From an uncultured Cellvibrionales bacterium (lineage in GTDB: Bacteria; Pseudomonadota; Gammaproteobacteria; Pseudomonadales; Porticoccaceae): DNA of 64,000 nucleotides. The notes below the pieces were generated by a model. The model did not search any database and was not told the origin of the DNA. It saw only the letters and a list, made by a program, of their open reading frames with translations. A program made the translations under genes and the position numbers. The first letter of the stretch is position 1, and every line of letters starts with the position of its first letter. Shown piece after piece: positions 1 through 64,000 of this stretch. The stretch is taken from NCBI GenBank assembly GCA_913062605.1, contig CAJXWQ010000005.1:1-64000 (forward strand), written 5' to 3'.

Positions 1-75
1 GCTTTCTCGCTCGACTTGCATGTGTTAGGCCTGCCGCCAGCGTTCAATCTGAGCCATGATCAAACTCTTCAGTTT
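1..75 (-). rRNA. rrs: 16S ribosomal RNA, 5' end only (truncated by window edge)
   Basis: Reverse complement reads AACTGAAGAGTTTGATCATGGCTCAGATTGAACGCTGGCGGCAGGCCTAACACATGCAAGTCGAGCG, the canonical 16S 5' end. Confidence 0.97.
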
Positions 76-269
76 AATCTTTAACCTCTATCTTCCCTAT
101 AAAGAGTCGACAAGAGGGAGCAGTTTCACTAAACCAGCGATACTACTCAAAAACTTAGCTCAAACACTTTCTGCTTACCAAATTACTTCTTTTGGTGAGA
201 TACTTGCATTTGATGATTCGTTGTCACTTGAATCGTCTCAGCAAGCACCCACACGCATTATCTGATCAA

Positions 270-282
270 TTGTTAAAGAACG
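270..282 (-). promoter_or_regulatory. boxA-like rRNA antitermination site in the 16S leader
   Basis: Minus strand CGTTCTTTAACAA, close to the TGCTCTTTAACAA boxA consensus, lying between the promoters and 16S. Confidence 0.6.
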
Positions 283-306
283 TTGCTCTCTAGGAGCGGG
301 CTGCGT

Positions 307-334
307 ATTCTAATGATCGCCGCCTTAATGTCAA
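307..334 (-). promoter_or_regulatory. rRNA promoter, proximal
   Basis: Minus strand TTGACA-16 bp-TAGAAT. Confidence 0.7.
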
Positions 335-420
335 CAGAGTAATGTGATATTTCGTATTAAAAATCTCAACACTTACTTCTGCTAACTTTCCGCTTGAAAT
401 CAACCTCGAAGCGGACGCGC

Positions 421-448
421 ATTCTAGCGCCTTACACCCTGTTGTCAA
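421..448 (-). promoter_or_regulatory. rRNA promoter, middle
   Basis: Minus strand TTGACA-16 bp-TAGAAT with an A/T-rich UP-like element upstream and a GCGC discriminator. Confidence 0.75.
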
Positions 449-533
449 CGGCTTTCTGTAAAAATATTTTTTCTTTTTTACAGTGCCTTTGTCGGGCCTC
501 GAAACGAGCAACTATCCCCGAATCGAGGCGCGC

Positions 534-561
534 ATTCTATCGATTAATCTCACTCCGTCAA
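534..561 (-). promoter_or_regulatory. rRNA promoter, distal
   Basis: Minus strand TTGACG-16 bp-TAGAAT followed by GCGCGC. Confidence 0.65.
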
Positions 562-633
562 CGTCTTTCTTCATTTTTATTTTCACTGGTGTAAATCTGT
601 CTACTTAGCATTCAACTTGATGCCCTTTTAACC

Positions 634-666
634 AAAAAAAAGCCCGACTTATAAGCCGGGCTTTTA
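634..666 (-). terminator. Rho-independent terminator of tyrS
   Basis: AGCCCGACTT/AAGCCGGGCT hairpin followed by a U-tract on the minus strand, just after the tyrS stop. Confidence 0.8.
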
Positions 667-683
667 CTCATCTGACAATACCG

Positions 684-1991
684 TCAGATCAACTCAAATA
701 AATGATGCTTTTTCTTGCCAAGCTTCACCATAAAGAATCGGCCGTAGAGTGCACACTCTGGCGCAAAACACTCTGCAGCTTTCATATTATCGTCGGCACC
801 TTTCGACACACCGTTAATGAACACTGCATTTCGACCCAGCGCATCTTTTGCCTCTCTCCCCGCCTTTACCAGACCGCTGTCAGTAAATAGGCCTGTGAGC
901 ATCTGCCCATCAAGCTCCGCCGCACTGAGGTTGCTGGCGGGCATGCCGTCCTGTTTGAGCTGCTCGAGATCACCTTCTGTTAGCGACCCTAAGCCCCCAG
1001 AGAACAATGCCTCAGTGATTCTTTCAGCAGCTTTTAATCCACCTATACCATGCACTAGCTCTGTCACCTCCCTTGACAGAATACCCTGAGCAGACTTTCT
1101 ACCCTGAATCTCCGCATCGGCCCGCTCAATCGCCTCTATCTCAACAATCGATAGAAAGGTGAAATAACGGAGAAACTTATAGGCATCCGCATCCGCTGTA
1201 TTTAACCAGAACTGATAGAAGGCATAGGGCGAGGTTTTCGCTGGATCAAGCCAAATAGTACCTGTTTCAGTTTTACCGAACTTAGTGCCATCTGACTTGG
1301 TCACCAACGGCAAAGTCATACCAAAGACTTGGTTACCATTTAGCCTGCGGGCAAGATCAATACCGCCAGTTATGTTACCCCACTGATCTGAGCCACCTAT
1401 TTGTAACGTACAGTCATGCAAGCGATTGAGTTTGGCAAAATCATAAGACTGCAACAACATGTAAGTGAACTCGGTATAGGAGATACCCGCGCCCTCCCGA
1501 TCAAGTCGCTGCTTAACCGACTCCTTGTTCACCATATTATTAACAGAGAAATGTTTGCCTACATCTCGCAAAAAGCTCAACAGGTCTATCTTACCGATCC
1601 AATCCAGATTATTGACCACCTCTGCCGAACTCTCTCCGGTATCGAAATCAATAAATTGCGAAACCTGTGTTCTGATACGCTCGACCCAACTTGTCACTAC
1701 CTCAGCAGTGTTAAGTTTTCTCTCTTGAGCCTTGAAACTGGGATCACCAATTAAACCTGTGGCGCCACCCACCAAAGCAATAGGCTTATGGCCTGCCTGC
1801 TGGAAACGCCGCAAAGCCAACAATGGCACCAAACTTCCAATATGCAAACTGTCTGCAGTGGGATCAAAGCCACAATAAAGGGTACGACAACCACTCGACA
1901 GGTGTTCAGCCAACTCACCATCACCAGTCATCTGGGCAATCAGGCCTCGGGCCTGTAATTCAGCTATCAACTCTGTACCGCTTGTGGACAT
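684..1991 (-). CDS. tyrS: Tyrosine--tRNA ligase
   Basis: 435 aa; class I aaRS motifs (HIGS-like, [13 protein letters not shown]), C-terminal S4 region. Confidence 0.95.
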
Positions 1992-2159
1992 ACTTTTATC
2001 TCGTATTTCTGCCGACTGAAAGGACGCAAACGATACCTTATCCCGTTACAAAAACAAGTATTGCCCTGCTTGAAATAAGCTACATCCAGTGGGATTGCGG
2101 CTCTTTCTATTATATATTGCACTATTAAGCACACTACTTACGGTACCTCTTAAGCTGCT

Positions 2160-3575
2160 ATGTCCCAAGCTAACTATATGCGCGACCCCAAAGGCCCGTC
2201 ATTCTGGCAACGCCTAACCGCCAAAAAGCTGCCCAAGCCACACCTTATTACGGTTGGAGCCGTTGCTTTGTTTGCTATTGGACTGCTCGCCATGCTCCCC
2301 AGTAAAGAAGCCGCAGCCAAACGCCAAGAAGTCAGCATTGACCTCAGCTTTCAAGAAAGTGATGGTCACGTTATTGCCGCTGAGAACCAAATCGCGATTA
2401 CCGTCGACCGACTATCAAACACCAAGCCTGTAGCCGCCCCTGATGTCTCCGAGCTAACTGACAGCCTAAATTGGAAAACGCAAACTGTTCGCAGTGGTGA
2501 CAACCTTAGCACCCTATTCCAACGGGCATCTCTGGATGCCGGTGACGTCTATCGGCTAATGTCATCCACGCCCTTGGCTAAACCTCTGGTTGATATCCGC
2601 CCCGGCCAGGAAATTCAGCTAGGCCTGAATAAAGCAGGCGAGCTAACACAGCTTAAATACATCAAGTCAAAGCTTGAGTCTTACCTCTACACAAACTCAG
2701 AGGTAGGCAGTGGCCAAAAATTCACTGGTCAACATATCCTGCTTGAGCCCGAAATAATGACGGCGTACCGCGAATCTGTGATCAAGGATTCTCTGTTTCT
2801 GGCAGGTGACCGCGCGCAACTACCCCATGGCATGATTATGGAGCTGGCCAACATCTTCGGGTGGGATATCGATTTTGCATTGGATATCCGTAAAGGTGAT
2901 CGTTTTTCCTTGCTCTATGAAGAGAAGTTTCTCGACGGTGAAAAAATTGGCAACGGCAACATCTTGAGTGCAGAGTTTACCAACCAGGGTAAACCCTTCC
3001 GGGCGGTTCGCTACCAAAATAGCAAAGGGCTAGCCAACTACTACACGCCAGAAGGATATAGTATGCGCAAAGCCTTTCTACGCGCACCGCTGGACTTTGC
3101 CCGTATCAGCTCAGGGTTTAACCTTCGTCGCAAGCACCCTATTCACAAAAATATCCGCGCTCACCGCGGCGTAGATTATGCAGCACCCCGAGGCACACCT
3201 ATTTTCTCCGCTGGTGATGGCAGGGTTTCAGCAACAGGCTACAGCAAGGCTAACGGCAATTATGTGTTCATTCAGCACGGACAGCGCTTTACCACAAAAT
3301 ATCTTCACCTGAACAAACGCAAAGTGAAAAAAGGTCAGTTGGTAAAACAACGCCAGGTAATTGGTACTGTCGGCTCCACAGGCTACGCCACCGGTCCACA
3401 CTTGCACTACGAGTTTCTGGTTAATGGTGTACATCGCAATCCGCGAACAGTGGCACTACCCCAAGCCAAACCCATCCCCGTACAAGAACGCGTAAAGTTT
3501 GAACAAGATACAGCCCCACTAATGATGCAACTGGCCAGCTATCAACAGTCCTCAATGCTGGCTTTAGCTAATTAG
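2160..3575 (+). CDS. Peptidoglycan DD-metalloendopeptidase, M23 family (MepM/OapA-like)
   Basis: N-terminal TM helix, OapA/LysM-like region, M23 motifs (HRGVDYAAPRGTPIFSAGDG, GPHLHYEF). Confidence 0.9.
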   Translation: MSQANYMRDPKGPSFWQRLTAKKLPKPHLITVGAVALFAIGLLAMLPSKEAAAKRQEVSIDLSFQESDGHVIAAENQIAITVDRLSNTKPVAAPDVSELTDSLNWKTQTVRSGDNLSTLFQRASLDAGDVYRLMSSTPLAKPLVDIRPGQEIQLGLNKAGELTQLKYIKSKLESYLYTNSEVGSGQKFTGQHILLEPEIMTAYRESVIKDSLFLAGDRAQLPHGMIMELANIFGWDIDFALDIRKGDRFSLLYEEKFLDGEKIGNGNILSAEFTNQGKPFRAVRYQNSKGLANYYTPEGYSMRKAFLRAPLDFARISSGFNLRRKHPIHKNIRAHRGVDYAAPRGTPIFSAGDGRVSATGYSKANGNYVFIQHGQRFTTKYLHLNKRKVKKGQLVKQRQVIGTVGSTGYATGPHLHYEFLVNGVHRNPRTVALPQAKPIPVQERVKFEQDTAPLMMQLASYQQSSMLALAN

Positions 3576-3578
3576 TAG

Positions 3579-4712
3579 ATGCCATCAATGCCAGGCGTAA
3601 AGCTTTATATAGGACTCATGTCCGGTACCAGTGCCGACAGCATTGATGCCGCTCTGGTCGATATGACCTCGGACTGCCCCCAGTTAATTGCCACACACTC
3701 CGCCGATATTAGAACACTCAAACCAGAAATCCACGCATTGGCCTCGCGTGGCGAGAATGAGATACACCGGATGGGTCAACTGGATCGTGAATTGGGGTTG
3801 CACTTTGCCCAAGCTGCCAACGAACTGATTACCCAGCAAAAACTTTCAGCCGCAGATATAACGGCTATCGGCAGCCACGGCCAGACCATTCGTCACTTTC
3901 CACCAAATAACAGCGATGAGCACGCCTATAGCCTACAAGTGGGTGATCCCAACACCATTGCCCAGCTAACAGGCATTACCACGGTGGCAGATTTTCGTCG
4001 TCGCGATATTGCCCTTGGTGGCCACGGTGCGCCATTAGTACCGGCTTTTCACCAAGCTATTTTCGAAAAACCTGGATTCTCCAGAGCCATCGTCAATATA
4101 GGGGGCATGGCCAATATCACCCTACTGCCCGGCGATAGTTCACCTTCGTCACTACTAGGCTATGACACAGGGCCCGGCAATGCGTTGATGGACAGCTGGA
4201 TCAATCAAAACCTTGGTCAACCCTATGATAAGAATGGTCACTGGGCTGCACAGGGACAGGTGATTGACGCACTCCTACAACAAATGCTGGGAACACCCTA
4301 CCTATCGCAGTTTGCACCCAAGAGTACCGGGCCAGAACTATTTAATCTCTCTTGGCTAATAGGCCACCTCAACCAGATACCGGAAGTTAGCGCTGTCGAT
4401 GTTCAGGCCACATTGCTTGAATTTACGGCCCACACTATCTCAGAAGCACTGAGATCACACACACCGTTAGCAACGGAAGTATTTTTCTGTGGCGGCGGCA
4501 CCTACAACACGGCTCTTATACAACGGCTGGAAACCTTGCTGCATCCAACACTAATTGCTAGTACTGAACCGCTGGGCATCGCGCCTGAGTGGGTCGAAGC
4601 TGTGGCCTTTGCCTGGCTGGCCAAGCAGACCCTTGAAGGGAAACCCGGCAATGCTCCGACGGTAACGGGCGCGTCAAAGGCCTCCATATTGGGCGCCATT
4701 TATCCTGCTTAG
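3579..4712 (+). CDS. anmK: Anhydro-N-acetylmuramic acid kinase
   Basis: GLMSGTSADSIDAALVD, GSHGQTIRH, NIGGMANIT, GYDTGPGN motifs. Confidence 0.95.
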   Translation: MPSMPGVKLYIGLMSGTSADSIDAALVDMTSDCPQLIATHSADIRTLKPEIHALASRGENEIHRMGQLDRELGLHFAQAANELITQQKLSAADITAIGSHGQTIRHFPPNNSDEHAYSLQVGDPNTIAQLTGITTVADFRRRDIALGGHGAPLVPAFHQAIFEKPGFSRAIVNIGGMANITLLPGDSSPSSLLGYDTGPGNALMDSWINQNLGQPYDKNGHWAAQGQVIDALLQQMLGTPYLSQFAPKSTGPELFNLSWLIGHLNQIPEVSAVDVQATLLEFTAHTISEALRSHTPLATEVFFCGGGTYNTALIQRLETLLHPTLIASTEPLGIAPEWVEAVAFAWLAKQTLEGKPGNAPTVTGASKASILGAIYPA

Positions 4713-4805
4713 GTTTTTATCGAGCATCAACGACAATGGATGTGATAGGAATAAAATACTAGGAAGAAGGTGGACTAGGGGCCGTATTCTTTTGCCCGCT
4801 ATTTT

Positions 4806-5291
4806 CTAAAAATAAATATATTTCTCGACCTCAATCAGCCGGGTTATCTCAGCTGGGCCGTAAGGTACTGTGCCCACAAAGGGGAATAGTGTTTTGATAT
4901 CGAGCCCCATAATTTGGGCTGAGGCCTCGCAGACCCTGATGTCAATGACCTGAAAAGCAGTCAGCTTGGCGGCTAAGTCAATAATAGGCTTGTATTGCGA
5001 ATAGTTCTCTTTAAAAAAGATACCCACTTCTGAACCATGAATAACCAACACCAAGGGTGGTATTTCTTCCTCACGCATTCCCTCGCCGTGATAAAAACTT
5101 TCAGCCCTACGCAGCGCAGCGGCCACCCCGTCGGGATTATTCAATTCAATACGGCCCAAATAGCCGGGCGGCTGCTCCTCTGTCTGAACTAGACCGTTTC
5201 CCGATAGCAGGCCTCCACCCGCTGTGACCCAGCAGGCCCAACCCAGGGTTGTCAAAAGAACGAGTACGTTTAACGTCCGCTGAAGACTCAA
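4806..5291 (-). CDS. DsrE-like domain protein with N-terminal signal/anchor
   Basis: Hydrophobic N-terminus, LVLVIHGSEVGIF and IRVCEASAQIMGL resemble DsrE/DsrF-like folds. Confidence 0.65.
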   Translation of the reverse strand: MSLQRTLNVLVLLTTLGWACWVTAGGGLLSGNGLVQTEEQPPGYLGRIELNNPDGVAAALRRAESFYHGEGMREEEIPPLVLVIHGSEVGIFFKENYSQYKPIIDLAAKLTAFQVIDIRVCEASAQIMGLDIKTLFPFVGTVPYGPAEITRLIEVEKYIYF

Positions 5292-5294
5292 AGA

Positions 5295-5648
5295 TCACAC
5301 CGAAAAGGATGAACCGCAACCACAGGTAGTCGTCGCATTGGGGTTGGTAATGGTGAAACGTGAGCCTTGAAGCCCTTCTTCATAGTCAACCGTGGATCCA
5401 TTTAAATACTGAAAACTCAGCGGGTCTGCCAATACAGAAACTCCATCTTTCTCAACAATCGTATCATCCTCGGCCACCAGCTCATCAAAACTAAAGCCGT
5501 ACTGAAAGCCTGAACAACCACCGCCGGTGACAAATACCCGCAGTTTTAAATCTGGGTTACCTTCTTCTTCAACCAGACTTCTTACCTTTGCCACTGCATT
5601 TTCTGAAATATACAGTGGCATGGGTGTAAATGTTTCGATACCTGACAT
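5295..5648 (-). CDS. erpA: Iron-sulfur cluster insertion protein (A-type carrier)
   Basis: [11 protein letters not shown] and CGCGSSF motifs; ATG at 5648 chosen over the upstream TTG in the ORF track because of the AGGAG spacing. Confidence 0.92.
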
Positions 5649-5719
5649 GAGTACTCCTGACAAAACTATTAAGAATGCACAACAGGGCTAATACCCAAGC
5701 ATTCCAGTCAAGTATTCTA

Positions 5720-6151
5720 TCATAAACTAGGTGTCTCCTGGCTAGAGTCTGCCGTATTTTCTAACGGCACCACATTGCTCGGCTCTTCTGTGGCTTGATG
5801 GACAAAGCTGCCGTTTACTTGGGCACCCTTCTCAATCTCAATTAATACATAGTGTAGATTACCTTCGACCACAGCTTTATCTGCCAGTTCGACTTGATGA
5901 CTGGAAAAGATATTGCCTTCAATGTGTCCATTGATGACCACCACAGGGACACGCACATCACCCACCAGCTTCCCATCAGGGAGTATACGTACTCGGGCTT
6001 CGGTACCTTCTTCAGCAACGACGTTTCCTGTTACCTGGCCTTCCACCTCCAGATTACCAGAAAAATGAATATCACCAATTACATGAGTACCACCAGCAAT
6101 CAACGTTGTATTACCCGCTGCAAAGGGTACCGACTTATTTTTCTTACGCAT
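5720..6151 (-). CDS. Bactofilin family polymer-forming protein
   Basis: GGTHVIGDIHFSGNLEVEGQVTGNV beta-repeat signature. Confidence 0.9.
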   Translation of the reverse strand: MRKKNKSVPFAAGNTTLIAGGTHVIGDIHFSGNLEVEGQVTGNVVAEEGTEARVRILPDGKLVGDVRVPVVVINGHIEGNIFSSHQVELADKAVVEGNLHYVLIEIEKGAQVNGSFVHQATEEPSNVVPLENTADSSQETPSL

Positions 6152-6162
6152 GCTTCACCTCT

Positions 6163-6879
6163 CTATAGGACGCTTACTCGCCAATCAAATTGTCGCTCCA
6201 CCCGGCTACCGCTAACACCAACCTTCATGATAGAGACCGCTATTACCCGTGGCTGAAACCCAGAAGGAATCGTTAGAACACCCTCGACCACATGAAAATA
6301 CTTAAACTCCGTCTTAATCGGTAACTGCTCTAACTGATCATCAAAATCTTCTAAACCAATGGTGACCTCTTTCCCATCCTGCACACCCACTACATCAACT
6401 TTGATACTCACCTTTATCCGCTTCAGCTTCTTCTCTTTTTGCTGAACAACCAATCGGTAAGCAATGCCTTCCTGCTCAGAATGCCGCTTCAATAGCAGCT
6501 CACCGATCAACAAGCCACTTTCTGAGCCACCCTCCTGCAGCAAGTTGCGATATAGACCAAGCTCTTCTTCATCCACAGCCATCTCCGACTGCAACGATGT
6601 CACCAGTTGACGGACATACTCCAGGGCGAGCCGGTCTACATTAGAAGCCAATTCTGCATTAATAAGTTTTTGACTGATCTCATCAAGCTGCACCTGTAGC
6701 ACTTCAAGTTCGTCAGCCTGCTGACTCTTATCAACCATGGCCTGATCAAATAACTGCATTCCCAACAGAATGCCCACGGAGAAAACAGTCCCCACCAGCA
6801 ATAGCCACAGGCCTATTTCACGCTTGCGATTATCCGGTTTGTGTGGCCGAACAACCAGCTTGTGACTGGGATCCGTCAT
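6163..6879 (-). CDS. Hypothetical membrane-anchored coiled-coil protein (DUF6776-like)
   Basis: Single N-terminal TM, coiled coil, located between argC and bactofilin. Confidence 0.65.
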   Translation of the reverse strand: MTDPSHKLVVRPHKPDNRKREIGLWLLLVGTVFSVGILLGMQLFDQAMVDKSQQADELEVLQVQLDEISQKLINAELASNVDRLALEYVRQLVTSLQSEMAVDEEELGLYRNLLQEGGSESGLLIGELLLKRHSEQEGIAYRLVVQQKEKKLKRIKVSIKVDVVGVQDGKEVTIGLEDFDDQLEQLPIKTEFKYFHVVEGVLTIPSGFQPRVIAVSIMKVGVSGSRVERQFDWRVSVL

Positions 6880-7925
6880 CAGGGCAATAGTGCTGGAGCC
6901 TCTAGCCCAGCACTTTCTGGCAAACCAAACATAATGTTCATATTCTGTATGGCCTGACCCGAAGCCCCTTTGACCAAATTATCCTCAACTACAAGCACGA
7001 CAACTTTATTGCCGCCCTGTGGCCGAAATACACTGATCCGGCAGGTGTTGGAACCTCTGACAGAACGTGTTTGTGGATGACTGCCCGCAGGCATCACATC
7101 CACAAATGGTTCATCCTTGAAACAATCTTCGTAGAGCTGCTGCAACTCAACTTCAGAGTAATCAAGCGCTGTGCCCTTAAGTGTTGCATACAGTGTCGAA
7201 TGAATACCCCGGATAATGGGCAGCAGATGCGGCACAAAGGTAAGGTCCACGGGTGAACCGGCAATGTCCATCAGCCCCTGCTCAATTTCCGGTAAATGCC
7301 GATGACCTGGCACCCCATAAGCTTTGAAACTATCGGTGGTCTCGGCCAACAAATTATTCACACTCGCCTGACGACCCGCACCGCTGGCACCCGATGCCGA
7401 ATTAGCAATCAGGTCGCTGGTATCAACCAGCCCTTTCTCAAGCAATGGTAAAAACCCTAATTGCACACTGGTGGGGTAGCAGCCCGGGCAGGCGATCAGC
7501 CGAGCATCTTTTATTTTGTCCCGGTTCACTTCCGGCAAACCATACACTGCCTCACCCACTAATTCAGGGCAGGCATGGGGCTGGTTGTACCACTTTTCCC
7601 ACAGAGTAATATCCCGTATCCGAAAATCTGCTGACAGATCGATAACTTTAATACCCTTTTTAAGTAATTCAGGCACCGTACTCTGAGCCACCCCGTGAGG
7701 CGTGGCAAAAAACACCACATCACAGTGATCCAGACCCCCATCAGCAGGATCAGTAAACGGCAGGTCGAAGTGCCCCCGCAGGTTTGGAAATAAATCAGAC
7801 ACAGGCCGACCGGCCTCTCCACGAGAGGTAATCGCCGTCACTTTCACATTGGGGTGGGTAGCCAACAATCTCAACAATTCAACGCCGGTATACCCTGTAC
7901 CGCCAACAATGCCTACTTTAATCAC
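6879..7925 (-). CDS. argC: N-acetyl-gamma-glutamyl-phosphate reductase
   Basis: [17 protein letters not shown] and [13 protein letters not shown] motifs. Confidence 0.96.
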
Positions 7926-8105
7926 AATACTGATGTTCCTGTCATGGGTCTGTGAAGCTGCTTATAATAGCGCAAACACCCGTGTAAGAAACACGCCCTG
8001 CTTCACTATGGTCGGATATGGTCGAGAGAAGCGTTAAGAACGTGTTGAGATCGCAGCAAAAGCGGCCTTAATACGCGACCTTAAAAAGAAAGCTGAGAAT
8101 TTGGT

Positions 8106-9863
8106 ATGGCCCACAAGGACCAACATCAAACAATTCCACACCGGGGATGGCTTAAACGCGAAATGGACACCTTTCGTGCCCGCCTTGCTCATGCCGACGC
8201 CCTGCCACAACTCGCCATTCTGGGTTGTATCAGTGGCTTTCTGACCGCATTGACCGCCATCGCATTCAGGCTTTCCTTTGAATTACCGCTAGAATATTTA
8301 CTCCCCGGCGATAGCGAATCCTTTGAGCAGCTTCCCGTTGAAGCCCGGTTTCTACTGCCCGTCATTGGCGCACTGATTATCGGCCTGATCATGCACCGCA
8401 TCAAACCAGAACACCATTCCGTTGGTGTTGGTCACGTACTTGAGCGAATGCAGCACCACCAAGCACAACTACCCGCCGCCAATGGCCTACTGCAATTCGT
8501 CGGCGGTGCCATTGCCCTACTAACTGGTAATTCTGTAGGCCGAGAAGGTCCCGCTGTTCATTTAGGTGCGGTCAGCTCCAGTCTTCTAGGGCAACAATTA
8601 AAACTCCCCAATAACAGCCTGCGAACACTCACAGCCTGTGGTGTCGCTGCCGCCATTGCCGCCTCATTCAACACCCCCTTGGCCGGGGTGATTTTTGCGA
8701 TGGAAGCAATCTTGATGGAATACACCATAACCGGGTTTATTCCAGTCATTCTCTCTGCCGTTACCGGCGGGGTCATGTCCCGTATTGTGTTCGGCAATGA
8801 GCCCGCTTTTGCCATTCCACTGATAGAACTGGGTAGCCTGTGGGAACTGCCCTTTCTGGTACTTTGCGGCTTGATCGTGGGGCTGGCAGCATCGGCAATG
8901 CTACTGCTCTACCGCCACACCCGGGCATTCAAAGAGCGTCCGGTGCTGCTTCGCATGCTATTTGCGGGATTACTCTGTGGCACCATCGCCATTGTATTGC
9001 CCCAAATTCAGGGGGTGGGTTACGACACCGTAGAGCAAGCCATGCTCGGCGAACTTGGCCTAGTACTGCTTGCCGCCATCGTAATTGCAAAGATTCTGGT
9101 TTCCACCATATCAGTTGGCTTGGGAATGCCCGGTGGAATGATTGGCCCCAACTTTGTCATCGGCGCCTGTATTGGAGGCTGTCTTGGCATAATTGGTGGT
9201 TATTTCAATCCGGAGCAAGCATCCTCTTCCGGCTTTTACGCGATCCTCTGTATGGGTGCGATGATGGGCGCTGTACTGAACGCACCACTGGCTGCACTGA
9301 TTGCCGTACTGGAATTGACCTATAACCCCAATATTTTGTTACCCAGTATGCTGGTGATCGTCATCGCCTCCATGACCAGTCGCATGCTCACTAGACAGCT
9401 CGGTATCTTTTCCGTAGGCCGCGACCTGACAGGTTACTATTCCCCGGTGTTTCAAATGCTGAGTCGCTCAGGTGTCACCAGCCTGATGAAGCAAAACTTT
9501 GCCCACCACTCACGCTATTTGCCGCAACAAATGGCAGCAACACTGCTTGAAAACAAACCCACCTGGATTGTGATTGAGGATGCTGGTGAACCAAAATATA
9601 TCCTGCGCTCTGCTGACCTCGCTCTCCATCTTCAGGAACAACTACTTGAACTGGCAGGTGACGACATCATTGATTTGCGAGAAATTCCCGGCGATCGCTG
9701 GCAACTATTCCCGATACATGCGAGAGCAACCCTACAGGAAGCCCTGCTCACCATGCAGCAGAACAACGGTCAGGCTGTGTTTGTCAGCCAACCTGCGGCA
9801 CCACTGATGAGCGAAGTGGCAGGAATTATTACCAAACAAGATATCGACAACTACTATCAATAA
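8106..9863 (+). CDS. ClC-family chloride channel/transporter with C-terminal CBS-like region
   Basis: GNSVGREGPAVHLGA and GLGMPGGMIGPNFVIGA selectivity motifs. Confidence 0.93.
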   Translation: MAHKDQHQTIPHRGWLKREMDTFRARLAHADALPQLAILGCISGFLTALTAIAFRLSFELPLEYLLPGDSESFEQLPVEARFLLPVIGALIIGLIMHRIKPEHHSVGVGHVLERMQHHQAQLPAANGLLQFVGGAIALLTGNSVGREGPAVHLGAVSSSLLGQQLKLPNNSLRTLTACGVAAAIAASFNTPLAGVIFAMEAILMEYTITGFIPVILSAVTGGVMSRIVFGNEPAFAIPLIELGSLWELPFLVLCGLIVGLAASAMLLLYRHTRAFKERPVLLRMLFAGLLCGTIAIVLPQIQGVGYDTVEQAMLGELGLVLLAAIVIAKILVSTISVGLGMPGGMIGPNFVIGACIGGCLGIIGGYFNPEQASSSGFYAILCMGAMMGAVLNAPLAALIAVLELTYNPNILLPSMLVIVIASMTSRMLTRQLGIFSVGRDLTGYYSPVFQMLSRSGVTSLMKQNFAHHSRYLPQQMAATLLENKPTWIVIEDAGEPKYILRSADLALHLQEQLLELAGDDIIDLREIPGDRWQLFPIHARATLQEALLTMQQNNGQAVFVSQPAAPLMSEVAGIITKQDIDNYYQ

Positions 9864-9941
9864 ACGACAGCCAGTAAACTACTGTCCGTAAATTACTGGC
9901 TATCAATAACAGAACAAGCTTTACACAGTGTTGGCTATAGG

Positions 9942-10409
9942 TTGGATGCAAGTATGGGCTGGATAAAAGAAATTCTGATCAGCGGGCAAAGCTGGATAAC
10001 CGCCTTTCATATCGTGGCGGTGGTTTGTTGGTTTGCTGCACTGTTTTATCTGCCCCGACTATTTGTTTACCACGCCATGTCAGAAGACGAGATAAGCATT
10101 GAGCGATTCAAGATTATGGAACGCAAACTCTTTCGAGGTATTGCCAACCCCTCAATGATTGCCACCATCCTGCTGGGTATTGCACTGTTCAGTATCTACC
10201 CCAACTACTTTCTCCATTCTGGCTGGTTTCACGTCAAGATAGGCCTGGTCATCTTGCTGATTATTTATCACCACGCTTGCCTCTACCTGATGAAACAATT
10301 TCGCGATGATAAAAATACTCGCAGCCACGTGTTCTACCGCTGGTTTAACGAAGTACCGGTACTCATGCTGATCAGTATTATTATCATGGTTGTTGTGAGG
10401 CCCTTCTGA
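9942..10409 (+). CDS. hemJ: HemJ-type protoporphyrinogen IX oxidase / CopD-like membrane protein
   Basis: 155 aa multi-TM protein; FHIVAVVCWFAALFYLPRLFVYH motif. Confidence 0.85.
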   Translation: MDASMGWIKEILISGQSWITAFHIVAVVCWFAALFYLPRLFVYHAMSEDEISIERFKIMERKLFRGIANPSMIATILLGIALFSIYPNYFLHSGWFHVKIGLVILLIIYHHACLYLMKQFRDDKNTRSHVFYRWFNEVPVLMLISIIIMVVVRPF

Positions 10410-10512
10410 TATATACCATCACATGGAAAACGATACAGTCCTCTCCTAGACTTTTATAAGTAGCTGCTTTTAGTTACTTAATATTAACCGCTCATAATCC
10501 TGGTGCGCCCTC

Positions 10513-11184
10513 ATGCACTTTAAAACTCGCACCCATGCTGGCCAGCTACTAGCGGGCGCTCTGACAAAAAACCTAGCCACAAAGTATCCGGGGGTGGATG
10601 CCGTTGTTTATGCCCTTCCCCGTGGTGGGGTTCCACTCGGTTTTCAGGTGGCCTCAGCTCTCAACATGCCTCTGGATTTAATCATTCCCAGAAAAATTGG
10701 CCATCCCTTCAATCCCGAATATGCCATTGGCGCAGTCACAGAGACCGGAGAAATAATCTGCAATAAAAAGGCGATAGCCGACGTTGATTCCACTTGGCTT
10801 GAACAACAAAAGGAAGAAGAAATTAGCGAAGCAAAACGTCGGCGTGAATGTTATCTCGGTGATCGAGAGCCCAGCGCCGTCGCCGGGAAGCTAGCCATTC
10901 TGGTGGATGATGGTATTGCCACTGGACTAACCATGCGTGCAGCCATTCGCGATGTAAAAACCCGACACCCGGATAAGATAATTGTCGCCATTCCGGTGAT
11001 GCCTGAAGAAACTGCCCAGATGCTGAGTTCTGAAGTAGACGAGGTCGTCGCCCTGTTCATTGACCCAAATTATCAGGGTTCTGTTGGCAGCTACTACCAG
11101 TATTTTCACCAACTCAGTGATGATGAAGTCATGTTGCTTTTGAATAAACTGGGTGAAGACAACGTCCCCAAGCCCTCGAAGTAA
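10513..11184 (+). CDS. Phosphoribosyltransferase domain protein
   Basis: PRPP-binding loop AILVDDGIATGLTMRAA; ALPRGGVPLG. Confidence 0.85.
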   Translation: MHFKTRTHAGQLLAGALTKNLATKYPGVDAVVYALPRGGVPLGFQVASALNMPLDLIIPRKIGHPFNPEYAIGAVTETGEIICNKKAIADVDSTWLEQQKEEEISEAKRRRECYLGDREPSAVAGKLAILVDDGIATGLTMRAAIRDVKTRHPDKIIVAIPVMPEETAQMLSSEVDEVVALFIDPNYQGSVGSYYQYFHQLSDDEVMLLLNKLGEDNVPKPSK

Positions 11185-11362
11185 CCCTAAGTGAAAGGCG
11201 GCAGCATCGAACGAAAAAATCATTCTGGTCGCTTAATCCAGCCCCATTGATTAAGAACGCCAAAACCAACTGATTGATATGATAATTCTATCGCCAACAA
11301 CCAAATTCTCACTGATGACTATACTGATGTTAAACATCAACCTTATTAGATGAACACAGTAT

Positions 11363-12724
11363 ATGTGGAAGTGTTTGGCTCTTATCGTACTTGCCCTGAG
11401 CTTCTCCCCTAGTCAAGGCGACCCATCGCAGCAACCTATTTGGTTGCTCAGCGTGCAGGGTGCTATTGGCCCAGCCATCGCTGACTACATTGACCGAGGC
11501 ATCGGTTCAGCCAAAGATGACCAAGCACAACTGGTTATTATCCAGATGGACACGCCCGGTGGCTTGGACAAATCCATGCGCCATATCATCCAGGCTATTC
11601 TGGCATCAGACATACCTATCGCGACATTTGTAGCACCCAGCGGCGCCCGCGCCGCCAGTGCCGGTACCTATATTCTCTATGCCAGCCATATTGCAGCCAT
11701 GGCACCAGGTACTAACCTGGGTGCCGCCACCCCCGTTCAAATTGGTGCACCCTCTTTGCCCAACCCGGCAAAGCCAGACAAACCCAACCAACCCCCGCCA
11801 GAAAAAACCGATAAAGATTCAGCGCCCGAGCCTGCCACCACGATGGAAAGAAAAGTCATTAACGATGCTGCGGCCTACATTCAAAGCCTGGCAGAACTGC
11901 GAGGGCGCAATGTCGAGTGGGCAATAGCCGCCGTGCGTAGCGCCAAATCACTATCCGCCCAGCAGGCTGTGAATAACAATGTCATCGACCTGATAGCCAA
12001 CGACCTCGATGACCTAATCAGCCAACTCGATGGCTTCACTCTGACAATCAATAACCGTGAGATCACATTGGCAACAGCCGATGCCGAATTGGTGCAACAT
12101 CAACCAGACTGGCGCAATCAATTCCTGGCGGTCATCACCGATCCCAGTGTGGCCTACATCCTATTACTGGTTGGCATCTATGGCTTAATCTTCGAATTTT
12201 CCAATCCCGGCACAGGCTTGCCGGGTATTCTGGGCGGGATCAGTCTACTAATAGCGTTTTACGCACTACAGGTTCTGCCCATTAGCTACACCGGCCTAGC
12301 ACTGATACTGCTTGGTCTGGGTCTGATGATTGCAGAGGCATTGAGCCCCAGCTTTGGCATCTTCGGGTTTGGCGGCGTGGCTGCTTTTGCCATTGGCTCC
12401 GTCATGCTTATGGATACAGACCTCCCGGCCTTTCAAATCGCCTTCCCGGTCATTCTGGGCGTCACTGCCGCCAGCGCCGCACTGATGATCTTTTTACTAG
12501 GCATGGTCTGGCGGTCGCGCCACGCGCGGGTCGTCACTGGCCTCGACACCCTGATAGGCACCATTACCACCGTTGAATCCATCTACCACGATCAACCCAC
12601 GGTTTGGGTACATGGTGAGCGGTGGTCGGTGCACTGCAATGAATCACTTTCTACCGGTGACTACGTACGTATTACCGGCACAACGGGCCTGATACTAAAT
12701 GCAGAAAAGGAGACACCGCCATGA
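11363..12724 (+). CDS. NfeD-family membrane serine protease (ClpP-class)
   Basis: [26 protein letters not shown]-terminal NfeD/OB domain; overlaps downstream slipin. Confidence 0.9.
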
Positions 12725-13479
12725 TCCCTGGCATCTACTTTACAGCAACAATTATTCTATTAGTGATCGCCTTGATCGCCTACATGTTCCGGGTTTTGAG
12801 GGAATATGAGCGAGGCGTCATCTTTTTACTGGGCCGGTTTTATAAAGTTAAAGGCCCGGGGCTGATCATTGTTATCCCAATTATCCAGCAAATGGTACGG
12901 GTGGATTTGCGTACCATCGTCATGGATGTGCCCACACAGGACGTTATCTCTCGAGATAACGTCTCGGTGAAAGTGAACGCCGTGGTGTATTTTCGGGTCG
13001 TTGACCCAGAGAAAGCCATTATTCAGGTGGAACATTTCTATGAAGCCACCAGCCAGCTGTCTCAAACCACCTTGCGCTCAGTACTTGGGCAACACGAACT
13101 GGATACCATGCTCACTTCCCGGGATAAACTAAATGCCCACATTCAGGGGATTCTTGATCAACAGACCGATGCCTGGGGAATCAAGGTCTCCAACGTAGAG
13201 ATCAAACATGTGGACCTTGATGAAAGCATGATTCGCGCCATTGCCAAACAAGCAGAAGCTGAGCGAGTACGACGAGCGAAAGTTATCCATGCGGAGGGTG
13301 AGTACGAAGCAGCAGAGCAATTACTTAATGCTGCCAAGCGGCTGTCCGAACAACCCGAGGCAATACAGTTGCGGTACTTGCAAACCCTCACCGAAATTGC
13401 GGGTGAGAAGAGCTCGACAATCGTGTTCCCACTACCCATGGACATCTTGCATGGAATAACCGCCCACAAGAAACTCTAG
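12721..13479 (+). CDS. Slipin / stomatin-like SPFH protein
   Basis: [22 protein letters not shown] and [24 protein letters not shown] motifs. Confidence 0.93.
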
Positions 13480-13513
13480 CTAGCGACCCATAACGACACT
13501 AAATTTAGGCGGC

Positions 13514-14134
13514 CTAAAAACCACTATCAGGTTGTGCCAGATATTCAAGCTCACCAGGTGTAGATTCACGCCCCAACACCTCATTGCGATGGGGAAAGCG
13601 ACCAAATTTCTCGATCACAGCGGCATGTTGCTCGGCATAGTTGAGAAACCCTTCAAATGTCTCCCGCTGCGACGATGACACCTCTTCCACCAATTGCTGA
13701 AACTTCTGAACGCACAGGTGCTGCAAAGAAAGATCCTCTGCATGCTCCAGCGGCAAATAAAAGAACACTTGCTCAATAGGCCGCAGCTGTTTGTCTAACT
13801 TGTCGTGAATGCCCGACAGACACCAGTTCAGTGCCAGCAAGTCCGCAGAAAATGCGGCAGGAGAATCCCGGTAGATATTCCGGGAAAACTGATCGAGCAC
13901 AATAATGGCGGATAAACGACTCTCTGGAAACTTAAGCCAATAATGGTTACCGCCGTTCACCAACAGCTGCAACATTGGCTCAAAACGCTCGCGTATATCG
14001 GCATCCACCTCCGGAGACTTCCCCCACCACAAGCTCGCCTTCTGGTTGGCACAATCCGCATCATCGTCGATCCGGCCAAACCAGTAATCAAGTATTGGCT
14101 GCCACGCTGATTGCCCGTTGCTCATCTCGTTCAT
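13514..14134 (-). CDS. DUF924 family protein
   Basis: LDYWFG, LDQFSRNIYRDSPAAFSAD, FFYLPLEHAED motifs. Confidence 0.85.
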   Translation of the reverse strand: MNEMSNGQSAWQPILDYWFGRIDDDADCANQKASLWWGKSPEVDADIRERFEPMLQLLVNGGNHYWLKFPESRLSAIIVLDQFSRNIYRDSPAAFSADLLALNWCLSGIHDKLDKQLRPIEQVFFYLPLEHAEDLSLQHLCVQKFQQLVEEVSSSQRETFEGFLNYAEQHAAVIEKFGRFPHRNEVLGRESTPGELEYLAQPDSGF

Positions 14135-14269
14135 CCATACACCCTTTTAGCCAGTATTGCTTGTCCGTCATGCTTTCTATCATTGCTTGCCCTGCATCCA
14201 TTGGCGCAGACATCAACAATCAAGGATAATAGCGCCCCTAATTTCCAAGAATAAAGCCAGACTAAAACT

Positions 14270-15586
14270 ATGTCCAAACCTGTGCCTAAACCCATGCCCA
14301 AATCCATGCAACGATCTCAGCAACTGTTTGAAGCTGCCCAAAAACACATTCCCGGGGGCGTTAATTCTCCTGTCCGTGCATTTAAAGCCGTGGGTGGTAC
14401 CCCGATATTTTTTGAACGTGCTGAAAAAGCCTACCTGTTTGATGCCGATGGCAAACGTTATGTAGATTTTGTGCAATCCTGGGGGCCGATGATTTTGGGT
14501 CACAACCACCCGGATGTTATCGCTGCCGTCAAAGCACAACTCGATAAAGGCATGACCTTCGGTGCGCCCACCGAGCTGGAAATCGAACTGGCCGATAAAC
14601 TTTGTGAGCTAGTCCCAGGCATGGACATGGTGCGTATGGTCAGCTCCGGCACCGAAGCGACCATGAGCGCTATTCGGTTAGCCCGTGGCTTCACTGGCCG
14701 AGACAAAATTATTAAATTTGAAGGGTGTTACCACGGCCACTCAGACTCTCTACTTATTAAAGCAGGCTCCGGCGCTTTAACCTTGGGCGTACCCAGCTCA
14801 CCCGGTGTTCCCGCCTCACTGGCAAACCACACAGTGACGCTAACCTACAACGATATCGACAGCATCAAAAAAGCCTTTGCAGAAATTGGCTCAGAAGTCG
14901 CCTGCGTTATTTTGGAGCCAGTGGCTGGCAACATGAGCTGCATACCACCCGTGGAAGGCTTTCTGGAAACCATCCGAGAGGAGTGTACCAACAGTGGCGC
15001 ACTACTGATTATCGACGAAGTGATGACCGGCTTTCGGGTTCACCCCCAGTGCGCCGTGGGCCGTTTTAATATTGATGCGGATTTAATTACCCTCGGTAAA
15101 GTCATCGGTGGCGGCATGCCTGTGGGTGCCTTTGGCGGTAAACGAAAAATTATGGAGCAGATCGCTCCACTGGGGCCGGTGTATCAAGCCGGTACGCTTT
15201 CGGGCAATCCAGTCGCCATGACCGCCGGTCTGACCACGTTGGGCTTAATCACCCAACCCGGTTTTCATGATGCAGTGTTTGCCAAAACCACCCAACTGGT
15301 TGAAGGCCTACAACAGCGTGCAGATGCTGCGAATATCCCCATGACCACTAACCACGTGGGCAGCATGTTCGGCATCTTCTTTACCGAAGAACCCTCCGTT
15401 ACCAATTACCAACAAGTGATGGCCTGTGATACCGAACGCTTTAGCAAGTTCTTCCACGGCATGCTGGATGCCGGCGTTTACCTGGCACCCGCCGCCTACG
15501 AAGCAGGCTTTATGTCCGCAGCCCATACGGATGAAGATATTCAATTTGCATTAGATGCGGCAGAGCAAGTATTTAAAACGCTATAG
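14270..15586 (+). CDS. hemL: Glutamate-1-semialdehyde 2,1-aminomutase
   Basis: [33 protein letters not shown]-lysine motif. Confidence 0.96.
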
Positions 15587-15684
15587 TTTGTAAGTATGAC
15601 CAGTAAGCTTATGCTCGTATTATGCTGGTAGACCATAATTTGATACCGTGCATTTATAAGTACTAATATCAGTACTAATTTTAA

Positions 15685-16710
<1,026 letters not shown>

Positions 16711-16798
16711 GTTAGTTTTATAGCCCCAACTTGGTATGACGGCTTTGAATATTGAGAACACACTCGCCATTTCATGGGACTAAACTGCTCGCTGGCTA

Positions 16799-17383
16799 TC
16801 AATGCAGGGTGGCAAGTGCAGCATCGCGAGCGAGCTTCATGGCGGCGATATCCTTTGTGGATGTCGAGATAACCAGCATTCCCTGAATAACCATCATGAT
16901 ATATGCACTGAGAGCCCCGACATCACACCTTTTGTCGAGATCTCCATGTTCTTGAGCCCATTTGAAACGGAATCGAAGAGCCTTTTGCATCTCATCAAGG
17001 CCCTTGGCCGCTTCCTGGCCGAGTTCGATATCTGTATTCAATAATTCAGCTGCCAGATTGGTAACTAGGCAGCCCGCAGGCCGGTCACTCTTCATGCTTG
17101 TGCTCTCGATGATCGTGTCAAATATTTCACGCAATGAGCGTTCGAGAGGCTTGTCAAACATCCGCAGAAGGATCGCTAGGTATGATTCCTCCTTCATGTA
17201 CTGCTCTAGACAGAGTAAGAATAGTTCGCGCTTACTGCCATAAGCCTTATACAAGCTCCCTGCAGTCAGGCCTGTCGCTTCCTCTAAGTCCTTGATCGAC
17301 GTGGCCTGATAGCCCCGCGTCCAGAAGATCTGGGTTACAACGCGCACCGCGTCGGTTTTGTTGAATTCGCGAGGTCTTGCCAC
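16799..17383 (-). CDS. TetR/AcrR family transcriptional regulator
   Basis: N-terminal HTH (FWTRGYQATSIKDLEEATGLTAGSLYKAYGSKRELF). Confidence 0.92.
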   Translation of the reverse strand: MARPREFNKTDAVRVVTQIFWTRGYQATSIKDLEEATGLTAGSLYKAYGSKRELFLLCLEQYMKEESYLAILLRMFDKPLERSLREIFDTIIESTSMKSDRPAGCLVTNLAAELLNTDIELGQEAAKGLDEMQKALRFRFKWAQEHGDLDKRCDVGALSAYIMMVIQGMLVISTSTKDIAAMKLARDAALATLH

Positions 17384-17922
17384 TGCACCACCCTTAACTT
17401 ATTACCATTAGACCAGCTTGAGTCGTATCCATCAGCCGTTTATTTAGAGAACGGGCATATTCTAACAGCTATGTGGCTTTGTGTCTCAGACGGAGGGGTA
17501 AACTGACCACTGGAGTAGCTCTAGACTATCTACCAGGTTCTCTCTGTGATGCACTACACACAATATTTTCCCTCAAGTTGCACGTCAATAATTACGTACT
17601 CGGAAAGCAATCACACTAAACCAATCATCAGATAAACGCCGATACAACTGCGCTTCCGGATCCCATTATCTCTGACACACATCATTATTCAGTATCAAGT
17701 TGTTGGTGTTTCAGCCTTCACTGAACTGCACTGTTTGTTCAAAAGTAATTCACCTATGGAATGCACGATGTTGTCCAGTCTCGCTACTTCATATACGTGC
17801 TGCAGGCAACTATTGTTGACAGATATGTGCAAAATCGGTTAGTTTGGAAGTGATTGCTTCCTAATAACTTGAAGCGTATTTGAACTAATAATATTCCAAT
17901 CAACTAGAGATAGGAGATACAA

Positions 17923-18516
17923 ATGAGTCGTTTCAAAGCCCTAAAGCCCGGCCAGTCCCCAGACACTGAAATTAATAACCTCCTCAGTGGTGCAAACAAT
18001 GGGTGGTGGAAAGACACCTCCATGTTCGGCACTATCGGTCGCCAACCTTCTTTGCTGAAAACCATTGTCCCCGTTTTTGAGGCATTGTTCGGTGGCGGTC
18101 GTATCCCACCTCATGTGTTAGAAATGATGCGGCTCAAGACCGGCGAGATAAACGATTGCACCTATTGCAAAGCTGTGCGTTGTGAAGCGACCCGCGACGA
18201 TATTGCAGAAAAAGAATCAGCATTTTTTGGTGAGGTTGATTTTGACAAGCTTCCGATCAAAGAAGCATTAGCTGCTCAGCTTGCTGAATATATTGCTGGT
18301 GATCCGAATTACATCCCCGATGGTTTTTTTGAACAGCTAGGAACCGAATATACCGAAGAAGAAGTTATTGAATTGGTATTCGCTTGTAGTCTGTTTAATT
18401 GGGGTAACAAGTTCAATATCACCATGCAGATCGATGCTGATGAGGATAGCGAATATGAGTCAGGTATGGTTTATCCAGGTGCCGATATTCGTGAAGCAAA
18501 CGCGATCACACAATAA
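17923..18516 (+). CDS. Carboxymuconolactone decarboxylase / AhpD-like family protein
   Basis: EMMRLKTGEINDCTYCKAVRCEATRDD (CxxC AhpD-like motif). Confidence 0.8.
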   Translation: MSRFKALKPGQSPDTEINNLLSGANNGWWKDTSMFGTIGRQPSLLKTIVPVFEALFGGGRIPPHVLEMMRLKTGEINDCTYCKAVRCEATRDDIAEKESAFFGEVDFDKLPIKEALAAQLAEYIAGDPNYIPDGFFEQLGTEYTEEEVIELVFACSLFNWGNKFNITMQIDADEDSEYESGMVYPGADIREANAITQ

Positions 18517-18527
18517 GGAGAGTTAGG

Positions 18528-18851
18528 ATGAGTTCTGAGCAAATAATCCACGCAGATAGCACATCTCTCAAACAGCACATCGCAAGTAACGAGCTCGTTA
18601 TGGTCGACTTCTGGGCCGATTGGTGCGCGCCCTGTCGGGCTATGGCACCGATACTTGATCGAGTAGCAGGTGAGTTCCCCAGCTTACGAATTGTTAAGAT
18701 CGATGCCGAGGCACACAAAGAGCTTCTCGAAGAGTACAACGTCCGAAGCCTCCCAACACTGCTGCTCTACCGCTCTGGCGAGCGTGTAGATCAGCTGACA
18801 GGAAAGGTTCCTCACGCGCTGATACATCGCGCAATACAAGGCGCTGCTTGA
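18528..18851 (+). CDS. Thioredoxin
   Basis: VDFWADWCAPCRAMAPILD active site. Confidence 0.95.
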   Translation: MSSEQIIHADSTSLKQHIASNELVMVDFWADWCAPCRAMAPILDRVAGEFPSLRIVKIDAEAHKELLEEYNVRSLPTLLLYRSGERVDQLTGKVPHALIHRAIQGAA

Positions 18852-18872
18852 GCTGACACCAAACCGGCCGTT

Positions 18873-18916
18873 CGTTCCGTCCCTCACGGTAAGTCTTTGC
18901 CGTGAGGGACGGAACG
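18873..18916. repeat. 17-bp perfect inverted repeat between thioredoxin and thioredoxin reductase genes
   Basis: CGTTCCGTCCCTCACGG - 10 nt - CCGTGAGGGACGGAACG. Confidence 0.9.
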
Positions 18917-18956
18917 TGATGGATCCCAGACCAAACCCTTCACCAGACGACCCTAA

Positions 18957-19940
<984 letters not shown>

Positions 19941-20099
19941 AACCCGGCATAGATTGGATTGCCTAGTTAAATTAAAGGGGTCGAAATGATCTTAACCAGC
20001 CCTAGAGTATGTGCAGGAAAAGAACGCTAACACCCAAGACGAATAGTAAAAGTTCTACTATCCGTCTTAGTCTTCACTTGCTAAGACGTAGTCACTTAA

Positions 20100-20423
20100 C
20101 TAAATCGTTGGCCTGACAACAAACTCACCATCTTCTTCAACCAACTGAAGAAAACAGCCGAGCAACGCAAAATCCGGTTCTTGACCGGGGGTTCCACAGA
20201 CTAAATTTTTTCCTTTTTCCCGAAGCTTTCTTGCCGCCTTGCGTTGTTCCATATTGACGGAGAAGGGTACAAAAATCTTTTGGGCTGCACGCGCATCTAT
20301 TTCTTGTATACGCGCCCGCTGTTTCTCCAGGTCTTCACGCCCTGCTGCGGAGCCTTTTGGCATCTGTAGGTTTGTGAATGCTTGTTCTTTGGTTCTATGT
20401 GTACTCATCTCGATACTCGGCAT
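20100..20423 (-). CDS. Hypothetical protein, paralogue of 21181..21504
   Basis: Shares AAQKIFVPF[ST]VNMEQRKAA and LVEEDGEFVVRP with the second copy. Confidence 0.75.
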   Translation of the reverse strand: MPSIEMSTHRTKEQAFTNLQMPKGSAAGREDLEKQRARIQEIDARAAQKIFVPFSVNMEQRKAARKLREKGKNLVCGTPGQEPDFALLGCFLQLVEEDGEFVVRPTI

Positions 20424-20546
20424 TAGGTTTGTATTGTGAATATTGGGGCGTACAAATAAGAGGGGACTGAAGTAAGCAGGCTCAGATACAACTTATTTTG
20501 GGCCACTATGGTAACAAAGGGGCCTGATCAAAGGAATCAAAGCTCT

Positions 20547-20930
20547 TTACTCACAAGGTGGGCGACTATCCGACATTAGCTTATCTAATGCAACCTGCGC
20601 TTGTTTTGGCTTATCCAAGTCCTGTTTTTCTAGCATCTCGCAATCATCTTTGAGCATTTGCTCAATGGTGACTGGATAGAATTTGCAGTCGTCGGGGCGG
20701 TCGTAATAAATATCGCAGGTATATTTTTCTTGGTTCGGTTCTTTTCGTAGCCAGGGGCACCGCTCTATTTGTTCACTGGTTTTTGGGTCTACCCAGATTT
20801 TTCCATTACTGACATATTGGTAGATGTCGGGCTTAAACAGCTCCCACAGCTCTATTTCACTTTGTGCTACGGATAGGCCACCGTTGCTATATTTGACACA
20901 ACATTTTCCGCACTGGTTACAGTCTTTCAC
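20547..20930 (-). CDS. YkgJ-like cysteine cluster protein (Zn/Fe-binding)
   Basis: CNQCGKCCVKYSNGGL and RCPWL...YTCDIYYDRPDDCKFYPV. Confidence 0.8.
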   Translation of the reverse strand: MKDCNQCGKCCVKYSNGGLSVAQSEIELWELFKPDIYQYVSNGKIWVDPKTSEQIERCPWLRKEPNQEKYTCDIYYDRPDDCKFYPVTIEQMLKDDCEMLEKQDLDKPKQAQVALDKLMSDSRPPCE

Positions 20931-21064
20931 GTTATTGGCACATGGGTTTTCAACGGATGGAAATAAAAATGACCGGTGTGGAAATTAAAAAACTGAACGC
21001 TAGAAGGCTGAAAACGAAAAAGGGCGGTGAATTGGCTTTCCATTATCTCTGCCCTTTTCTTGAC

Positions 21065-21120
21065 GTCCTTTGCTTGGAGTCCTTTGCTTGGAGTCCTTTG
21101 CTTGGAGTCCTTTGCTTGAA
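21065..21120. repeat. Four tandem copies of a 14-bp unit (GTCCTTTGCTTGGA; last copy one mismatch)
   Basis: Direct reading of the sequence. Confidence 0.95.
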
Positions 21121-21180
21121 GCTTTTTCGTGTTACTACGCGCCTATTACGCGCCAATAGGCACTATGACTTCACCACACC

Positions 21181-21504
21181 CTAAACAGGGACTGGCCTGA
21201 CGACAAACTCACCATCTTCCTCGACCAAATGAAGCGTGCACCCGAGTTCACCAAAATTGGGAACCTGTTCAGGAAATCCGCTCACAATATTTTTGCCTTG
21301 AGAGCGAAGCTTTATTGCCGCCTTGCGTTGTTCCATATTGACGGTGAACGGTACAAAAATCTTTTGGGCTGCATCCTCACCTCTTTTTTGAATACGCGCC
21401 CGCAGTTTCTCCCGATCCTCTCGCCCTGCCTCTGAACCAATAGGAAACATCGGTTGGATGGAAGGGTCTTTAATCTTCTTTTTTCTACTCATCGTTACGC
21501 TCAA
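21181..21504 (-). CDS. Hypothetical protein, paralogue of 20100..20423
   Basis: Conserved AAQKIFVPFTVNMEQRKAAIKLRSQGKNIV and LVEEDGEFVVRP. Confidence 0.75.
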   Translation of the reverse strand: MSVTMSRKKKIKDPSIQPMFPIGSEAGREDREKLRARIQKRGEDAAQKIFVPFTVNMEQRKAAIKLRSQGKNIVSGFPEQVPNFGELGCTLHLVEEDGEFVVRPVPV

Positions 21505-21916
21505 TCTTTGGTGTTTTCTTGGGATTGCACAGCAAGAAATAATGCTATTTTATGGTCGCTATTTTGAATAGTAAGCGTACAAAAATCAACCTTTGCTTTA
21601 TTAACCCCCAATCAACCAAATGTAAAATTATTGTTATAAACCAATCAGTTATAAATTTTTAACTCTGCTTTACACAAGATTTATCAAGGTTCAAAGGCAA
21701 TATAAGCAGGGAGTTATTGAATCGATAACTCATCTGCTTGAGAGCGCAGAGTCGGTTTTTACGCCGATCTCTGTTCATCTGCCCCCCGCTATACCACCCT
21801 CATTTTTCTTTCAACCGCACAACACCCTTGGAAACAAACCTTGATATTCAGTGCCACTACTCGATAATCACCGGCTGTTATCCATGATGTGAAACTATTA
21901 TGTACAAGGTGAAACT

Positions 21917-22222
21917 ATGTATCTGGCAATGAATCGCTTTCAGGTGAATGAAGGGCGTGAAGATGACTTTATTGAGGTATGGCGCAGCCGTGATTCTTTT
22001 TTGAATGAGGTTCCAGGCTTTAAGTCATTCAACCTGTTACGCGGAAAGACCGAAGACGGCATCACGCCTTTTGTTTCACATTCTGTTTGGGAAAGCAGAG
22101 CTGCCTTTGAAGATTGGACTCGTTCAGAGGCTTTCCGTAAAGCCCATGCTGGGGCGGGAAAAACCTCCGAGGGCATTTATGCCGGTCCACCCAAGCTGGA
22201 GTTGTTTGAAGCAGTCTTGTAA
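21917..22222 (+). CDS. Antibiotic biosynthesis monooxygenase (ABM) domain protein
   Basis: MNRFQVNEGREDDFIEVWRSRDSFLNEVPGFKSFNLLRG; VSHSVWESRAAFEDWTRSEAFRKAH. Confidence 0.88.
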   Translation: MYLAMNRFQVNEGREDDFIEVWRSRDSFLNEVPGFKSFNLLRGKTEDGITPFVSHSVWESRAAFEDWTRSEAFRKAHAGAGKTSEGIYAGPPKLELFEAVL

Positions 22223-22273
22223 TAACAGCTCTTATGTAAGACTGCTTTGCTAAGAGCTTAGGCTAAGGGGCCA

Positions 22274-22507
22274 TTATGCCGCCAGCAGTCTCACTAGGCT
22301 TTGTGCATGACTCGCTGCTTCCAGACCTAGATCTGTAAGGTAGCCGCCATCAACATGGTCGGTTAAGCCCTTATCAAAAAGCCGCTTTGCCGCCGCGACG
22401 GCTTCTTCCGAGGCTTCTTGAGAATGGACCTTGATGCCTATTGAAGCCGATGAAAGATTAAATTGATTTAATAGCTTAATTTCTTCCAGTGTTTCATTTG
22501 TGTACAT
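22274..22507 (-). CDS. TIGR02647-like small protein
   Basis: Start reassigned to MYTNETLEEIKLLNQFNL; the N-terminal part of the ORF-track entry overlaps rlmI out of frame. Confidence 0.7.
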   Translation of the reverse strand: MYTNETLEEIKLLNQFNLSSASIGIKVHSQEASEEAVAAAKRLFDKGLTDHVDGGYLTDLGLEAASHAQSLVRLLAA

Positions 22508-22536
22508 CATAAATTTCCTATTAAAAAGTATTTCTG

Positions 22537-23739
22537 CTAATTCTGAATATCTCTGGCAAAAATTGCCTTTAAATAATTCGTCTCCGGTATGGCCGGATGT
22601 ATGGGGTGGTCTGGCCCCTGCCCGCCAATGGAGAATACTTGTAACTGGCGCTGGCGATGTGCTGCCGCAGTTTTCACCACGTCCATCAATGTTTGTAGGG
22701 GTAAATGCATGGAGCAAGATGCTGACACCAAAATACCACCGGGAGCCAATAATCTTAGCGCCAACTGATTGGCCTGATGATAGGCCTTTTCACCCTGACG
22801 TTGATCTTTTTTACGTTTAATAAAGGCCGGCGGATCTAGCACCACCACATCAAAAGTTTGCCCAGCATCGATTAGGGCTTTCATGATGTCATTGGCCTTG
22901 CCTTGTAAGCAAGAAAATTGACCACTGTACTGATTCAATTCGGCATTTTGTTGTGCCAAGTCTAATGCATCACCGGAAACATCCACACAGGTCACCGCTT
23001 TGGCTCCTGCTACTGCCGCCTGAACACCCCAACCACCCACGTAGCTGTAAACGTCTAATACGGTTTTGTCTTTGGATAATTCCTGCAACTGTTGGCGATT
23101 GATTCGGTGATCATAAAACCAACCCGTTTTTTGGCCTGTCATTACTGGGGCAAGAAAGCGCACGCCGTTTTCTTCCAGCTCTACCAGCTCTGGCACATCC
23201 CCTGCAGCCACTTCGACAGCTTCAGGTAGGCCCTCCATCTGACGGAATGGCCCCTGATTTCTAAACACGATCCCTTTAGGGGAGAATACTTCATCCAGAG
23301 CGGCAATCACCACATCGCGGCGTTGATCCATGGCCGCGGTAGTTAGCTGTGCCGAAAGATAATCACCAAAGCGGTCTACGACTAGACCCGGCAATAAATC
23401 CGAATCACCAAAGATGGCGCGATAATAGGGTTTTGCAAAACAGGCTTCACGAAATTGTAATGCTTGTTGTAGGCGGCTAACTATCAAAGGCTGATCTAGC
23501 CCTCGGCTCTTTTCTCTAGAGTATAGCCTCGCACAAATCAGGCTGGCAGGGTTCACCGTGGCCATGGCGACGAATTTTCCACTGGCATCTTCTACTGCCA
23601 CTTCGCTTCCCACAGGCATTGTCTTGAGTGGAGTGGCGGCAATATCGACCTCATTGCTGTACACCCACAGGTGGCCCGTGCGTAACCGCCGGTCGGCACC
23701 TTTTTTGAGTCGCAGCGACAAGTGGGGTGAGGTGGACAT
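22537..23739 (-). CDS. rlmI: Class I SAM-dependent rRNA methyltransferase (RlmI-like)
   Basis: N-terminal PUA-like region, VLDVYSYVGGWGVQAA, VVLDPPAFIKRK. Confidence 0.9.
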   Translation of the reverse strand: MSTSPHLSLRLKKGADRRLRTGHLWVYSNEVDIAATPLKTMPVGSEVAVEDASGKFVAMATVNPASLICARLYSREKSRGLDQPLIVSRLQQALQFREACFAKPYYRAIFGDSDLLPGLVVDRFGDYLSAQLTTAAMDQRRDVVIAALDEVFSPKGIVFRNQGPFRQMEGLPEAVEVAAGDVPELVELEENGVRFLAPVMTGQKTGWFYDHRINRQQLQELSKDKTVLDVYSYVGGWGVQAAVAGAKAVTCVDVSGDALDLAQQNAELNQYSGQFSCLQGKANDIMKALIDAGQTFDVVVLDPPAFIKRKKDQRQGEKAYHQANQLALRLLAPGGILVSASCSMHLPLQTLMDVVKTAAAHRQRQLQVFSIGGQGPDHPIHPAIPETNYLKAIFARDIQN

Positions 23740-23775
23740 GCTCTCTCCTGGCTGGCCATTTAGAGGATAGAAAAT

Positions 23776-23801
23776 AAAAAAGGCTGCCTATGAGCAGCCT
23801 T
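23776..23801 (-). terminator. Rho-independent terminator downstream of gcvH
   Basis: AAGGCTGC-CTATGA-GCAGCCTT stem; U-tract on minus strand. Confidence 0.7.
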
Positions 23802-23876
23802 AATTTAAATAGTGTATCTGTTTTCCCTTGTAAAATTCACCACTACTTAATGTGGCCAAAGGAAATACTGAAGTTG

Positions 23877-24266
23877 CTACTCGTCTTCAGCAGCAGCTTC
23901 GTAGGCGGTAGCATCCAGCAAGTTTTCCAGCTCAGAGGGATCAGACATTTTGATTTTGAAAAACCAACCTGCATCATAGGGTGATTCGTTGATGGTTTCC
24001 GGTGCATCTTCAAGTTCCGGATTAATCGCAATGATTTCACCGGATACCGGGGCATAAATATCTGAAGCAGCTTTTACGGATTCAACAACACCGGCTTCGT
24101 CACCCGCAGAGAATGTAGTGCCTACGTCAGGCAACTCCACATAGACCACATCGCCCAGGCTATCCTGTGCATGGTCAGAAACGCCCACTGTCACGGTACC
24201 ATCACCTTCATCGCGAGCCCATTCGTGGCTGGCGGCATACTTCAGATTGGAAGGGGTAGCGCTCAT
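23877..24266 (-). CDS. gcvH: Glycine cleavage system H protein
   Basis: [27 protein letters not shown] lipoyl-lysine motif. Confidence 0.95.
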
Positions 24267-24414
24267 TGTTGTGTCCTCACCCTAGGTGGTTAAACCTTTA
24301 GTTACTTATAGCTGTAGCTCTTAAAGCCGTGTCACTTAAACTGCCGAGAATTCTAAACCTGATCGACCTCAAACTAAAGAGGGAATTAATGAGCAGGGGG
24401 CTAAAATAAGGCGG

Positions 24415-25626
24415 CTAAAGAAGCCCCATTGCCTGACGAACCATCAAATTCTTTATGGGGCCGAGCCGATTTACCGTATTCATCCCATCATTGCGTAATA
24501 ACCGAATCGGTAGGGGCTGCTTTTCAAACAATCGTTTAAAGCCTTCCATCACGGCCATTGTGCCCAGGTTATGCGGTTTGCGGCGACGCTGGTAACGACC
24601 CAATGCCCACATATCGCCGGGAGAAAGCCCTCGACCAACCGCTCTCTCCACTTCTTCGACCAAGACGATCACATCCTGAAAACCAAGGTTTACGCCCTGC
24701 CCCGCCAGCGGATGAATAGTGTGGGCCGCATCACCCACCAGTGCCACCCCCGGCACCACATAATCAACGGCATGACGTTGCTTGAGGGGAATTTTGTAGC
24801 GTTTATCCACGGCGACCACATTGCCCAGGCAATTTTCCCCTGCCCGGGTCAATGCCTCGCAAAAGGCGTCATCATCAAGCGTCATTAACAACTCGGCGAC
24901 TTCTGCCTGTTGTGACCAAACGATTGAGCACTGGTGACAATCACCTGCTTCTGTTTGCAAGGGCAAAAATGCCAAGGGGCCTTCGGGTAAAAATCGCTGT
25001 CGGGCCGTGAAATCGTGATTTTTTTCAGTGGTGACGGTAGTAACAATGGCATGGTGACCATACTCCCACTGACGCAACTGCAATCCACAAAGTTCTCGAA
25101 CTTTTGATTGGGCTCCATCGGCGGCGGCCAACAGTTTAGTGTTGATGACGGAACCATCCGCCAGAGAAATAGCTACGCCTTCAGCCTGTCGCTCCAAATC
25201 CACCACGGTGGCTGGGCACAGCAGAGTTACATTTTCGAGTGCTTCAAGCCGCTGCCACAGGGCCTCGACAACCAACGCATTCTCGACAATATGTCCCAAA
25301 CTGGGCTGCCGTACTTCAGCACAATCAAATTCTATATGCCCGGTTCCATCGGCCTCCCACACTTCCATCCGCTGATACGGACAGACACGCCGAGCGGCAA
25401 TCTGCTCCCAGGCGCCGGTATCCTCAAGCAGTTTCCGAGACAACGCTGTTAGGGCTACCACTCGAGGATCAAAGCTTTCTGATAAATCAGGCATTTCAAA
25501 TGGCCGGGCTTCTAGAACGGCTATCCGTAAATTTTTTCCACTCTTGGTGGTTGCTAGTAAGGAGGCAAATGCCGCTCCGACCATGCCAGCACCGGCCACC
25601 ACCACATCGTATTCATGTTCAGCCAT
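24415..25626 (-). CDS. UbiH/UbiF/UbiI-family FAD-dependent hydroxylase
   Basis: VVVAGAGMVGAAFASLL, GVALVGDAAHTIHPLAGQGVNLGFQD. Confidence 0.9.
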   Translation of the reverse strand: MAEHEYDVVVAGAGMVGAAFASLLATTKSGKNLRIAVLEARPFEMPDLSESFDPRVVALTALSRKLLEDTGAWEQIAARRVCPYQRMEVWEADGTGHIEFDCAEVRQPSLGHIVENALVVEALWQRLEALENVTLLCPATVVDLERQAEGVAISLADGSVINTKLLAAADGAQSKVRELCGLQLRQWEYGHHAIVTTVTTEKNHDFTARQRFLPEGPLAFLPLQTEAGDCHQCSIVWSQQAEVAELLMTLDDDAFCEALTRAGENCLGNVVAVDKRYKIPLKQRHAVDYVVPGVALVGDAAHTIHPLAGQGVNLGFQDVIVLVEEVERAVGRGLSPGDMWALGRYQRRRKPHNLGTMAVMEGFKRLFEKQPLPIRLLRNDGMNTVNRLGPIKNLMVRQAMGLL

Positions 25627-26920
25627 TATTTTGCCTTCCCACTGCCGATGTTCTTTTTGCTACCTGTGGCGCTCCGCGAGTCTCAAGCCCCATGCCCAAC
25701 CTGGCGAACTGGTGACGTAAAAGCGGCACCATATCCAGCGCCAGTAAACCGAGGTTTCGAGCCAAGGCGACGGGGGATGAATCAATACCAAATACTTTTG
25801 GTAACAAATCACTCAGTAAAATTGTTTGCTTCTGGTCGGCCTGCTGTTGTTTGAGGTAGTCCTGCAGCACTGATAACTGACCTAGATCGTCATTGCTGGC
25901 CGATATTGCCAGTTCATTGGCAAGTACCGCCACATCTCGCAGTGCGAGGTTAAAGCCCTGTCCAGCCACCGGATGCAGTGAATGGGCGGCATTACCCACC
26001 ACCACCACATGACTGCGAACCTGTTCATTGCTGGTAATCAAACGAATGGGGTAACTATGACGGGTGCCTACCCGCTGAAATTGCCCTAACCGATGACCAA
26101 ACCGATCCTGTAATTCTGCTAAAAACACCTCGTCGGAGGCTTCCATCATCTCAGCTACCCGCTCTGGTGGCAGCGTCCACACCAGGGCAGAGCGATATTC
26201 ATTCTCTACTGGCTGCAATGGCAGCATCGCCATTGGGCCTGAATCTGTAAAACGTTCGTAGGCAACACCGTGGTGATCCTGTTGCAGGGAGATATTCGTC
26301 ACCAGCGCCACTTGGCCATAGTCCCTGGTCGTAGCATCAATGCCCAGCATATCTCGAGTACGAGACTGGGCACCATCAGCTACAACCAGAAGCTTTGCTT
26401 GTAAGTTGGCGCTCACTTCAGAACCAGAAAGTGATAATTGCACCCCACCCCGAATAGGTTTAACACTGGCAACCTGGGCTGGCGCGGTAATATCAATACC
26501 GGGTGCCTGCTGGAGTGCCTCCATCAGCACCGACCCCAACCACTGATTTTCCACCACATAGCCCAGTGCTGGTAAGTTTTGCTCAGCAGCATGCAAGCGG
26601 GTATTCCCAATATGACCCCGATCTGACACATGTACTTCTTTAATCTCGGCCAGCCGTGGACTCAGGGTCGACCACAGGCCCAACATTTCTAAAACTTCTC
26701 GGCTGCTGTGAGACAGCGCCGTGGAGCGAGCATCAAAACTGGGCTGTAGATCACCGGAAGCCGGTGTCATGGGGAATGCTTCAATGACGTTAATACGCCA
26801 GCCGAGATTCAGGGAAGACAGTAACAACGCAAGACTGGCACCCACCATACCGCCACCAACTATAGCTATATCCACGTCTTGTACGGGTACATTAGGCTCT
26901 GTTGGTGGGTTTTGAGACAT
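25619..26920 (-). CDS. ubiH: 2-octaprenyl-6-methoxyphenol hydroxylase (UbiH-like)
   Basis: IAIVGGGMVGASLALLL, VVVGNAAHSLHPVAGQGFNLALRD; downstream of pepP. Confidence 0.88.
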   Translation of the reverse strand: MSQNPPTEPNVPVQDVDIAIVGGGMVGASLALLLSSLNLGWRINVIEAFPMTPASGDLQPSFDARSTALSHSSREVLEMLGLWSTLSPRLAEIKEVHVSDRGHIGNTRLHAAEQNLPALGYVVENQWLGSVLMEALQQAPGIDITAPAQVASVKPIRGGVQLSLSGSEVSANLQAKLLVVADGAQSRTRDMLGIDATTRDYGQVALVTNISLQQDHHGVAYERFTDSGPMAMLPLQPVENEYRSALVWTLPPERVAEMMEASDEVFLAELQDRFGHRLGQFQRVGTRHSYPIRLITSNEQVRSHVVVVGNAAHSLHPVAGQGFNLALRDVAVLANELAISASNDDLGQLSVLQDYLKQQQADQKQTILLSDLLPKVFGIDSSPVALARNLGLLALDMVPLLRHQFARLGMGLETRGAPQVAKRTSAVGRQNNG

Positions 26921-28230
26921 TACTTCGCCATTAGCCTTTCAATTTCTTCCGTGGTTTTGGGGGCACCGCTGCTCAAGACTTCGGGGCCTTTGGCAGAGAT
27001 CAGTACATCATCTTCAATACGGATTCCTATACCACGCCAACGTTTGGCTACTTGGGTATTATCAGGAGATATATAAATACCCGGCTCCACAGTAACGACC
27101 ATGCCTTTCTCCAGCAGCCGCCACTCATCATGGACCTTGTAGTCACCCACATCATGCACATCCATACCCAGCCAGTGCCCGGCTCGGTGCATGTAGAAAT
27201 CTCGGTAGCCCTTGGATTCAATCAACTCATCGAGCTCGCCCTTTAAGAGCCCCAAATCAATCAGACCTTGGGTAATAATATTCACGGTAACCTGATGGGG
27301 CTCATCCCAGTGATTGCCTACAGCACAGGTATCAATGCCGGCTAATTGAGCCTTGAGAACCAGGTCGTAAATGGCTTTTTGTTCTAGGGTAAATTTGCCA
27401 TTGACCGGAAATGTACGGGTTATATCTGCCGCATAGTGCTGTAGCTCACAACCAGCATCAATCAGAACCAGGTCACCATCTTTGAGTTTGGCACTGTTTT
27501 CCACATAGTGAAGAATGCAGCCATTGGCACCGCCACCAACAATGGAACCGTAGGCCGGGAAACGTGCTCCTGCCATCGCAAACTCGTGCTCAATTTCTGC
27601 CTGTAGTTGGTATTCAAACATCCCCGGCTTGCAGATTTTCATGGCACGACAGTGGGCTCGAGTCGATATCTCACCTGCGGTGCGCATAATTTTCAGTTCC
27701 GCAGCACTCTTGAACAGGCGCAATTCATGTAGCAGGTGGTCGAGGTCAATAAATTCACCCGGCGGTACGGCACCTGCCCGCGACTGGGAGCGAATAGTAT
27801 TGACCCAACCCATCAGGTGACGATCAAAGGTCGGGGCCTTACCCATCGCGTAATACACTCTATCGCGGCCTTCCAGCAAGCCCGGCAAAATGTCATCGAT
27901 ATCATCGATGGGAAAAGCATCGTCAGCGCCGTACTTTTTGCAGGTACCTTCAGGGCCAGCGCGGTAGCCGTCCCAAATTTCTCGATCAGGATTTCTGTCA
28001 CGGCAAAACACCAGAAATTCGCCGTGCTCCCGGCCAGGTGCTAGCACCAAAACTGCTTCAGGTTCGGGAAAACCGCTGAGATAGAAAAAATCGCTATCCT
28101 GCCGATAGGGGTAATTGATATCCCGGTTGCGGGTTTGCTCGGGGGCAGCAGTGAGGATAGCAATGCTATTGCTGTCCATCATTTCGATTAATTTACGCCT
28201 ACGGCGGGTAAATTCCTGCTGGTTAATCAT
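26920..28230 (-). CDS. pepP: Xaa-Pro aminopeptidase
   Basis: M24 motifs, HRAGHWLGMDVHDVGDY, VEPGIY. Confidence 0.94.
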   Translation of the reverse strand: MINQQEFTRRRRKLIEMMDSNSIAILTAAPEQTRNRDINYPYRQDSDFFYLSGFPEPEAVLVLAPGREHGEFLVFCRDRNPDREIWDGYRAGPEGTCKKYGADDAFPIDDIDDILPGLLEGRDRVYYAMGKAPTFDRHLMGWVNTIRSQSRAGAVPPGEFIDLDHLLHELRLFKSAAELKIMRTAGEISTRAHCRAMKICKPGMFEYQLQAEIEHEFAMAGARFPAYGSIVGGGANGCILHYVENSAKLKDGDLVLIDAGCELQHYAADITRTFPVNGKFTLEQKAIYDLVLKAQLAGIDTCAVGNHWDEPHQVTVNIITQGLIDLGLLKGELDELIESKGYRDFYMHRAGHWLGMDVHDVGDYKVHDEWRLLEKGMVVTVEPGIYISPDNTQVAKRWRGIGIRIEDDVLISAKGPEVLSSGAPKTTEEIERLMAK

Positions 28231-28336
28231 TCGATGTGCTTACGTTCTTCAATTTTTGGACTCTTCAATGACAAACCTATCTGAGATAAATACTAATCGA
28301 AGCAAATGTAATGAATAAAATCAGGTGTGAACTGAC

Positions 28337-28891
28337 TCAATGAATCGTCCGGGCGCTTTGATCCTCAACCGGATTCAGCTCGGCATAAATAAGTAATACA
28401 GCGACCCTGACATATTCGACCAACTCGGCATAACTAATCTCATCCTCTTCCTCACCATCCTCTTCCTCGAGGCTAGCCACCTGGGAAATTGAAGCCAGGT
28501 CACTTAGGGCGTCAGCAATATCTCCGGTGAGTTCAGTTTTTGCAGACAGACTCGAGTTGCCCAATCCGTAAAGGAATCCCTGACACCATTCACCCAAGGA
28601 GGCAAGCCGTTGATTTAATGGGAATTCATCATCAGGGAGTAACGGTAAAAACTCAAAACCACTACTACAAATTTGCCCCAATGTGTACTGGTACAGCTCG
28701 GGCAACATATCACCCAAGTCCTCTATTCGCTCCAGATCCACCTCAAGAAATTCCCCAACAACGGACAGCAACTCATCCTCTGACAGTTTTTGACCGCCGC
28801 TAACCCTGCCACAGAGAACTCCGTGAAGTTCCGCAGGGCTGCCCATCAAATTAGCCAGCACAAATGCATTGGCAATATCATTAAAATTCAT
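28337..28891 (-). CDS. UPF0149 (YgfB/YecA-like) family protein
   Basis: ELHGVLCGRVSGG, WCQGFLYGLG; upstream of pepP. Confidence 0.88.
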   Translation of the reverse strand: MNFNDIANAFVLANLMGSPAELHGVLCGRVSGGQKLSEDELLSVVGEFLEVDLERIEDLGDMLPELYQYTLGQICSSGFEFLPLLPDDEFPLNQRLASLGEWCQGFLYGLGNSSLSAKTELTGDIADALSDLASISQVASLEEEDGEEEDEISYAELVEYVRVAVLLIYAELNPVEDQSARTIH

Positions 28892-29089
28892 CGTTATCTC
28901 TGCTACTACAACCGGGTAGAAAAAGGCATCCTACCACCCTTCATCATGCCAATCACGCCAGATCCATTACCTGAAAAGAAAACCCCATTCAGGCAAGAAG
29001 CTAGCCTATTTTCCTCGAAACACCCTCAAGATTGTTGACCCACTCGATAGCGCACCATATAGTTGTCTCGTTACCCTTAAGGATTACTG

Positions 29090-29308
29090 TTGGCTGCCAC
29101 AATGTCAGATGACTTGGAAAATCTCGAGCATAAAATTGATCGCTTGATCCATTTTTGCGCTCGACTTCAAAAAGAGAATGAATCTCTCCGTGATCGTGAA
29201 TCCAGTCTGCTTAAAGAAAGAGGCAAACTTCTGGAGAAGAATGAATTGGCCCGCAACCGGGTTGAACACATGATTGTGAGGCTGAAAGGCCTCAACAACG
29301 AAGGTTAA
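29090..29308 (+). CDS. TIGR02449-like small coiled-coil protein
   Basis: LEHKIDRLIHFCARLQKENESLRDRE, immediately 5' of zapA. Confidence 0.85.
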   Translation: MAATMSDDLENLEHKIDRLIHFCARLQKENESLRDRESSLLKERGKLLEKNELARNRVEHMIVRLKGLNNEG

Positions 29309-29313
29309 GCCCC

Positions 29314-29622
29314 ATGAGCCAGGATACTGTCAATATCCGTATTCTTGACAAGGAATACCAGGTCAGCTGCCCACCTGATGAACGTAACGCCCTACTACAG
29401 GCCGCACGTTCTCTGGATGAAAGGGTTCGCACCATCCGCAATAGCGGTGGGGTTATTGGCTTGGAGCGCATTGCTATCATGGCAGCACTCAACCTGACCT
29501 ATGAGTTATCTAAAGTCGAAAACCAAACCGCATCTGACAGCATCTCACAACAGGTAATAGAGAAGCTGGACAATAAAGTTTCTGCTGCACTACAGAGTTT
29601 CGAACAATCTGCCACTTTTTAG
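29314..29622 (+). CDS. zapA: Cell division protein ZapA
   Basis: VNIRILDKEYQVSCPPDERNALLQAARSLDERV. Confidence 0.92.
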   Translation: MSQDTVNIRILDKEYQVSCPPDERNALLQAARSLDERVRTIRNSGGVIGLERIAIMAALNLTYELSKVENQTASDSISQQVIEKLDNKVSAALQSFEQSATF

Positions 29623-29649
29623 CCCCAAGACTGGGGTATAATCCCTTCT

Positions 29650-29824
29650 ATGCCCTGGGGTGCTTGCCAGCCGACAAGTCCTTGAGCCGATAATTTGTAA
29701 CCAGGAGGGTTCAAGCCGATATGGTGTGCATGTCCGCACGACGGAAAGCCTAATGTATCGCTGAGCCCCCCACCTTGAACCATTGGGTTCAAGGCCACGT
29801 TAACAGCGGCACCTCCGGGGACAT
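29650..29824 (+). ncRNA. ssrS: 6S RNA
   Basis: Between zapA and a ygfA-like gene; CCTTGAGCCGATA, TTGAACC..GGGTTCAAGG segments and a terminal helix CCCTGGGGTGC/GCACCTCCGGGG match gammaproteobacterial 6S architecture. Confidence 0.9.
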
Positions 29825-29857
29825 ATTTAAAAACCCGTTTTGACACTCTAGGTACTC

Positions 29858-30430
29858 ATGGACAGCAAGGCCATTCGTCAATTGATGCGTGAGCGACGCC
29901 AAGCGTTGTCTCCACAACAGCAGGATGCTGCGAGTTCGGGCCTCGCTCGACAACTCTCCAACCTCCCAGCCTTTCGCAACAGCAAACGCATTGCCTTTTA
30001 TCTTGCCAATGATGGGGAGATTGATCCACAACTGGCCATGGGCATTGCTGAAGCGGCCGGCAAGGAGTGTTACTTACCCGTATTACACCCGTTAAAATTA
30101 AATCGGCTTTATTTCGTTCGTTACTGCCAGGGTGACCCTCTCTCGATCAACCGATTCGGTATTCAGGAGCCATCGCTGCGTGGTGGGTACATTGTTCCAC
30201 CACGGGGGCTTGACCTGATCTTGCTGCCGCTGGTGGCCTTTGACCGTCGCGGTAACCGACTCGGCATGGGCGGCGGCTTTTATGACCGCACGCTGGCGAC
30301 ACAACAACACGCCACCCGGCTCATTGGGTTAGCCCAAAGTTGCCAGGAAGCTGATAGTATTCACCACCAACCATGGGATGTTGCGCTTCAGGCTATTGTT
30401 ACCGAGCACAATGTTATTCAGACCCGTTAA
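29858..30430 (+). CDS. 5-formyltetrahydrofolate cyclo-ligase
   Basis: LPLVAFDRRGNRLGMGGGFYDRTL motif; downstream of 6S RNA. Confidence 0.93.
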   Translation: MDSKAIRQLMRERRQALSPQQQDAASSGLARQLSNLPAFRNSKRIAFYLANDGEIDPQLAMGIAEAAGKECYLPVLHPLKLNRLYFVRYCQGDPLSINRFGIQEPSLRGGYIVPPRGLDLILLPLVAFDRRGNRLGMGGGFYDRTLATQQHATRLIGLAQSCQEADSIHHQPWDVALQAIVTEHNVIQTR

Positions 30431-30450
30431 CTCTTTAAGAAACACCTCTT

Positions 30451-31875
30451 ATGCGTAAAACCAAAATTATCTGCACCATTGGCCCCGCTACAGAATCATT
30501 CGAGATGCTAGAAAAACTGGCTATCGCTGGGATGAATGTGGTTCGTCTGAATATGTCTCACGGTGATCATGAGTCCCATGCCAAAGTCATCAAGGCAGTG
30601 CGTACGCTCAACAAAAAGCAGTCCCACCCTATCGCTATCCTAATGGATACGCAGGGACCGGAAATACGTACCGGTGACATTAAACATGACCTGAATCTGA
30701 AAGAAGGCGACATCATCTCGGTGGTTGCCCGCGGGGAAGACGATGTGGAAGCCAGCTCCATTCGCATCAATTACGAAGATCTAATTAATGATGTGCAGAT
30801 AGGCGACATGATCACCGTGGACAACGGCCTGATCAACCTGGAGATTCTGAGCAAAGAAGAGCGCATCATGCAATGCAAGGTGATTGATGGCGGTGTGCTC
30901 AAAAGCAAACGCCACGTTAATTTACCCGGCATTCGGGTAAATCTGCCCGCCATCACCGAAAAAGACCGTCGTGACATACTGTTCTCCATCGAGCAGGAGG
31001 TGGACTTTATCGCCCTGTCCTTTGTACGGGATGTTGAAGATATCCATCAGCTACGCGAGCTATTGGGCGATAAAGTCGACAAGATTAAAATCATTTCCAA
31101 AATTGAAGATCAGGAAGGCGTTAAAAACCTCAGCGAGATTGTTGATGTATCCGATGGCGTGATGGTGGCACGAGGTGATCTCGGCGTAGAAATTGCCATC
31201 GAAAAACTCCCCAGAGTTCAACGCCGAATTATTCGCCTCTGCGCCCAACGGGGTAAACGGGTCATTGTCGCCACTCACATGCTGGAATCCATGATCGAAA
31301 ACCCGATCCCTACTCGAGCAGAAGTAACGGATGTAGCTAATGCCGTGTACGAAGAAGCCGATGCCATTATGCTGTCCGGTGAAACAACCATTGGCAAATA
31401 TCCCGTCAAATGTGTTGAGATACTGGCCCGTATTGCCGGCTCCATCGAACACAGTCCCGGTCTGCAATTTACCAAGGACCTGGAGCTGAAAAATGATAAG
31501 GAAGAAATTGCTGCCGCTGCAGTAAAGCTGGCTGAATCGATTAATGCAAAAGCCATTATTGTGCCGACCCGACGTGGCCGCATGGCCAACTACGTTACCA
31601 ATTGTCACCCCCAGGCACCGATTATTTGCGCCTTCACTAATGATAGCCGAACCCGTCGCCAGCTGGTGCTCAACCGCAACGTATTGAGCTTCCGTATCAA
31701 CTTTAGTGAAGATCCGGAAAAAACACTCGCCACCGCGGCCAGAATTATGATCAAACGACCTGAGTTTTCTCCGGAAGATCGACTGGTAGTGATTTCTGAT
31801 GCATTGGCTGGCTCAGGTATCGATGCCATTCAAATTCGTCAGTTGGGCGACCTGCTTAACATCGGCAAAGAATAA
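30451..31875 (+). CDS. pyk: Pyruvate kinase
   Basis: KIICTIGPAT, MVARGDLGVEI, ATHMLESMIENPIPTRAEVTDVANAV. Confidence 0.96.
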   Translation: MRKTKIICTIGPATESFEMLEKLAIAGMNVVRLNMSHGDHESHAKVIKAVRTLNKKQSHPIAILMDTQGPEIRTGDIKHDLNLKEGDIISVVARGEDDVEASSIRINYEDLINDVQIGDMITVDNGLINLEILSKEERIMQCKVIDGGVLKSKRHVNLPGIRVNLPAITEKDRRDILFSIEQEVDFIALSFVRDVEDIHQLRELLGDKVDKIKIISKIEDQEGVKNLSEIVDVSDGVMVARGDLGVEIAIEKLPRVQRRIIRLCAQRGKRVIVATHMLESMIENPIPTRAEVTDVANAVYEEADAIMLSGETTIGKYPVKCVEILARIAGSIEHSPGLQFTKDLELKNDKEEIAAAAVKLAESINAKAIIVPTRRGRMANYVTNCHPQAPIICAFTNDSRTRRQLVLNRNVLSFRINFSEDPEKTLATAARIMIKRPEFSPEDRLVVISDALAGSGIDAIQIRQLGDLLNIGKE

Positions 31876-31894
31876 AACCAGGACGCTTTCCAGC

Positions 31895-33373
31895 ATGGTA
31901 GGGATAACCAACTATTTACGTGTTGCCAACCTTGCTTGCAGGAAAGCGTTCGCTGTTTTAGCGGCCATCTTTCTACTCCTGCCCACCGCATTCAGCCATG
32001 CGGCTCAGGACGAACATCCCCCTGGAATCACCTCTTCCACCAACGTCATTTTGTTTATTGGTGACGGCATGGATGAACACCAAATTACCATGGCACGAAA
32101 TTATCTCTACGGGGCTGATGGAGCATTTGCGATGGAGCAGATGCCCGTTCGGAGCTCTGTGCGAGTGCACACCCTGCGTGAAGATAATCCCAACCAGCTT
32201 CGTTATGTCGCCGATAGCGCCAATACCGCCAGCACATTAGCCACAGGCCTGCTCACCAGCAAAGGTCGAATTGCTACCAGTGCCGCAAGAGATGCCGATC
32301 AGAAGACTATTCTAGAAGCGGCCCAGAAAAAGGGGTATCGAACCGGGCTAGTCTCCACCGCCAGTCTGACTGATGCGACACCCGCCGCCTTTGCTGCCCA
32401 TACTTCACACCGTAACTGCCAAAGTACAAAAAGCATGTCTGCGATCAACCACGCTGTAGGTAAAACCCAGCAGTGTGTGCCCGACCTAAAAGCGCATGGC
32501 GGCCCAGGCTCTATTGCTGAACAACTCGCTACCGCAAATATCGATGTGTTGCTGGGTGGAGGCATGGCCTTTTTCAACCAACCGGTGGAGGGTAGTGCTC
32601 AAGACCTCCCTTCCATTCTGGATATGGCCCTGAATCACGGTCACCTTATGGTAAAAAATGAAGCCGAATTAAATGCCGAGAAATTACAGGTAGCCCCCGC
32701 AACGTCCAAACTACTGGGGCTGTTTGCCCCCATTCACCTTCCCGTCGAATGGCAAGGTGAACAGCTTCGGCTCGCTGAGCTAATGACTACAAATAAACAC
32801 AGCAAGGCTATTTTCCCCACCCCTTTCGGCTGCGAGAAAAACCCCCATCACCAAGGAATACCCACACTGGCCAACATGACAGGGCGTGCGCTACAGGTGC
32901 TGTCCCATAATAATAACCAAGGTTTTTTTCTGATGGTGGAAGGTGCATCCATTGATAAACAAGCGCATATACGAAATCCCTGCGGCCAAATTGGAGAGCT
33001 TCGAGCCTTTGATCAAGCCGTCACCCTCGGCAGACAATTTGCCCAACAGTATCCGAACACATTAATTATCGTTACTGCGGATCATGGTCAGGCTGGGCAG
33101 ATAGTCCCCTTACCGGAAACTTATCAAGCAGCGAGTAAAGCGATGCGCATGGCCCAATACCCCACCGGCCACTACGCTGTATTGAAGACATTATCTGGTG
33201 AGTTAATGGCAGTAAATTACTCCACCAATTCATCTCCCCAAGGACTGTGGGAAATGCATACTGGCACCAATGTACCTGCGTATATGGAAGGCCCAGGACT
33301 GGATGAGATTCCAGCACTGATAGACCAACGGGATATCAACCAACTTATGCGCCATCACCTGAAGTTAGACTAA
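31895..33373 (+). CDS. Alkaline phosphatase
   Basis: VILFIGDGMDEHQ, DSANTASTLATG, TADHGQAG, HTGTNVPAYMEGPG; start reassigned from the ORF-track start inside pyk. Confidence 0.9.
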   Translation: MVGITNYLRVANLACRKAFAVLAAIFLLLPTAFSHAAQDEHPPGITSSTNVILFIGDGMDEHQITMARNYLYGADGAFAMEQMPVRSSVRVHTLREDNPNQLRYVADSANTASTLATGLLTSKGRIATSAARDADQKTILEAAQKKGYRTGLVSTASLTDATPAAFAAHTSHRNCQSTKSMSAINHAVGKTQQCVPDLKAHGGPGSIAEQLATANIDVLLGGGMAFFNQPVEGSAQDLPSILDMALNHGHLMVKNEAELNAEKLQVAPATSKLLGLFAPIHLPVEWQGEQLRLAELMTTNKHSKAIFPTPFGCEKNPHHQGIPTLANMTGRALQVLSHNNNQGFFLMVEGASIDKQAHIRNPCGQIGELRAFDQAVTLGRQFAQQYPNTLIIVTADHGQAGQIVPLPETYQAASKAMRMAQYPTGHYAVLKTLSGELMAVNYSTNSSPQGLWEMHTGTNVPAYMEGPGLDEIPALIDQRDINQLMRHHLKLD

Positions 33374-33377
33374 GAAG

Positions 33378-34280
33378 TTACCCTAACACCAACCCCACTC
33401 CCACAAGCACCGGGGTTATCAATACCAGCAAGACATTCTTGCCCAGAGCAGGAACCAGCTCATCCGGATACTCGGTACTGCGTAGCACGTCCCGCCAAAT
33501 CAGTAGCCCCAGAGGAAAGGTGACCAATGCAATCAAGGTCGTTGCCGGCAAAGCACCCAGTCTCTCCCCGACAACCAGGCTCCCATAGGCACCCACCAAT
33601 AGCAGCAGGTAAACCCATGCGGTTGGGCGCAACCCCAACAGGATCGGTAAGTGCCGTCGCCCAACAGCCTTATCTGCCTCAATATCGGGGATCTGATTTA
33701 ACAGCAACAGGCCATTGCAGAGAAAAAATACAGCCCAGCTAATATATTGTGCGGCGACAGAGAAGCTGCCCGTCATCAGAAAAACTGTGCCATTAACCAT
33801 CAGCAAGCCAAAACCAACGCCCGGAGCAACAAGGCAAGCCAGCGGCAGGCGGTTAAGCCACCGGGTGTAGGCAAGAATAATCAGGCCACCGAGTATACCT
33901 AGCGGTAATATCTGGCGACCAACCCGCCAACTGAGGTAACCACCGATAACCACCATCGCCAGAAAGGTGGTGATAAACAGGCCCTTTGCCGATGAGGCGA
34001 GCCAGGGTTTAGCCGGTAGGGTTCCACTCCCACCACTAAAGGGTGTTCGACGAGTGGTTTCATCCAGACCGCTGTTGAAATCCTGATATTCATTGAGCGC
34101 ATTCACAGCAATTTGGGCTGCCAGTGCAGCAAGAAAAATCAATACGAATAAATCTATGGCCAGCTGCCCGGTTAATTGGTAACTCAGGGCCATGGCTGGA
34201 AATAACACCGCAGGAATCAGTGCCAAAAAAGGTGCACGGGAAATAGCGAGCAAATCCTTGATGGTCCAGGATTGAGTCAT
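33378..34280 (-). CDS. UbiA-family prenyltransferase
   Basis: NALNEYQDFNSGLDETTRRTPFSGGSGTLP; NQIPDIEADKAVGRRHLPI; multi-TM. Confidence 0.88.
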   Translation of the reverse strand: MTQSWTIKDLLAISRAPFLALIPAVLFPAMALSYQLTGQLAIDLFVLIFLAALAAQIAVNALNEYQDFNSGLDETTRRTPFSGGSGTLPAKPWLASSAKGLFITTFLAMVVIGGYLSWRVGRQILPLGILGGLIILAYTRWLNRLPLACLVAPGVGFGLLMVNGTVFLMTGSFSVAAQYISWAVFFLCNGLLLLNQIPDIEADKAVGRRHLPILLGLRPTAWVYLLLLVGAYGSLVVGERLGALPATTLIALVTFPLGLLIWRDVLRSTEYPDELVPALGKNVLLVLITPVLVGVGLVLG

Positions 34281-34363
34281 TTACCCAACTCTCCTTTACC
34301 TAGCCCTCTACCCAACTGTCTACCCAGCTCCCCGCAACAGAACACGCAGCAATAGAATGCGGG

Positions 34364-35875
34364 CTAGTTTAGAAATACCTGATAGGCAGGATTATCTGTC
34401 TCTTCTAACCAGGAATAACCAAGATCATCGAGAAACTTCGCCACCTGCTTTCTCTCTCCAGTGGGCACCTGCAAACCAGCCAATACACGACCATAGGCGG
34501 CACCATGATTGCGGTAATGGAACATGGAGATGTTCCAGCGACCACCCAGCTTGTTCAGGAAGCTCATCAGTGCACCCGGACGCTCGGGGAACTCAAAGCG
34601 ATAAACCGCCTCATCCGTCGCCTCAACAGCACGACCACCCACCATATGGCGGATATGCAATTTGGCGATTTCATTGTCCGTCATGTCCACCAAGGGATAG
34701 CCCTTACCCTGAAGATCCGCCACCAACTGATGACGATCCTCGTCAGAGAGCACTTGAACGCCCACAAAGATATGCGCCTGGGAGGGATCGCCCATACGGT
34801 AATTAAATTCAGTGATACTGCGTTTACTGAGTGCTGCACAGAATCGTTTGAAACTTCCCGGCTTCTCAGGAATAGTGACAGCCAAAATAGCCTCACGCTT
34901 CTCACCAATTTCCGTGCGCTCGGAAATATAGCGGAGCCGATCAAAATTGATATTGGCACCACTATCCACGGCCAGTAATGTCTGGCCCTTAACGCCCTTG
35001 CGCTCTACATATTTTTTCAGGCCTGCCACACCCAATGCACCCGAGGGTTCACAGATAGAACGAGTATCTTCAAAGATATCCTTGATCGCCGCACTGATTT
35101 CATCCGCCGAAACCGTAATAACCTCGTCAACCGTATCCTTAAGCACTCGGAACGTTTCCTTACCGATTTGGGCCACAGCCGTACCGTCAGCAAAGATACC
35201 CACATGCTTTAATCGCACCCGGCGACCCTTTTCCATCGCAGCTGCCAAACAAGCAGCATCATCCGGCTCAACAGCAATCACCTTCACCTCAGGACGAACA
35301 TACTTGATATAGGCCGCCATACCGGCACACAGACCACCGCCACCCACAGGAATAAATACTGCATCCAAGGGGCCGGAGACCTGTCGCAAGATTTCCATGG
35401 CAATGGTGCCCTGACCGGCAATCACATCGGGATCATCAAAGGGGTGAACATAGGTCATGCCCTTTTCTGCCACCAGTTTTTGCGCGTAATCCGAGGCATC
35501 ATCATAGGTATCCCCGCGCAGTACCACCTTGGCACCACGGGCTTTCACTGCCGCTACTTTAATTTGTGGTGTGGTGCTGGGCATCACAATGGTGGCTTTC
35601 ACCCCCAGCTTTTGTGCAGACAATGCCAACCCCTGGGCATGATTACCCGCAGAAGCTGCCACGACACCCTTGGCCAGCTGCGCCTTACTCAGGCACAGCA
35701 TTTTGTTATACGCACCACGCAACTTGAATGAAAAAACTGGCTGTAAGTCTTCCCGCTTCAGCAATACCTGATTGCCAATACGCTCGGAGAGTTGGGCCGC
35801 CTTATCAATGGGTGTTTCCACCACCAAGTCATAGATACGGGCATTAAGAATTCGTTTTACGTAGCTCTGGGGCAT
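34364..35875 (-). CDS. ilvA: Threonine ammonia-lyase, biosynthetic
   Basis: VLLKREDLQPVFSFKLRGAYNKM; SAGNHAQGLALSA; two C-terminal ACT-like domains. Confidence 0.96.
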   Translation of the reverse strand: MPQSYVKRILNARIYDLVVETPIDKAAQLSERIGNQVLLKREDLQPVFSFKLRGAYNKMLCLSKAQLAKGVVAASAGNHAQGLALSAQKLGVKATIVMPSTTPQIKVAAVKARGAKVVLRGDTYDDASDYAQKLVAEKGMTYVHPFDDPDVIAGQGTIAMEILRQVSGPLDAVFIPVGGGGLCAGMAAYIKYVRPEVKVIAVEPDDAACLAAAMEKGRRVRLKHVGIFADGTAVAQIGKETFRVLKDTVDEVITVSADEISAAIKDIFEDTRSICEPSGALGVAGLKKYVERKGVKGQTLLAVDSGANINFDRLRYISERTEIGEKREAILAVTIPEKPGSFKRFCAALSKRSITEFNYRMGDPSQAHIFVGVQVLSDEDRHQLVADLQGKGYPLVDMTDNEIAKLHIRHMVGGRAVEATDEAVYRFEFPERPGALMSFLNKLGGRWNISMFHYRNHGAAYGRVLAGLQVPTGERKQVAKFLDDLGYSWLEETDNPAYQVFLN

Positions 35876-36054
35876 TTTTTCTTCTAACTATTTGATTTGT
35901 TTATTAAAGAGCAATAGTAAATTTTCACCGCCCGCAAAGCCAGCACTGATCCACATTATCTGTCCTTTCAGAAACTGATCCGTATAATCATCCCATCAAC
36001 ATATGACTATTCAGCCACCACCAAAAAATATAATCGCCTAATCAAGAGTCCGCT

Positions 36055-36744
36055 ATGAACCTAAGCCCTCAAGATGCCCTCAAAAAAGCCGTGGCCCAAG
36101 CTGCCGTGGAATACACCCTGAAAAAAATTGATGACACCAGCATCATCGGTATTGGTACGGGTTCAACAGCTAACTTCTTTATCGATTTATTGGCAGAACA
36201 CAAAGCCAACATTGCGGGCACCGTTGCCAGCTCCGAAGCCTCCGCCGATCGCTTGAAGGCACATGGTATTCCTGTCTACGATCTGAACGCTGTTGATGAA
36301 GTAACCATCTATGTGGACGGTGCCGATGAATCCAACTCCCACCTGGAATTGATTAAAGGGGGTGGTGCAGCACTGACCCGGGAAAAAATTACCGCAGCTG
36401 TGGCCAAAGAATTCCTCTGTATTGCCGATGGCTCCAAGTGGGTCGACCACTTAGGTGTCTTCCCACTACCAGTGGAAGTTATCCCGATGGCACGAAGCCA
36501 TGTAGCGCGCGAGTTAGTTAAATTGGGGGGTGACCCGGTTTATCGTGAAGGTGTGGTAACCGATAACGGCAATGTGATTATTGATGTGCACCACATGTGC
36601 CCCATTAGCCCAGCGCGCGAATTGGAAGAAAAGATCAACAATATTACCGGTGTAGTGACTAACGGGTTATTCGCACTACGGCCAGCAGATGTATTAATGA
36701 TTGGAACGGATGACGGGGTAAAAACGGTTTACGCTAAAGATTGA
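36055..36744 (+). CDS. rpiA: Ribose-5-phosphate isomerase A
   Basis: [40 protein letters not shown]. Confidence 0.96.
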
Positions 36745-36817
36745 TGACATAATTTTGGATACAGGCGGCACCGAACAGTGCACCTGCATCCGACTTGACT
36801 ACAACATCACAAGGACA

Positions 36818-37009
36818 TCACAAAGAGCAGGTCATATCCTCACCACAGCACATGGGTGATTTGATTTTTCCATGATCATTCGGGCATTTCGAGATTTGTA
36901 CTTTTCTACCATCATCAAGTTCTAAACTGTCATCAACCAGTGGCGCATCGCACTTACCACAGGTTGCATTCACACTCATTCCACATTTCGAACATTCGTA
37001 AGTAGCCAT
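36818..37009 (-). CDS. Small zinc-ribbon-like protein
   Basis: MATYECSKCGMSVNATCGKCDAPL...CPNDHGKIKSPMCCGEDM. Confidence 0.75.
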   Translation of the reverse strand: MATYECSKCGMSVNATCGKCDAPLVDDSLELDDGRKVQISKCPNDHGKIKSPMCCGEDMTCSL

Positions 37010-37066
37010 TTGAGTTTCCTTTAGAAAGATAGTTTGAACACACACATGATAATGATATTAACTATT

Positions 37067-37133
37067 AATTGTCACTGACCCCTTTAATTTCTGAATTGTC
37101 ACTGACCCCTTTAATTTCTGACCCCTTTAATTT
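37067..37133. repeat. Direct repeats: 27-bp AATTGTCACTGACCCCTTTAATTTCTG twice, then a third partial copy
   Basis: GACCCCTTTAATTT at 37077, 37104 and 37120. Confidence 0.95.
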
Positions 37134-37354
37134 GCTTCAAATTGCTCTCGCTTTGATTCAAACCAATTTTTCATTTCTTCCGGGTTTTTCATGAGCTCCT
37201 GCATTTTTTGCATTGCAACCAAGTGTGCTGATTCTTGTTGCTTGAACATGTCCATACAATGCTGCTTGCTGAGTTCTGCCATCTCTTCAAATGTATTCGC
37301 ATGAAACTCTTCATCACATGCGCCGCCCAACTGCTTACAATTCATCGTCTTCAT
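37127..37354 (-). CDS. Small DUF1059-like protein, in candidate cassette 3
   Basis: MKTMNCKQLGGACDEEFHANTFEEMAELSKQHCMDMF. Confidence 0.75.
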   Translation of the reverse strand: MKTMNCKQLGGACDEEFHANTFEEMAELSKQHCMDMFKQQESAHLVAMQKMQELMKNPEEMKNWFESKREQFEAN

Positions 37355-37382
37355 TTCAATATCCTTATCTTCATTGGATTAC

Positions 37383-37457
37383 ACATAACGCTGAGGTAAT
37401 GGGCAAAGCACGCAGTGCTTTGTCCAGCCGTAGGCGCCATTGACCGTTTTGTTAGGT
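37383..37457 (-). other. Candidate integron attC site A (recombination site downstream of ORF 37452..37847)
   Basis: Minus strand ACCTAAC...GTTATGT; L''/L' GGT(C)AATGG/CCATTACC with one extrahelical base; central stem GGACAAAGCAC-TGC-GTGCTTTGCCC. Confidence 0.8.
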
Positions 37458-37847
37458 TTTTGTTGCACCACCGCCCTGTAACCTCTGTGTACGCACCATT
37501 TTCTGGATTAATTTAATAATTAAATACCAACCATAGATAATTACGCTGCCAAATAACCAAAATGCGAATTGATCTGTTTCGATTGAAAATTCGCCCGCGC
37601 CGGATTTTGAGACGAATAACATTTTAGGCGCAGATATTGACATTGGAATTAATGCATAGCTTCTACTAGTTATTGCAGAGCCCACTGAAGAACCGCCAAC
37701 AGCTAAAGACAAATAGCCATGCGTGTGCTTTTTGGCTGTACTATCCCCTTCCCAAGGGCTTACTGTATTAAAGATGCTGTTTGCTGCCGCAATAAAGGCA
37801 CTCAGCATAAATACAAATTTAAAAAAGCCAATTATTCCTTGCTTCAT
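37452..37847 (-). CDS. Hypothetical membrane protein, candidate cassette 2 ORF
   Basis: 131 aa with TM helices; stop codon lies inside the attC A inverse core. Confidence 0.7.
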   Translation of the reverse strand: MKQGIIGFFKFVFMLSAFIAAANSIFNTVSPWEGDSTAKKHTHGYLSLAVGGSSVGSAITSRSYALIPMSISAPKMLFVSKSGAGEFSIETDQFAFWLFGSVIIYGWYLIIKLIQKMVRTQRLQGGGATKT

Positions 37848-37853
37848 TGAGAA

Positions 37854-37928
37854 ACCTAACGCCTCAAACAGCGGCGCGCGTTAGCGCGTCCAGCCACGCA
37901 GTGGCGTTGCTGCTTTGACTTGTTATGT
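37854..37928 (-). other. Candidate integron attC site B (recombination site downstream of ORF 37932..38189)
   Basis: Minus strand ACATAAC...GTTAGGT; L''/L' TCAAA(G)CAGC/GCTGTTTGA with one extrahelical G; internal stem segments. Confidence 0.8.
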
Positions 37929-37931
37929 GAA

Positions 37932-38189
37932 TTAGCTAGTAAATTTGGACTTTGCATATTTATACATTACCACTGAGGATAAACCCCATATCAATGTTTT
38001 AAGGCTAACAATAATAGAGAACCAAATAGGACTCGAGTTAAACGAAACCGAGTTGGTAACTCGAAGGTTCTGTATTTCTAATTCTGTAGCAGCGCCAAAG
38101 AGCTGGTTCCCTAACCAAACAAAGAGAAATGCAGATATTAAGAACCACAAGGGACTATTTGAAATGCCCAATTCTTCGAATTTCATGTT
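37932..38189 (-). CDS. Small hypothetical membrane protein, candidate cassette 1 ORF
   Basis: MKFEELGISNSPLWFLISAFLFVWLGNQLF; bounded by a GTTATGT core upstream and attC B downstream. Confidence 0.6.
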   Translation of the reverse strand, partial: NMKFEELGISNSPLWFLISAFLFVWLGNQLFGAATELEIQNLRVTNSVSFNSSPIWFSIIVSLKTLIWGLSSVVMYKYAKSKFTS

Positions 38190-38200
38190 CCGCTCACCAC

Positions 38201-38207
38201 ACATAAC
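38201..38207 (-). other. Orphan core-like site GTTATGT at the start of candidate cassette 1
   Basis: Minus strand CTGTTATGTGTGG upstream of ORF 37932..38189; complements the ACATAAC of attC B. Confidence 0.5.
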
Positions 38208-38497
38208 AGTGAATTAAAGACTCGGGCACTATATCACTTTGGCCCCTTGTTCCTGGGCTGCGAGCAATAATACCTTCAATTTTCATTGATAAAACAATAC
38301 GTTGGAAGTGAAAAGGTTTTTTATTAGCGGACATAGTGAGACTTCCCTGAATTTATTCTGTTATTCCCTTTACCATAATTGACGGCCCCTTGAGCATAAC
38401 TCTGTATCGTTAAAAATCAAGACGTTACGTTATTTTGAAAAGTGTTATGAAGACTCTCGCCGCTGTTCACGAAGGCTGTTCGTTAGTTTATGACGCG

Positions 38498-39535
38498 CTA
38501 CATCACTTCTAATGGCGGTTCATTTAATGCAGCAAACTGCTCTCTGATTTCCAGAATATGTTCGCCCCAATAGCGCTCGGTATTAAACCAGGGAAAGGCT
38601 CTGGGAAAGGCGGGGTCTTGCCAGCGTTTGGCAAGCCACGCGGCGTAGTGAATCATCCGCAGGGTGCGGAGTGCTTCTATCAGCCGTAACTCACGGGGAT
38701 GAAAGTCGAAAAACTGGTTATAGCCATCCACAATTTCTGACAACTGCGCAGTTTGTCGGTCGCGTTCGCCCGACATCAGCATCCAGATATCCTGTACGGC
38801 TGGCGCCATACGCGCATCATCCAAATCCACAAAGTTGGCATTGTCATCTCGCCACAGAATATTCCCTGAATGGCAATCTCCATGTACTCGAATATGATCA
38901 ACGGTACCGACATTGGCAATGGTCTCATCCACTGCCTGCATCACATCCCGGACCAGGGAGTCATAGGACAGCTTTAACCCCTGCGGAATAAATTGCTCAC
39001 TGATCAGTGCCGCAGGTTCGTGGCCAAAGCTTTGGCTGTCCAGTACCGGGCGATATTTGAAGGGCCGCACAGCACCGACCGCATGCATTCGACCCAGCAG
39101 TTTGCCCAGAAGGTAGAGATTGTCGAGATTATCCAGCTCTGGCCCATGGCCGCCCTTACGAGGAAACAGTGCAAACTGAAAGCCCTGGTATTCAAATAGG
39201 CTTTGGCCCGCCTTATTCACCATGGGTGCCACCACAGGCAATTCCTGCTCTACCAGTTCAAAGCAAAACTGGTGTTCCTCAAGAATTTGCTCGGTACTCC
39301 AGCGGTTGGGACGATAAAACTTGCCAATAATTGGCGTCTCATCTTCGATACCTATTTGGTAGACCCGGTTTTCATAGCTATTGAGTGGAAACAAACGGCC
39401 ATCACAAATATGCCCCTGACCTTCCATTGCATCCAGAATAAAATCTGGTGTCAGGCGATCGAATGGATGAGTCGATGGGTCTACAGCCTTAGCCGCACTA
39501 CCCTCATCAGCGTCGTCTACATTTCCATTGATCAC
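38498..39535 (-). CDS. srkA: Stress response kinase A / YihE-like serine-threonine kinase
   Basis: RVHGDCHSGNILWRDDNANFVDLDDARMAPAVQDIWML kinase motif. Confidence 0.93.
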   Translation of the reverse strand: MINGNVDDADEGSAAKAVDPSTHPFDRLTPDFILDAMEGQGHICDGRLFPLNSYENRVYQIGIEDETPIIGKFYRPNRWSTEQILEEHQFCFELVEQELPVVAPMVNKAGQSLFEYQGFQFALFPRKGGHGPELDNLDNLYLLGKLLGRMHAVGAVRPFKYRPVLDSQSFGHEPAALISEQFIPQGLKLSYDSLVRDVMQAVDETIANVGTVDHIRVHGDCHSGNILWRDDNANFVDLDDARMAPAVQDIWMLMSGERDRQTAQLSEIVDGYNQFFDFHPRELRLIEALRTLRMIHYAAWLAKRWQDPAFPRAFPWFNTERYWGEHILEIREQFAALNEPPLEVM

Positions 39536-39561
39536 TAATACTACTCACTTTTTATCGATCA

Positions 39562-40743
39562 TTAATTGCTGGTGGCGAGTAACTTCTGGTTACGTTTCGC
39601 TATCTGGATAACAAACACCAATGCCAAAATCCAAACGATGCAGGCAAGCATATAGGGCAACACATAACTGCCGCCCACCACCAGTGAACCCACAACAGCA
39701 ATACCAGCCACATTACCGATGACCTGCATGGTGGCGATTAATGGCGTGTACTTACCGCTGCTATCAAGCTTGGCGGTTAACCCCATACCGTAGGCCGCCG
39801 CAAAGTTCCAGGCACCCCCCACGAGGCAAAACGCAAAAATCAGGCTCAGTTGTTCTGGCCAAAGCTGGAACACCCCCAGAACTAAAACAGTAGTGGCTAA
39901 ACCCAAGGCAATGGCCATCGGTTTGGCATAACCAGAGCGAACGCCCATAAATGCTGCAATCAATGAACCCAGCCCACTGGCCAATACCAGAATAATCATC
40001 ACCCCGCCGCCTTCTGTTGAGGCGAAATCAAGGCGTGAAGCTATGGGTTCTATGGCGTTACGCACAGTGCTACCACCCACAAAAACAAGCAGCAGTACAA
40101 ACAGTGTGAAGTAAACAGCCCCGGGCTTTTGGGTGCTCATGGCACTTTTCAGGCTGGCGCTTTTGCCATTTCTCGGCATCATCATGCCTAGTAAAATGGC
40201 CACAAACGAAAAACCAGCAACAGCCATTAAAGCCTCGTTAAAAGTCGTCCCTCGGGCAACCAGTTGAGGTAACAGGTAGCCCACAATGGCAACCGCAGCA
40301 GTTTGACAGGTAAGTGCCAGAGCATAGCTTCTTGTGGGGTTGGTGGTATCACCCAAGCAGGCCATAGCCACAGCATAACCTAGACCAGCAAATAACCCGG
40401 CCACCCCCTGGCAGACCAATAGAAAGGTAAAACCTGATACAAAGACTGGCAGCAAAAAGGCAAGCAGGCTCATAAACCCGCTGATAAAGACTAAACGCTG
40501 CCAATGGGCAATGCGAATAAACAAGACGGAGAGTGCTGCGGCAAGCGCCACCCCTCCCAGAAAAAGACCACCGAGCAGCCAAACCTGTGATTCCACCAAG
40601 CTCAGGTCGTTTACTGCGAGCCCCAGCATCAATGGCATATTGATGAAATACATTATGGTGCAAACGCTAATCAATATAGCGGTAAAACGCACACCAATGC
40701 TGTTCACATCTGCACGTTTCTTTTCAAACAAAATTGAAGACAT
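39562..40743 (-). CDS. MFS-like multi-TM transporter
   Basis: About 12 hydrophobic helices, 393 aa. Confidence 0.75.
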   Translation of the reverse strand: MSSILFEKKRADVNSIGVRFTAILISVCTIMYFINMPLMLGLAVNDLSLVESQVWLLGGLFLGGVALAAALSVLFIRIAHWQRLVFISGFMSLLAFLLPVFVSGFTFLLVCQGVAGLFAGLGYAVAMACLGDTTNPTRSYALALTCQTAAVAIVGYLLPQLVARGTTFNEALMAVAGFSFVAILLGMMMPRNGKSASLKSAMSTQKPGAVYFTLFVLLLVFVGGSTVRNAIEPIASRLDFASTEGGGVMIILVLASGLGSLIAAFMGVRSGYAKPMAIALGLATTVLVLGVFQLWPEQLSLIFAFCLVGGAWNFAAAYGMGLTAKLDSSGKYTPLIATMQVIGNVAGIAVVGSLVVGGSYVLPYMLACIVWILALVFVIQIAKRNQKLLATSN

Positions 40744-41009
40744 CCCCTGACCCTATAAACCTTGTTGTAGCGAATATGTTGTAAAAGTTACGTTGTAGAA
40801 GGTAAGTAGCGATAGCTAAGCAACCATCTATAGCAAGTAACAATAGTACGTAACAATAGAAAGGTGCGTACTTTGATGGCTACCTATCAAAAAGTCCAGA
40901 TTGATCGCCAAGGGAGCTACAAACTCAGAGCCTACAAAAGAAAGTAATGTCACCTTTCTGTCATAAAACTTCCATTGTTCTGACACATCCATTGGCTATC
41001 TTGGCGCAC

Positions 41010-41393
41010 ATGAAAATAAATATGATGAAAAGAGATGAGAATGAAATGAGAGCGACTATGAAAGAAGCTATGAAAGTGACGATGACAGCAACAATGAAAA
41101 ACACCTACGAAGAGGCCAAAAAGTCCGATGCTAACAACACCTCGCCGATCAAAGCCCTAATGAACCAGCAGGCCAATAACTTTTTTGTTGGGCGAGATGA
41201 GACCGGAGAACTGGTTTACCACTGGATTGATACTCGTGTGGACATGTTATCCAGCAGCAAATTATGGAATATTTTAGGTGGCCAGGGGAGGCCAAACTCT
41301 GATCTGGACCAAGCATTTATCGATGCTATTACTGAAGAGCTGATCAACCGAAGTGATTTTTTTGATAGCCGACCAATGCCTGTCTCACACTAA
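41010..41393 (+). CDS. Hypothetical protein with Met-rich N-terminus
   Basis: MKINMMKRDENEMRATMKEAMKVTMTATMKNTYEEAKK; start reassigned. Confidence 0.6.
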   Translation: MKINMMKRDENEMRATMKEAMKVTMTATMKNTYEEAKKSDANNTSPIKALMNQQANNFFVGRDETGELVYHWIDTRVDMLSSSKLWNILGGQGRPNSDLDQAFIDAITEELINRSDFFDSRPMPVSH

Positions 41394-41402
41394 AACAACC
41401 TA

Positions 41403-41624
41403 TTAACCTGTACCCTCTTCCACAAACTCAAACCGCTTAAAGGTATTGCCATCGCGTTCGATGATTTCATCGAACATCGCCAACGGGCGAACCCAGGTAC
41501 TGTGATCACCATAGAGCGTGCGATACACCACATGTTCTTCCTTGGTTTCACTGTGCCGGGCAATGTCGATCACTTCGTAGAGGTTGCCCTTGAAGTGTTT
41601 GTAAATTCCTTTTTTGATGGTCAT
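41403..41624 (-). CDS. DUF1653 domain protein
   Basis: KGIYKHFKGNLYEVIDIARHSETKEEHVVYRTLYG. Confidence 0.9.
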   Translation of the reverse strand: MTIKKGIYKHFKGNLYEVIDIARHSETKEEHVVYRTLYGDHSTWVRPLAMFDEIIERDGNTFKRFEFVEEGTG

Positions 41625-41727
41625 AGCATAAGGCTCATTGGAAAGAAGGTACTCATTTAAGAGGGGTGGTTTGGGAAGAACCGTTTGGAAGGCACAGCTT
41701 AAGCAAAAAGATACACCGACAAGAACG

Positions 41728-42405
41728 TTATCTCGCCATCACATTCGTGGTGACCGACACCACATCCACCAGCTCCACAATCAAGTTGTCGCCAGGAGAT
41801 AAAGGCCCTACACCAGCGGGCGTGCCAGTCAGCACAATATCGCCGGGCATTAGGGTGAAATATCGAGAGATATAAGCAATCAGTGGCAAGACTGGCGTGA
41901 TCATATGGCTGGTGTTTGAGACCTGCTTGACCTCTCCATTGATGGTTAATCGCAATGCTAGATTTTGTAAGTCATCCACCTGAGCACGATCTACAAATGC
42001 TGATGCTGGACATGCGCCATCAAAACCTTTGGCTTTATCCCAAGGGTGACCCTTTTGTTTAAATTGATTCTGTAAATCTCTGAGGGTTAAATCCAACGCC
42101 ACACCGACGCCAATAATAGCCTCCGCCGCCTCTTTCTCAGTGCAATCACCCAGCGGCTCGCCAATCAAGACGGACATCTCAACCTCGTGATGACACGCAC
42201 CAAATTCCACGGGAATGGCGACTGGCTCTTCCAGAGGTACCAAAGCACTGGACGGCTTGAGGAAAATCACCGGCTCCTCAGCCACCTGACTATCCATCTC
42301 TTTGACGTGATCTCGATAATTCAGCCCTACACAGACCACCTTGCCAGCAGGAATCTGCTGCGAACCACCACCGGCAAAATGAATGCTGTGATCAAAATAG
42401 CGCAT
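41728..42405 (-). CDS. Fumarylacetoacetate hydrolase family protein
   Basis: VGLNYRDHVKEM, EVEMSVLIG, GDIVLTGTPAGVGPL. Confidence 0.93.
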   Translation of the reverse strand: MRYFDHSIHFAGGGSQQIPAGKVVCVGLNYRDHVKEMDSQVAEEPVIFLKPSSALVPLEEPVAIPVEFGACHHEVEMSVLIGEPLGDCTEKEAAEAIIGVGVALDLTLRDLQNQFKQKGHPWDKAKGFDGACPASAFVDRAQVDDLQNLALRLTINGEVKQVSNTSHMITPVLPLIAYISRYFTLMPGDIVLTGTPAGVGPLSPGDNLIVELVDVVSVTTNVMAR

Positions 42406-42841
42406 TACTGAGTTCCTTGCCGTCGTTAAAGGCTAACCAGCCTTTAACGATCCGGTAGATATACCAGAGGCCAACTGCACCCAAAATCAGGAAGCCGATC
42501 AAGACAATGGCCAGTAGCCAGCCAAGAATCACACCGAGCAGGGCAAGCCAGAAGGTTTTAATCTGCCAGGCAAAATGGGATTCAAGGTAAGTACCTTTCA
42601 CTTCATCTCGCTTGAGATAATTAAGAATCAACCCAGCAATGGATGTTACACCCGCTACCAAGCTGATGGCTTGCAGGATATACACCAGTTGGGTCAGGTT
42701 TTTCAGCTTGTCGTCTGGCTCAGGCTTAGAGCTAGAATTGTCGATCAGTTCTGTTTCCGGCTCTTTATCACTAGGCTCAGTATTATCTGTTTCTATGATC
42801 TGAACCGGATGCTCCTCCGGCTTTGGTGTTTCTTCGTTCAT
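42392..42841 (-). CDS. DUF4870-like membrane protein
   Basis: Acidic N-terminus plus TM helices, VYILQAISLVAGVTSIAGLILNY. Confidence 0.7.
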   Translation of the reverse strand: MNEETPKPEEHPVQIIETDNTEPSDKEPETELIDNSSSKPEPDDKLKNLTQLVYILQAISLVAGVTSIAGLILNYLKRDEVKGTYLESHFAWQIKTFWLALLGVILGWLLAIVLIGFLILGAVGLWYIYRIVKGWLAFNDGKELSNALF

Positions 42842-42886
42842 TATTCTGTCCTTAACCACCTAGCTTGCCTTAACCACCTGGCTTTA

Positions 42887-44290
42887 TTAGTCAGCCGCAT
42901 CCACCAACTTGCCCGGATTCATAATACCCTTCGGGTCAAACACCTTTTTGATTTGTCGCATCAACTGCAACTCAGTCTCTGTTCGAGTGTAACTTAGGTA
43001 GTCTTTCTTCAATAGACCAACGCCGTGCTCGGCAGACACGCTGCCATTGAATGCCTGAATCAAGGCTGCCACCTGTTGACTCACGCCACCACAACGCTCG
43101 GTAAATGCCTCTACGGTTAAGTCATCCGGTTTCAATATATTCAGGTGGATGTTGCCATCACCAATATGACCAAACCAAACTATTTCAAAGTCCGGGTATT
43201 CCTCTGCTACCAGTGCATCCACTTTTTCAATAAAGGCGGGCATTTGGGACACGCTAACACTGATATCGTTTTTGTAAGGTTTCCATTGTGAAAGGGTTTC
43301 GGACAGATCTTCACGCAGCTTCCATAGGTTTTCTGCCTGAGAAAGGCTCTGGCTGATTGCACCATCTTCTACCCAACCTTCTTCCATGCAGGTTTCAAAC
43401 AGCTCCATGGCCCGCTCCAAATCAGCCTCGGAGGATTGTTCAAACTCAATCAGCGCATAAAAGGGTGACACCGTTTCAAAAGGGGCCGGCACTTCACTAT
43501 GGGCGATTACCTTTTCCATCCCGTTGTGAGAAAAGAACTCAAATGCCGTAAGGCCCATTCCTTCATTAAAGGTTTTCAGCACGCCCATAATACTGGGGAA
43601 GTCCGTAACACCCAGCACCAGCACACTCAATTCTGGTGCCTTGCGAGTCAATCGCATGGATGCCTCAGTGATAATCCCAAGAATACCTTCCGAACCAATA
43701 AACAGGTGGCGGAAATCCAGGCCGGTATTATTTTTTACCAGACCGTGATTCAACTCCATGATATTGCCGTTACCATCGACCACTTTCAGACCCATCACCC
43801 AATCGCGGGTCATGCCATAACGAATCACATTGATGCCACCAGCATTGGTGGCAATGTTACCGCCAATTTGGCTGGAACCTGCCGAGGCAAAATCTACGGG
43901 GTAAAACAGCCCTTTATCTTCGGCAAACGCCTGTAACTGCTGGGTGATCATGCCCGCTTCCACGGTCACTGTGCGGTCGACTTCACTGAAGTCGACCACC
44001 TTATTCATACGATCCATGGCAATAACAATTTCGCCATTGGTGGCAACTGCACCACCACTCAACCCCGTGCGGCCTCCAGAAGGTACGACCGCAAGGTTCT
44101 CAGCATTAGCCAGCTGCACAATGGCCTGCACTTCCTCAGTACTACCGGGTAGAACAACCACGCCGGGCGCCGGCTGCCAGATTGTGGTCCGGTCAACGCC
44201 GTATTGCTGGAAAGATACGTCATCGGTCAGCACCCGCTGATCACCCACAATGTGGCGCAACTTTTCAATAGTGGCGTCTGCAATGGCCAT
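42887..44290 (-). CDS. FAD-binding oxidase, GlcD/D-2-hydroxyglutarate dehydrogenase-like
   Basis: VVPSGGRTGLSGGAV, GHIGDGNIHLNI, SAEHGVGLLKKDYL. Confidence 0.9.
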   Translation of the reverse strand: MAIADATIEKLRHIVGDQRVLTDDVSFQQYGVDRTTIWQPAPGVVVLPGSTEEVQAIVQLANAENLAVVPSGGRTGLSGGAVATNGEIVIAMDRMNKVVDFSEVDRTVTVEAGMITQQLQAFAEDKGLFYPVDFASAGSSQIGGNIATNAGGINVIRYGMTRDWVMGLKVVDGNGNIMELNHGLVKNNTGLDFRHLFIGSEGILGIITEASMRLTRKAPELSVLVLGVTDFPSIMGVLKTFNEGMGLTAFEFFSHNGMEKVIAHSEVPAPFETVSPFYALIEFEQSSEADLERAMELFETCMEEGWVEDGAISQSLSQAENLWKLREDLSETLSQWKPYKNDISVSVSQMPAFIEKVDALVAEEYPDFEIVWFGHIGDGNIHLNILKPDDLTVEAFTERCGGVSQQVAALIQAFNGSVSAEHGVGLLKKDYLSYTRTETELQLMRQIKKVFDPKGIMNPGKLVDAAD

Positions 44291-44410
44291 TTTAAACATC
44301 TCCAAAAGGGGCAGTTATCAGGGGGCGTGCATGGTATCATAGCCGCCCTTTTTTTTAGATAATCAAAGTACCCCTAGTATAGTAGGCAAGGGCATCTCCA
44401 AGAGAATAGT

Positions 44411-45652
44411 ATGGTCAATTCTTCACTCAGCTTTTCATTAGACAAAGCTAAAATCAAATTCCTGTTACTGGAAGGAGTGCACCCTTCCGCAGTAGCCACT
44501 CTGGAAGCTGCCGGGTATACCAATGTGGAATATCTGAAGTCTGCCCTGCCAGAAAATGAGCTCGTGGAAAAAATTAAGGATTTTCACTTTGTTGGTATTC
44601 GCTCTCGCTCCCAACTCAACCGCAAAGTTTTTGAAGCCGGGAAAAAACTGATCGGTGTTGGGTGCTTCTGTATTGGCACCAATCAGGTTGATCTTCAGGC
44701 CGCCACTGAACATGGTGTAGTGGTCTTCAATGCCCCCTACTCCAACACTCGTAGTGTGGCTGAGTTGGTGATCGCTGAAACTATTATGCTGATGCGCGGT
44801 ATTCCCGAGAAAAGCACGGCCGCCCACCGAGGCACCTGGCTCAAGTCAGCCAGTGATTCCTACGAAGTGCGCGGCAAAACCCTGGGTATTGTTGGCTACG
44901 GAAATATTGGCAGCCAAATCAGCGTGATGGCTGAATCTATGGGTATGAAAGTAAAATTTTACGATGTGATCACTAAGCTTCCGCTGGGGAATGCTGAGCA
45001 GGTCTCCGATCTCAAGGCACTGCTAAGCCTTTCTGATGTGGTGTCGTTACATGTACCCGACACCTCTGCCACTCGCTATATGATGGGGCCGGAAGAATTG
45101 GGCGCAATAAAGAAAGGCGGCATCCTGATCAATGCTGCCCGTGGTCAGGTCGTCGATATTGAGGCGCTCTGTTCGCTACTTGAAAGCAAGCACCTAGCTG
45201 GCGCTGCCATCGATGTATTCCCCACCGAACCCAAATCTAATCAGGAAGAATTTGTCTCACCATTACGGCAATTCGACAACGTTATCCTGACTCCCCATAT
45301 CGGTGGTTCTACTCAAGAAGCTCAAGAAAATATTGGCCTGGAAGTGGCCGAGAAAATGGTGAGCTACAGCGATAAAGGTACTACCGTCAGCGCGGTTAAT
45401 TTCCCACAAGTGTCATTACCGCCCTTGGTAGGCACTCACCGTCTGCTGCACGTTCACCACAATGTGCCTGGTATCATGACGGCCATTAACCAAGTGTTCT
45501 CCGAAAACAATATCAATATTTGTGGTCAGCACCTGCAAACCAACGAAAAAGTGGGTTATGTGGTTCTTGATGTAGATGCGGAATACAGCAACGTAGCGCT
45601 TAAAGCTCTCAAGGGTATTGAAGGAACAATGCGTTGCAGAGTTTTATTTTAA
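44411..45652 (+). CDS. serA: D-3-phosphoglycerate dehydrogenase
   Basis: TLGIVGYGNIGSQISVMAESMGMKV, ILINAARGQVVDIEAL, C-terminal ACT domain. Confidence 0.95.
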   Translation: MVNSSLSFSLDKAKIKFLLLEGVHPSAVATLEAAGYTNVEYLKSALPENELVEKIKDFHFVGIRSRSQLNRKVFEAGKKLIGVGCFCIGTNQVDLQAATEHGVVVFNAPYSNTRSVAELVIAETIMLMRGIPEKSTAAHRGTWLKSASDSYEVRGKTLGIVGYGNIGSQISVMAESMGMKVKFYDVITKLPLGNAEQVSDLKALLSLSDVVSLHVPDTSATRYMMGPEELGAIKKGGILINAARGQVVDIEALCSLLESKHLAGAAIDVFPTEPKSNQEEFVSPLRQFDNVILTPHIGGSTQEAQENIGLEVAEKMVSYSDKGTTVSAVNFPQVSLPPLVGTHRLLHVHHNVPGIMTAINQVFSENNINICGQHLQTNEKVGYVVLDVDAEYSNVALKALKGIEGTMRCRVLF

Positions 45653-45703
45653 ATAAATTTTTGTTTTAAAAACATCTCTGTTTAAAAAAAGATTTTATTA
45701 ATT

Positions 45704-45733
45704 AAAAAAGGGCTTCAGATGAAGCCCTTTTTT
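45704..45733 (+). terminator. Rho-independent terminator after serA (possibly bidirectional)
   Basis: AAAAAAGGGCTTC-AGAT-GAAGCCCTTTTTT. Confidence 0.88.
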
Positions 45734-45766
45734 ATGTCTCTGAACTTTTACTAAAGACCTTAGACA

Positions 45767-46720
45767 CTAATTAATCATTTCAAATACTTTGCTTCTTAAC
45801 TGTTGCTCTTCATTCACCAAATGATGCTGTGCCCCGGCAATAATCTCTAACTTCAAATGACAGAATTTTTTTCTCAACTCATCGGTATTATGTTGCCAAG
45901 CCACTGCCATGTCACAGTTTCCCTGGATGACCATTAACGGATAATCACTGGGCGGTAATGCCGCAAATTCCTCTGTCCATCGTTTCATCGATGCTATCCA
46001 TTCCATAGGAATATAACCTGCCTGTAATGGATCATCATTTTCCAGAAAATAATTGAATTCTTCATTCGCTGTATTTGATCTAAGCTTTCGCTTTATTTTT
46101 TTCAAAAAACGGTGAAGAAATTTGTAAGTTTTTTGACTTTTTTTCCAACCCCTAGGATGAATAAGTGGCGCAAGCACTGTAATGTCAGTGAGATCATTCT
46201 GGTAATGATGAGGTTTAGCGGCCAGAATATACTTCAACAGAATCGCACCCCCGGTACTCTGCCCTACTGCCTTCCAGGGTTTAGGGAAGTGTGAATGACA
46301 ACGGTGCAACAGATCTGAAAAAATATCTACGTAATGATCAAAACTTTCAATGGTAACCCGTTCTCCACTGGACAACCCATGACCAGGCAGGTCAAAAGCT
46401 ACCACTGCATAATTCAGGCTTAAAAGATGATGTATCAATTTGCTGTAGAGCCCTATGTGATCAAAATAGCCGTGCACAACAAAATAAGTGCCCCGAGGAT
46501 TTTCTAGTGACCAGTAGTGTGTCGCAAGCTTGAAACCACTGCTGGTCAAACAGCCCAAATAATGGCTGATATCTGACAACTCTGCAGGTAGATCTAGACT
46601 ATAGTGGTTTAAGTAGAGGGCTTCCTCCGCTGTTTTTTCAGTGCTGTCCCGCGAAAAATCAAAGACCAGTGGTCGTAATTCACGGCGTACTTTGTCCAGT
46701 TTCTCAGGGGTGATACTCAT
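45767..46720 (-). CDS. Alpha/beta hydrolase (lysophospholipase-like)
   Basis: YFVVHGYFDHIGLYSKLI, FDLPGHGLSSG, VGQSTGGAI. Confidence 0.88.
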   Translation of the reverse strand: MSITPEKLDKVRRELRPLVFDFSRDSTEKTAEEALYLNHYSLDLPAELSDISHYLGCLTSSGFKLATHYWSLENPRGTYFVVHGYFDHIGLYSKLIHHLLSLNYAVVAFDLPGHGLSSGERVTIESFDHYVDIFSDLLHRCHSHFPKPWKAVGQSTGGAILLKYILAAKPHHYQNDLTDITVLAPLIHPRGWKKSQKTYKFLHRFLKKIKRKLRSNTANEEFNYFLENDDPLQAGYIPMEWIASMKRWTEEFAALPPSDYPLMVIQGNCDMAVAWQHNTDELRKKFCHLKLEIIAGAQHHLVNEEQQLRSKVFEMIN

Positions 46721-46880
46721 CTATTCAGGTTACTCAGGGGCGGCCAGTATTAATATCAATGCAATACTATAATAGCAAACCCTTAATGAGGCACATGTGT
46801 TTAATATCATTGAACTAAATATAAGGTATGCATACAAACTATGTATCACTAAGGTATTTAATTTTAAGGCTCACGGAGTC

Positions 46881-47510
46881 ATGCAAAAAAACCGCCTTAT
46901 CTTTTTTTATTTATTCCTAGCACTCTTTTTACAGAGTTGCTTAAGTGTGAGCACACCAAACACCTCTGCTACCCAGCCAGTTAGTCTCGACAAAGCATAT
47001 TTTAAAATTCGCCTGACCACTACAACGGGAGGCTCTGATGGGGAGAACCATGGAAAAACGATAATATTTTCAACAATTAATGGATATAACAAACAACGAT
47101 TACTGACTCAATACAATGTGATAGGCGACAGTTACATCAGTGCGACTGTGAACAAAACAACTGATGAGGTAACGTACCAAATTGATAGCATCATAGAATA
47201 CAAAGATCATGATGCACGCTTATACAAGCACATCAATTATACAGTCAATGGCCGTCAACAGTCGGATGATGGCACGCTAGTAGACCAACTAGTGGACTGT
47301 AAGGGGAACCAATATAGCGGATGCCTACGCAAGGAACATATTGTATTCACTATGGCTCAACAAACCATTGAACAGATCGCGAAAAATTATACGGAAGGAT
47401 CTCAAGACAAGTGGCGATATACATTGTCACCAGACGTAGGAAAAAGTTATTCGACCTATTTATTCGTGGCAGAAATTACTGCCTTAGTTGAGGCTATAAA
47501 TGAATATTGA
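46881..47510 (+). CDS. Hypothetical lipoprotein
   Basis: Signal peptide with lipobox LFLQSC; start reassigned to MQKNRL. Confidence 0.65.
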   Translation: MQKNRLIFFYLFLALFLQSCLSVSTPNTSATQPVSLDKAYFKIRLTTTTGGSDGENHGKTIIFSTINGYNKQRLLTQYNVIGDSYISATVNKTTDEVTYQIDSIIEYKDHDARLYKHINYTVNGRQQSDDGTLVDQLVDCKGNQYSGCLRKEHIVFTMAQQTIEQIAKNYTEGSQDKWRYTLSPDVGKSYSTYLFVAEITALVEAINEY

Positions 47511-47585
47511 AATTTTCAGGATTTATAAGTTAATCAGATCATGCCAGAAGCCTTAGGAAAACTATTAATCTATTTACCCTAAAAC

Positions 47586-47621
47586 AAAAGGGGTGGCTTA
47601 AAATTTTAAGCCACCCCTTTT
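47586..47621. terminator. Bidirectional terminator: 36-bp perfect palindrome between convergent genes
   Basis: AAAAGGGGTGGCTTAAAATTTTAAGCCACCCCTTTT. Confidence 0.88.
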
Positions 47622-47658
47622 TATATTTATAACTATTAACCTATCGTTAACCCCGTTA

Positions 47659-48711
47659 CTAGCTCAGCTCTCCGCTTGCATAATTCTGGAACATTGCTTC
47701 TAAGCTAATTGGTGAAATTTTACTGGCATTACCTGCCGCACCAAAGGCTTCATAGCGGGCCACACAAATATCCTTCATTGCCTCGGTCGTAGCCGCCAAG
47801 TATTTTCGTGGATCAAATTCTGCTTTGTTATTCGCCAGAAATTTACGCACAGCTCCTGTAGAGGCCAACCGCAAATCAGTATCAATATTCACCTTACACA
47901 CACCATGCTTGATGCCTTCGACAATTTCTTCTACAGGCACACCATAGGTTTCAGGAATCTCACCACCAAACTCATTGATGACCGCCAACCACTCCTGAGG
48001 CACAGAGGAAGAACCATGCATGACTAAGTGGGTGTTGGGGATACGAGCATGAATTGCCTTGATACGATCAATGGCAAGAATATCGCCGGTGGGTGGACGG
48101 GAAAATTTGTAAGCACCATGTGAGGTACCGATGGCAATGGCCAGGGCATCCACACCAGTTTTAGCGACAAAATCTGCGGCCTCTTCTGGATCGGTCAATA
48201 ACTGGTCGTGGGACAATGTGCCCTCAGCGCCCACACCGTCTTCTTCTCCGGCCTGACCGGTTTCCAAAGAGCCTAAACAACCCAGCTCACCTTCCACAGA
48301 CACACCACAGGCATGGGCCATTTCAACGGTACGCCGAGTAACATCCACATTGTATTCATAGGAAGACGGGGTTTTGCCATCTTCTTCCAAGGAGCCGTCC
48401 ATCATCACTGAACTGAAACCCAGTTGGATTGAGCGTTGGCAGATAGCCGGACTGGTGCCATGATCCTGGTGCATACAGACGGGAATATGCGGAAACTCTT
48501 CAATGGCGGCCAGTATCAGGTGGCGCAGAAATGGCGCACCGGCATATTTTCTGGCGCCTGCTGAAGCCTGAACAATCACCGGTGAGTTGGTTTGATCCGC
48601 CGCTTCCATAATCGCGCGCATCTGCTCCAAGTTGTTTACATTAAATGCTGGAACGCCGTAGTTATTCTCTGCCGCGTGATCCAATAGTTGGCGCATCGAA
48701 ATAAGTGCCAT
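47659..48711 (-). CDS. fba: Fructose-bisphosphate aldolase class II
   Basis: [36 protein letters not shown]. Confidence 0.95.
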
Positions 48712-48816
48712 GAGTCTGTTCCTTGCTTATGTTGGTGATAGGCCCGGTCGCAAAAAATGGCTACCGGACGGTTGCGGCATTGCCGCTAATTCTGTTGTTT
48801 TCTTACTGCGCCCAGG

Positions 48817-49986
48817 CTAAGCGCTGGCACGCTCTTCAAGCACGGCAACGGCAGGTAGCACCTTGCCCTCTACATATTCCAGAAAAGCTCCGCCACCTGT
48901 AGATATATAGGAAACTTTATCCGCGATATTATATTTGTCCACTGCAGCCAAGGTGTCGCCACCCCCGGCAATGGAAAAGCCGTCACTGGCGGCGATAGCC
49001 TCTGCGATCACTTTGGTTCCCTCACCAAACTGGTCGAACTCAAACACACCCACAGGACCATTCCAGATAATAGTCCCCGCGCTCTTGAGAATCTCCGTCA
49101 ATTGTTTCGCTGTAGCGGGACCAATATCAAAAATCATATCGTCGTCCGCAACCTCGTCTGCCGGCTTAAGTATAGCCTCAGTAGATTCAGAAAATTCCTT
49201 ACCTACCACCACGTCTGAGGGTAGCGGAATACTGGTTTTAGCCATCAGGCTTTTGGCGCTGGATATTAGGTCATGCTCACAAAGTGATTTACCCACAGGC
49301 AACCCTTCTGCCGCTAAAAAAGTATTGGCGATACCGCCGCCGACAATCAGCTGGTCGACTTTATCCGAGAGTGTTTCCAGAACCGTTAACTTCGTGGAAA
49401 CTTTGGAGCCACCAACAATGGCCACCAATGGACGGGCGGGGTTTGCCAGTGCTTTTTCCAGTGCATCCAGCTCCCCAGCCAGCAGTGGTCCGGCACAAGC
49501 TACTGGCGCGTATTTGGCAACACCATGGGTAGAGGCCTGAGCACGGTGAGCAGTGCCAAAAGCGTCCATGACAAAAATATCGCACAGTGACGCGTAGGCC
49601 CTGGAAAGGGTTTCATCATCTTTTTTCTCGCCGGAGTTAAAGCGAACATTTTCCAGTAGTACCAATTCACCATCTTGTAATTCGACGCCTGCTTTCCAAT
49701 CGCTGGCTATCTTTACCTCTAACCCAAGCAGTTCACTCAAGTGATTGGCCACAGGCTGCATAGAGAATTTCTGATCAAACTCCCCTTCGGTGGGGCGTCC
49801 CAGGTGGGACATCAGAATAACTTTAGCGCCGACACTTACTGCGTGCTTAATCGTTGGTAGTGCCGCTCGGATACGAGCATCTGAGGTGACGACACCCTCC
49901 TTAACCGGCACATTAAGGTCTTCGCGAATCAACACACGTTTGCCCGCTAATTCAAGGTCCATCATTTTAATGACATTCAGGGTCAT
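48817..49986 (-). CDS. pgk: Phosphoglycerate kinase
   Basis: [33 protein letters not shown]. Confidence 0.96.
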
Positions 49987-49993
49987 ATTGTTT

Positions 49994-51013
49994 TCACTTT
50001 CCTGTCTCGGTTAACCAGTGCGTGACTAGCTCAATCATACGATTGGCATATCCCCATTCATTATCAAACCAAATTAATACCTTCACCAATCGTCGTTGAC
50101 TAACGCGAGTCTGACTGGCATCGACGATGCCACTGCGAGGGTCATGGTTAAAGTCACAGGAAGCCAAAGGTTCCTCGGTATAACCCAGAATACCTGCCAA
50201 GGGACCACCAGCAGCCTGCTGTAATACCCGATTTACCGTACTGACATCCACATCGGTTTTCAGTAATACCGATAAGTCGATGGCCGACACATTAATAGTG
50301 GGCACTCGCATAGCCTGGGCTTCAAATCGGCCTTCCAACTCCGGCAGCATCCGATCAATACCACGAGCCAGGCCCGTATCTACCGGAATAATTGACTGTA
50401 CGGCAGCACGGGTTTTCCTTAAATCCGTATGGTGGTAAGCATCGATGACGGGCTGATCGTTCATTGCCGAGTGAATGGTAGTGATCACCCCCCCTTCCAC
50501 GTCAAATGCCTCGTGCAGTGTTTTAATAACCGGCACCACACAGTTTGTGGAACAGGAGGCATTTGAAATAATGGTTTCTTCACCACTCAAGCTATGCTCG
50601 TTAACCCCCAGCACAACGGTGGCATCCAACGTGGATTCAGCAGGTTGCGAGAACACCACTTTTTTGGCCCCGGCTGACAGATGCTGTTCTGCTGTTTCGC
50701 GATCAGTGAATGTGCCACTACATTCCAGTACCACGTCGATATTTAATTCAGACCATGGCAACTGTTGAATATCATCGCTATGAAAGACTGAAATAGCATC
50801 ACCATTTACCGTCAGCACATCATCAGTAAGCTCTACACTGCCGGGAAAGCGACCATGGGTGGAATCATATTTGGTTAAGTGAGCAATGGTTTTACAGTCA
50901 GCGGGCTCATTGATGGCCACTATCTGAATTTTCTCACAACCCTTGGACTCATAAAGCGCCCGCAGCACCGAGCGACCGATGCGGCCATAGCCGTTAATCG
51001 CCGCACGAATCAA
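49994..51013 (-). CDS. epd: Erythrose-4-phosphate dehydrogenase / GAPDH family
   Basis: [53 protein letters not shown] (Epd-like). Confidence 0.88.
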
Positions 51014-51101
51014 TGGTGATAATCCTGCTGTGAACCCATTGTGATTCCAGTATCAATTATTTTTGTAGCAACTAAGCCTATAGTCATTACATCAGTAGGA
51101 A

Positions 51102-53099
51102 CTAGAGTTGCGACTTAACGGCCTCAACAACATTTTCTACGGTAAAGCCAAACTGCTTCATCAGTTCACCACCGGGAGCAGACTCCCCAAACGTGGTCAT
51201 GCCGACAACACGGCCATCAAGACCGACAAATTTGTACCAGTAATCAGCATGGCCCGCTTCTACCGCTACACGTGTGCGAACACTCGGAGGTAATACCGCA
51301 TCACGATAGGACGACTCTTGAGCAGCAAATATCTCAGCGCAAGGCATGGAGACAACACGAACCTTAACGCCTTCGGCAGACAAGTCATTGGCTGCATCGA
51401 TGGCCAGTTCTACTTCAGAACCAGTAGCAATAATGATGGCTTGTGGCTCACTACTGCAATCACGAAGTATGTAGCCACCCCGCGCCACATTGGCCAGTTG
51501 ACCCTTGTTACGCAGCTGTGGAGCCAAACCTTGGCGGCTGAAAATCAATGCACTGGGACCGTCCTTACGCTCGATCGCACTCTTCCAACACACCGCCGAT
51601 TCTACGGTGTCGCAGGGACGCCAAGTATGTAGATTGGGAGTAGAACGCAATGAAGTCAGTTGCTCCACAGGTTGATGGGTAGGGCCATCCTCACCCAGCC
51701 CAATAGAGTCGTGAGTGTAAACAAAAATAGTTTTCTGCTTCATCAATGCTGCCATACGGACTGCATTGCGAGCGTATTCCATAAACATAAGGAAGGTCGC
51801 ACCATAGGTAATAAACCCACCGTGCAGCGTGATGCCATTCATCATCGCGCTCATACCAAATTCACGGACACCGTAGAAAATATAGTTTCCGGAAGCATCG
51901 TCAGCACTAACCCCTTTAGAATCAGACCAAAGCGTCAGATTAGAACCAGCCAAGTCCGCAGACCCACCCAATAATTCTGGCAACAACGGCCCATAGGCAT
52001 TCAGGCAGTTCTGTGAAGCCTTACGAGAAGCTACTTTTTCCATAGACTGCTGGCACTGATCAATATACGTATCGGCCTTTTTACTAAAGTCCTCCGGTAA
52101 TTCGCCATTAACACGGCGCTCAAACTCGGCAGCCAGCTTCGGGTGTGCAGTGCGGTAACTGTTTAATGTTTCATTCCAGATCGACTGTGCAGAGGAGCCC
52201 TTCTCCACAGTATTCCAACGGGCATAAATGTCAGCGGGCACATCAAATGGCCCATGCTTCCAACCCAATTGCTCGCGAGCCAGAATAATCTCATCGGCAC
52301 CCAGTGGTGCACCGTGGCAATCTTCTTTGCCCTGCTTACTGGGAGAGCCAAAACCAATAATGGTTTTACAGCAGATCAGCGTAGGTTTATCTGTTTCCAG
52401 ACGAGCCACTTCGATAGCGGCTTTGATGGCTGCGGAGTCATGACCATCAACATGGGGAATAACCTGCCAGCCGTAGGCCTCAAAGCGAGCCGGCGTATCA
52501 TCAGTAAACCAGCCCTCAACCTCACCATCAATAGAGATACCATTGTCATCATAAAATGCGATCAGCTTACCTAGCTTCTGGGTACCAGCAAGAGAAGAAA
52601 CCTCATGTGAGATGCCTTCCATCAAACAACCATCGCCGAGGAAACAATAGGTGTGGTGATCCACCACATCATGACCGGGGCGGTTAAATTGGGCAGCAAG
52701 AATCTTCTCAGCCAACGCCATACCTACAGCGTTACTGAGGCCCTGCCCCAATGGGCCAGTGGTCGTCTCTACACCGGGCGCATAGCCATATTCTGGGTGC
52801 CCTGGGGTTTTAGAATGCAACTGACGGAAGTTTTTCAACTCTTCAATGGGAAGGTCATAACCACTCAGGTGCAACAGGGAATATAACAACATGGAGCCAT
52901 GACCGTTCGACAGCACAAAGCGGTCGCGGTTAGCCCAGCTGGGATCAGCAGGATTGTGGACTAGATAGTCATTCCACAGCACCTCGGCGATATCGGCCAT
53001 ACCCATGGGAGCACCGGGGTGACCACTGTTGGCTTGTTGAACGGCATCCATACTGAGCGCACGAATCGCATTGGCGAGATCACGTCTGGTTGGCATCAA
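51102..53099 (-). CDS. tkt: Transketolase
   Basis: [40 protein letters not shown]. Confidence 0.96.
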
Positions 53100-53239
53100 G
53101 AAGAGCTCCTGCTGGAAAAAAATAGGGGGTTGAAGAGGGACGCTATTTTCTCGTACTAGCGCTGCTCAGTAAACAGCCAGCGACGATCTTTTGATCTATA
53201 TCGCCATTCATTCCCATCTATTTTCAGATCCACCTCTCA

Positions 53240-53267
53240 ATCTATATCAATATATTTTGATATAGAT
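53240..53267. promoter_or_regulatory. Candidate operator of the ArsR/SahR-type regulator: 11-bp perfect inverted repeat
   Basis: ATCTATATCAA-TATATT-TTGATATAGAT, immediately upstream of ORF 53276. Confidence 0.65.
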
Positions 53268-53275
53268 ATTCAGCT

Positions 53276-54292
53276 GTGATAAAGTCCCCACCCATGACCA
53301 TTGCCGCCCAAACGACTGAAGGGCACTGCGCAGACCTAGGCGCCCTTCGTACCGATACACTCGCTGCCTTCTGTAAGGCTGCTGGCGAGCCGTTGCGCCT
53401 GGAGATTCTCCGCGTGTTACGGCATAACGCCTACGGCGTTCTTGAATTGAGCCAGCTGTTTGAGGTTAAGCAGTCGGGCATGAGCCATCACCTGAAGGTA
53501 CTGGCCAACGTTGGGCTGGTCGCCACCCGGCGAGAAGGTAATTCAATTTTTTATCGTCGCGCACCGCTGCCTGTAGAACCTGCTCTACAGGGATTGCATC
53601 GCCATCTATTTGCTACGGTTGATCTGATCGAATTGTCTTCCGCATTACAGCAGCGTATCCGCCTGACTAATCAAGAGCGAACAAAAGCCTCACGGGAGTT
53701 CTTTGAGCAAAATGCTGATCGGTTTCATGCTAACCAGGACTTGATTGCCGGCTATACCCAGTACGGAGAAATCGTCACTGAATTTTTGGATGCCACGCCT
53801 GTTAGAAAAGATGTGGTGCTCGAAGTAGGTCCGGGAGAAGGCGGATTTCTTCCCAATCTCTCCAGGCGATTTACGCAGGTTATTGCTCTCGACACCTCAG
53901 ATGAAATGCTCAGTCGATCCCACAAGATAACGGCAGAACAACACCTGACCAATGTACAGCTTATTCACGGTGATACCAGCTTAGCCCTTGAACAACAGCT
54001 AAAGGCCAACTGCATAACCCTCAATATGGTACTGCACCATACACCGGACCCCGCGCACATCTTTGAAGACCTGGCTCAATTGCTCACCTCTGGCGGCGTA
54101 TTGCTCGTTACCGACCTATGCCATCACGACCAAAGCTGGGCGCGGGAAGCCTGCGGTGATTTATGGCTGGGATTTGAGCCCGACGACCTGAGTAACTGGG
54201 CCTCTGCGGCAGGGCTAGAGGAAGGTGAAAGCCTGTATCTCGCTCAACGCAATGGCTTCCAAATTCAATTACGACAGTTTTTTAACCATTAA
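53276..54292 (+). CDS. ArsR-family regulator fused to SAM-dependent methyltransferase domain (SahR-like)
   Basis: N-terminal wHTH (LRLEILRVLRHNAYGVLELSQLFEVKQSGMSHHLKVL) plus class I MTase VLEVGPGEGGFLP. Confidence 0.85.
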   Translation: MIKSPPMTIAAQTTEGHCADLGALRTDTLAAFCKAAGEPLRLEILRVLRHNAYGVLELSQLFEVKQSGMSHHLKVLANVGLVATRREGNSIFYRRAPLPVEPALQGLHRHLFATVDLIELSSALQQRIRLTNQERTKASREFFEQNADRFHANQDLIAGYTQYGEIVTEFLDATPVRKDVVLEVGPGEGGFLPNLSRRFTQVIALDTSDEMLSRSHKITAEQHLTNVQLIHGDTSLALEQQLKANCITLNMVLHHTPDPAHIFEDLAQLLTSGGVLLVTDLCHHDQSWAREACGDLWLGFEPDDLSNWASAAGLEEGESLYLAQRNGFQIQLRQFFNH

Positions 54293-54325
54293 TAACGTAT
54301 TTTACAAACACAGGAACAACGATCC

Positions 54326-55480
54326 ATGTCTAGCTATAGCCTGTTCACCTCGGAATCTGTTTCAGAGGGCCATCCAGATAAAATGGCCGACCAGATTTCT
54401 GATGCAGTTCTGGATGCGATTCTCAAAGACGACCCCCATTCACGGGTTGCCGTGGAAACCATGGTCAAAACCGGCATGGCCATTATTGCCGGTGAGGTGA
54501 GAACCGACACCTACGTTGATCTGGAAGACATTGTCCGCGGCGTCATTATGGACATCGGCTACACCAGTTCTGATGTTGGTTTCGATGGTGCGTCCTGTGC
54601 GGTTCTTAATGCCATTGGCAAACAATCCAATGACATTGCTATCGGTGTCGACGAAAGTGAAGCAAAAGAACTCGGTGCTGGAGATCAGGGGCTGATGTTT
54701 GGTTACGCCACCAACGAAACCGAGGTGCTGATGCCCGCACCTATCTACTATGCACACCGGCTGGTAGAGCGTCAGGCACACCTGCGCAAACATGGCGTAC
54801 TGCCCTGGCTTCGCCCGGATGCCAAAAGTCAGGTAACGCTGCGCTACGACAATGGAAAACCGGTAGCTGTCGATGCTGTTGTTCTATCTACTCAGCATGC
54901 GCCCAATATTTCACTGCCTGACCTGCAAGAAGCAGTACTTGAGGAAATTATTAAACCTATCCTGCCAGAAGAATGGCTACACAGTGATACCAAATACCAT
55001 ATCAACCCCACGGGTCAGTTCATTATCGGTGGACCTATGGGTGACTGCGGACTGACGGGGCGGAAAATTATTGTAGATACCTATGGCGGTATGGCTCACC
55101 ACGGTGGCGGTGCCTTCTCTGGGAAGGACCCCTCCAAGGTTGACCGTTCTGCCGCCTATGCCGGCCGCTATGTGGCAAAAAATATTGTTGCTGCCGGGAT
55201 AGCTGACCGCTGCGAAATACAGGTGTCCTACGCTATTGGTGTGACAGAACCCACGTCCATCAGCATCAACACCTACGGCACCGGCAAACTGAGCAATGAA
55301 GAGATTGTCACTTTGGTGCGAGACAACTTCGACCTTCGTCCCCAGGGCTTGATCGAAATGCTCGACCTAAAGCGTCCTATTTATCGGGCCACGGCCACCT
55401 ACGGACATTTTGGACGCGAAGAAGAAAACTTTACTTGGGAAAAGACTGACAGGGCTGAGGCGCTCAAGGCAGCCCTGTAA
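54326..55480 (+). CDS. metK: S-adenosylmethionine synthase
   Basis: [46 protein letters not shown]. Confidence 0.97.
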
Positions 55481-55536
55481 AGCAGCGCTTTAAACTGTCA
55501 GGTAAAACCCAGCACATTGATTTTTAAGGAATAAAC

Positions 55537-56901
55537 ATGACCACAGCGAACGACTATAAAGTTGCCGATATCAGCCTCGCCGAATGGGGCCGCAAGGAAA
55601 TTGCCATCGCCGAAACCGAGATGCCCGCCTTGATGGCCCTGCGTGAAAAATACCGTGCCGAACAGCCGCTGGCAGGAACAAATATCCTCGGCTGTATCCA
55701 TATGACGATTCAAACTGCCGTTTTAATAGAAACGCTGGAAGCATTGGGTGCCCAGGTGCGCTGGACCTCCTGCAACATTTTTTCCACCCAAGACCATGCC
55801 GCTGCGGCAATTGCAGCCAGCGGCACGCCGGTTTTTGCCTGGAAGGGTGAAACCGAGGAAGAATACGAGTGGTGCCTTGAACAGCAAGTTCTGAAAGACG
55901 GGCAGCCCTGGGAAGCCAATATGGTGCTCGATGATGGGGGTGATCTGACTGCCCTGCTGCACGAAAAATATCCACAAGTATTGGAGAATGTTCACGGCAT
56001 CACCGAGGAAACAACCACGGGGGTTCACCGCCTGTACGACATGCTGAGCAAGGGTGAACTGAAAGTACCTGCCATCAACGTAAACGACTCGGTCACCAAG
56101 TCAAAGAATGACAACAAGTATGGATGTCGTCATAGCCTTAACGATGCCATCAAGCGTGCTACCGACCACCTGCTGGCCGGAAAAAAAGCTTTGGTTATCG
56201 GTTACGGCGATGTGGGCAAAGGCTCAGCCCAGTCCCTGAGCCAGGAAGGTATGATTGTAAAAGTGACAGAAGTCGATCCTATCTGTGCCATGCAGGCCTG
56301 TATGGATGGTTTTGAAGTGGTTTCCACCTATCAGGATGGCGACCCATCGAAGAGCGTCAATACTCAGCTGCTAGCAACTACCGACTTAGTGGTCACCTGC
56401 ACTGGCAACTACAATGTCTGTGATGCTGATATTCTGGCAGCACTGAAATCTGGCTGTGTGGTGAGTAATATTGGTCATTTTGATAATGAGATTGATACAG
56501 CCTATATGCGTGAAACCTGGGAATGGGAAGAAGTAAAACCACAAGTACACAAAGTATTCCGCCACCGTGAGACAAACGACCACTTGCTACTGCTTTCTGA
56601 GGGACGACTGGTCAACTTAGGCAACGCTACGGGCCACCCCAGCCGGGTGATGGATGGTTCATTTGCTAATCAGGTGCTGGCTCAAATTCACCTTTACAGA
56701 CAGGCATTTGCCCACCAGGATGATGCCGCGAAGGCAGAATTATTACGGGTGGAAGTACTACCCAAAAAACTGGATGAAGAAGTCGCGGCACATATGGTCA
56801 ATGGTTTTAGCGGTGTTATTACCCGCCTCAAACCGGAACAAGCTGAGTACATTAACGTACCTGTGGAAGGACCATTCAAGGGCGACAGCTACAGGTACTA
56901 A
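55537..56901 (+). CDS. ahcY: Adenosylhomocysteinase
   Basis: [14 protein letters not shown]-terminal PFKGDSYRY. Confidence 0.97.
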
Positions 56902-56954
56902 TACCTTAGCGACTAAGCCTTAGGGCGCCACACTAGAAAAAGAACAGACAGACT

Positions 56955-57794
56955 ATGACAAACCATCATCTAAGCTTTGAGTTTTTCCCCCCGAAGACCC
57001 CCGAGGGCAGGGAAAAACTTCAGGACACCCATCGCCAACTGGCCAAGTTTCAGCCGGAGTTTTTCTCGGTCACATATGGTGCTGGAGGATCTACCCGAGA
57101 ATTTACCCGAGACATCGTCCTTGAAATCCAGGCCGCTGGTTCCAGTGCATCACCCCACCTCTCCATTGGCGGTGATAGCCAAGAATCAGTTTTGACGTTG
57201 CTTCAAAGTTATAAGGATGCAGGTATCAACCGCATTGTGACTCTGCGCGGCGACCTGCCCTCAGGTATGGGTGGAGCGGGACAACTTGTTTATGCCAACG
57301 AACTGGTGGGCTTTATCCGCGAGCACTTCGGCGACACCTTCGAATTGTTGGTTGCTGCATACCCGGAAATCCACCCTGAGGCAGAGAGCTACGAAAAGGA
57401 TATTTACTGGCTGGAGAAAAAATTTGAAGCTGGGGCCAGCCGTGCCATTACCCAGTATTTTTACAATACTGACAGTTACTTTTATTTTCTGGATCAATGC
57501 CGAAAAGCCGGCATAGACCAGCCGATCATTCCCGGTATTATGCCCATCATTAATTATCAAAATCTGATTCGATTTTCTGATAGCTGTGGTGCAGATATCC
57601 CCCGCTGGATCCGCCAGCGACTTCAACAATACGGGAATGACACTGAAAGTATTAAGGCATTCGGCCTGGAGGTTGTCACTAACCTCTGTGAAAAATTGTT
57701 GGCTGGTGGTGCACCAGGGCTTCACTTCTACACGATGAATCAGGTGGAGGCCAACGCCGCCCTGTGCCGTAACCTGGGTTTCACTGAAGACTAA
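56955..57794 (+). CDS. metF: Methylenetetrahydrofolate reductase
   Basis: SFEFFPPKTPEGREKL; ALRGDLP-like TLRGDLPSG; FNTDSYFYF. Confidence 0.95.
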   Translation: MTNHHLSFEFFPPKTPEGREKLQDTHRQLAKFQPEFFSVTYGAGGSTREFTRDIVLEIQAAGSSASPHLSIGGDSQESVLTLLQSYKDAGINRIVTLRGDLPSGMGGAGQLVYANELVGFIREHFGDTFELLVAAYPEIHPEAESYEKDIYWLEKKFEAGASRAITQYFYNTDSYFYFLDQCRKAGIDQPIIPGIMPIINYQNLIRFSDSCGADIPRWIRQRLQQYGNDTESIKAFGLEVVTNLCEKLLAGGAPGLHFYTMNQVEANAALCRNLGFTED

Positions 57795-58528
57795 TGCGTG
57801 AAATTCGGGTTTTTACTAACCAGCCCCTAACCACTGGTGAGGAGGTGACACTGGATGCGATGTCCTCCCGCCATTTGGCGACGGTTTTGCGGCTGAAATC
57901 TGGCGACTCGATCTCCCTGTTCAATGGTCAGGGCGGTGAATTTTTCGCCACAGTATGCGAATGCGGCTCCAAGCGGGTTACTGCCTCCGTGACCCATTTC
58001 ACTGATATTGAGCGAGAATCTCCTCTTCGTATCCATCTTGGTATAGGTATGTCCCGGGGTGACCGAATGGACTGGGTGATCCAGAAAGCCACGGAGGTCG
58101 GTGTTACCGAAATAACACCTCTGTATACTGAGCGAACGGAAGTCAAACTTAAAGGGGACCGGGCTGACAAGAAGCTTTGTCACTGGCAGCAGGTCTGTAT
58201 CAGCGCCTGTGAACAGGCTTACCGTAATCGAGTCCCGGTTATCCACCCTCCCATTACCGCCAATCAGTGGCTCAGCTCCGTGGAAGCAGAAAAAAAATTA
58301 GTACTACATCACCGCAGCCAGCACAGTATTTCTGAGTTAGGAGAACAACAAGCAGCGAGTGCTGCCCTGTTAATCGGCCCAGAAGGTGGGCTGAGTGCTG
58401 AGGAAATCAAACGAGCGGAAGAGCACAATTTTATGCCATTAACGATTGGCCCCCGAGTATTGCGAACTGAAACTGCGCCTATTGTGTCCATCAGTATCCT
58501 CCAGTCACTGTGGGGTGATTTTCTCTAG
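57794..58528 (+). CDS. rsmE: 16S rRNA m3U1498 methyltransferase
   Basis: IQKATEVGVTEITPLYTERTEVK; IGPEGGLSAEEI; LGPRVLRTETAP-like. Confidence 0.94.
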   Translation: MREIRVFTNQPLTTGEEVTLDAMSSRHLATVLRLKSGDSISLFNGQGGEFFATVCECGSKRVTASVTHFTDIERESPLRIHLGIGMSRGDRMDWVIQKATEVGVTEITPLYTERTEVKLKGDRADKKLCHWQQVCISACEQAYRNRVPVIHPPITANQWLSSVEAEKKLVLHHRSQHSISELGEQQAASAALLIGPEGGLSAEEIKRAEEHNFMPLTIGPRVLRTETAPIVSISILQSLWGDFL

Positions 58529-58543
58529 GCAAACCACGCAGAC

Positions 58544-60118
58544 CTAACGCTCGATTTGGTTATCGCCAGTGACCACCGCACCAACCCCACCACGACGAGG
58601 ATCACCAACACCATGAAAACGATGTCCATCAAACTCCACCGTATGAACACCCCCAAAATATAAATTAAGCTGTTCCCAATGTTGCTGATTGTCGTAATCA
58701 GCTTTCAGCCCATCAAGCTGGCCTACGTCAAATCCTGGCTCAATATTGAGCACGCCATTTTCATAATGTATCCGTGGTGCCGATACTGCCTGCTCCGGCG
58801 ACATCCCAAAATCCACTAAATTACTGACTACCTGCAAAATTGCCGTACGAATCCGGTTAGAGCCACCCGAACCCAGTGCCACAGAGGTACCATTTCCCAA
58901 CTGCAATAGACTGGGAGACATCATTGAAGTCATTCGCTGGTTCTCTGGCCAGCGGTGAAAACCCTCAGGGTTAATATCTTCTTCTCCCAGCATATTGTTC
59001 AACATAATGCCTGTGCCAGGTATCATATAGCCGCAACCCTCGCCATTACTTACCGTCATAGCCGCGGCATTCCCCGCAGCGTCAACCACACTTATGTGTG
59101 TTGTCCCACGTAAACAGCGGGCATGATCGGCCACCTGCTGGCGGTACTGGTTTAGATAATGCTCCTCCAGCAGATGCTCAGCCAACCCACTACCACCCTC
59201 TAGAGTCATATCTAAACGCGCCTGCTGAGTGACCGCCATCACTGCTGCTAACAGATCCAAGTGTTGGTGGCTGCCAAAGCCAATAGCTGATAAATCTTGC
59301 TGCTCCAAAAGCTTCAGAGCCATGGCAATCAAAATCCCCCCTGAGGCTGGCGGCGGATTAGTAAATAATTGGGCGTGCCGATAGCTCAGCTGTAAGGGTT
59401 CCCTGCGTATCACCTGATAGCGGTGCAGATCACCCCAAGTTAAATAACCTCCACCGTCCGCACAGAGCTGTTCAATTTTTCTGGCTATCTCACCCTCGTA
59501 AAAGAGCTTGTCGCCCTCGCTGGCCAAGTCATCCAAGGTATCAGCCAAGGCTGGCTGCTTTAGTAACTCATGTTCACCAACCAACGAATCGGGACGTACT
59601 GGGCTACTGTAGGTCTGCCGAGCTTCCGGGGTGGCTGAATAGATGGGGCTAACAATGTCAAAAATCTTTGCCTGGAGGTGACTAAATTGAACCCCCTCTC
59701 GCGCAGCTTTTATCGCAGGTTCTACGAGTCGGCTAATGGGTAGCGTGCAAAGGTCGCGGTGAATATCAAACATGCCACGGACTGAACCCGGCACAGCAAT
59801 GGCCCCCAATCCGATATGAAATTCCTGTGACACCGTGCCGAAATCAGCATGAATGGGGAAAAAATCAGGAGAAACCGTCGACTTTCTAGACCGTGGCGTT
59901 TGTACAAAAAAGTCGTATACCAGTGGATCGGCCCCTGCCTTTTGGGCCAGCATGTAACCACCACCTGCAAGTGATGCCAGCACAGGCTCAACCACACAAG
60001 CACAAAAATGGGCAGCTACAATCGCATCAAAGGCATTGCCACCTTCTTGTAGGATTTCTTCGGCTGCAGCTACAGTCAGTGGGTGACCTGCTGCGACGGC
60101 ACCCTTAGTCACAGACAC
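58544..60118 (-). CDS. Gamma-glutamyltransferase family protein
   Basis: GAVAAGHPLTVAAAEEILQEGGNAFDA; GTTHISVVDAAGNAAAMTVSNGEGCG. Confidence 0.92.
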   Translation of the reverse strand: MSVTKGAVAAGHPLTVAAAEEILQEGGNAFDAIVAAHFCACVVEPVLASLAGGGYMLAQKAGADPLVYDFFVQTPRSRKSTVSPDFFPIHADFGTVSQEFHIGLGAIAVPGSVRGMFDIHRDLCTLPISRLVEPAIKAAREGVQFSHLQAKIFDIVSPIYSATPEARQTYSSPVRPDSLVGEHELLKQPALADTLDDLASEGDKLFYEGEIARKIEQLCADGGGYLTWGDLHRYQVIRREPLQLSYRHAQLFTNPPPASGGILIAMALKLLEQQDLSAIGFGSHQHLDLLAAVMAVTQQARLDMTLEGGSGLAEHLLEEHYLNQYRQQVADHARCLRGTTHISVVDAAGNAAAMTVSNGEGCGYMIPGTGIMLNNMLGEEDINPEGFHRWPENQRMTSMMSPSLLQLGNGTSVALGSGGSNRIRTAILQVVSNLVDFGMSPEQAVSAPRIHYENGVLNIEPGFDVGQLDGLKADYDNQQHWEQLNLYFGGVHTVEFDGHRFHGVGDPRRGGVGAVVTGDNQIER

Positions 60119-60329
60119 TCACATTTCCCCATACATAAAAAGCTGAATACTTAATGTATAGAATATTATCGTGGTTTTGAATTTATTAATGCGCCTGTAC
60201 TAGGAAAATACAAACACAAAACATTATGGTGAAAAAATTAGATAACCCTGAGGGGCCGGTGAGCTTCTCTCTGTTAAAGCAAATGAGGACTGAAAACAGG
60301 AAACGTATAAAATGTAGAATGGCATAACG

Positions 60330-60367
60330 TTAAACGGTGTCGAGAGTAGGCTCTCGACACCGTTTAA
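60330..60367. terminator. 17-bp perfect hairpin between the SecB-like gene and the ggt-like gene; likely terminator
   Basis: TTAAACGGTGTCGAGAG-TAGG-CTCTCGACACCGTTTAA. Confidence 0.7.
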
Positions 60368-60406
60368 TAAATCTTATTACTACGCTCTATTGATAATTCA
60401 CTTTAT

Positions 60407-60841
60407 TTAATGCGCTTTTGCTTTTTTCTCTTTATACATCGCATCAAAATTAATAGGTGCAAGCATTAATGGCGGATAACCGGCTTTAAGTAAAATGTGA
60501 TCCACTGTCTCGCGGAGATAGGGGAACATAATAGAGGGGCACGCCGAATTTAAGGCTTCTTCCAGACGATCTTCTGGGAATCCTGAAATAATAAACATCG
60601 CTGCTTGATCAACGATCAGATTAAATGCAGCAATCTCTTCATTTTTTGCTGTAACTTCAACCGTCAAAGTAACCTCATGACGATCATCATCAATAGTGTT
60701 GTGAATAATATTTAGATCTAGCGTAGTTTCTGGCTTCCAATCTGTACCAAACACACTAGCGGAATTAGGGGACTCAAAAATCTGTTTCTTTAAATAGATT
60801 TTCTGCATTGAAAAATGCGGTTCTTTATTTTCTTTGGACAT
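60407..60841 (-). CDS. Divergent SecB-like chaperone
   Basis: QKIYLKKQIFESPNSASVFGTDWKPETTLDLN, LNSACPSIMFPYLRETVDHILLKAGYPPLMLAPINFDAMY match SecB family layout. Confidence 0.85.
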   Translation of the reverse strand: MSKENKEPHFSMQKIYLKKQIFESPNSASVFGTDWKPETTLDLNIIHNTIDDDRHEVTLTVEVTAKNEEIAAFNLIVDQAAMFIISGFPEDRLEEALNSACPSIMFPYLRETVDHILLKAGYPPLMLAPINFDAMYKEKKAKAH

Positions 60842-61073
60842 AATATTCTCCTCAACACTTATAAATTACGGTCAACCAACCTAACCAATAATGTTGGGAT
60901 GACTGGCAATATTTCAATAGGTATAGATAAATATTTCTAACCAGCGCTGCTGGCCGATATATGCTAGACCGGGCCTTCGAAGAGTTAAATATATACTTGT
61001 GAGCGATCAGAACATAGATAAGAAAGGATTTACACCGGATCCAGTTTAGAAATTTTGACAACCCTAAAATAGA

Positions 61074-61100
61074 TAGGTCCCGGCCAAAGGCCGGGACCTA
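61074..61100. terminator. Hairpin downstream of acetone carboxylase gamma gene
   Basis: TAGGTCCCGGCC-AAA-GGCCGGGACCTA perfect stem. Confidence 0.7.
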
Positions 61101-61118
61101 GTACTACTTTACAACATC

Positions 61119-61619
61119 TTAGATCTTAGCAGGAGCAGGCATCTCAACCCACTCGAAGAAAGTCTTCAAGTCTGGTTGGATATCATGCATTACTGGATAC
61201 CAAGGTGTTGGAGCTTCAATATCAAGCATAGAGCCACAGCTTGGGCAAGAATACTCACGGTATACCTGCCAAGTAGTGTCTGGTGACATCAGGCGAGGAT
61301 AAACTTGGTCCATTTTTTCCGCAGTATCACGGACATAAATGTTAGCACCAAGTTTCCAGTTCTCACGGTAATCACCGAAGTCATGGCCGCAGTTGCACTT
61401 AACAATGATTTCACCGTCAGTAGCAGACTCAACAACGTTCAAACGTGGCCCTAAAGCCAGAAGGATTTTGTCGTCGTAGCTCGCGTCATCCTGAAGCACT
61501 TCCATGTAAAGCTTGTAACGGTCTGCATCTTTAGGCATGGACAGCATTTTGTGGACGGAATCCCAATCAAGGGTTCCTTCTACCAGGTCATGGACCTGCT
61601 TTTTAGTATATTCAGTCAT
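61119..61619 (-). CDS. acxC: Acetone carboxylase gamma subunit
   Basis: 166 aa; VKCNCGHDFGDYRENWKLGANIYVRD, YREYSCPSCGSMLDIEAP; directly downstream of the alpha subunit. Confidence 0.9.
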   Translation of the reverse strand: MTEYTKKQVHDLVEGTLDWDSVHKMLSMPKDADRYKLYMEVLQDDASYDDKILLALGPRLNVVESATDGEIIVKCNCGHDFGDYRENWKLGANIYVRDTAEKMDQVYPRLMSPDTTWQVYREYSCPSCGSMLDIEAPTPWYPVMHDIQPDLKTFFEWVEMPAPAKI

Positions 61620-61711
61620 ATCTAAAATCTCTTATATTCGTTCAATTCGTCAATGAAGGAGTGGCATAGCAACTAAACTATGACCACCCCGCTCAAAGGC
61701 TAAGTAAGCGC

Positions 61712-64000
61712 TTATTCTTCAGTCATAATGACGGGCTTACAGTCCGGCATTTCACTGATATCCATGGTCACGTCAGAGCCAAACATGGGGATTCCCAGGC
61801 TGGATTCCAACAGATTCCAATCGGCTGGCAGATCCCAGAATGTTTTAAATTCATTCAGGAACGGATCAGACAAACCGAAGCTGGAAGCAAACATTTGCTT
61901 AACTTGTGGAGAAGCGTCCAGATCAAGGATCTTAGCGCGCTCAGTTTCCATCCACTCACGAACAGGAACACTGCGTGCTTTACGCTCTTCTTTGATTTCA
62001 TTTTGACGAGCTGTTGTTTTGGCTGAATCAACAGTGTAAACACCTTCGTCATCTTGGGTGTATTGAACACCGTAGATTTTCTGAGCGTACTCAGGAAGGA
62101 TGTAGTTCTCGTTGAGATCTTCTTCGATACTTTGAAAACCTTTATGGTTACGATCCAGAGGATCACCGAAGCCAGGACCACCACGGAGGTAGTTCAGGTA
62201 CAGATCGCCATTCTCGAAGATTGCTTCAGTAGTAATACACTGCTTATCACGCTTAACCAAAGCATCTGGGCTAATATGTTTTTCCCACTCACAGTCATCG
62301 GGGTTCAAATCTTCACCCAAAGGAAGTGATTTTCCTGCTGCGATTCTACCGTCTTCACCTATAAGACCAGTGTTGTGAGCTTCGAAACGGTAACCAGTTG
62401 CTGAAGGATAACCACCCATCAGACCCCAGTCACTGTTCATGTAGCCATTACCCATGAAGAACATAGTCCAGTCATGAGAACCCCATACCATACGCAAGGT
62501 CTCAAAACCGTTACCACCGCGGTACTTACCGTAACCGCCGGAGTTGGTTTTTTGCATACGACCCATGTACAGAAGTGGCTCAGCCAGTTCCCAGATCTCG
62601 ATATCACCCATGTCACCTTCAGGGTTCCAGATAGCAGCAGCGTTGTTCAAGCCATCTTTCATGGCACAAGCACCAGTACCACAAGCAGCTGTTTCGAAGC
62701 TGTTTACAGCGTGAATTTCGCCGTCTTGGTTGATACCACCGCCTTGCAGCCAGTTACAAGGGTTAGAGTTACCAGAGTTAACTTCTTCCAGGTAACCACG
62801 ACCAAAGTAAGTACGGCTAATACCGCGCCACAAAGAACTCCAAGAAGATACCAGGAAGTGCCATGCATCAGCGTGAGCTGTACGACGGTCATCCGGGTTA
62901 GTCCAAGTGCCTTTAGGCAGACGGAATTCAGTTGCGTAACGAGCACCATCATTAATACGCTCTGTAGGCACAAGGCTTTGAGTCATCATTACCCAAATAC
63001 CAGAGGTAAACGCTGTGGGGTTAGCGTTATATGTGTGCCAGCCCCAACGACTACAACCTTCAAAGTCTAAACGCCATGTAGCGTTAGGCTTAACGGTGAT
63101 TGTGCAAGGCGCGTGCATGATAGTGTCAATTTTAGCGAACGGAGAAGGTACGTTTACATCTTCGTGAGTGTAAGGTACATCTACGAATGCAACGGTTTTA
63201 ACTTTGCCTGGAATACACATTGCCTTAATACGGCTAACCAGACCACGGCGACCATCTTCAATAACTTCTAGGGCGAACTGTTCCCAAGCATCAACACCTT
63301 CTTCAGCGATGGTTTCTTGAACCATTTCGCGAATCATGTGAGTACCAGCAATACGGGTTTTCTCATCGAGAATCCAGTATTTAACAGTACGAACGTTACG
63401 TTGGCTTTCGTGCAACCAGTCACGCAGAGGAGTGTCATTCACACCCGTCTTACGACAAGTAATTTGCAGACCATCACCGAAGCGTTGGATCTGACCGTTT
63501 GACATGGAGCCAGGACCTACAGCACCAGTATCAATTACGTGAGTTACACCACCAACCCATGCTTGCAAGTATCCTTCAAAGAAGATAGGAACAATAGTTG
63601 CGATATCGCAAGGGTGAACGTTACCAGTTTGGCAATCATTGTTGGTGAACATGTCACCGTCATTGATGCCAGGGTTGAGTTCCCAGTTGTTCTGGATCAT
63701 ATATTTGATCGCAGCACCCATGGTACCAACGTGAATGATAATACCAGTAGAAGTAGCAACACAGTCACCAGCTACGTTGTACAGGGTGAAACACAACTCA
63801 CCTTCCTGCTCAACAATTGGAGATGCTGCAATCTTCTTAGCAACTTCACGAGAGTTAACCAGACCAGCACGAACTTTAGAGAAAATACGCTCGTAACCGA
63901 TTGGGTCTCTTTCTTTAAACTCTAGATCTTTAATACCGTTATAGTGACCAGTCTCTGCTGAACGAGCCAGAATACCGTTACGGTTATCATCTAGGGACAT
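61712..64000 (-). CDS. acxB: Acetone carboxylase alpha subunit (hydantoinase B/oxoprolinase family); ATG at the last base of the window
   Basis: 762 aa; EGELCFTLYNVAGDCVATSTGIIIHVGTMGAAIKYM; GDMFTNNDCQTGNVHPCDI; YRGGNGFETLRMVWG. Confidence 0.9.
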   Translation of the reverse strand: MSLDDNRNGILARSAETGHYNGIKDLEFKERDPIGYERIFSKVRAGLVNSREVAKKIAASPIVEQEGELCFTLYNVAGDCVATSTGIIIHVGTMGAAIKYMIQNNWELNPGINDGDMFTNNDCQTGNVHPCDIATIVPIFFEGYLQAWVGGVTHVIDTGAVGPGSMSNGQIQRFGDGLQITCRKTGVNDTPLRDWLHESQRNVRTVKYWILDEKTRIAGTHMIREMVQETIAEEGVDAWEQFALEVIEDGRRGLVSRIKAMCIPGKVKTVAFVDVPYTHEDVNVPSPFAKIDTIMHAPCTITVKPNATWRLDFEGCSRWGWHTYNANPTAFTSGIWVMMTQSLVPTERINDGARYATEFRLPKGTWTNPDDRRTAHADAWHFLVSSWSSLWRGISRTYFGRGYLEEVNSGNSNPCNWLQGGGINQDGEIHAVNSFETAACGTGACAMKDGLNNAAAIWNPEGDMGDIEIWELAEPLLYMGRMQKTNSGGYGKYRGGNGFETLRMVWGSHDWTMFFMGNGYMNSDWGLMGGYPSATGYRFEAHNTGLIGEDGRIAAGKSLPLGEDLNPDDCEWEKHISPDALVKRDKQCITTEAIFENGDLYLNYLRGGPGFGDPLDRNHKGFQSIEEDLNENYILPEYAQKIYGVQYTQDDEGVYTVDSAKTTARQNEIKEERKARSVPVREWMETERAKILDLDASPQVKQMFASSFGLSDPFLNEFKTFWDLPADWNLLESSLGIPMFGSDVTMDISEMPDCKPVIMTEE

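Follow-up and report, generated by a model that had tools for sequence, protein, structure and literature searches.

Introduction

How does an array of gene cassettes come to lie between two conserved chromosomal genes with no integrase gene beside it? Integrons are described as an integrase gene (intI) and an attI site in cis, accompanied by a cassette array, and arrays lacking an integrase are mostly taken to be degraded integrons or the products of off-target insertion. Clusters of at least two attC sites with no integrase nearby are termed CALINs, two attC sites being the reporting threshold (IntegronFinder; PMC9024848). According to the accessible text of one report, Xanthomonas carries CALINs at conserved non-ilvD loci, where they are taken as the result of old integron activity, and IntI can mobilise CALINs in trans (PMC12444791).

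The stretch of 64,000 nucleotides analysed here (hereafter the window) comes from a marine Porticoccus bacterium and belongs to contig C5 of a 2.17-Mb assembly in 47 contigs that is 91% complete (G000). An earlier note on this DNA had described a cassette array with two attC sites and no integrase; these two elements stand, and the attI homologue at the head of the array, a third cassette gene and the set of similar units around the genome had all been missed. Formally the array is a CALIN, having at least two clustered attC sites and no intI nearby; the label is right but incomplete, as it leaves out the attI head. Judged from sequence comparison, the array is probably an integrase-less integron composed of attI and three cassettes that would have been captured in trans.

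Results

The rdoA–rpiA gap

The array occupies the space between two genes.

38498..39535, minus strand: rdoA (YihE-type kinase), the conserved left neighbour (NCBIfam PRK11768, E = 4.9e-144)
36055..36744, plus strand: rpiA, the conserved right neighbour, convergent with rdoA (Pfam Rib_5-P_isom_A)

The gap between these genes is 17–77 bp in ten relatives of the genus and is widened to 1.75 kb here, 3.1 kb in G008, 2.25 kb in G010, 0.93 kb in G012 and 0.57 kb in G004. In G008, the RdoA of which is 95% identical, the same gap holds an attI-headed array of another module type, with other cassettes and another attC. Metagenome assemblies break at repeated sequences such as attC and attI, and in a draft of 47 contigs a piece of a real integron might have been misjoined beside rdoA. 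That the array is such an artefact is scarcely credible, since the separate assembly of G008 has an attI-headed array in the same gap, a zinc-ribbon-like gene beside rpiA is common to four species and a genome assembled as a single contig (G009) shows a like dispersal. No clean empty site for the attI module was obtained, the short-gap relatives being too diverged at the joint and most other array loci too variable.

Two attC sites

The two elements from which the earlier note started are as follows.

37383..37457, minus strand: attC site A (covariance model R1, 42.1 bits, E = 3.5e-8)
37854..37928, minus strand: attC site B (covariance model R1, 67.2 bits, E = 1.5e-14)

Both 75-bp elements, read on the minus strand from 37457 to 37383 and from 37928 to 37854, are present letter for letter. 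The R′′/R′ boxes of each pair at six of seven positions, L′′/L′ arms enclose a variable centre, and the single unpaired base claimed for each element is borne out as one extra left-arm base, C in site A and G in site B. Both elements thus have the structural features of attC, namely R′′/R′ boxes, L′′/L′ arms with one extrahelical base and a variable centre.

When this R′′/L′′/L′/R′ layout with one extra left-arm base was scored over the 64-kb window, B scored 14 and A 13, whereas 640 kb of sequence simulated by a third-order Markov model reached no more than 12; among structured candidates of realistic length in the window, these two rank highest. The only other candidate with a score of 13, at 29261–29310, is a hairpin of 50 bp and was rejected as too short for an attC. 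Model R1 was constructed from 33 aligned attC sites near intI genes of relatives, with A and B left out. It finds A and B at full length on the minus strand and nothing else in the window, which upholds their identification as attC sites. Compensatory change is heavy in the R1 helices (87.7% of cells paired versus 61.8% in shuffles), a figure that serves as a check of register and not as proof because the training sites were chosen partly by pairing. Sites adjoining intact intI genes resemble both elements: B has an 89% match over 71 bp at L082:4460-4532, and A a similar site at L090:1749-1835. Folding of the single strands, which the earlier note had proposed, gives better structures than shuffles (z = −2.1 to −2.7) and does not tell the strands apart. 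Rfam gave no match at A or B in a search of the window and is therefore unusable as a test for attC.

An attI module heads the array

Three features mark the head of the array.

38204..38473, minus strand: type-2a attI module of about 270 bp, which begins about 25 bp past the rdoA stop and ends at the crossover CTG|TTA
38204..38246, minus strand: type-2 attI core site (model R2, 39.5 bits, E = 4.2e-11, the single match in the window)
38201..38207, minus strand: core box GTTATGT with the crossover G|TT between attI and the first cassette, read in the sequence; the similarity among attI copies stops here

The stretch before cassette 1 ends in AATTCACTG|TTATGT; its homologues in intact integrons of G014 (contig C2), G006 (C8), G012 (C1) and G027 (C9) occupy the space from intI to the first cassette. 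An attI lies between intI and the first cassette and has its crossover at G|TT, and through these four integrons both properties are found for the homologues of the window sequence. The aligned copies agree up to GTTA and diverge beyond it, as predicted for an attI crossover. Model R2 was built from six sites, none of them from the genome of the window. The end coordinate given previously for the array, 38207, is the first base of a third core box, GTTATGT, which had not been recognized as the end of an attI. From these comparisons it is almost certain that A and B are attC sites and that an attI homologue heads the array. The core in the window has a 2-nt deletion in the spacer relative to most copies, and this attI may be inactive.

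The attI homology bears on one alternative, namely that an integron integrase inserted the cassettes at a random chromosomal attG site without any attI. Insertion at attG by IntI1 has been reported (Loot et al., 2024, as cited in the accessible text of PMC12901181 and PMC12444791), and in five genomes no attI was detected for 21 of the 56 attC clusters; attG insertion could hold for such clusters. For the window array it is very unlikely, as the approximately 270 bp before cassette 1 are an attI homologue and not random rdoA–rpiA sequence. An attG origin was dropped once this homology had been found, the left flank not being that of an attG insertion.

In intact type-2 integrons the similarity continues from attI into intI. 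Among type-2b copies away from intI it mostly ends 217–283 bp upstream of the crossover, many of these copies ending at one sequence, CCC(T/A)AGATCAGGAGCCATAGGCTTCTG; type-2a copies, including that in the window, start at the matching place, where the window reads TGAACAGCGGCGAGAGTCTTCATAACAC. In several genomes, type-2 modules from about a dozen unrelated loci share a left end, about 90 bp before the intI start; some copies are shorter or degenerate. Positions 38477–38215 of the window align for 263 bp, at 74.9% identity, with an ectopic module from an unrelated locus of G006. Because unrelated loci share this left end, we infer that the module arrived as a unit. Type-1 attI, which is associated with lineage-1 integrases, ends in CTCTAATAATTATTATGAGGCCGAAGGCCTCATTAACATACTG|TTA, and several type-1 copies retain 37–80 residues of the IntI N-terminus. 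As type-1 copies differ from type-2 copies in keeping such stubs, no single origin is claimed for all attI copies.

Two small features of the attI copies are recorded here. An inverted repeat lies in the core about a dozen bases before the crossover (GAGGCC-GAA-GGCCTC in type 1 and AAGCC-TTA-GGCTT in type 2), and the left end of the type-2 module repeats a motif of its right end, TAGGCTTCTG.

Search for an integrase

The absence of an integrase from the window, as claimed previously, extends to the whole of contig C5, where a search with the integron-integrase family TIGR02249 found nothing. Elsewhere in the assembly, two frames of 301–320 residues on C2 and C3 match below the cut-off and are XerC/XerD-like, and a short match on C10 is a 94-residue relic in which approximately the first 34 residues of the integrase are joined in frame to the last 40 or so, the middle being deleted. 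This relic (C10:8042-8263, locus L006) adjoins tatD, and its cassette side bears a type-1 attI and at least one attC; it is all that the genome-wide search for intI suggested by the earlier note brought up. An intI adjoins tatD in close relatives as well, nearly full with one stop in G008 and in pieces in G006. No intact intI was found in the 47 contigs, and at 91% completeness one may sit in the unassembled 9%. Set against a complete integron, the array has an attI, recognized by homology, and attC-bearing cassettes, and has no intI adjoining the attI.

An ordinary integron might once have stood complete at rdoA–rpiA, have captured its cassettes with intI in cis and have lost intI by deletion. 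The authors of IntegronFinder have proposed that CALINs are degraded integrons (PMC9024848); the IntI stubs described above adjoin attI at other array loci of the genus, and the module at L136 is still flanked by sequence from beyond the intI stop. For the window array we regard this origin as rather unlikely. Neither intI nor a stub of it was found between rdoA and attI, and random deletion would not make about a dozen unrelated type-2 loci begin alike, at the common left end.

Cassette genes

Read along the minus strand, the order is attI, a 90-residue ORF, site B, a 131-residue ORF, site A and a 75-residue ORF; all three ORFs lie on the minus strand, which confirms the earlier observation of co-oriented ORFs among the attC sites.

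37932..38204, minus strand: cassette 1 ORF, 90 residues as listed, probable start at an inner ATG at 38186; two hydrophobic stretches
37452..37847, minus strand: cassette 2 ORF, 131 residues; no homologue found
37127..37354, minus strand: cassette 3 ORF, 75 residues, its own attC missing; homologues elsewhere, some beside attC
37062..37136, minus strand: AATTAAAGGGGTCAGTGACAA-type repeats, three core copies, at the position expected for a third attC; read in the sequence

None of the three ORFs matches a family in Pfam, NCBIfam, PADLOC or PHROGs. A joint protein search with all three in 394 genomes of the order gave matches in 24 other genomes. The 90-residue ORF has a relative of 55% identity in G205, which is flanked on either side by an attC, the array there having at least five such sites; a plasmid search and a GTDB pattern scan with ORF1 returned no relative. 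The 131-residue ORF has no relative in the plasmid search, the GTDB pattern scan or the 394 genomes. Most matches of the joint search belong to the 75-residue ORF, which has homologues in about 20 further genomes of the order, with 48–67% identity among the clear ones. In G246 (L124) it has attC-like sites on both sides, and a second copy in the genome of the window (C16:28923-29171) directly follows an attC (C16:29171-29242). Two of the three cassette genes of the window hence occur as cassettes elsewhere, and the homologues beside attC sites identify the 75-residue ORF as a third cassette gene the attC of which is gone. In many genomes its family has no detectable attC alongside, so it is not solely a cassette gene.

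Three AAAGGGGTCAG repeats occupy the place of the missing attC of cassette 3. The AATTAAAGGGGTCAGTGACAA motif has the same position in G008 and occurs at several other array loci of the genus (L050, L157, L158, L167 and L170); such repeats may be the mark of lost attC sites.

Dispersal of attC and attI

Further attC sites, for which the earlier note had proposed a search, are numerous: model R1 finds 19 in the genome of the window (E ≤ 0.01), in 13 clusters. Fourteen of the 16 other genomes of the genus carry 2–29 sites each, and the two others, small genomes of 1.2–1.3 Mb, have none by this model. G009, a single contig of 2.47 Mb, carries 14 attC sites, which form nine clusters spread round the chromosome, and of intI it retains only a C-terminal piece; since the scatter is seen in a single contig, it is not an effect of assembly.

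The genome of the window holds about 16 attI copies, about 13 of type 2 (E < 1e-6) and three of type 1. Outside the genus, most other genera tested have none, and G037 has five. Five genomes together hold 54 attI copies. Within 3 kb downstream, a same-strand attC follows 36 of them and an opposite-strand attC none, the corresponding numbers upstream being two and zero; of the 56 attC clusters, 35 have an attI at their head within 3 kb. The remainder, 18 of the 54 attI copies (no same-strand attC within 3 kb) and the 21 attC clusters without attI mentioned above, lack a detected partner, and part of the dispersal may therefore have another origin.

In G000, type-2 attI copies with no attC detected within 3 kb are located at C3:82810, C7:3179, C12:58118, C12:32059, C27:1536, C41:699, C2:164205 and C16:23830. 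They may be empty or decayed docking sites, or lie at contig ends.

Cassette change at a locus without its own integrase

One type-1 locus with a common flanking gene and attI is present in G002, G005, G009, G011 and G016. At this locus the intI end is truncated alike, to a stub of about 60 residues, with further deletions in G009 and G011, and five different sequences follow attI directly in the five species. Compared with G002, G016 has one extra cassette of 385 bp, placed exactly between the attI joint and an attC joint (G|TT); the junction predicted at G|TT without the cassette agrees with the G002 sequence in 99 of 100 bases. G005 and G009 differ from the attI joint to the last attC joint and, from the R′ box of the last attC onwards, are 97.9% identical over 2.3 kb. 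Cassette DNA of G009 recurs at other loci of G011 (L145:5529-6036 and L148:2709-2202, 94.7%).

Precise gain or loss at G|TT needs an integron integrase. As the intI end is truncated alike in the sister species, the gain or loss of cassettes at this locus was most likely driven by an integrase acting in trans, from elsewhere. Such change after the loss of local intI also speaks against degradation of an ordinary integron as the source of the window array. By extension from this other locus and its type-1 attI, we infer that the type-2 array of the window could have changed in the same manner.

Discussion

The reading that we prefer for the window, an attI with three cassettes captured in trans, would proceed as follows. 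The attI module would have reached the rdoA–rpiA gap whole, as one piece of about 270 bp, either bare or already bearing cassettes. An integrase encoded elsewhere would, by analogy with known integrons, bind the folded bottom strand of the attC of a circular cassette and join it to the attI of the window at G|TT, one cassette per event. Repeated capture would build the array with the newest cassette nearest attI, and excision could take place between two attC sites or between attI and attC, as in integrons in general. The integrase would later have been lost, or sits in the unassembled 9%, and the third attC would have decayed. As the integrase is lost or out of view, the array is probably fixed and frozen by now.

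A wider scheme, which we put forward tentatively, is possible. A discrete attI module of about 265–275 bp might multiply itself over the chromosome, each copy founding a small array and one integrase serving all of them in trans. If this is true, the integrase and the docking site are separate genetic entities, and one genome offers many docking sites in different transcription contexts.

The array resembles known systems in part. It shares with CALINs at least two attC sites, co-oriented cassette ORFs and the lack of intI nearby; it differs in its attI head, one of the approximately 16 attI copies of the genome, and in that a sister locus changed cassettes after local intI had been lost. Xanthomonas CALINs are likewise integrase-less arrays found at several conserved chromosomal positions, whereas the accessible text of PMC12444791 describes neither attI nor a dispersed, discrete attI module at those loci. 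Sedentary chromosomal integrons also comprise attI, attC and cassettes and are chromosomal and old in their lineage, but the genome of the window has no intI in cis and many small arrays instead of one large one. In attG insertions, too, cassettes lie outside an integron (Loot et al., 2024, as cited in the sources above); there they occupy a non-attI genomic site, in contrast to the window, where they follow an attI homologue. A literature search, mostly without subscription papers, returned no description of many attI copies per genome or of a discrete attI module.

The pattern across the genus and the one base-exact pair of cassette insertion and absence indicate that orphan attI copies kept functioning as docking sites supplied in trans, and that attI occurs in discrete form, as a repeated module. 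Where integrase-less arrays originate and whether they still work can now be put to a direct test using one integrase and a few DNA sites.

Other features of the locus and the window

A small zinc-ribbon-like protein (MATYECSKCGMSVNATCGKC...) is encoded at 36818–37045 on the minus strand, adjoining rpiA; its gene is kept in G000, G008, G010 and G012 and is absent where the rdoA–rpiA gap is short. A second, degenerate rdoA 3′ end of about 100–120 bp is seen downstream of an inserted ORF in the same gap of G008 (L050) and G010 (L052). At 29649–29825 on the plus strand, the window encodes a 6S RNA (105 bits).
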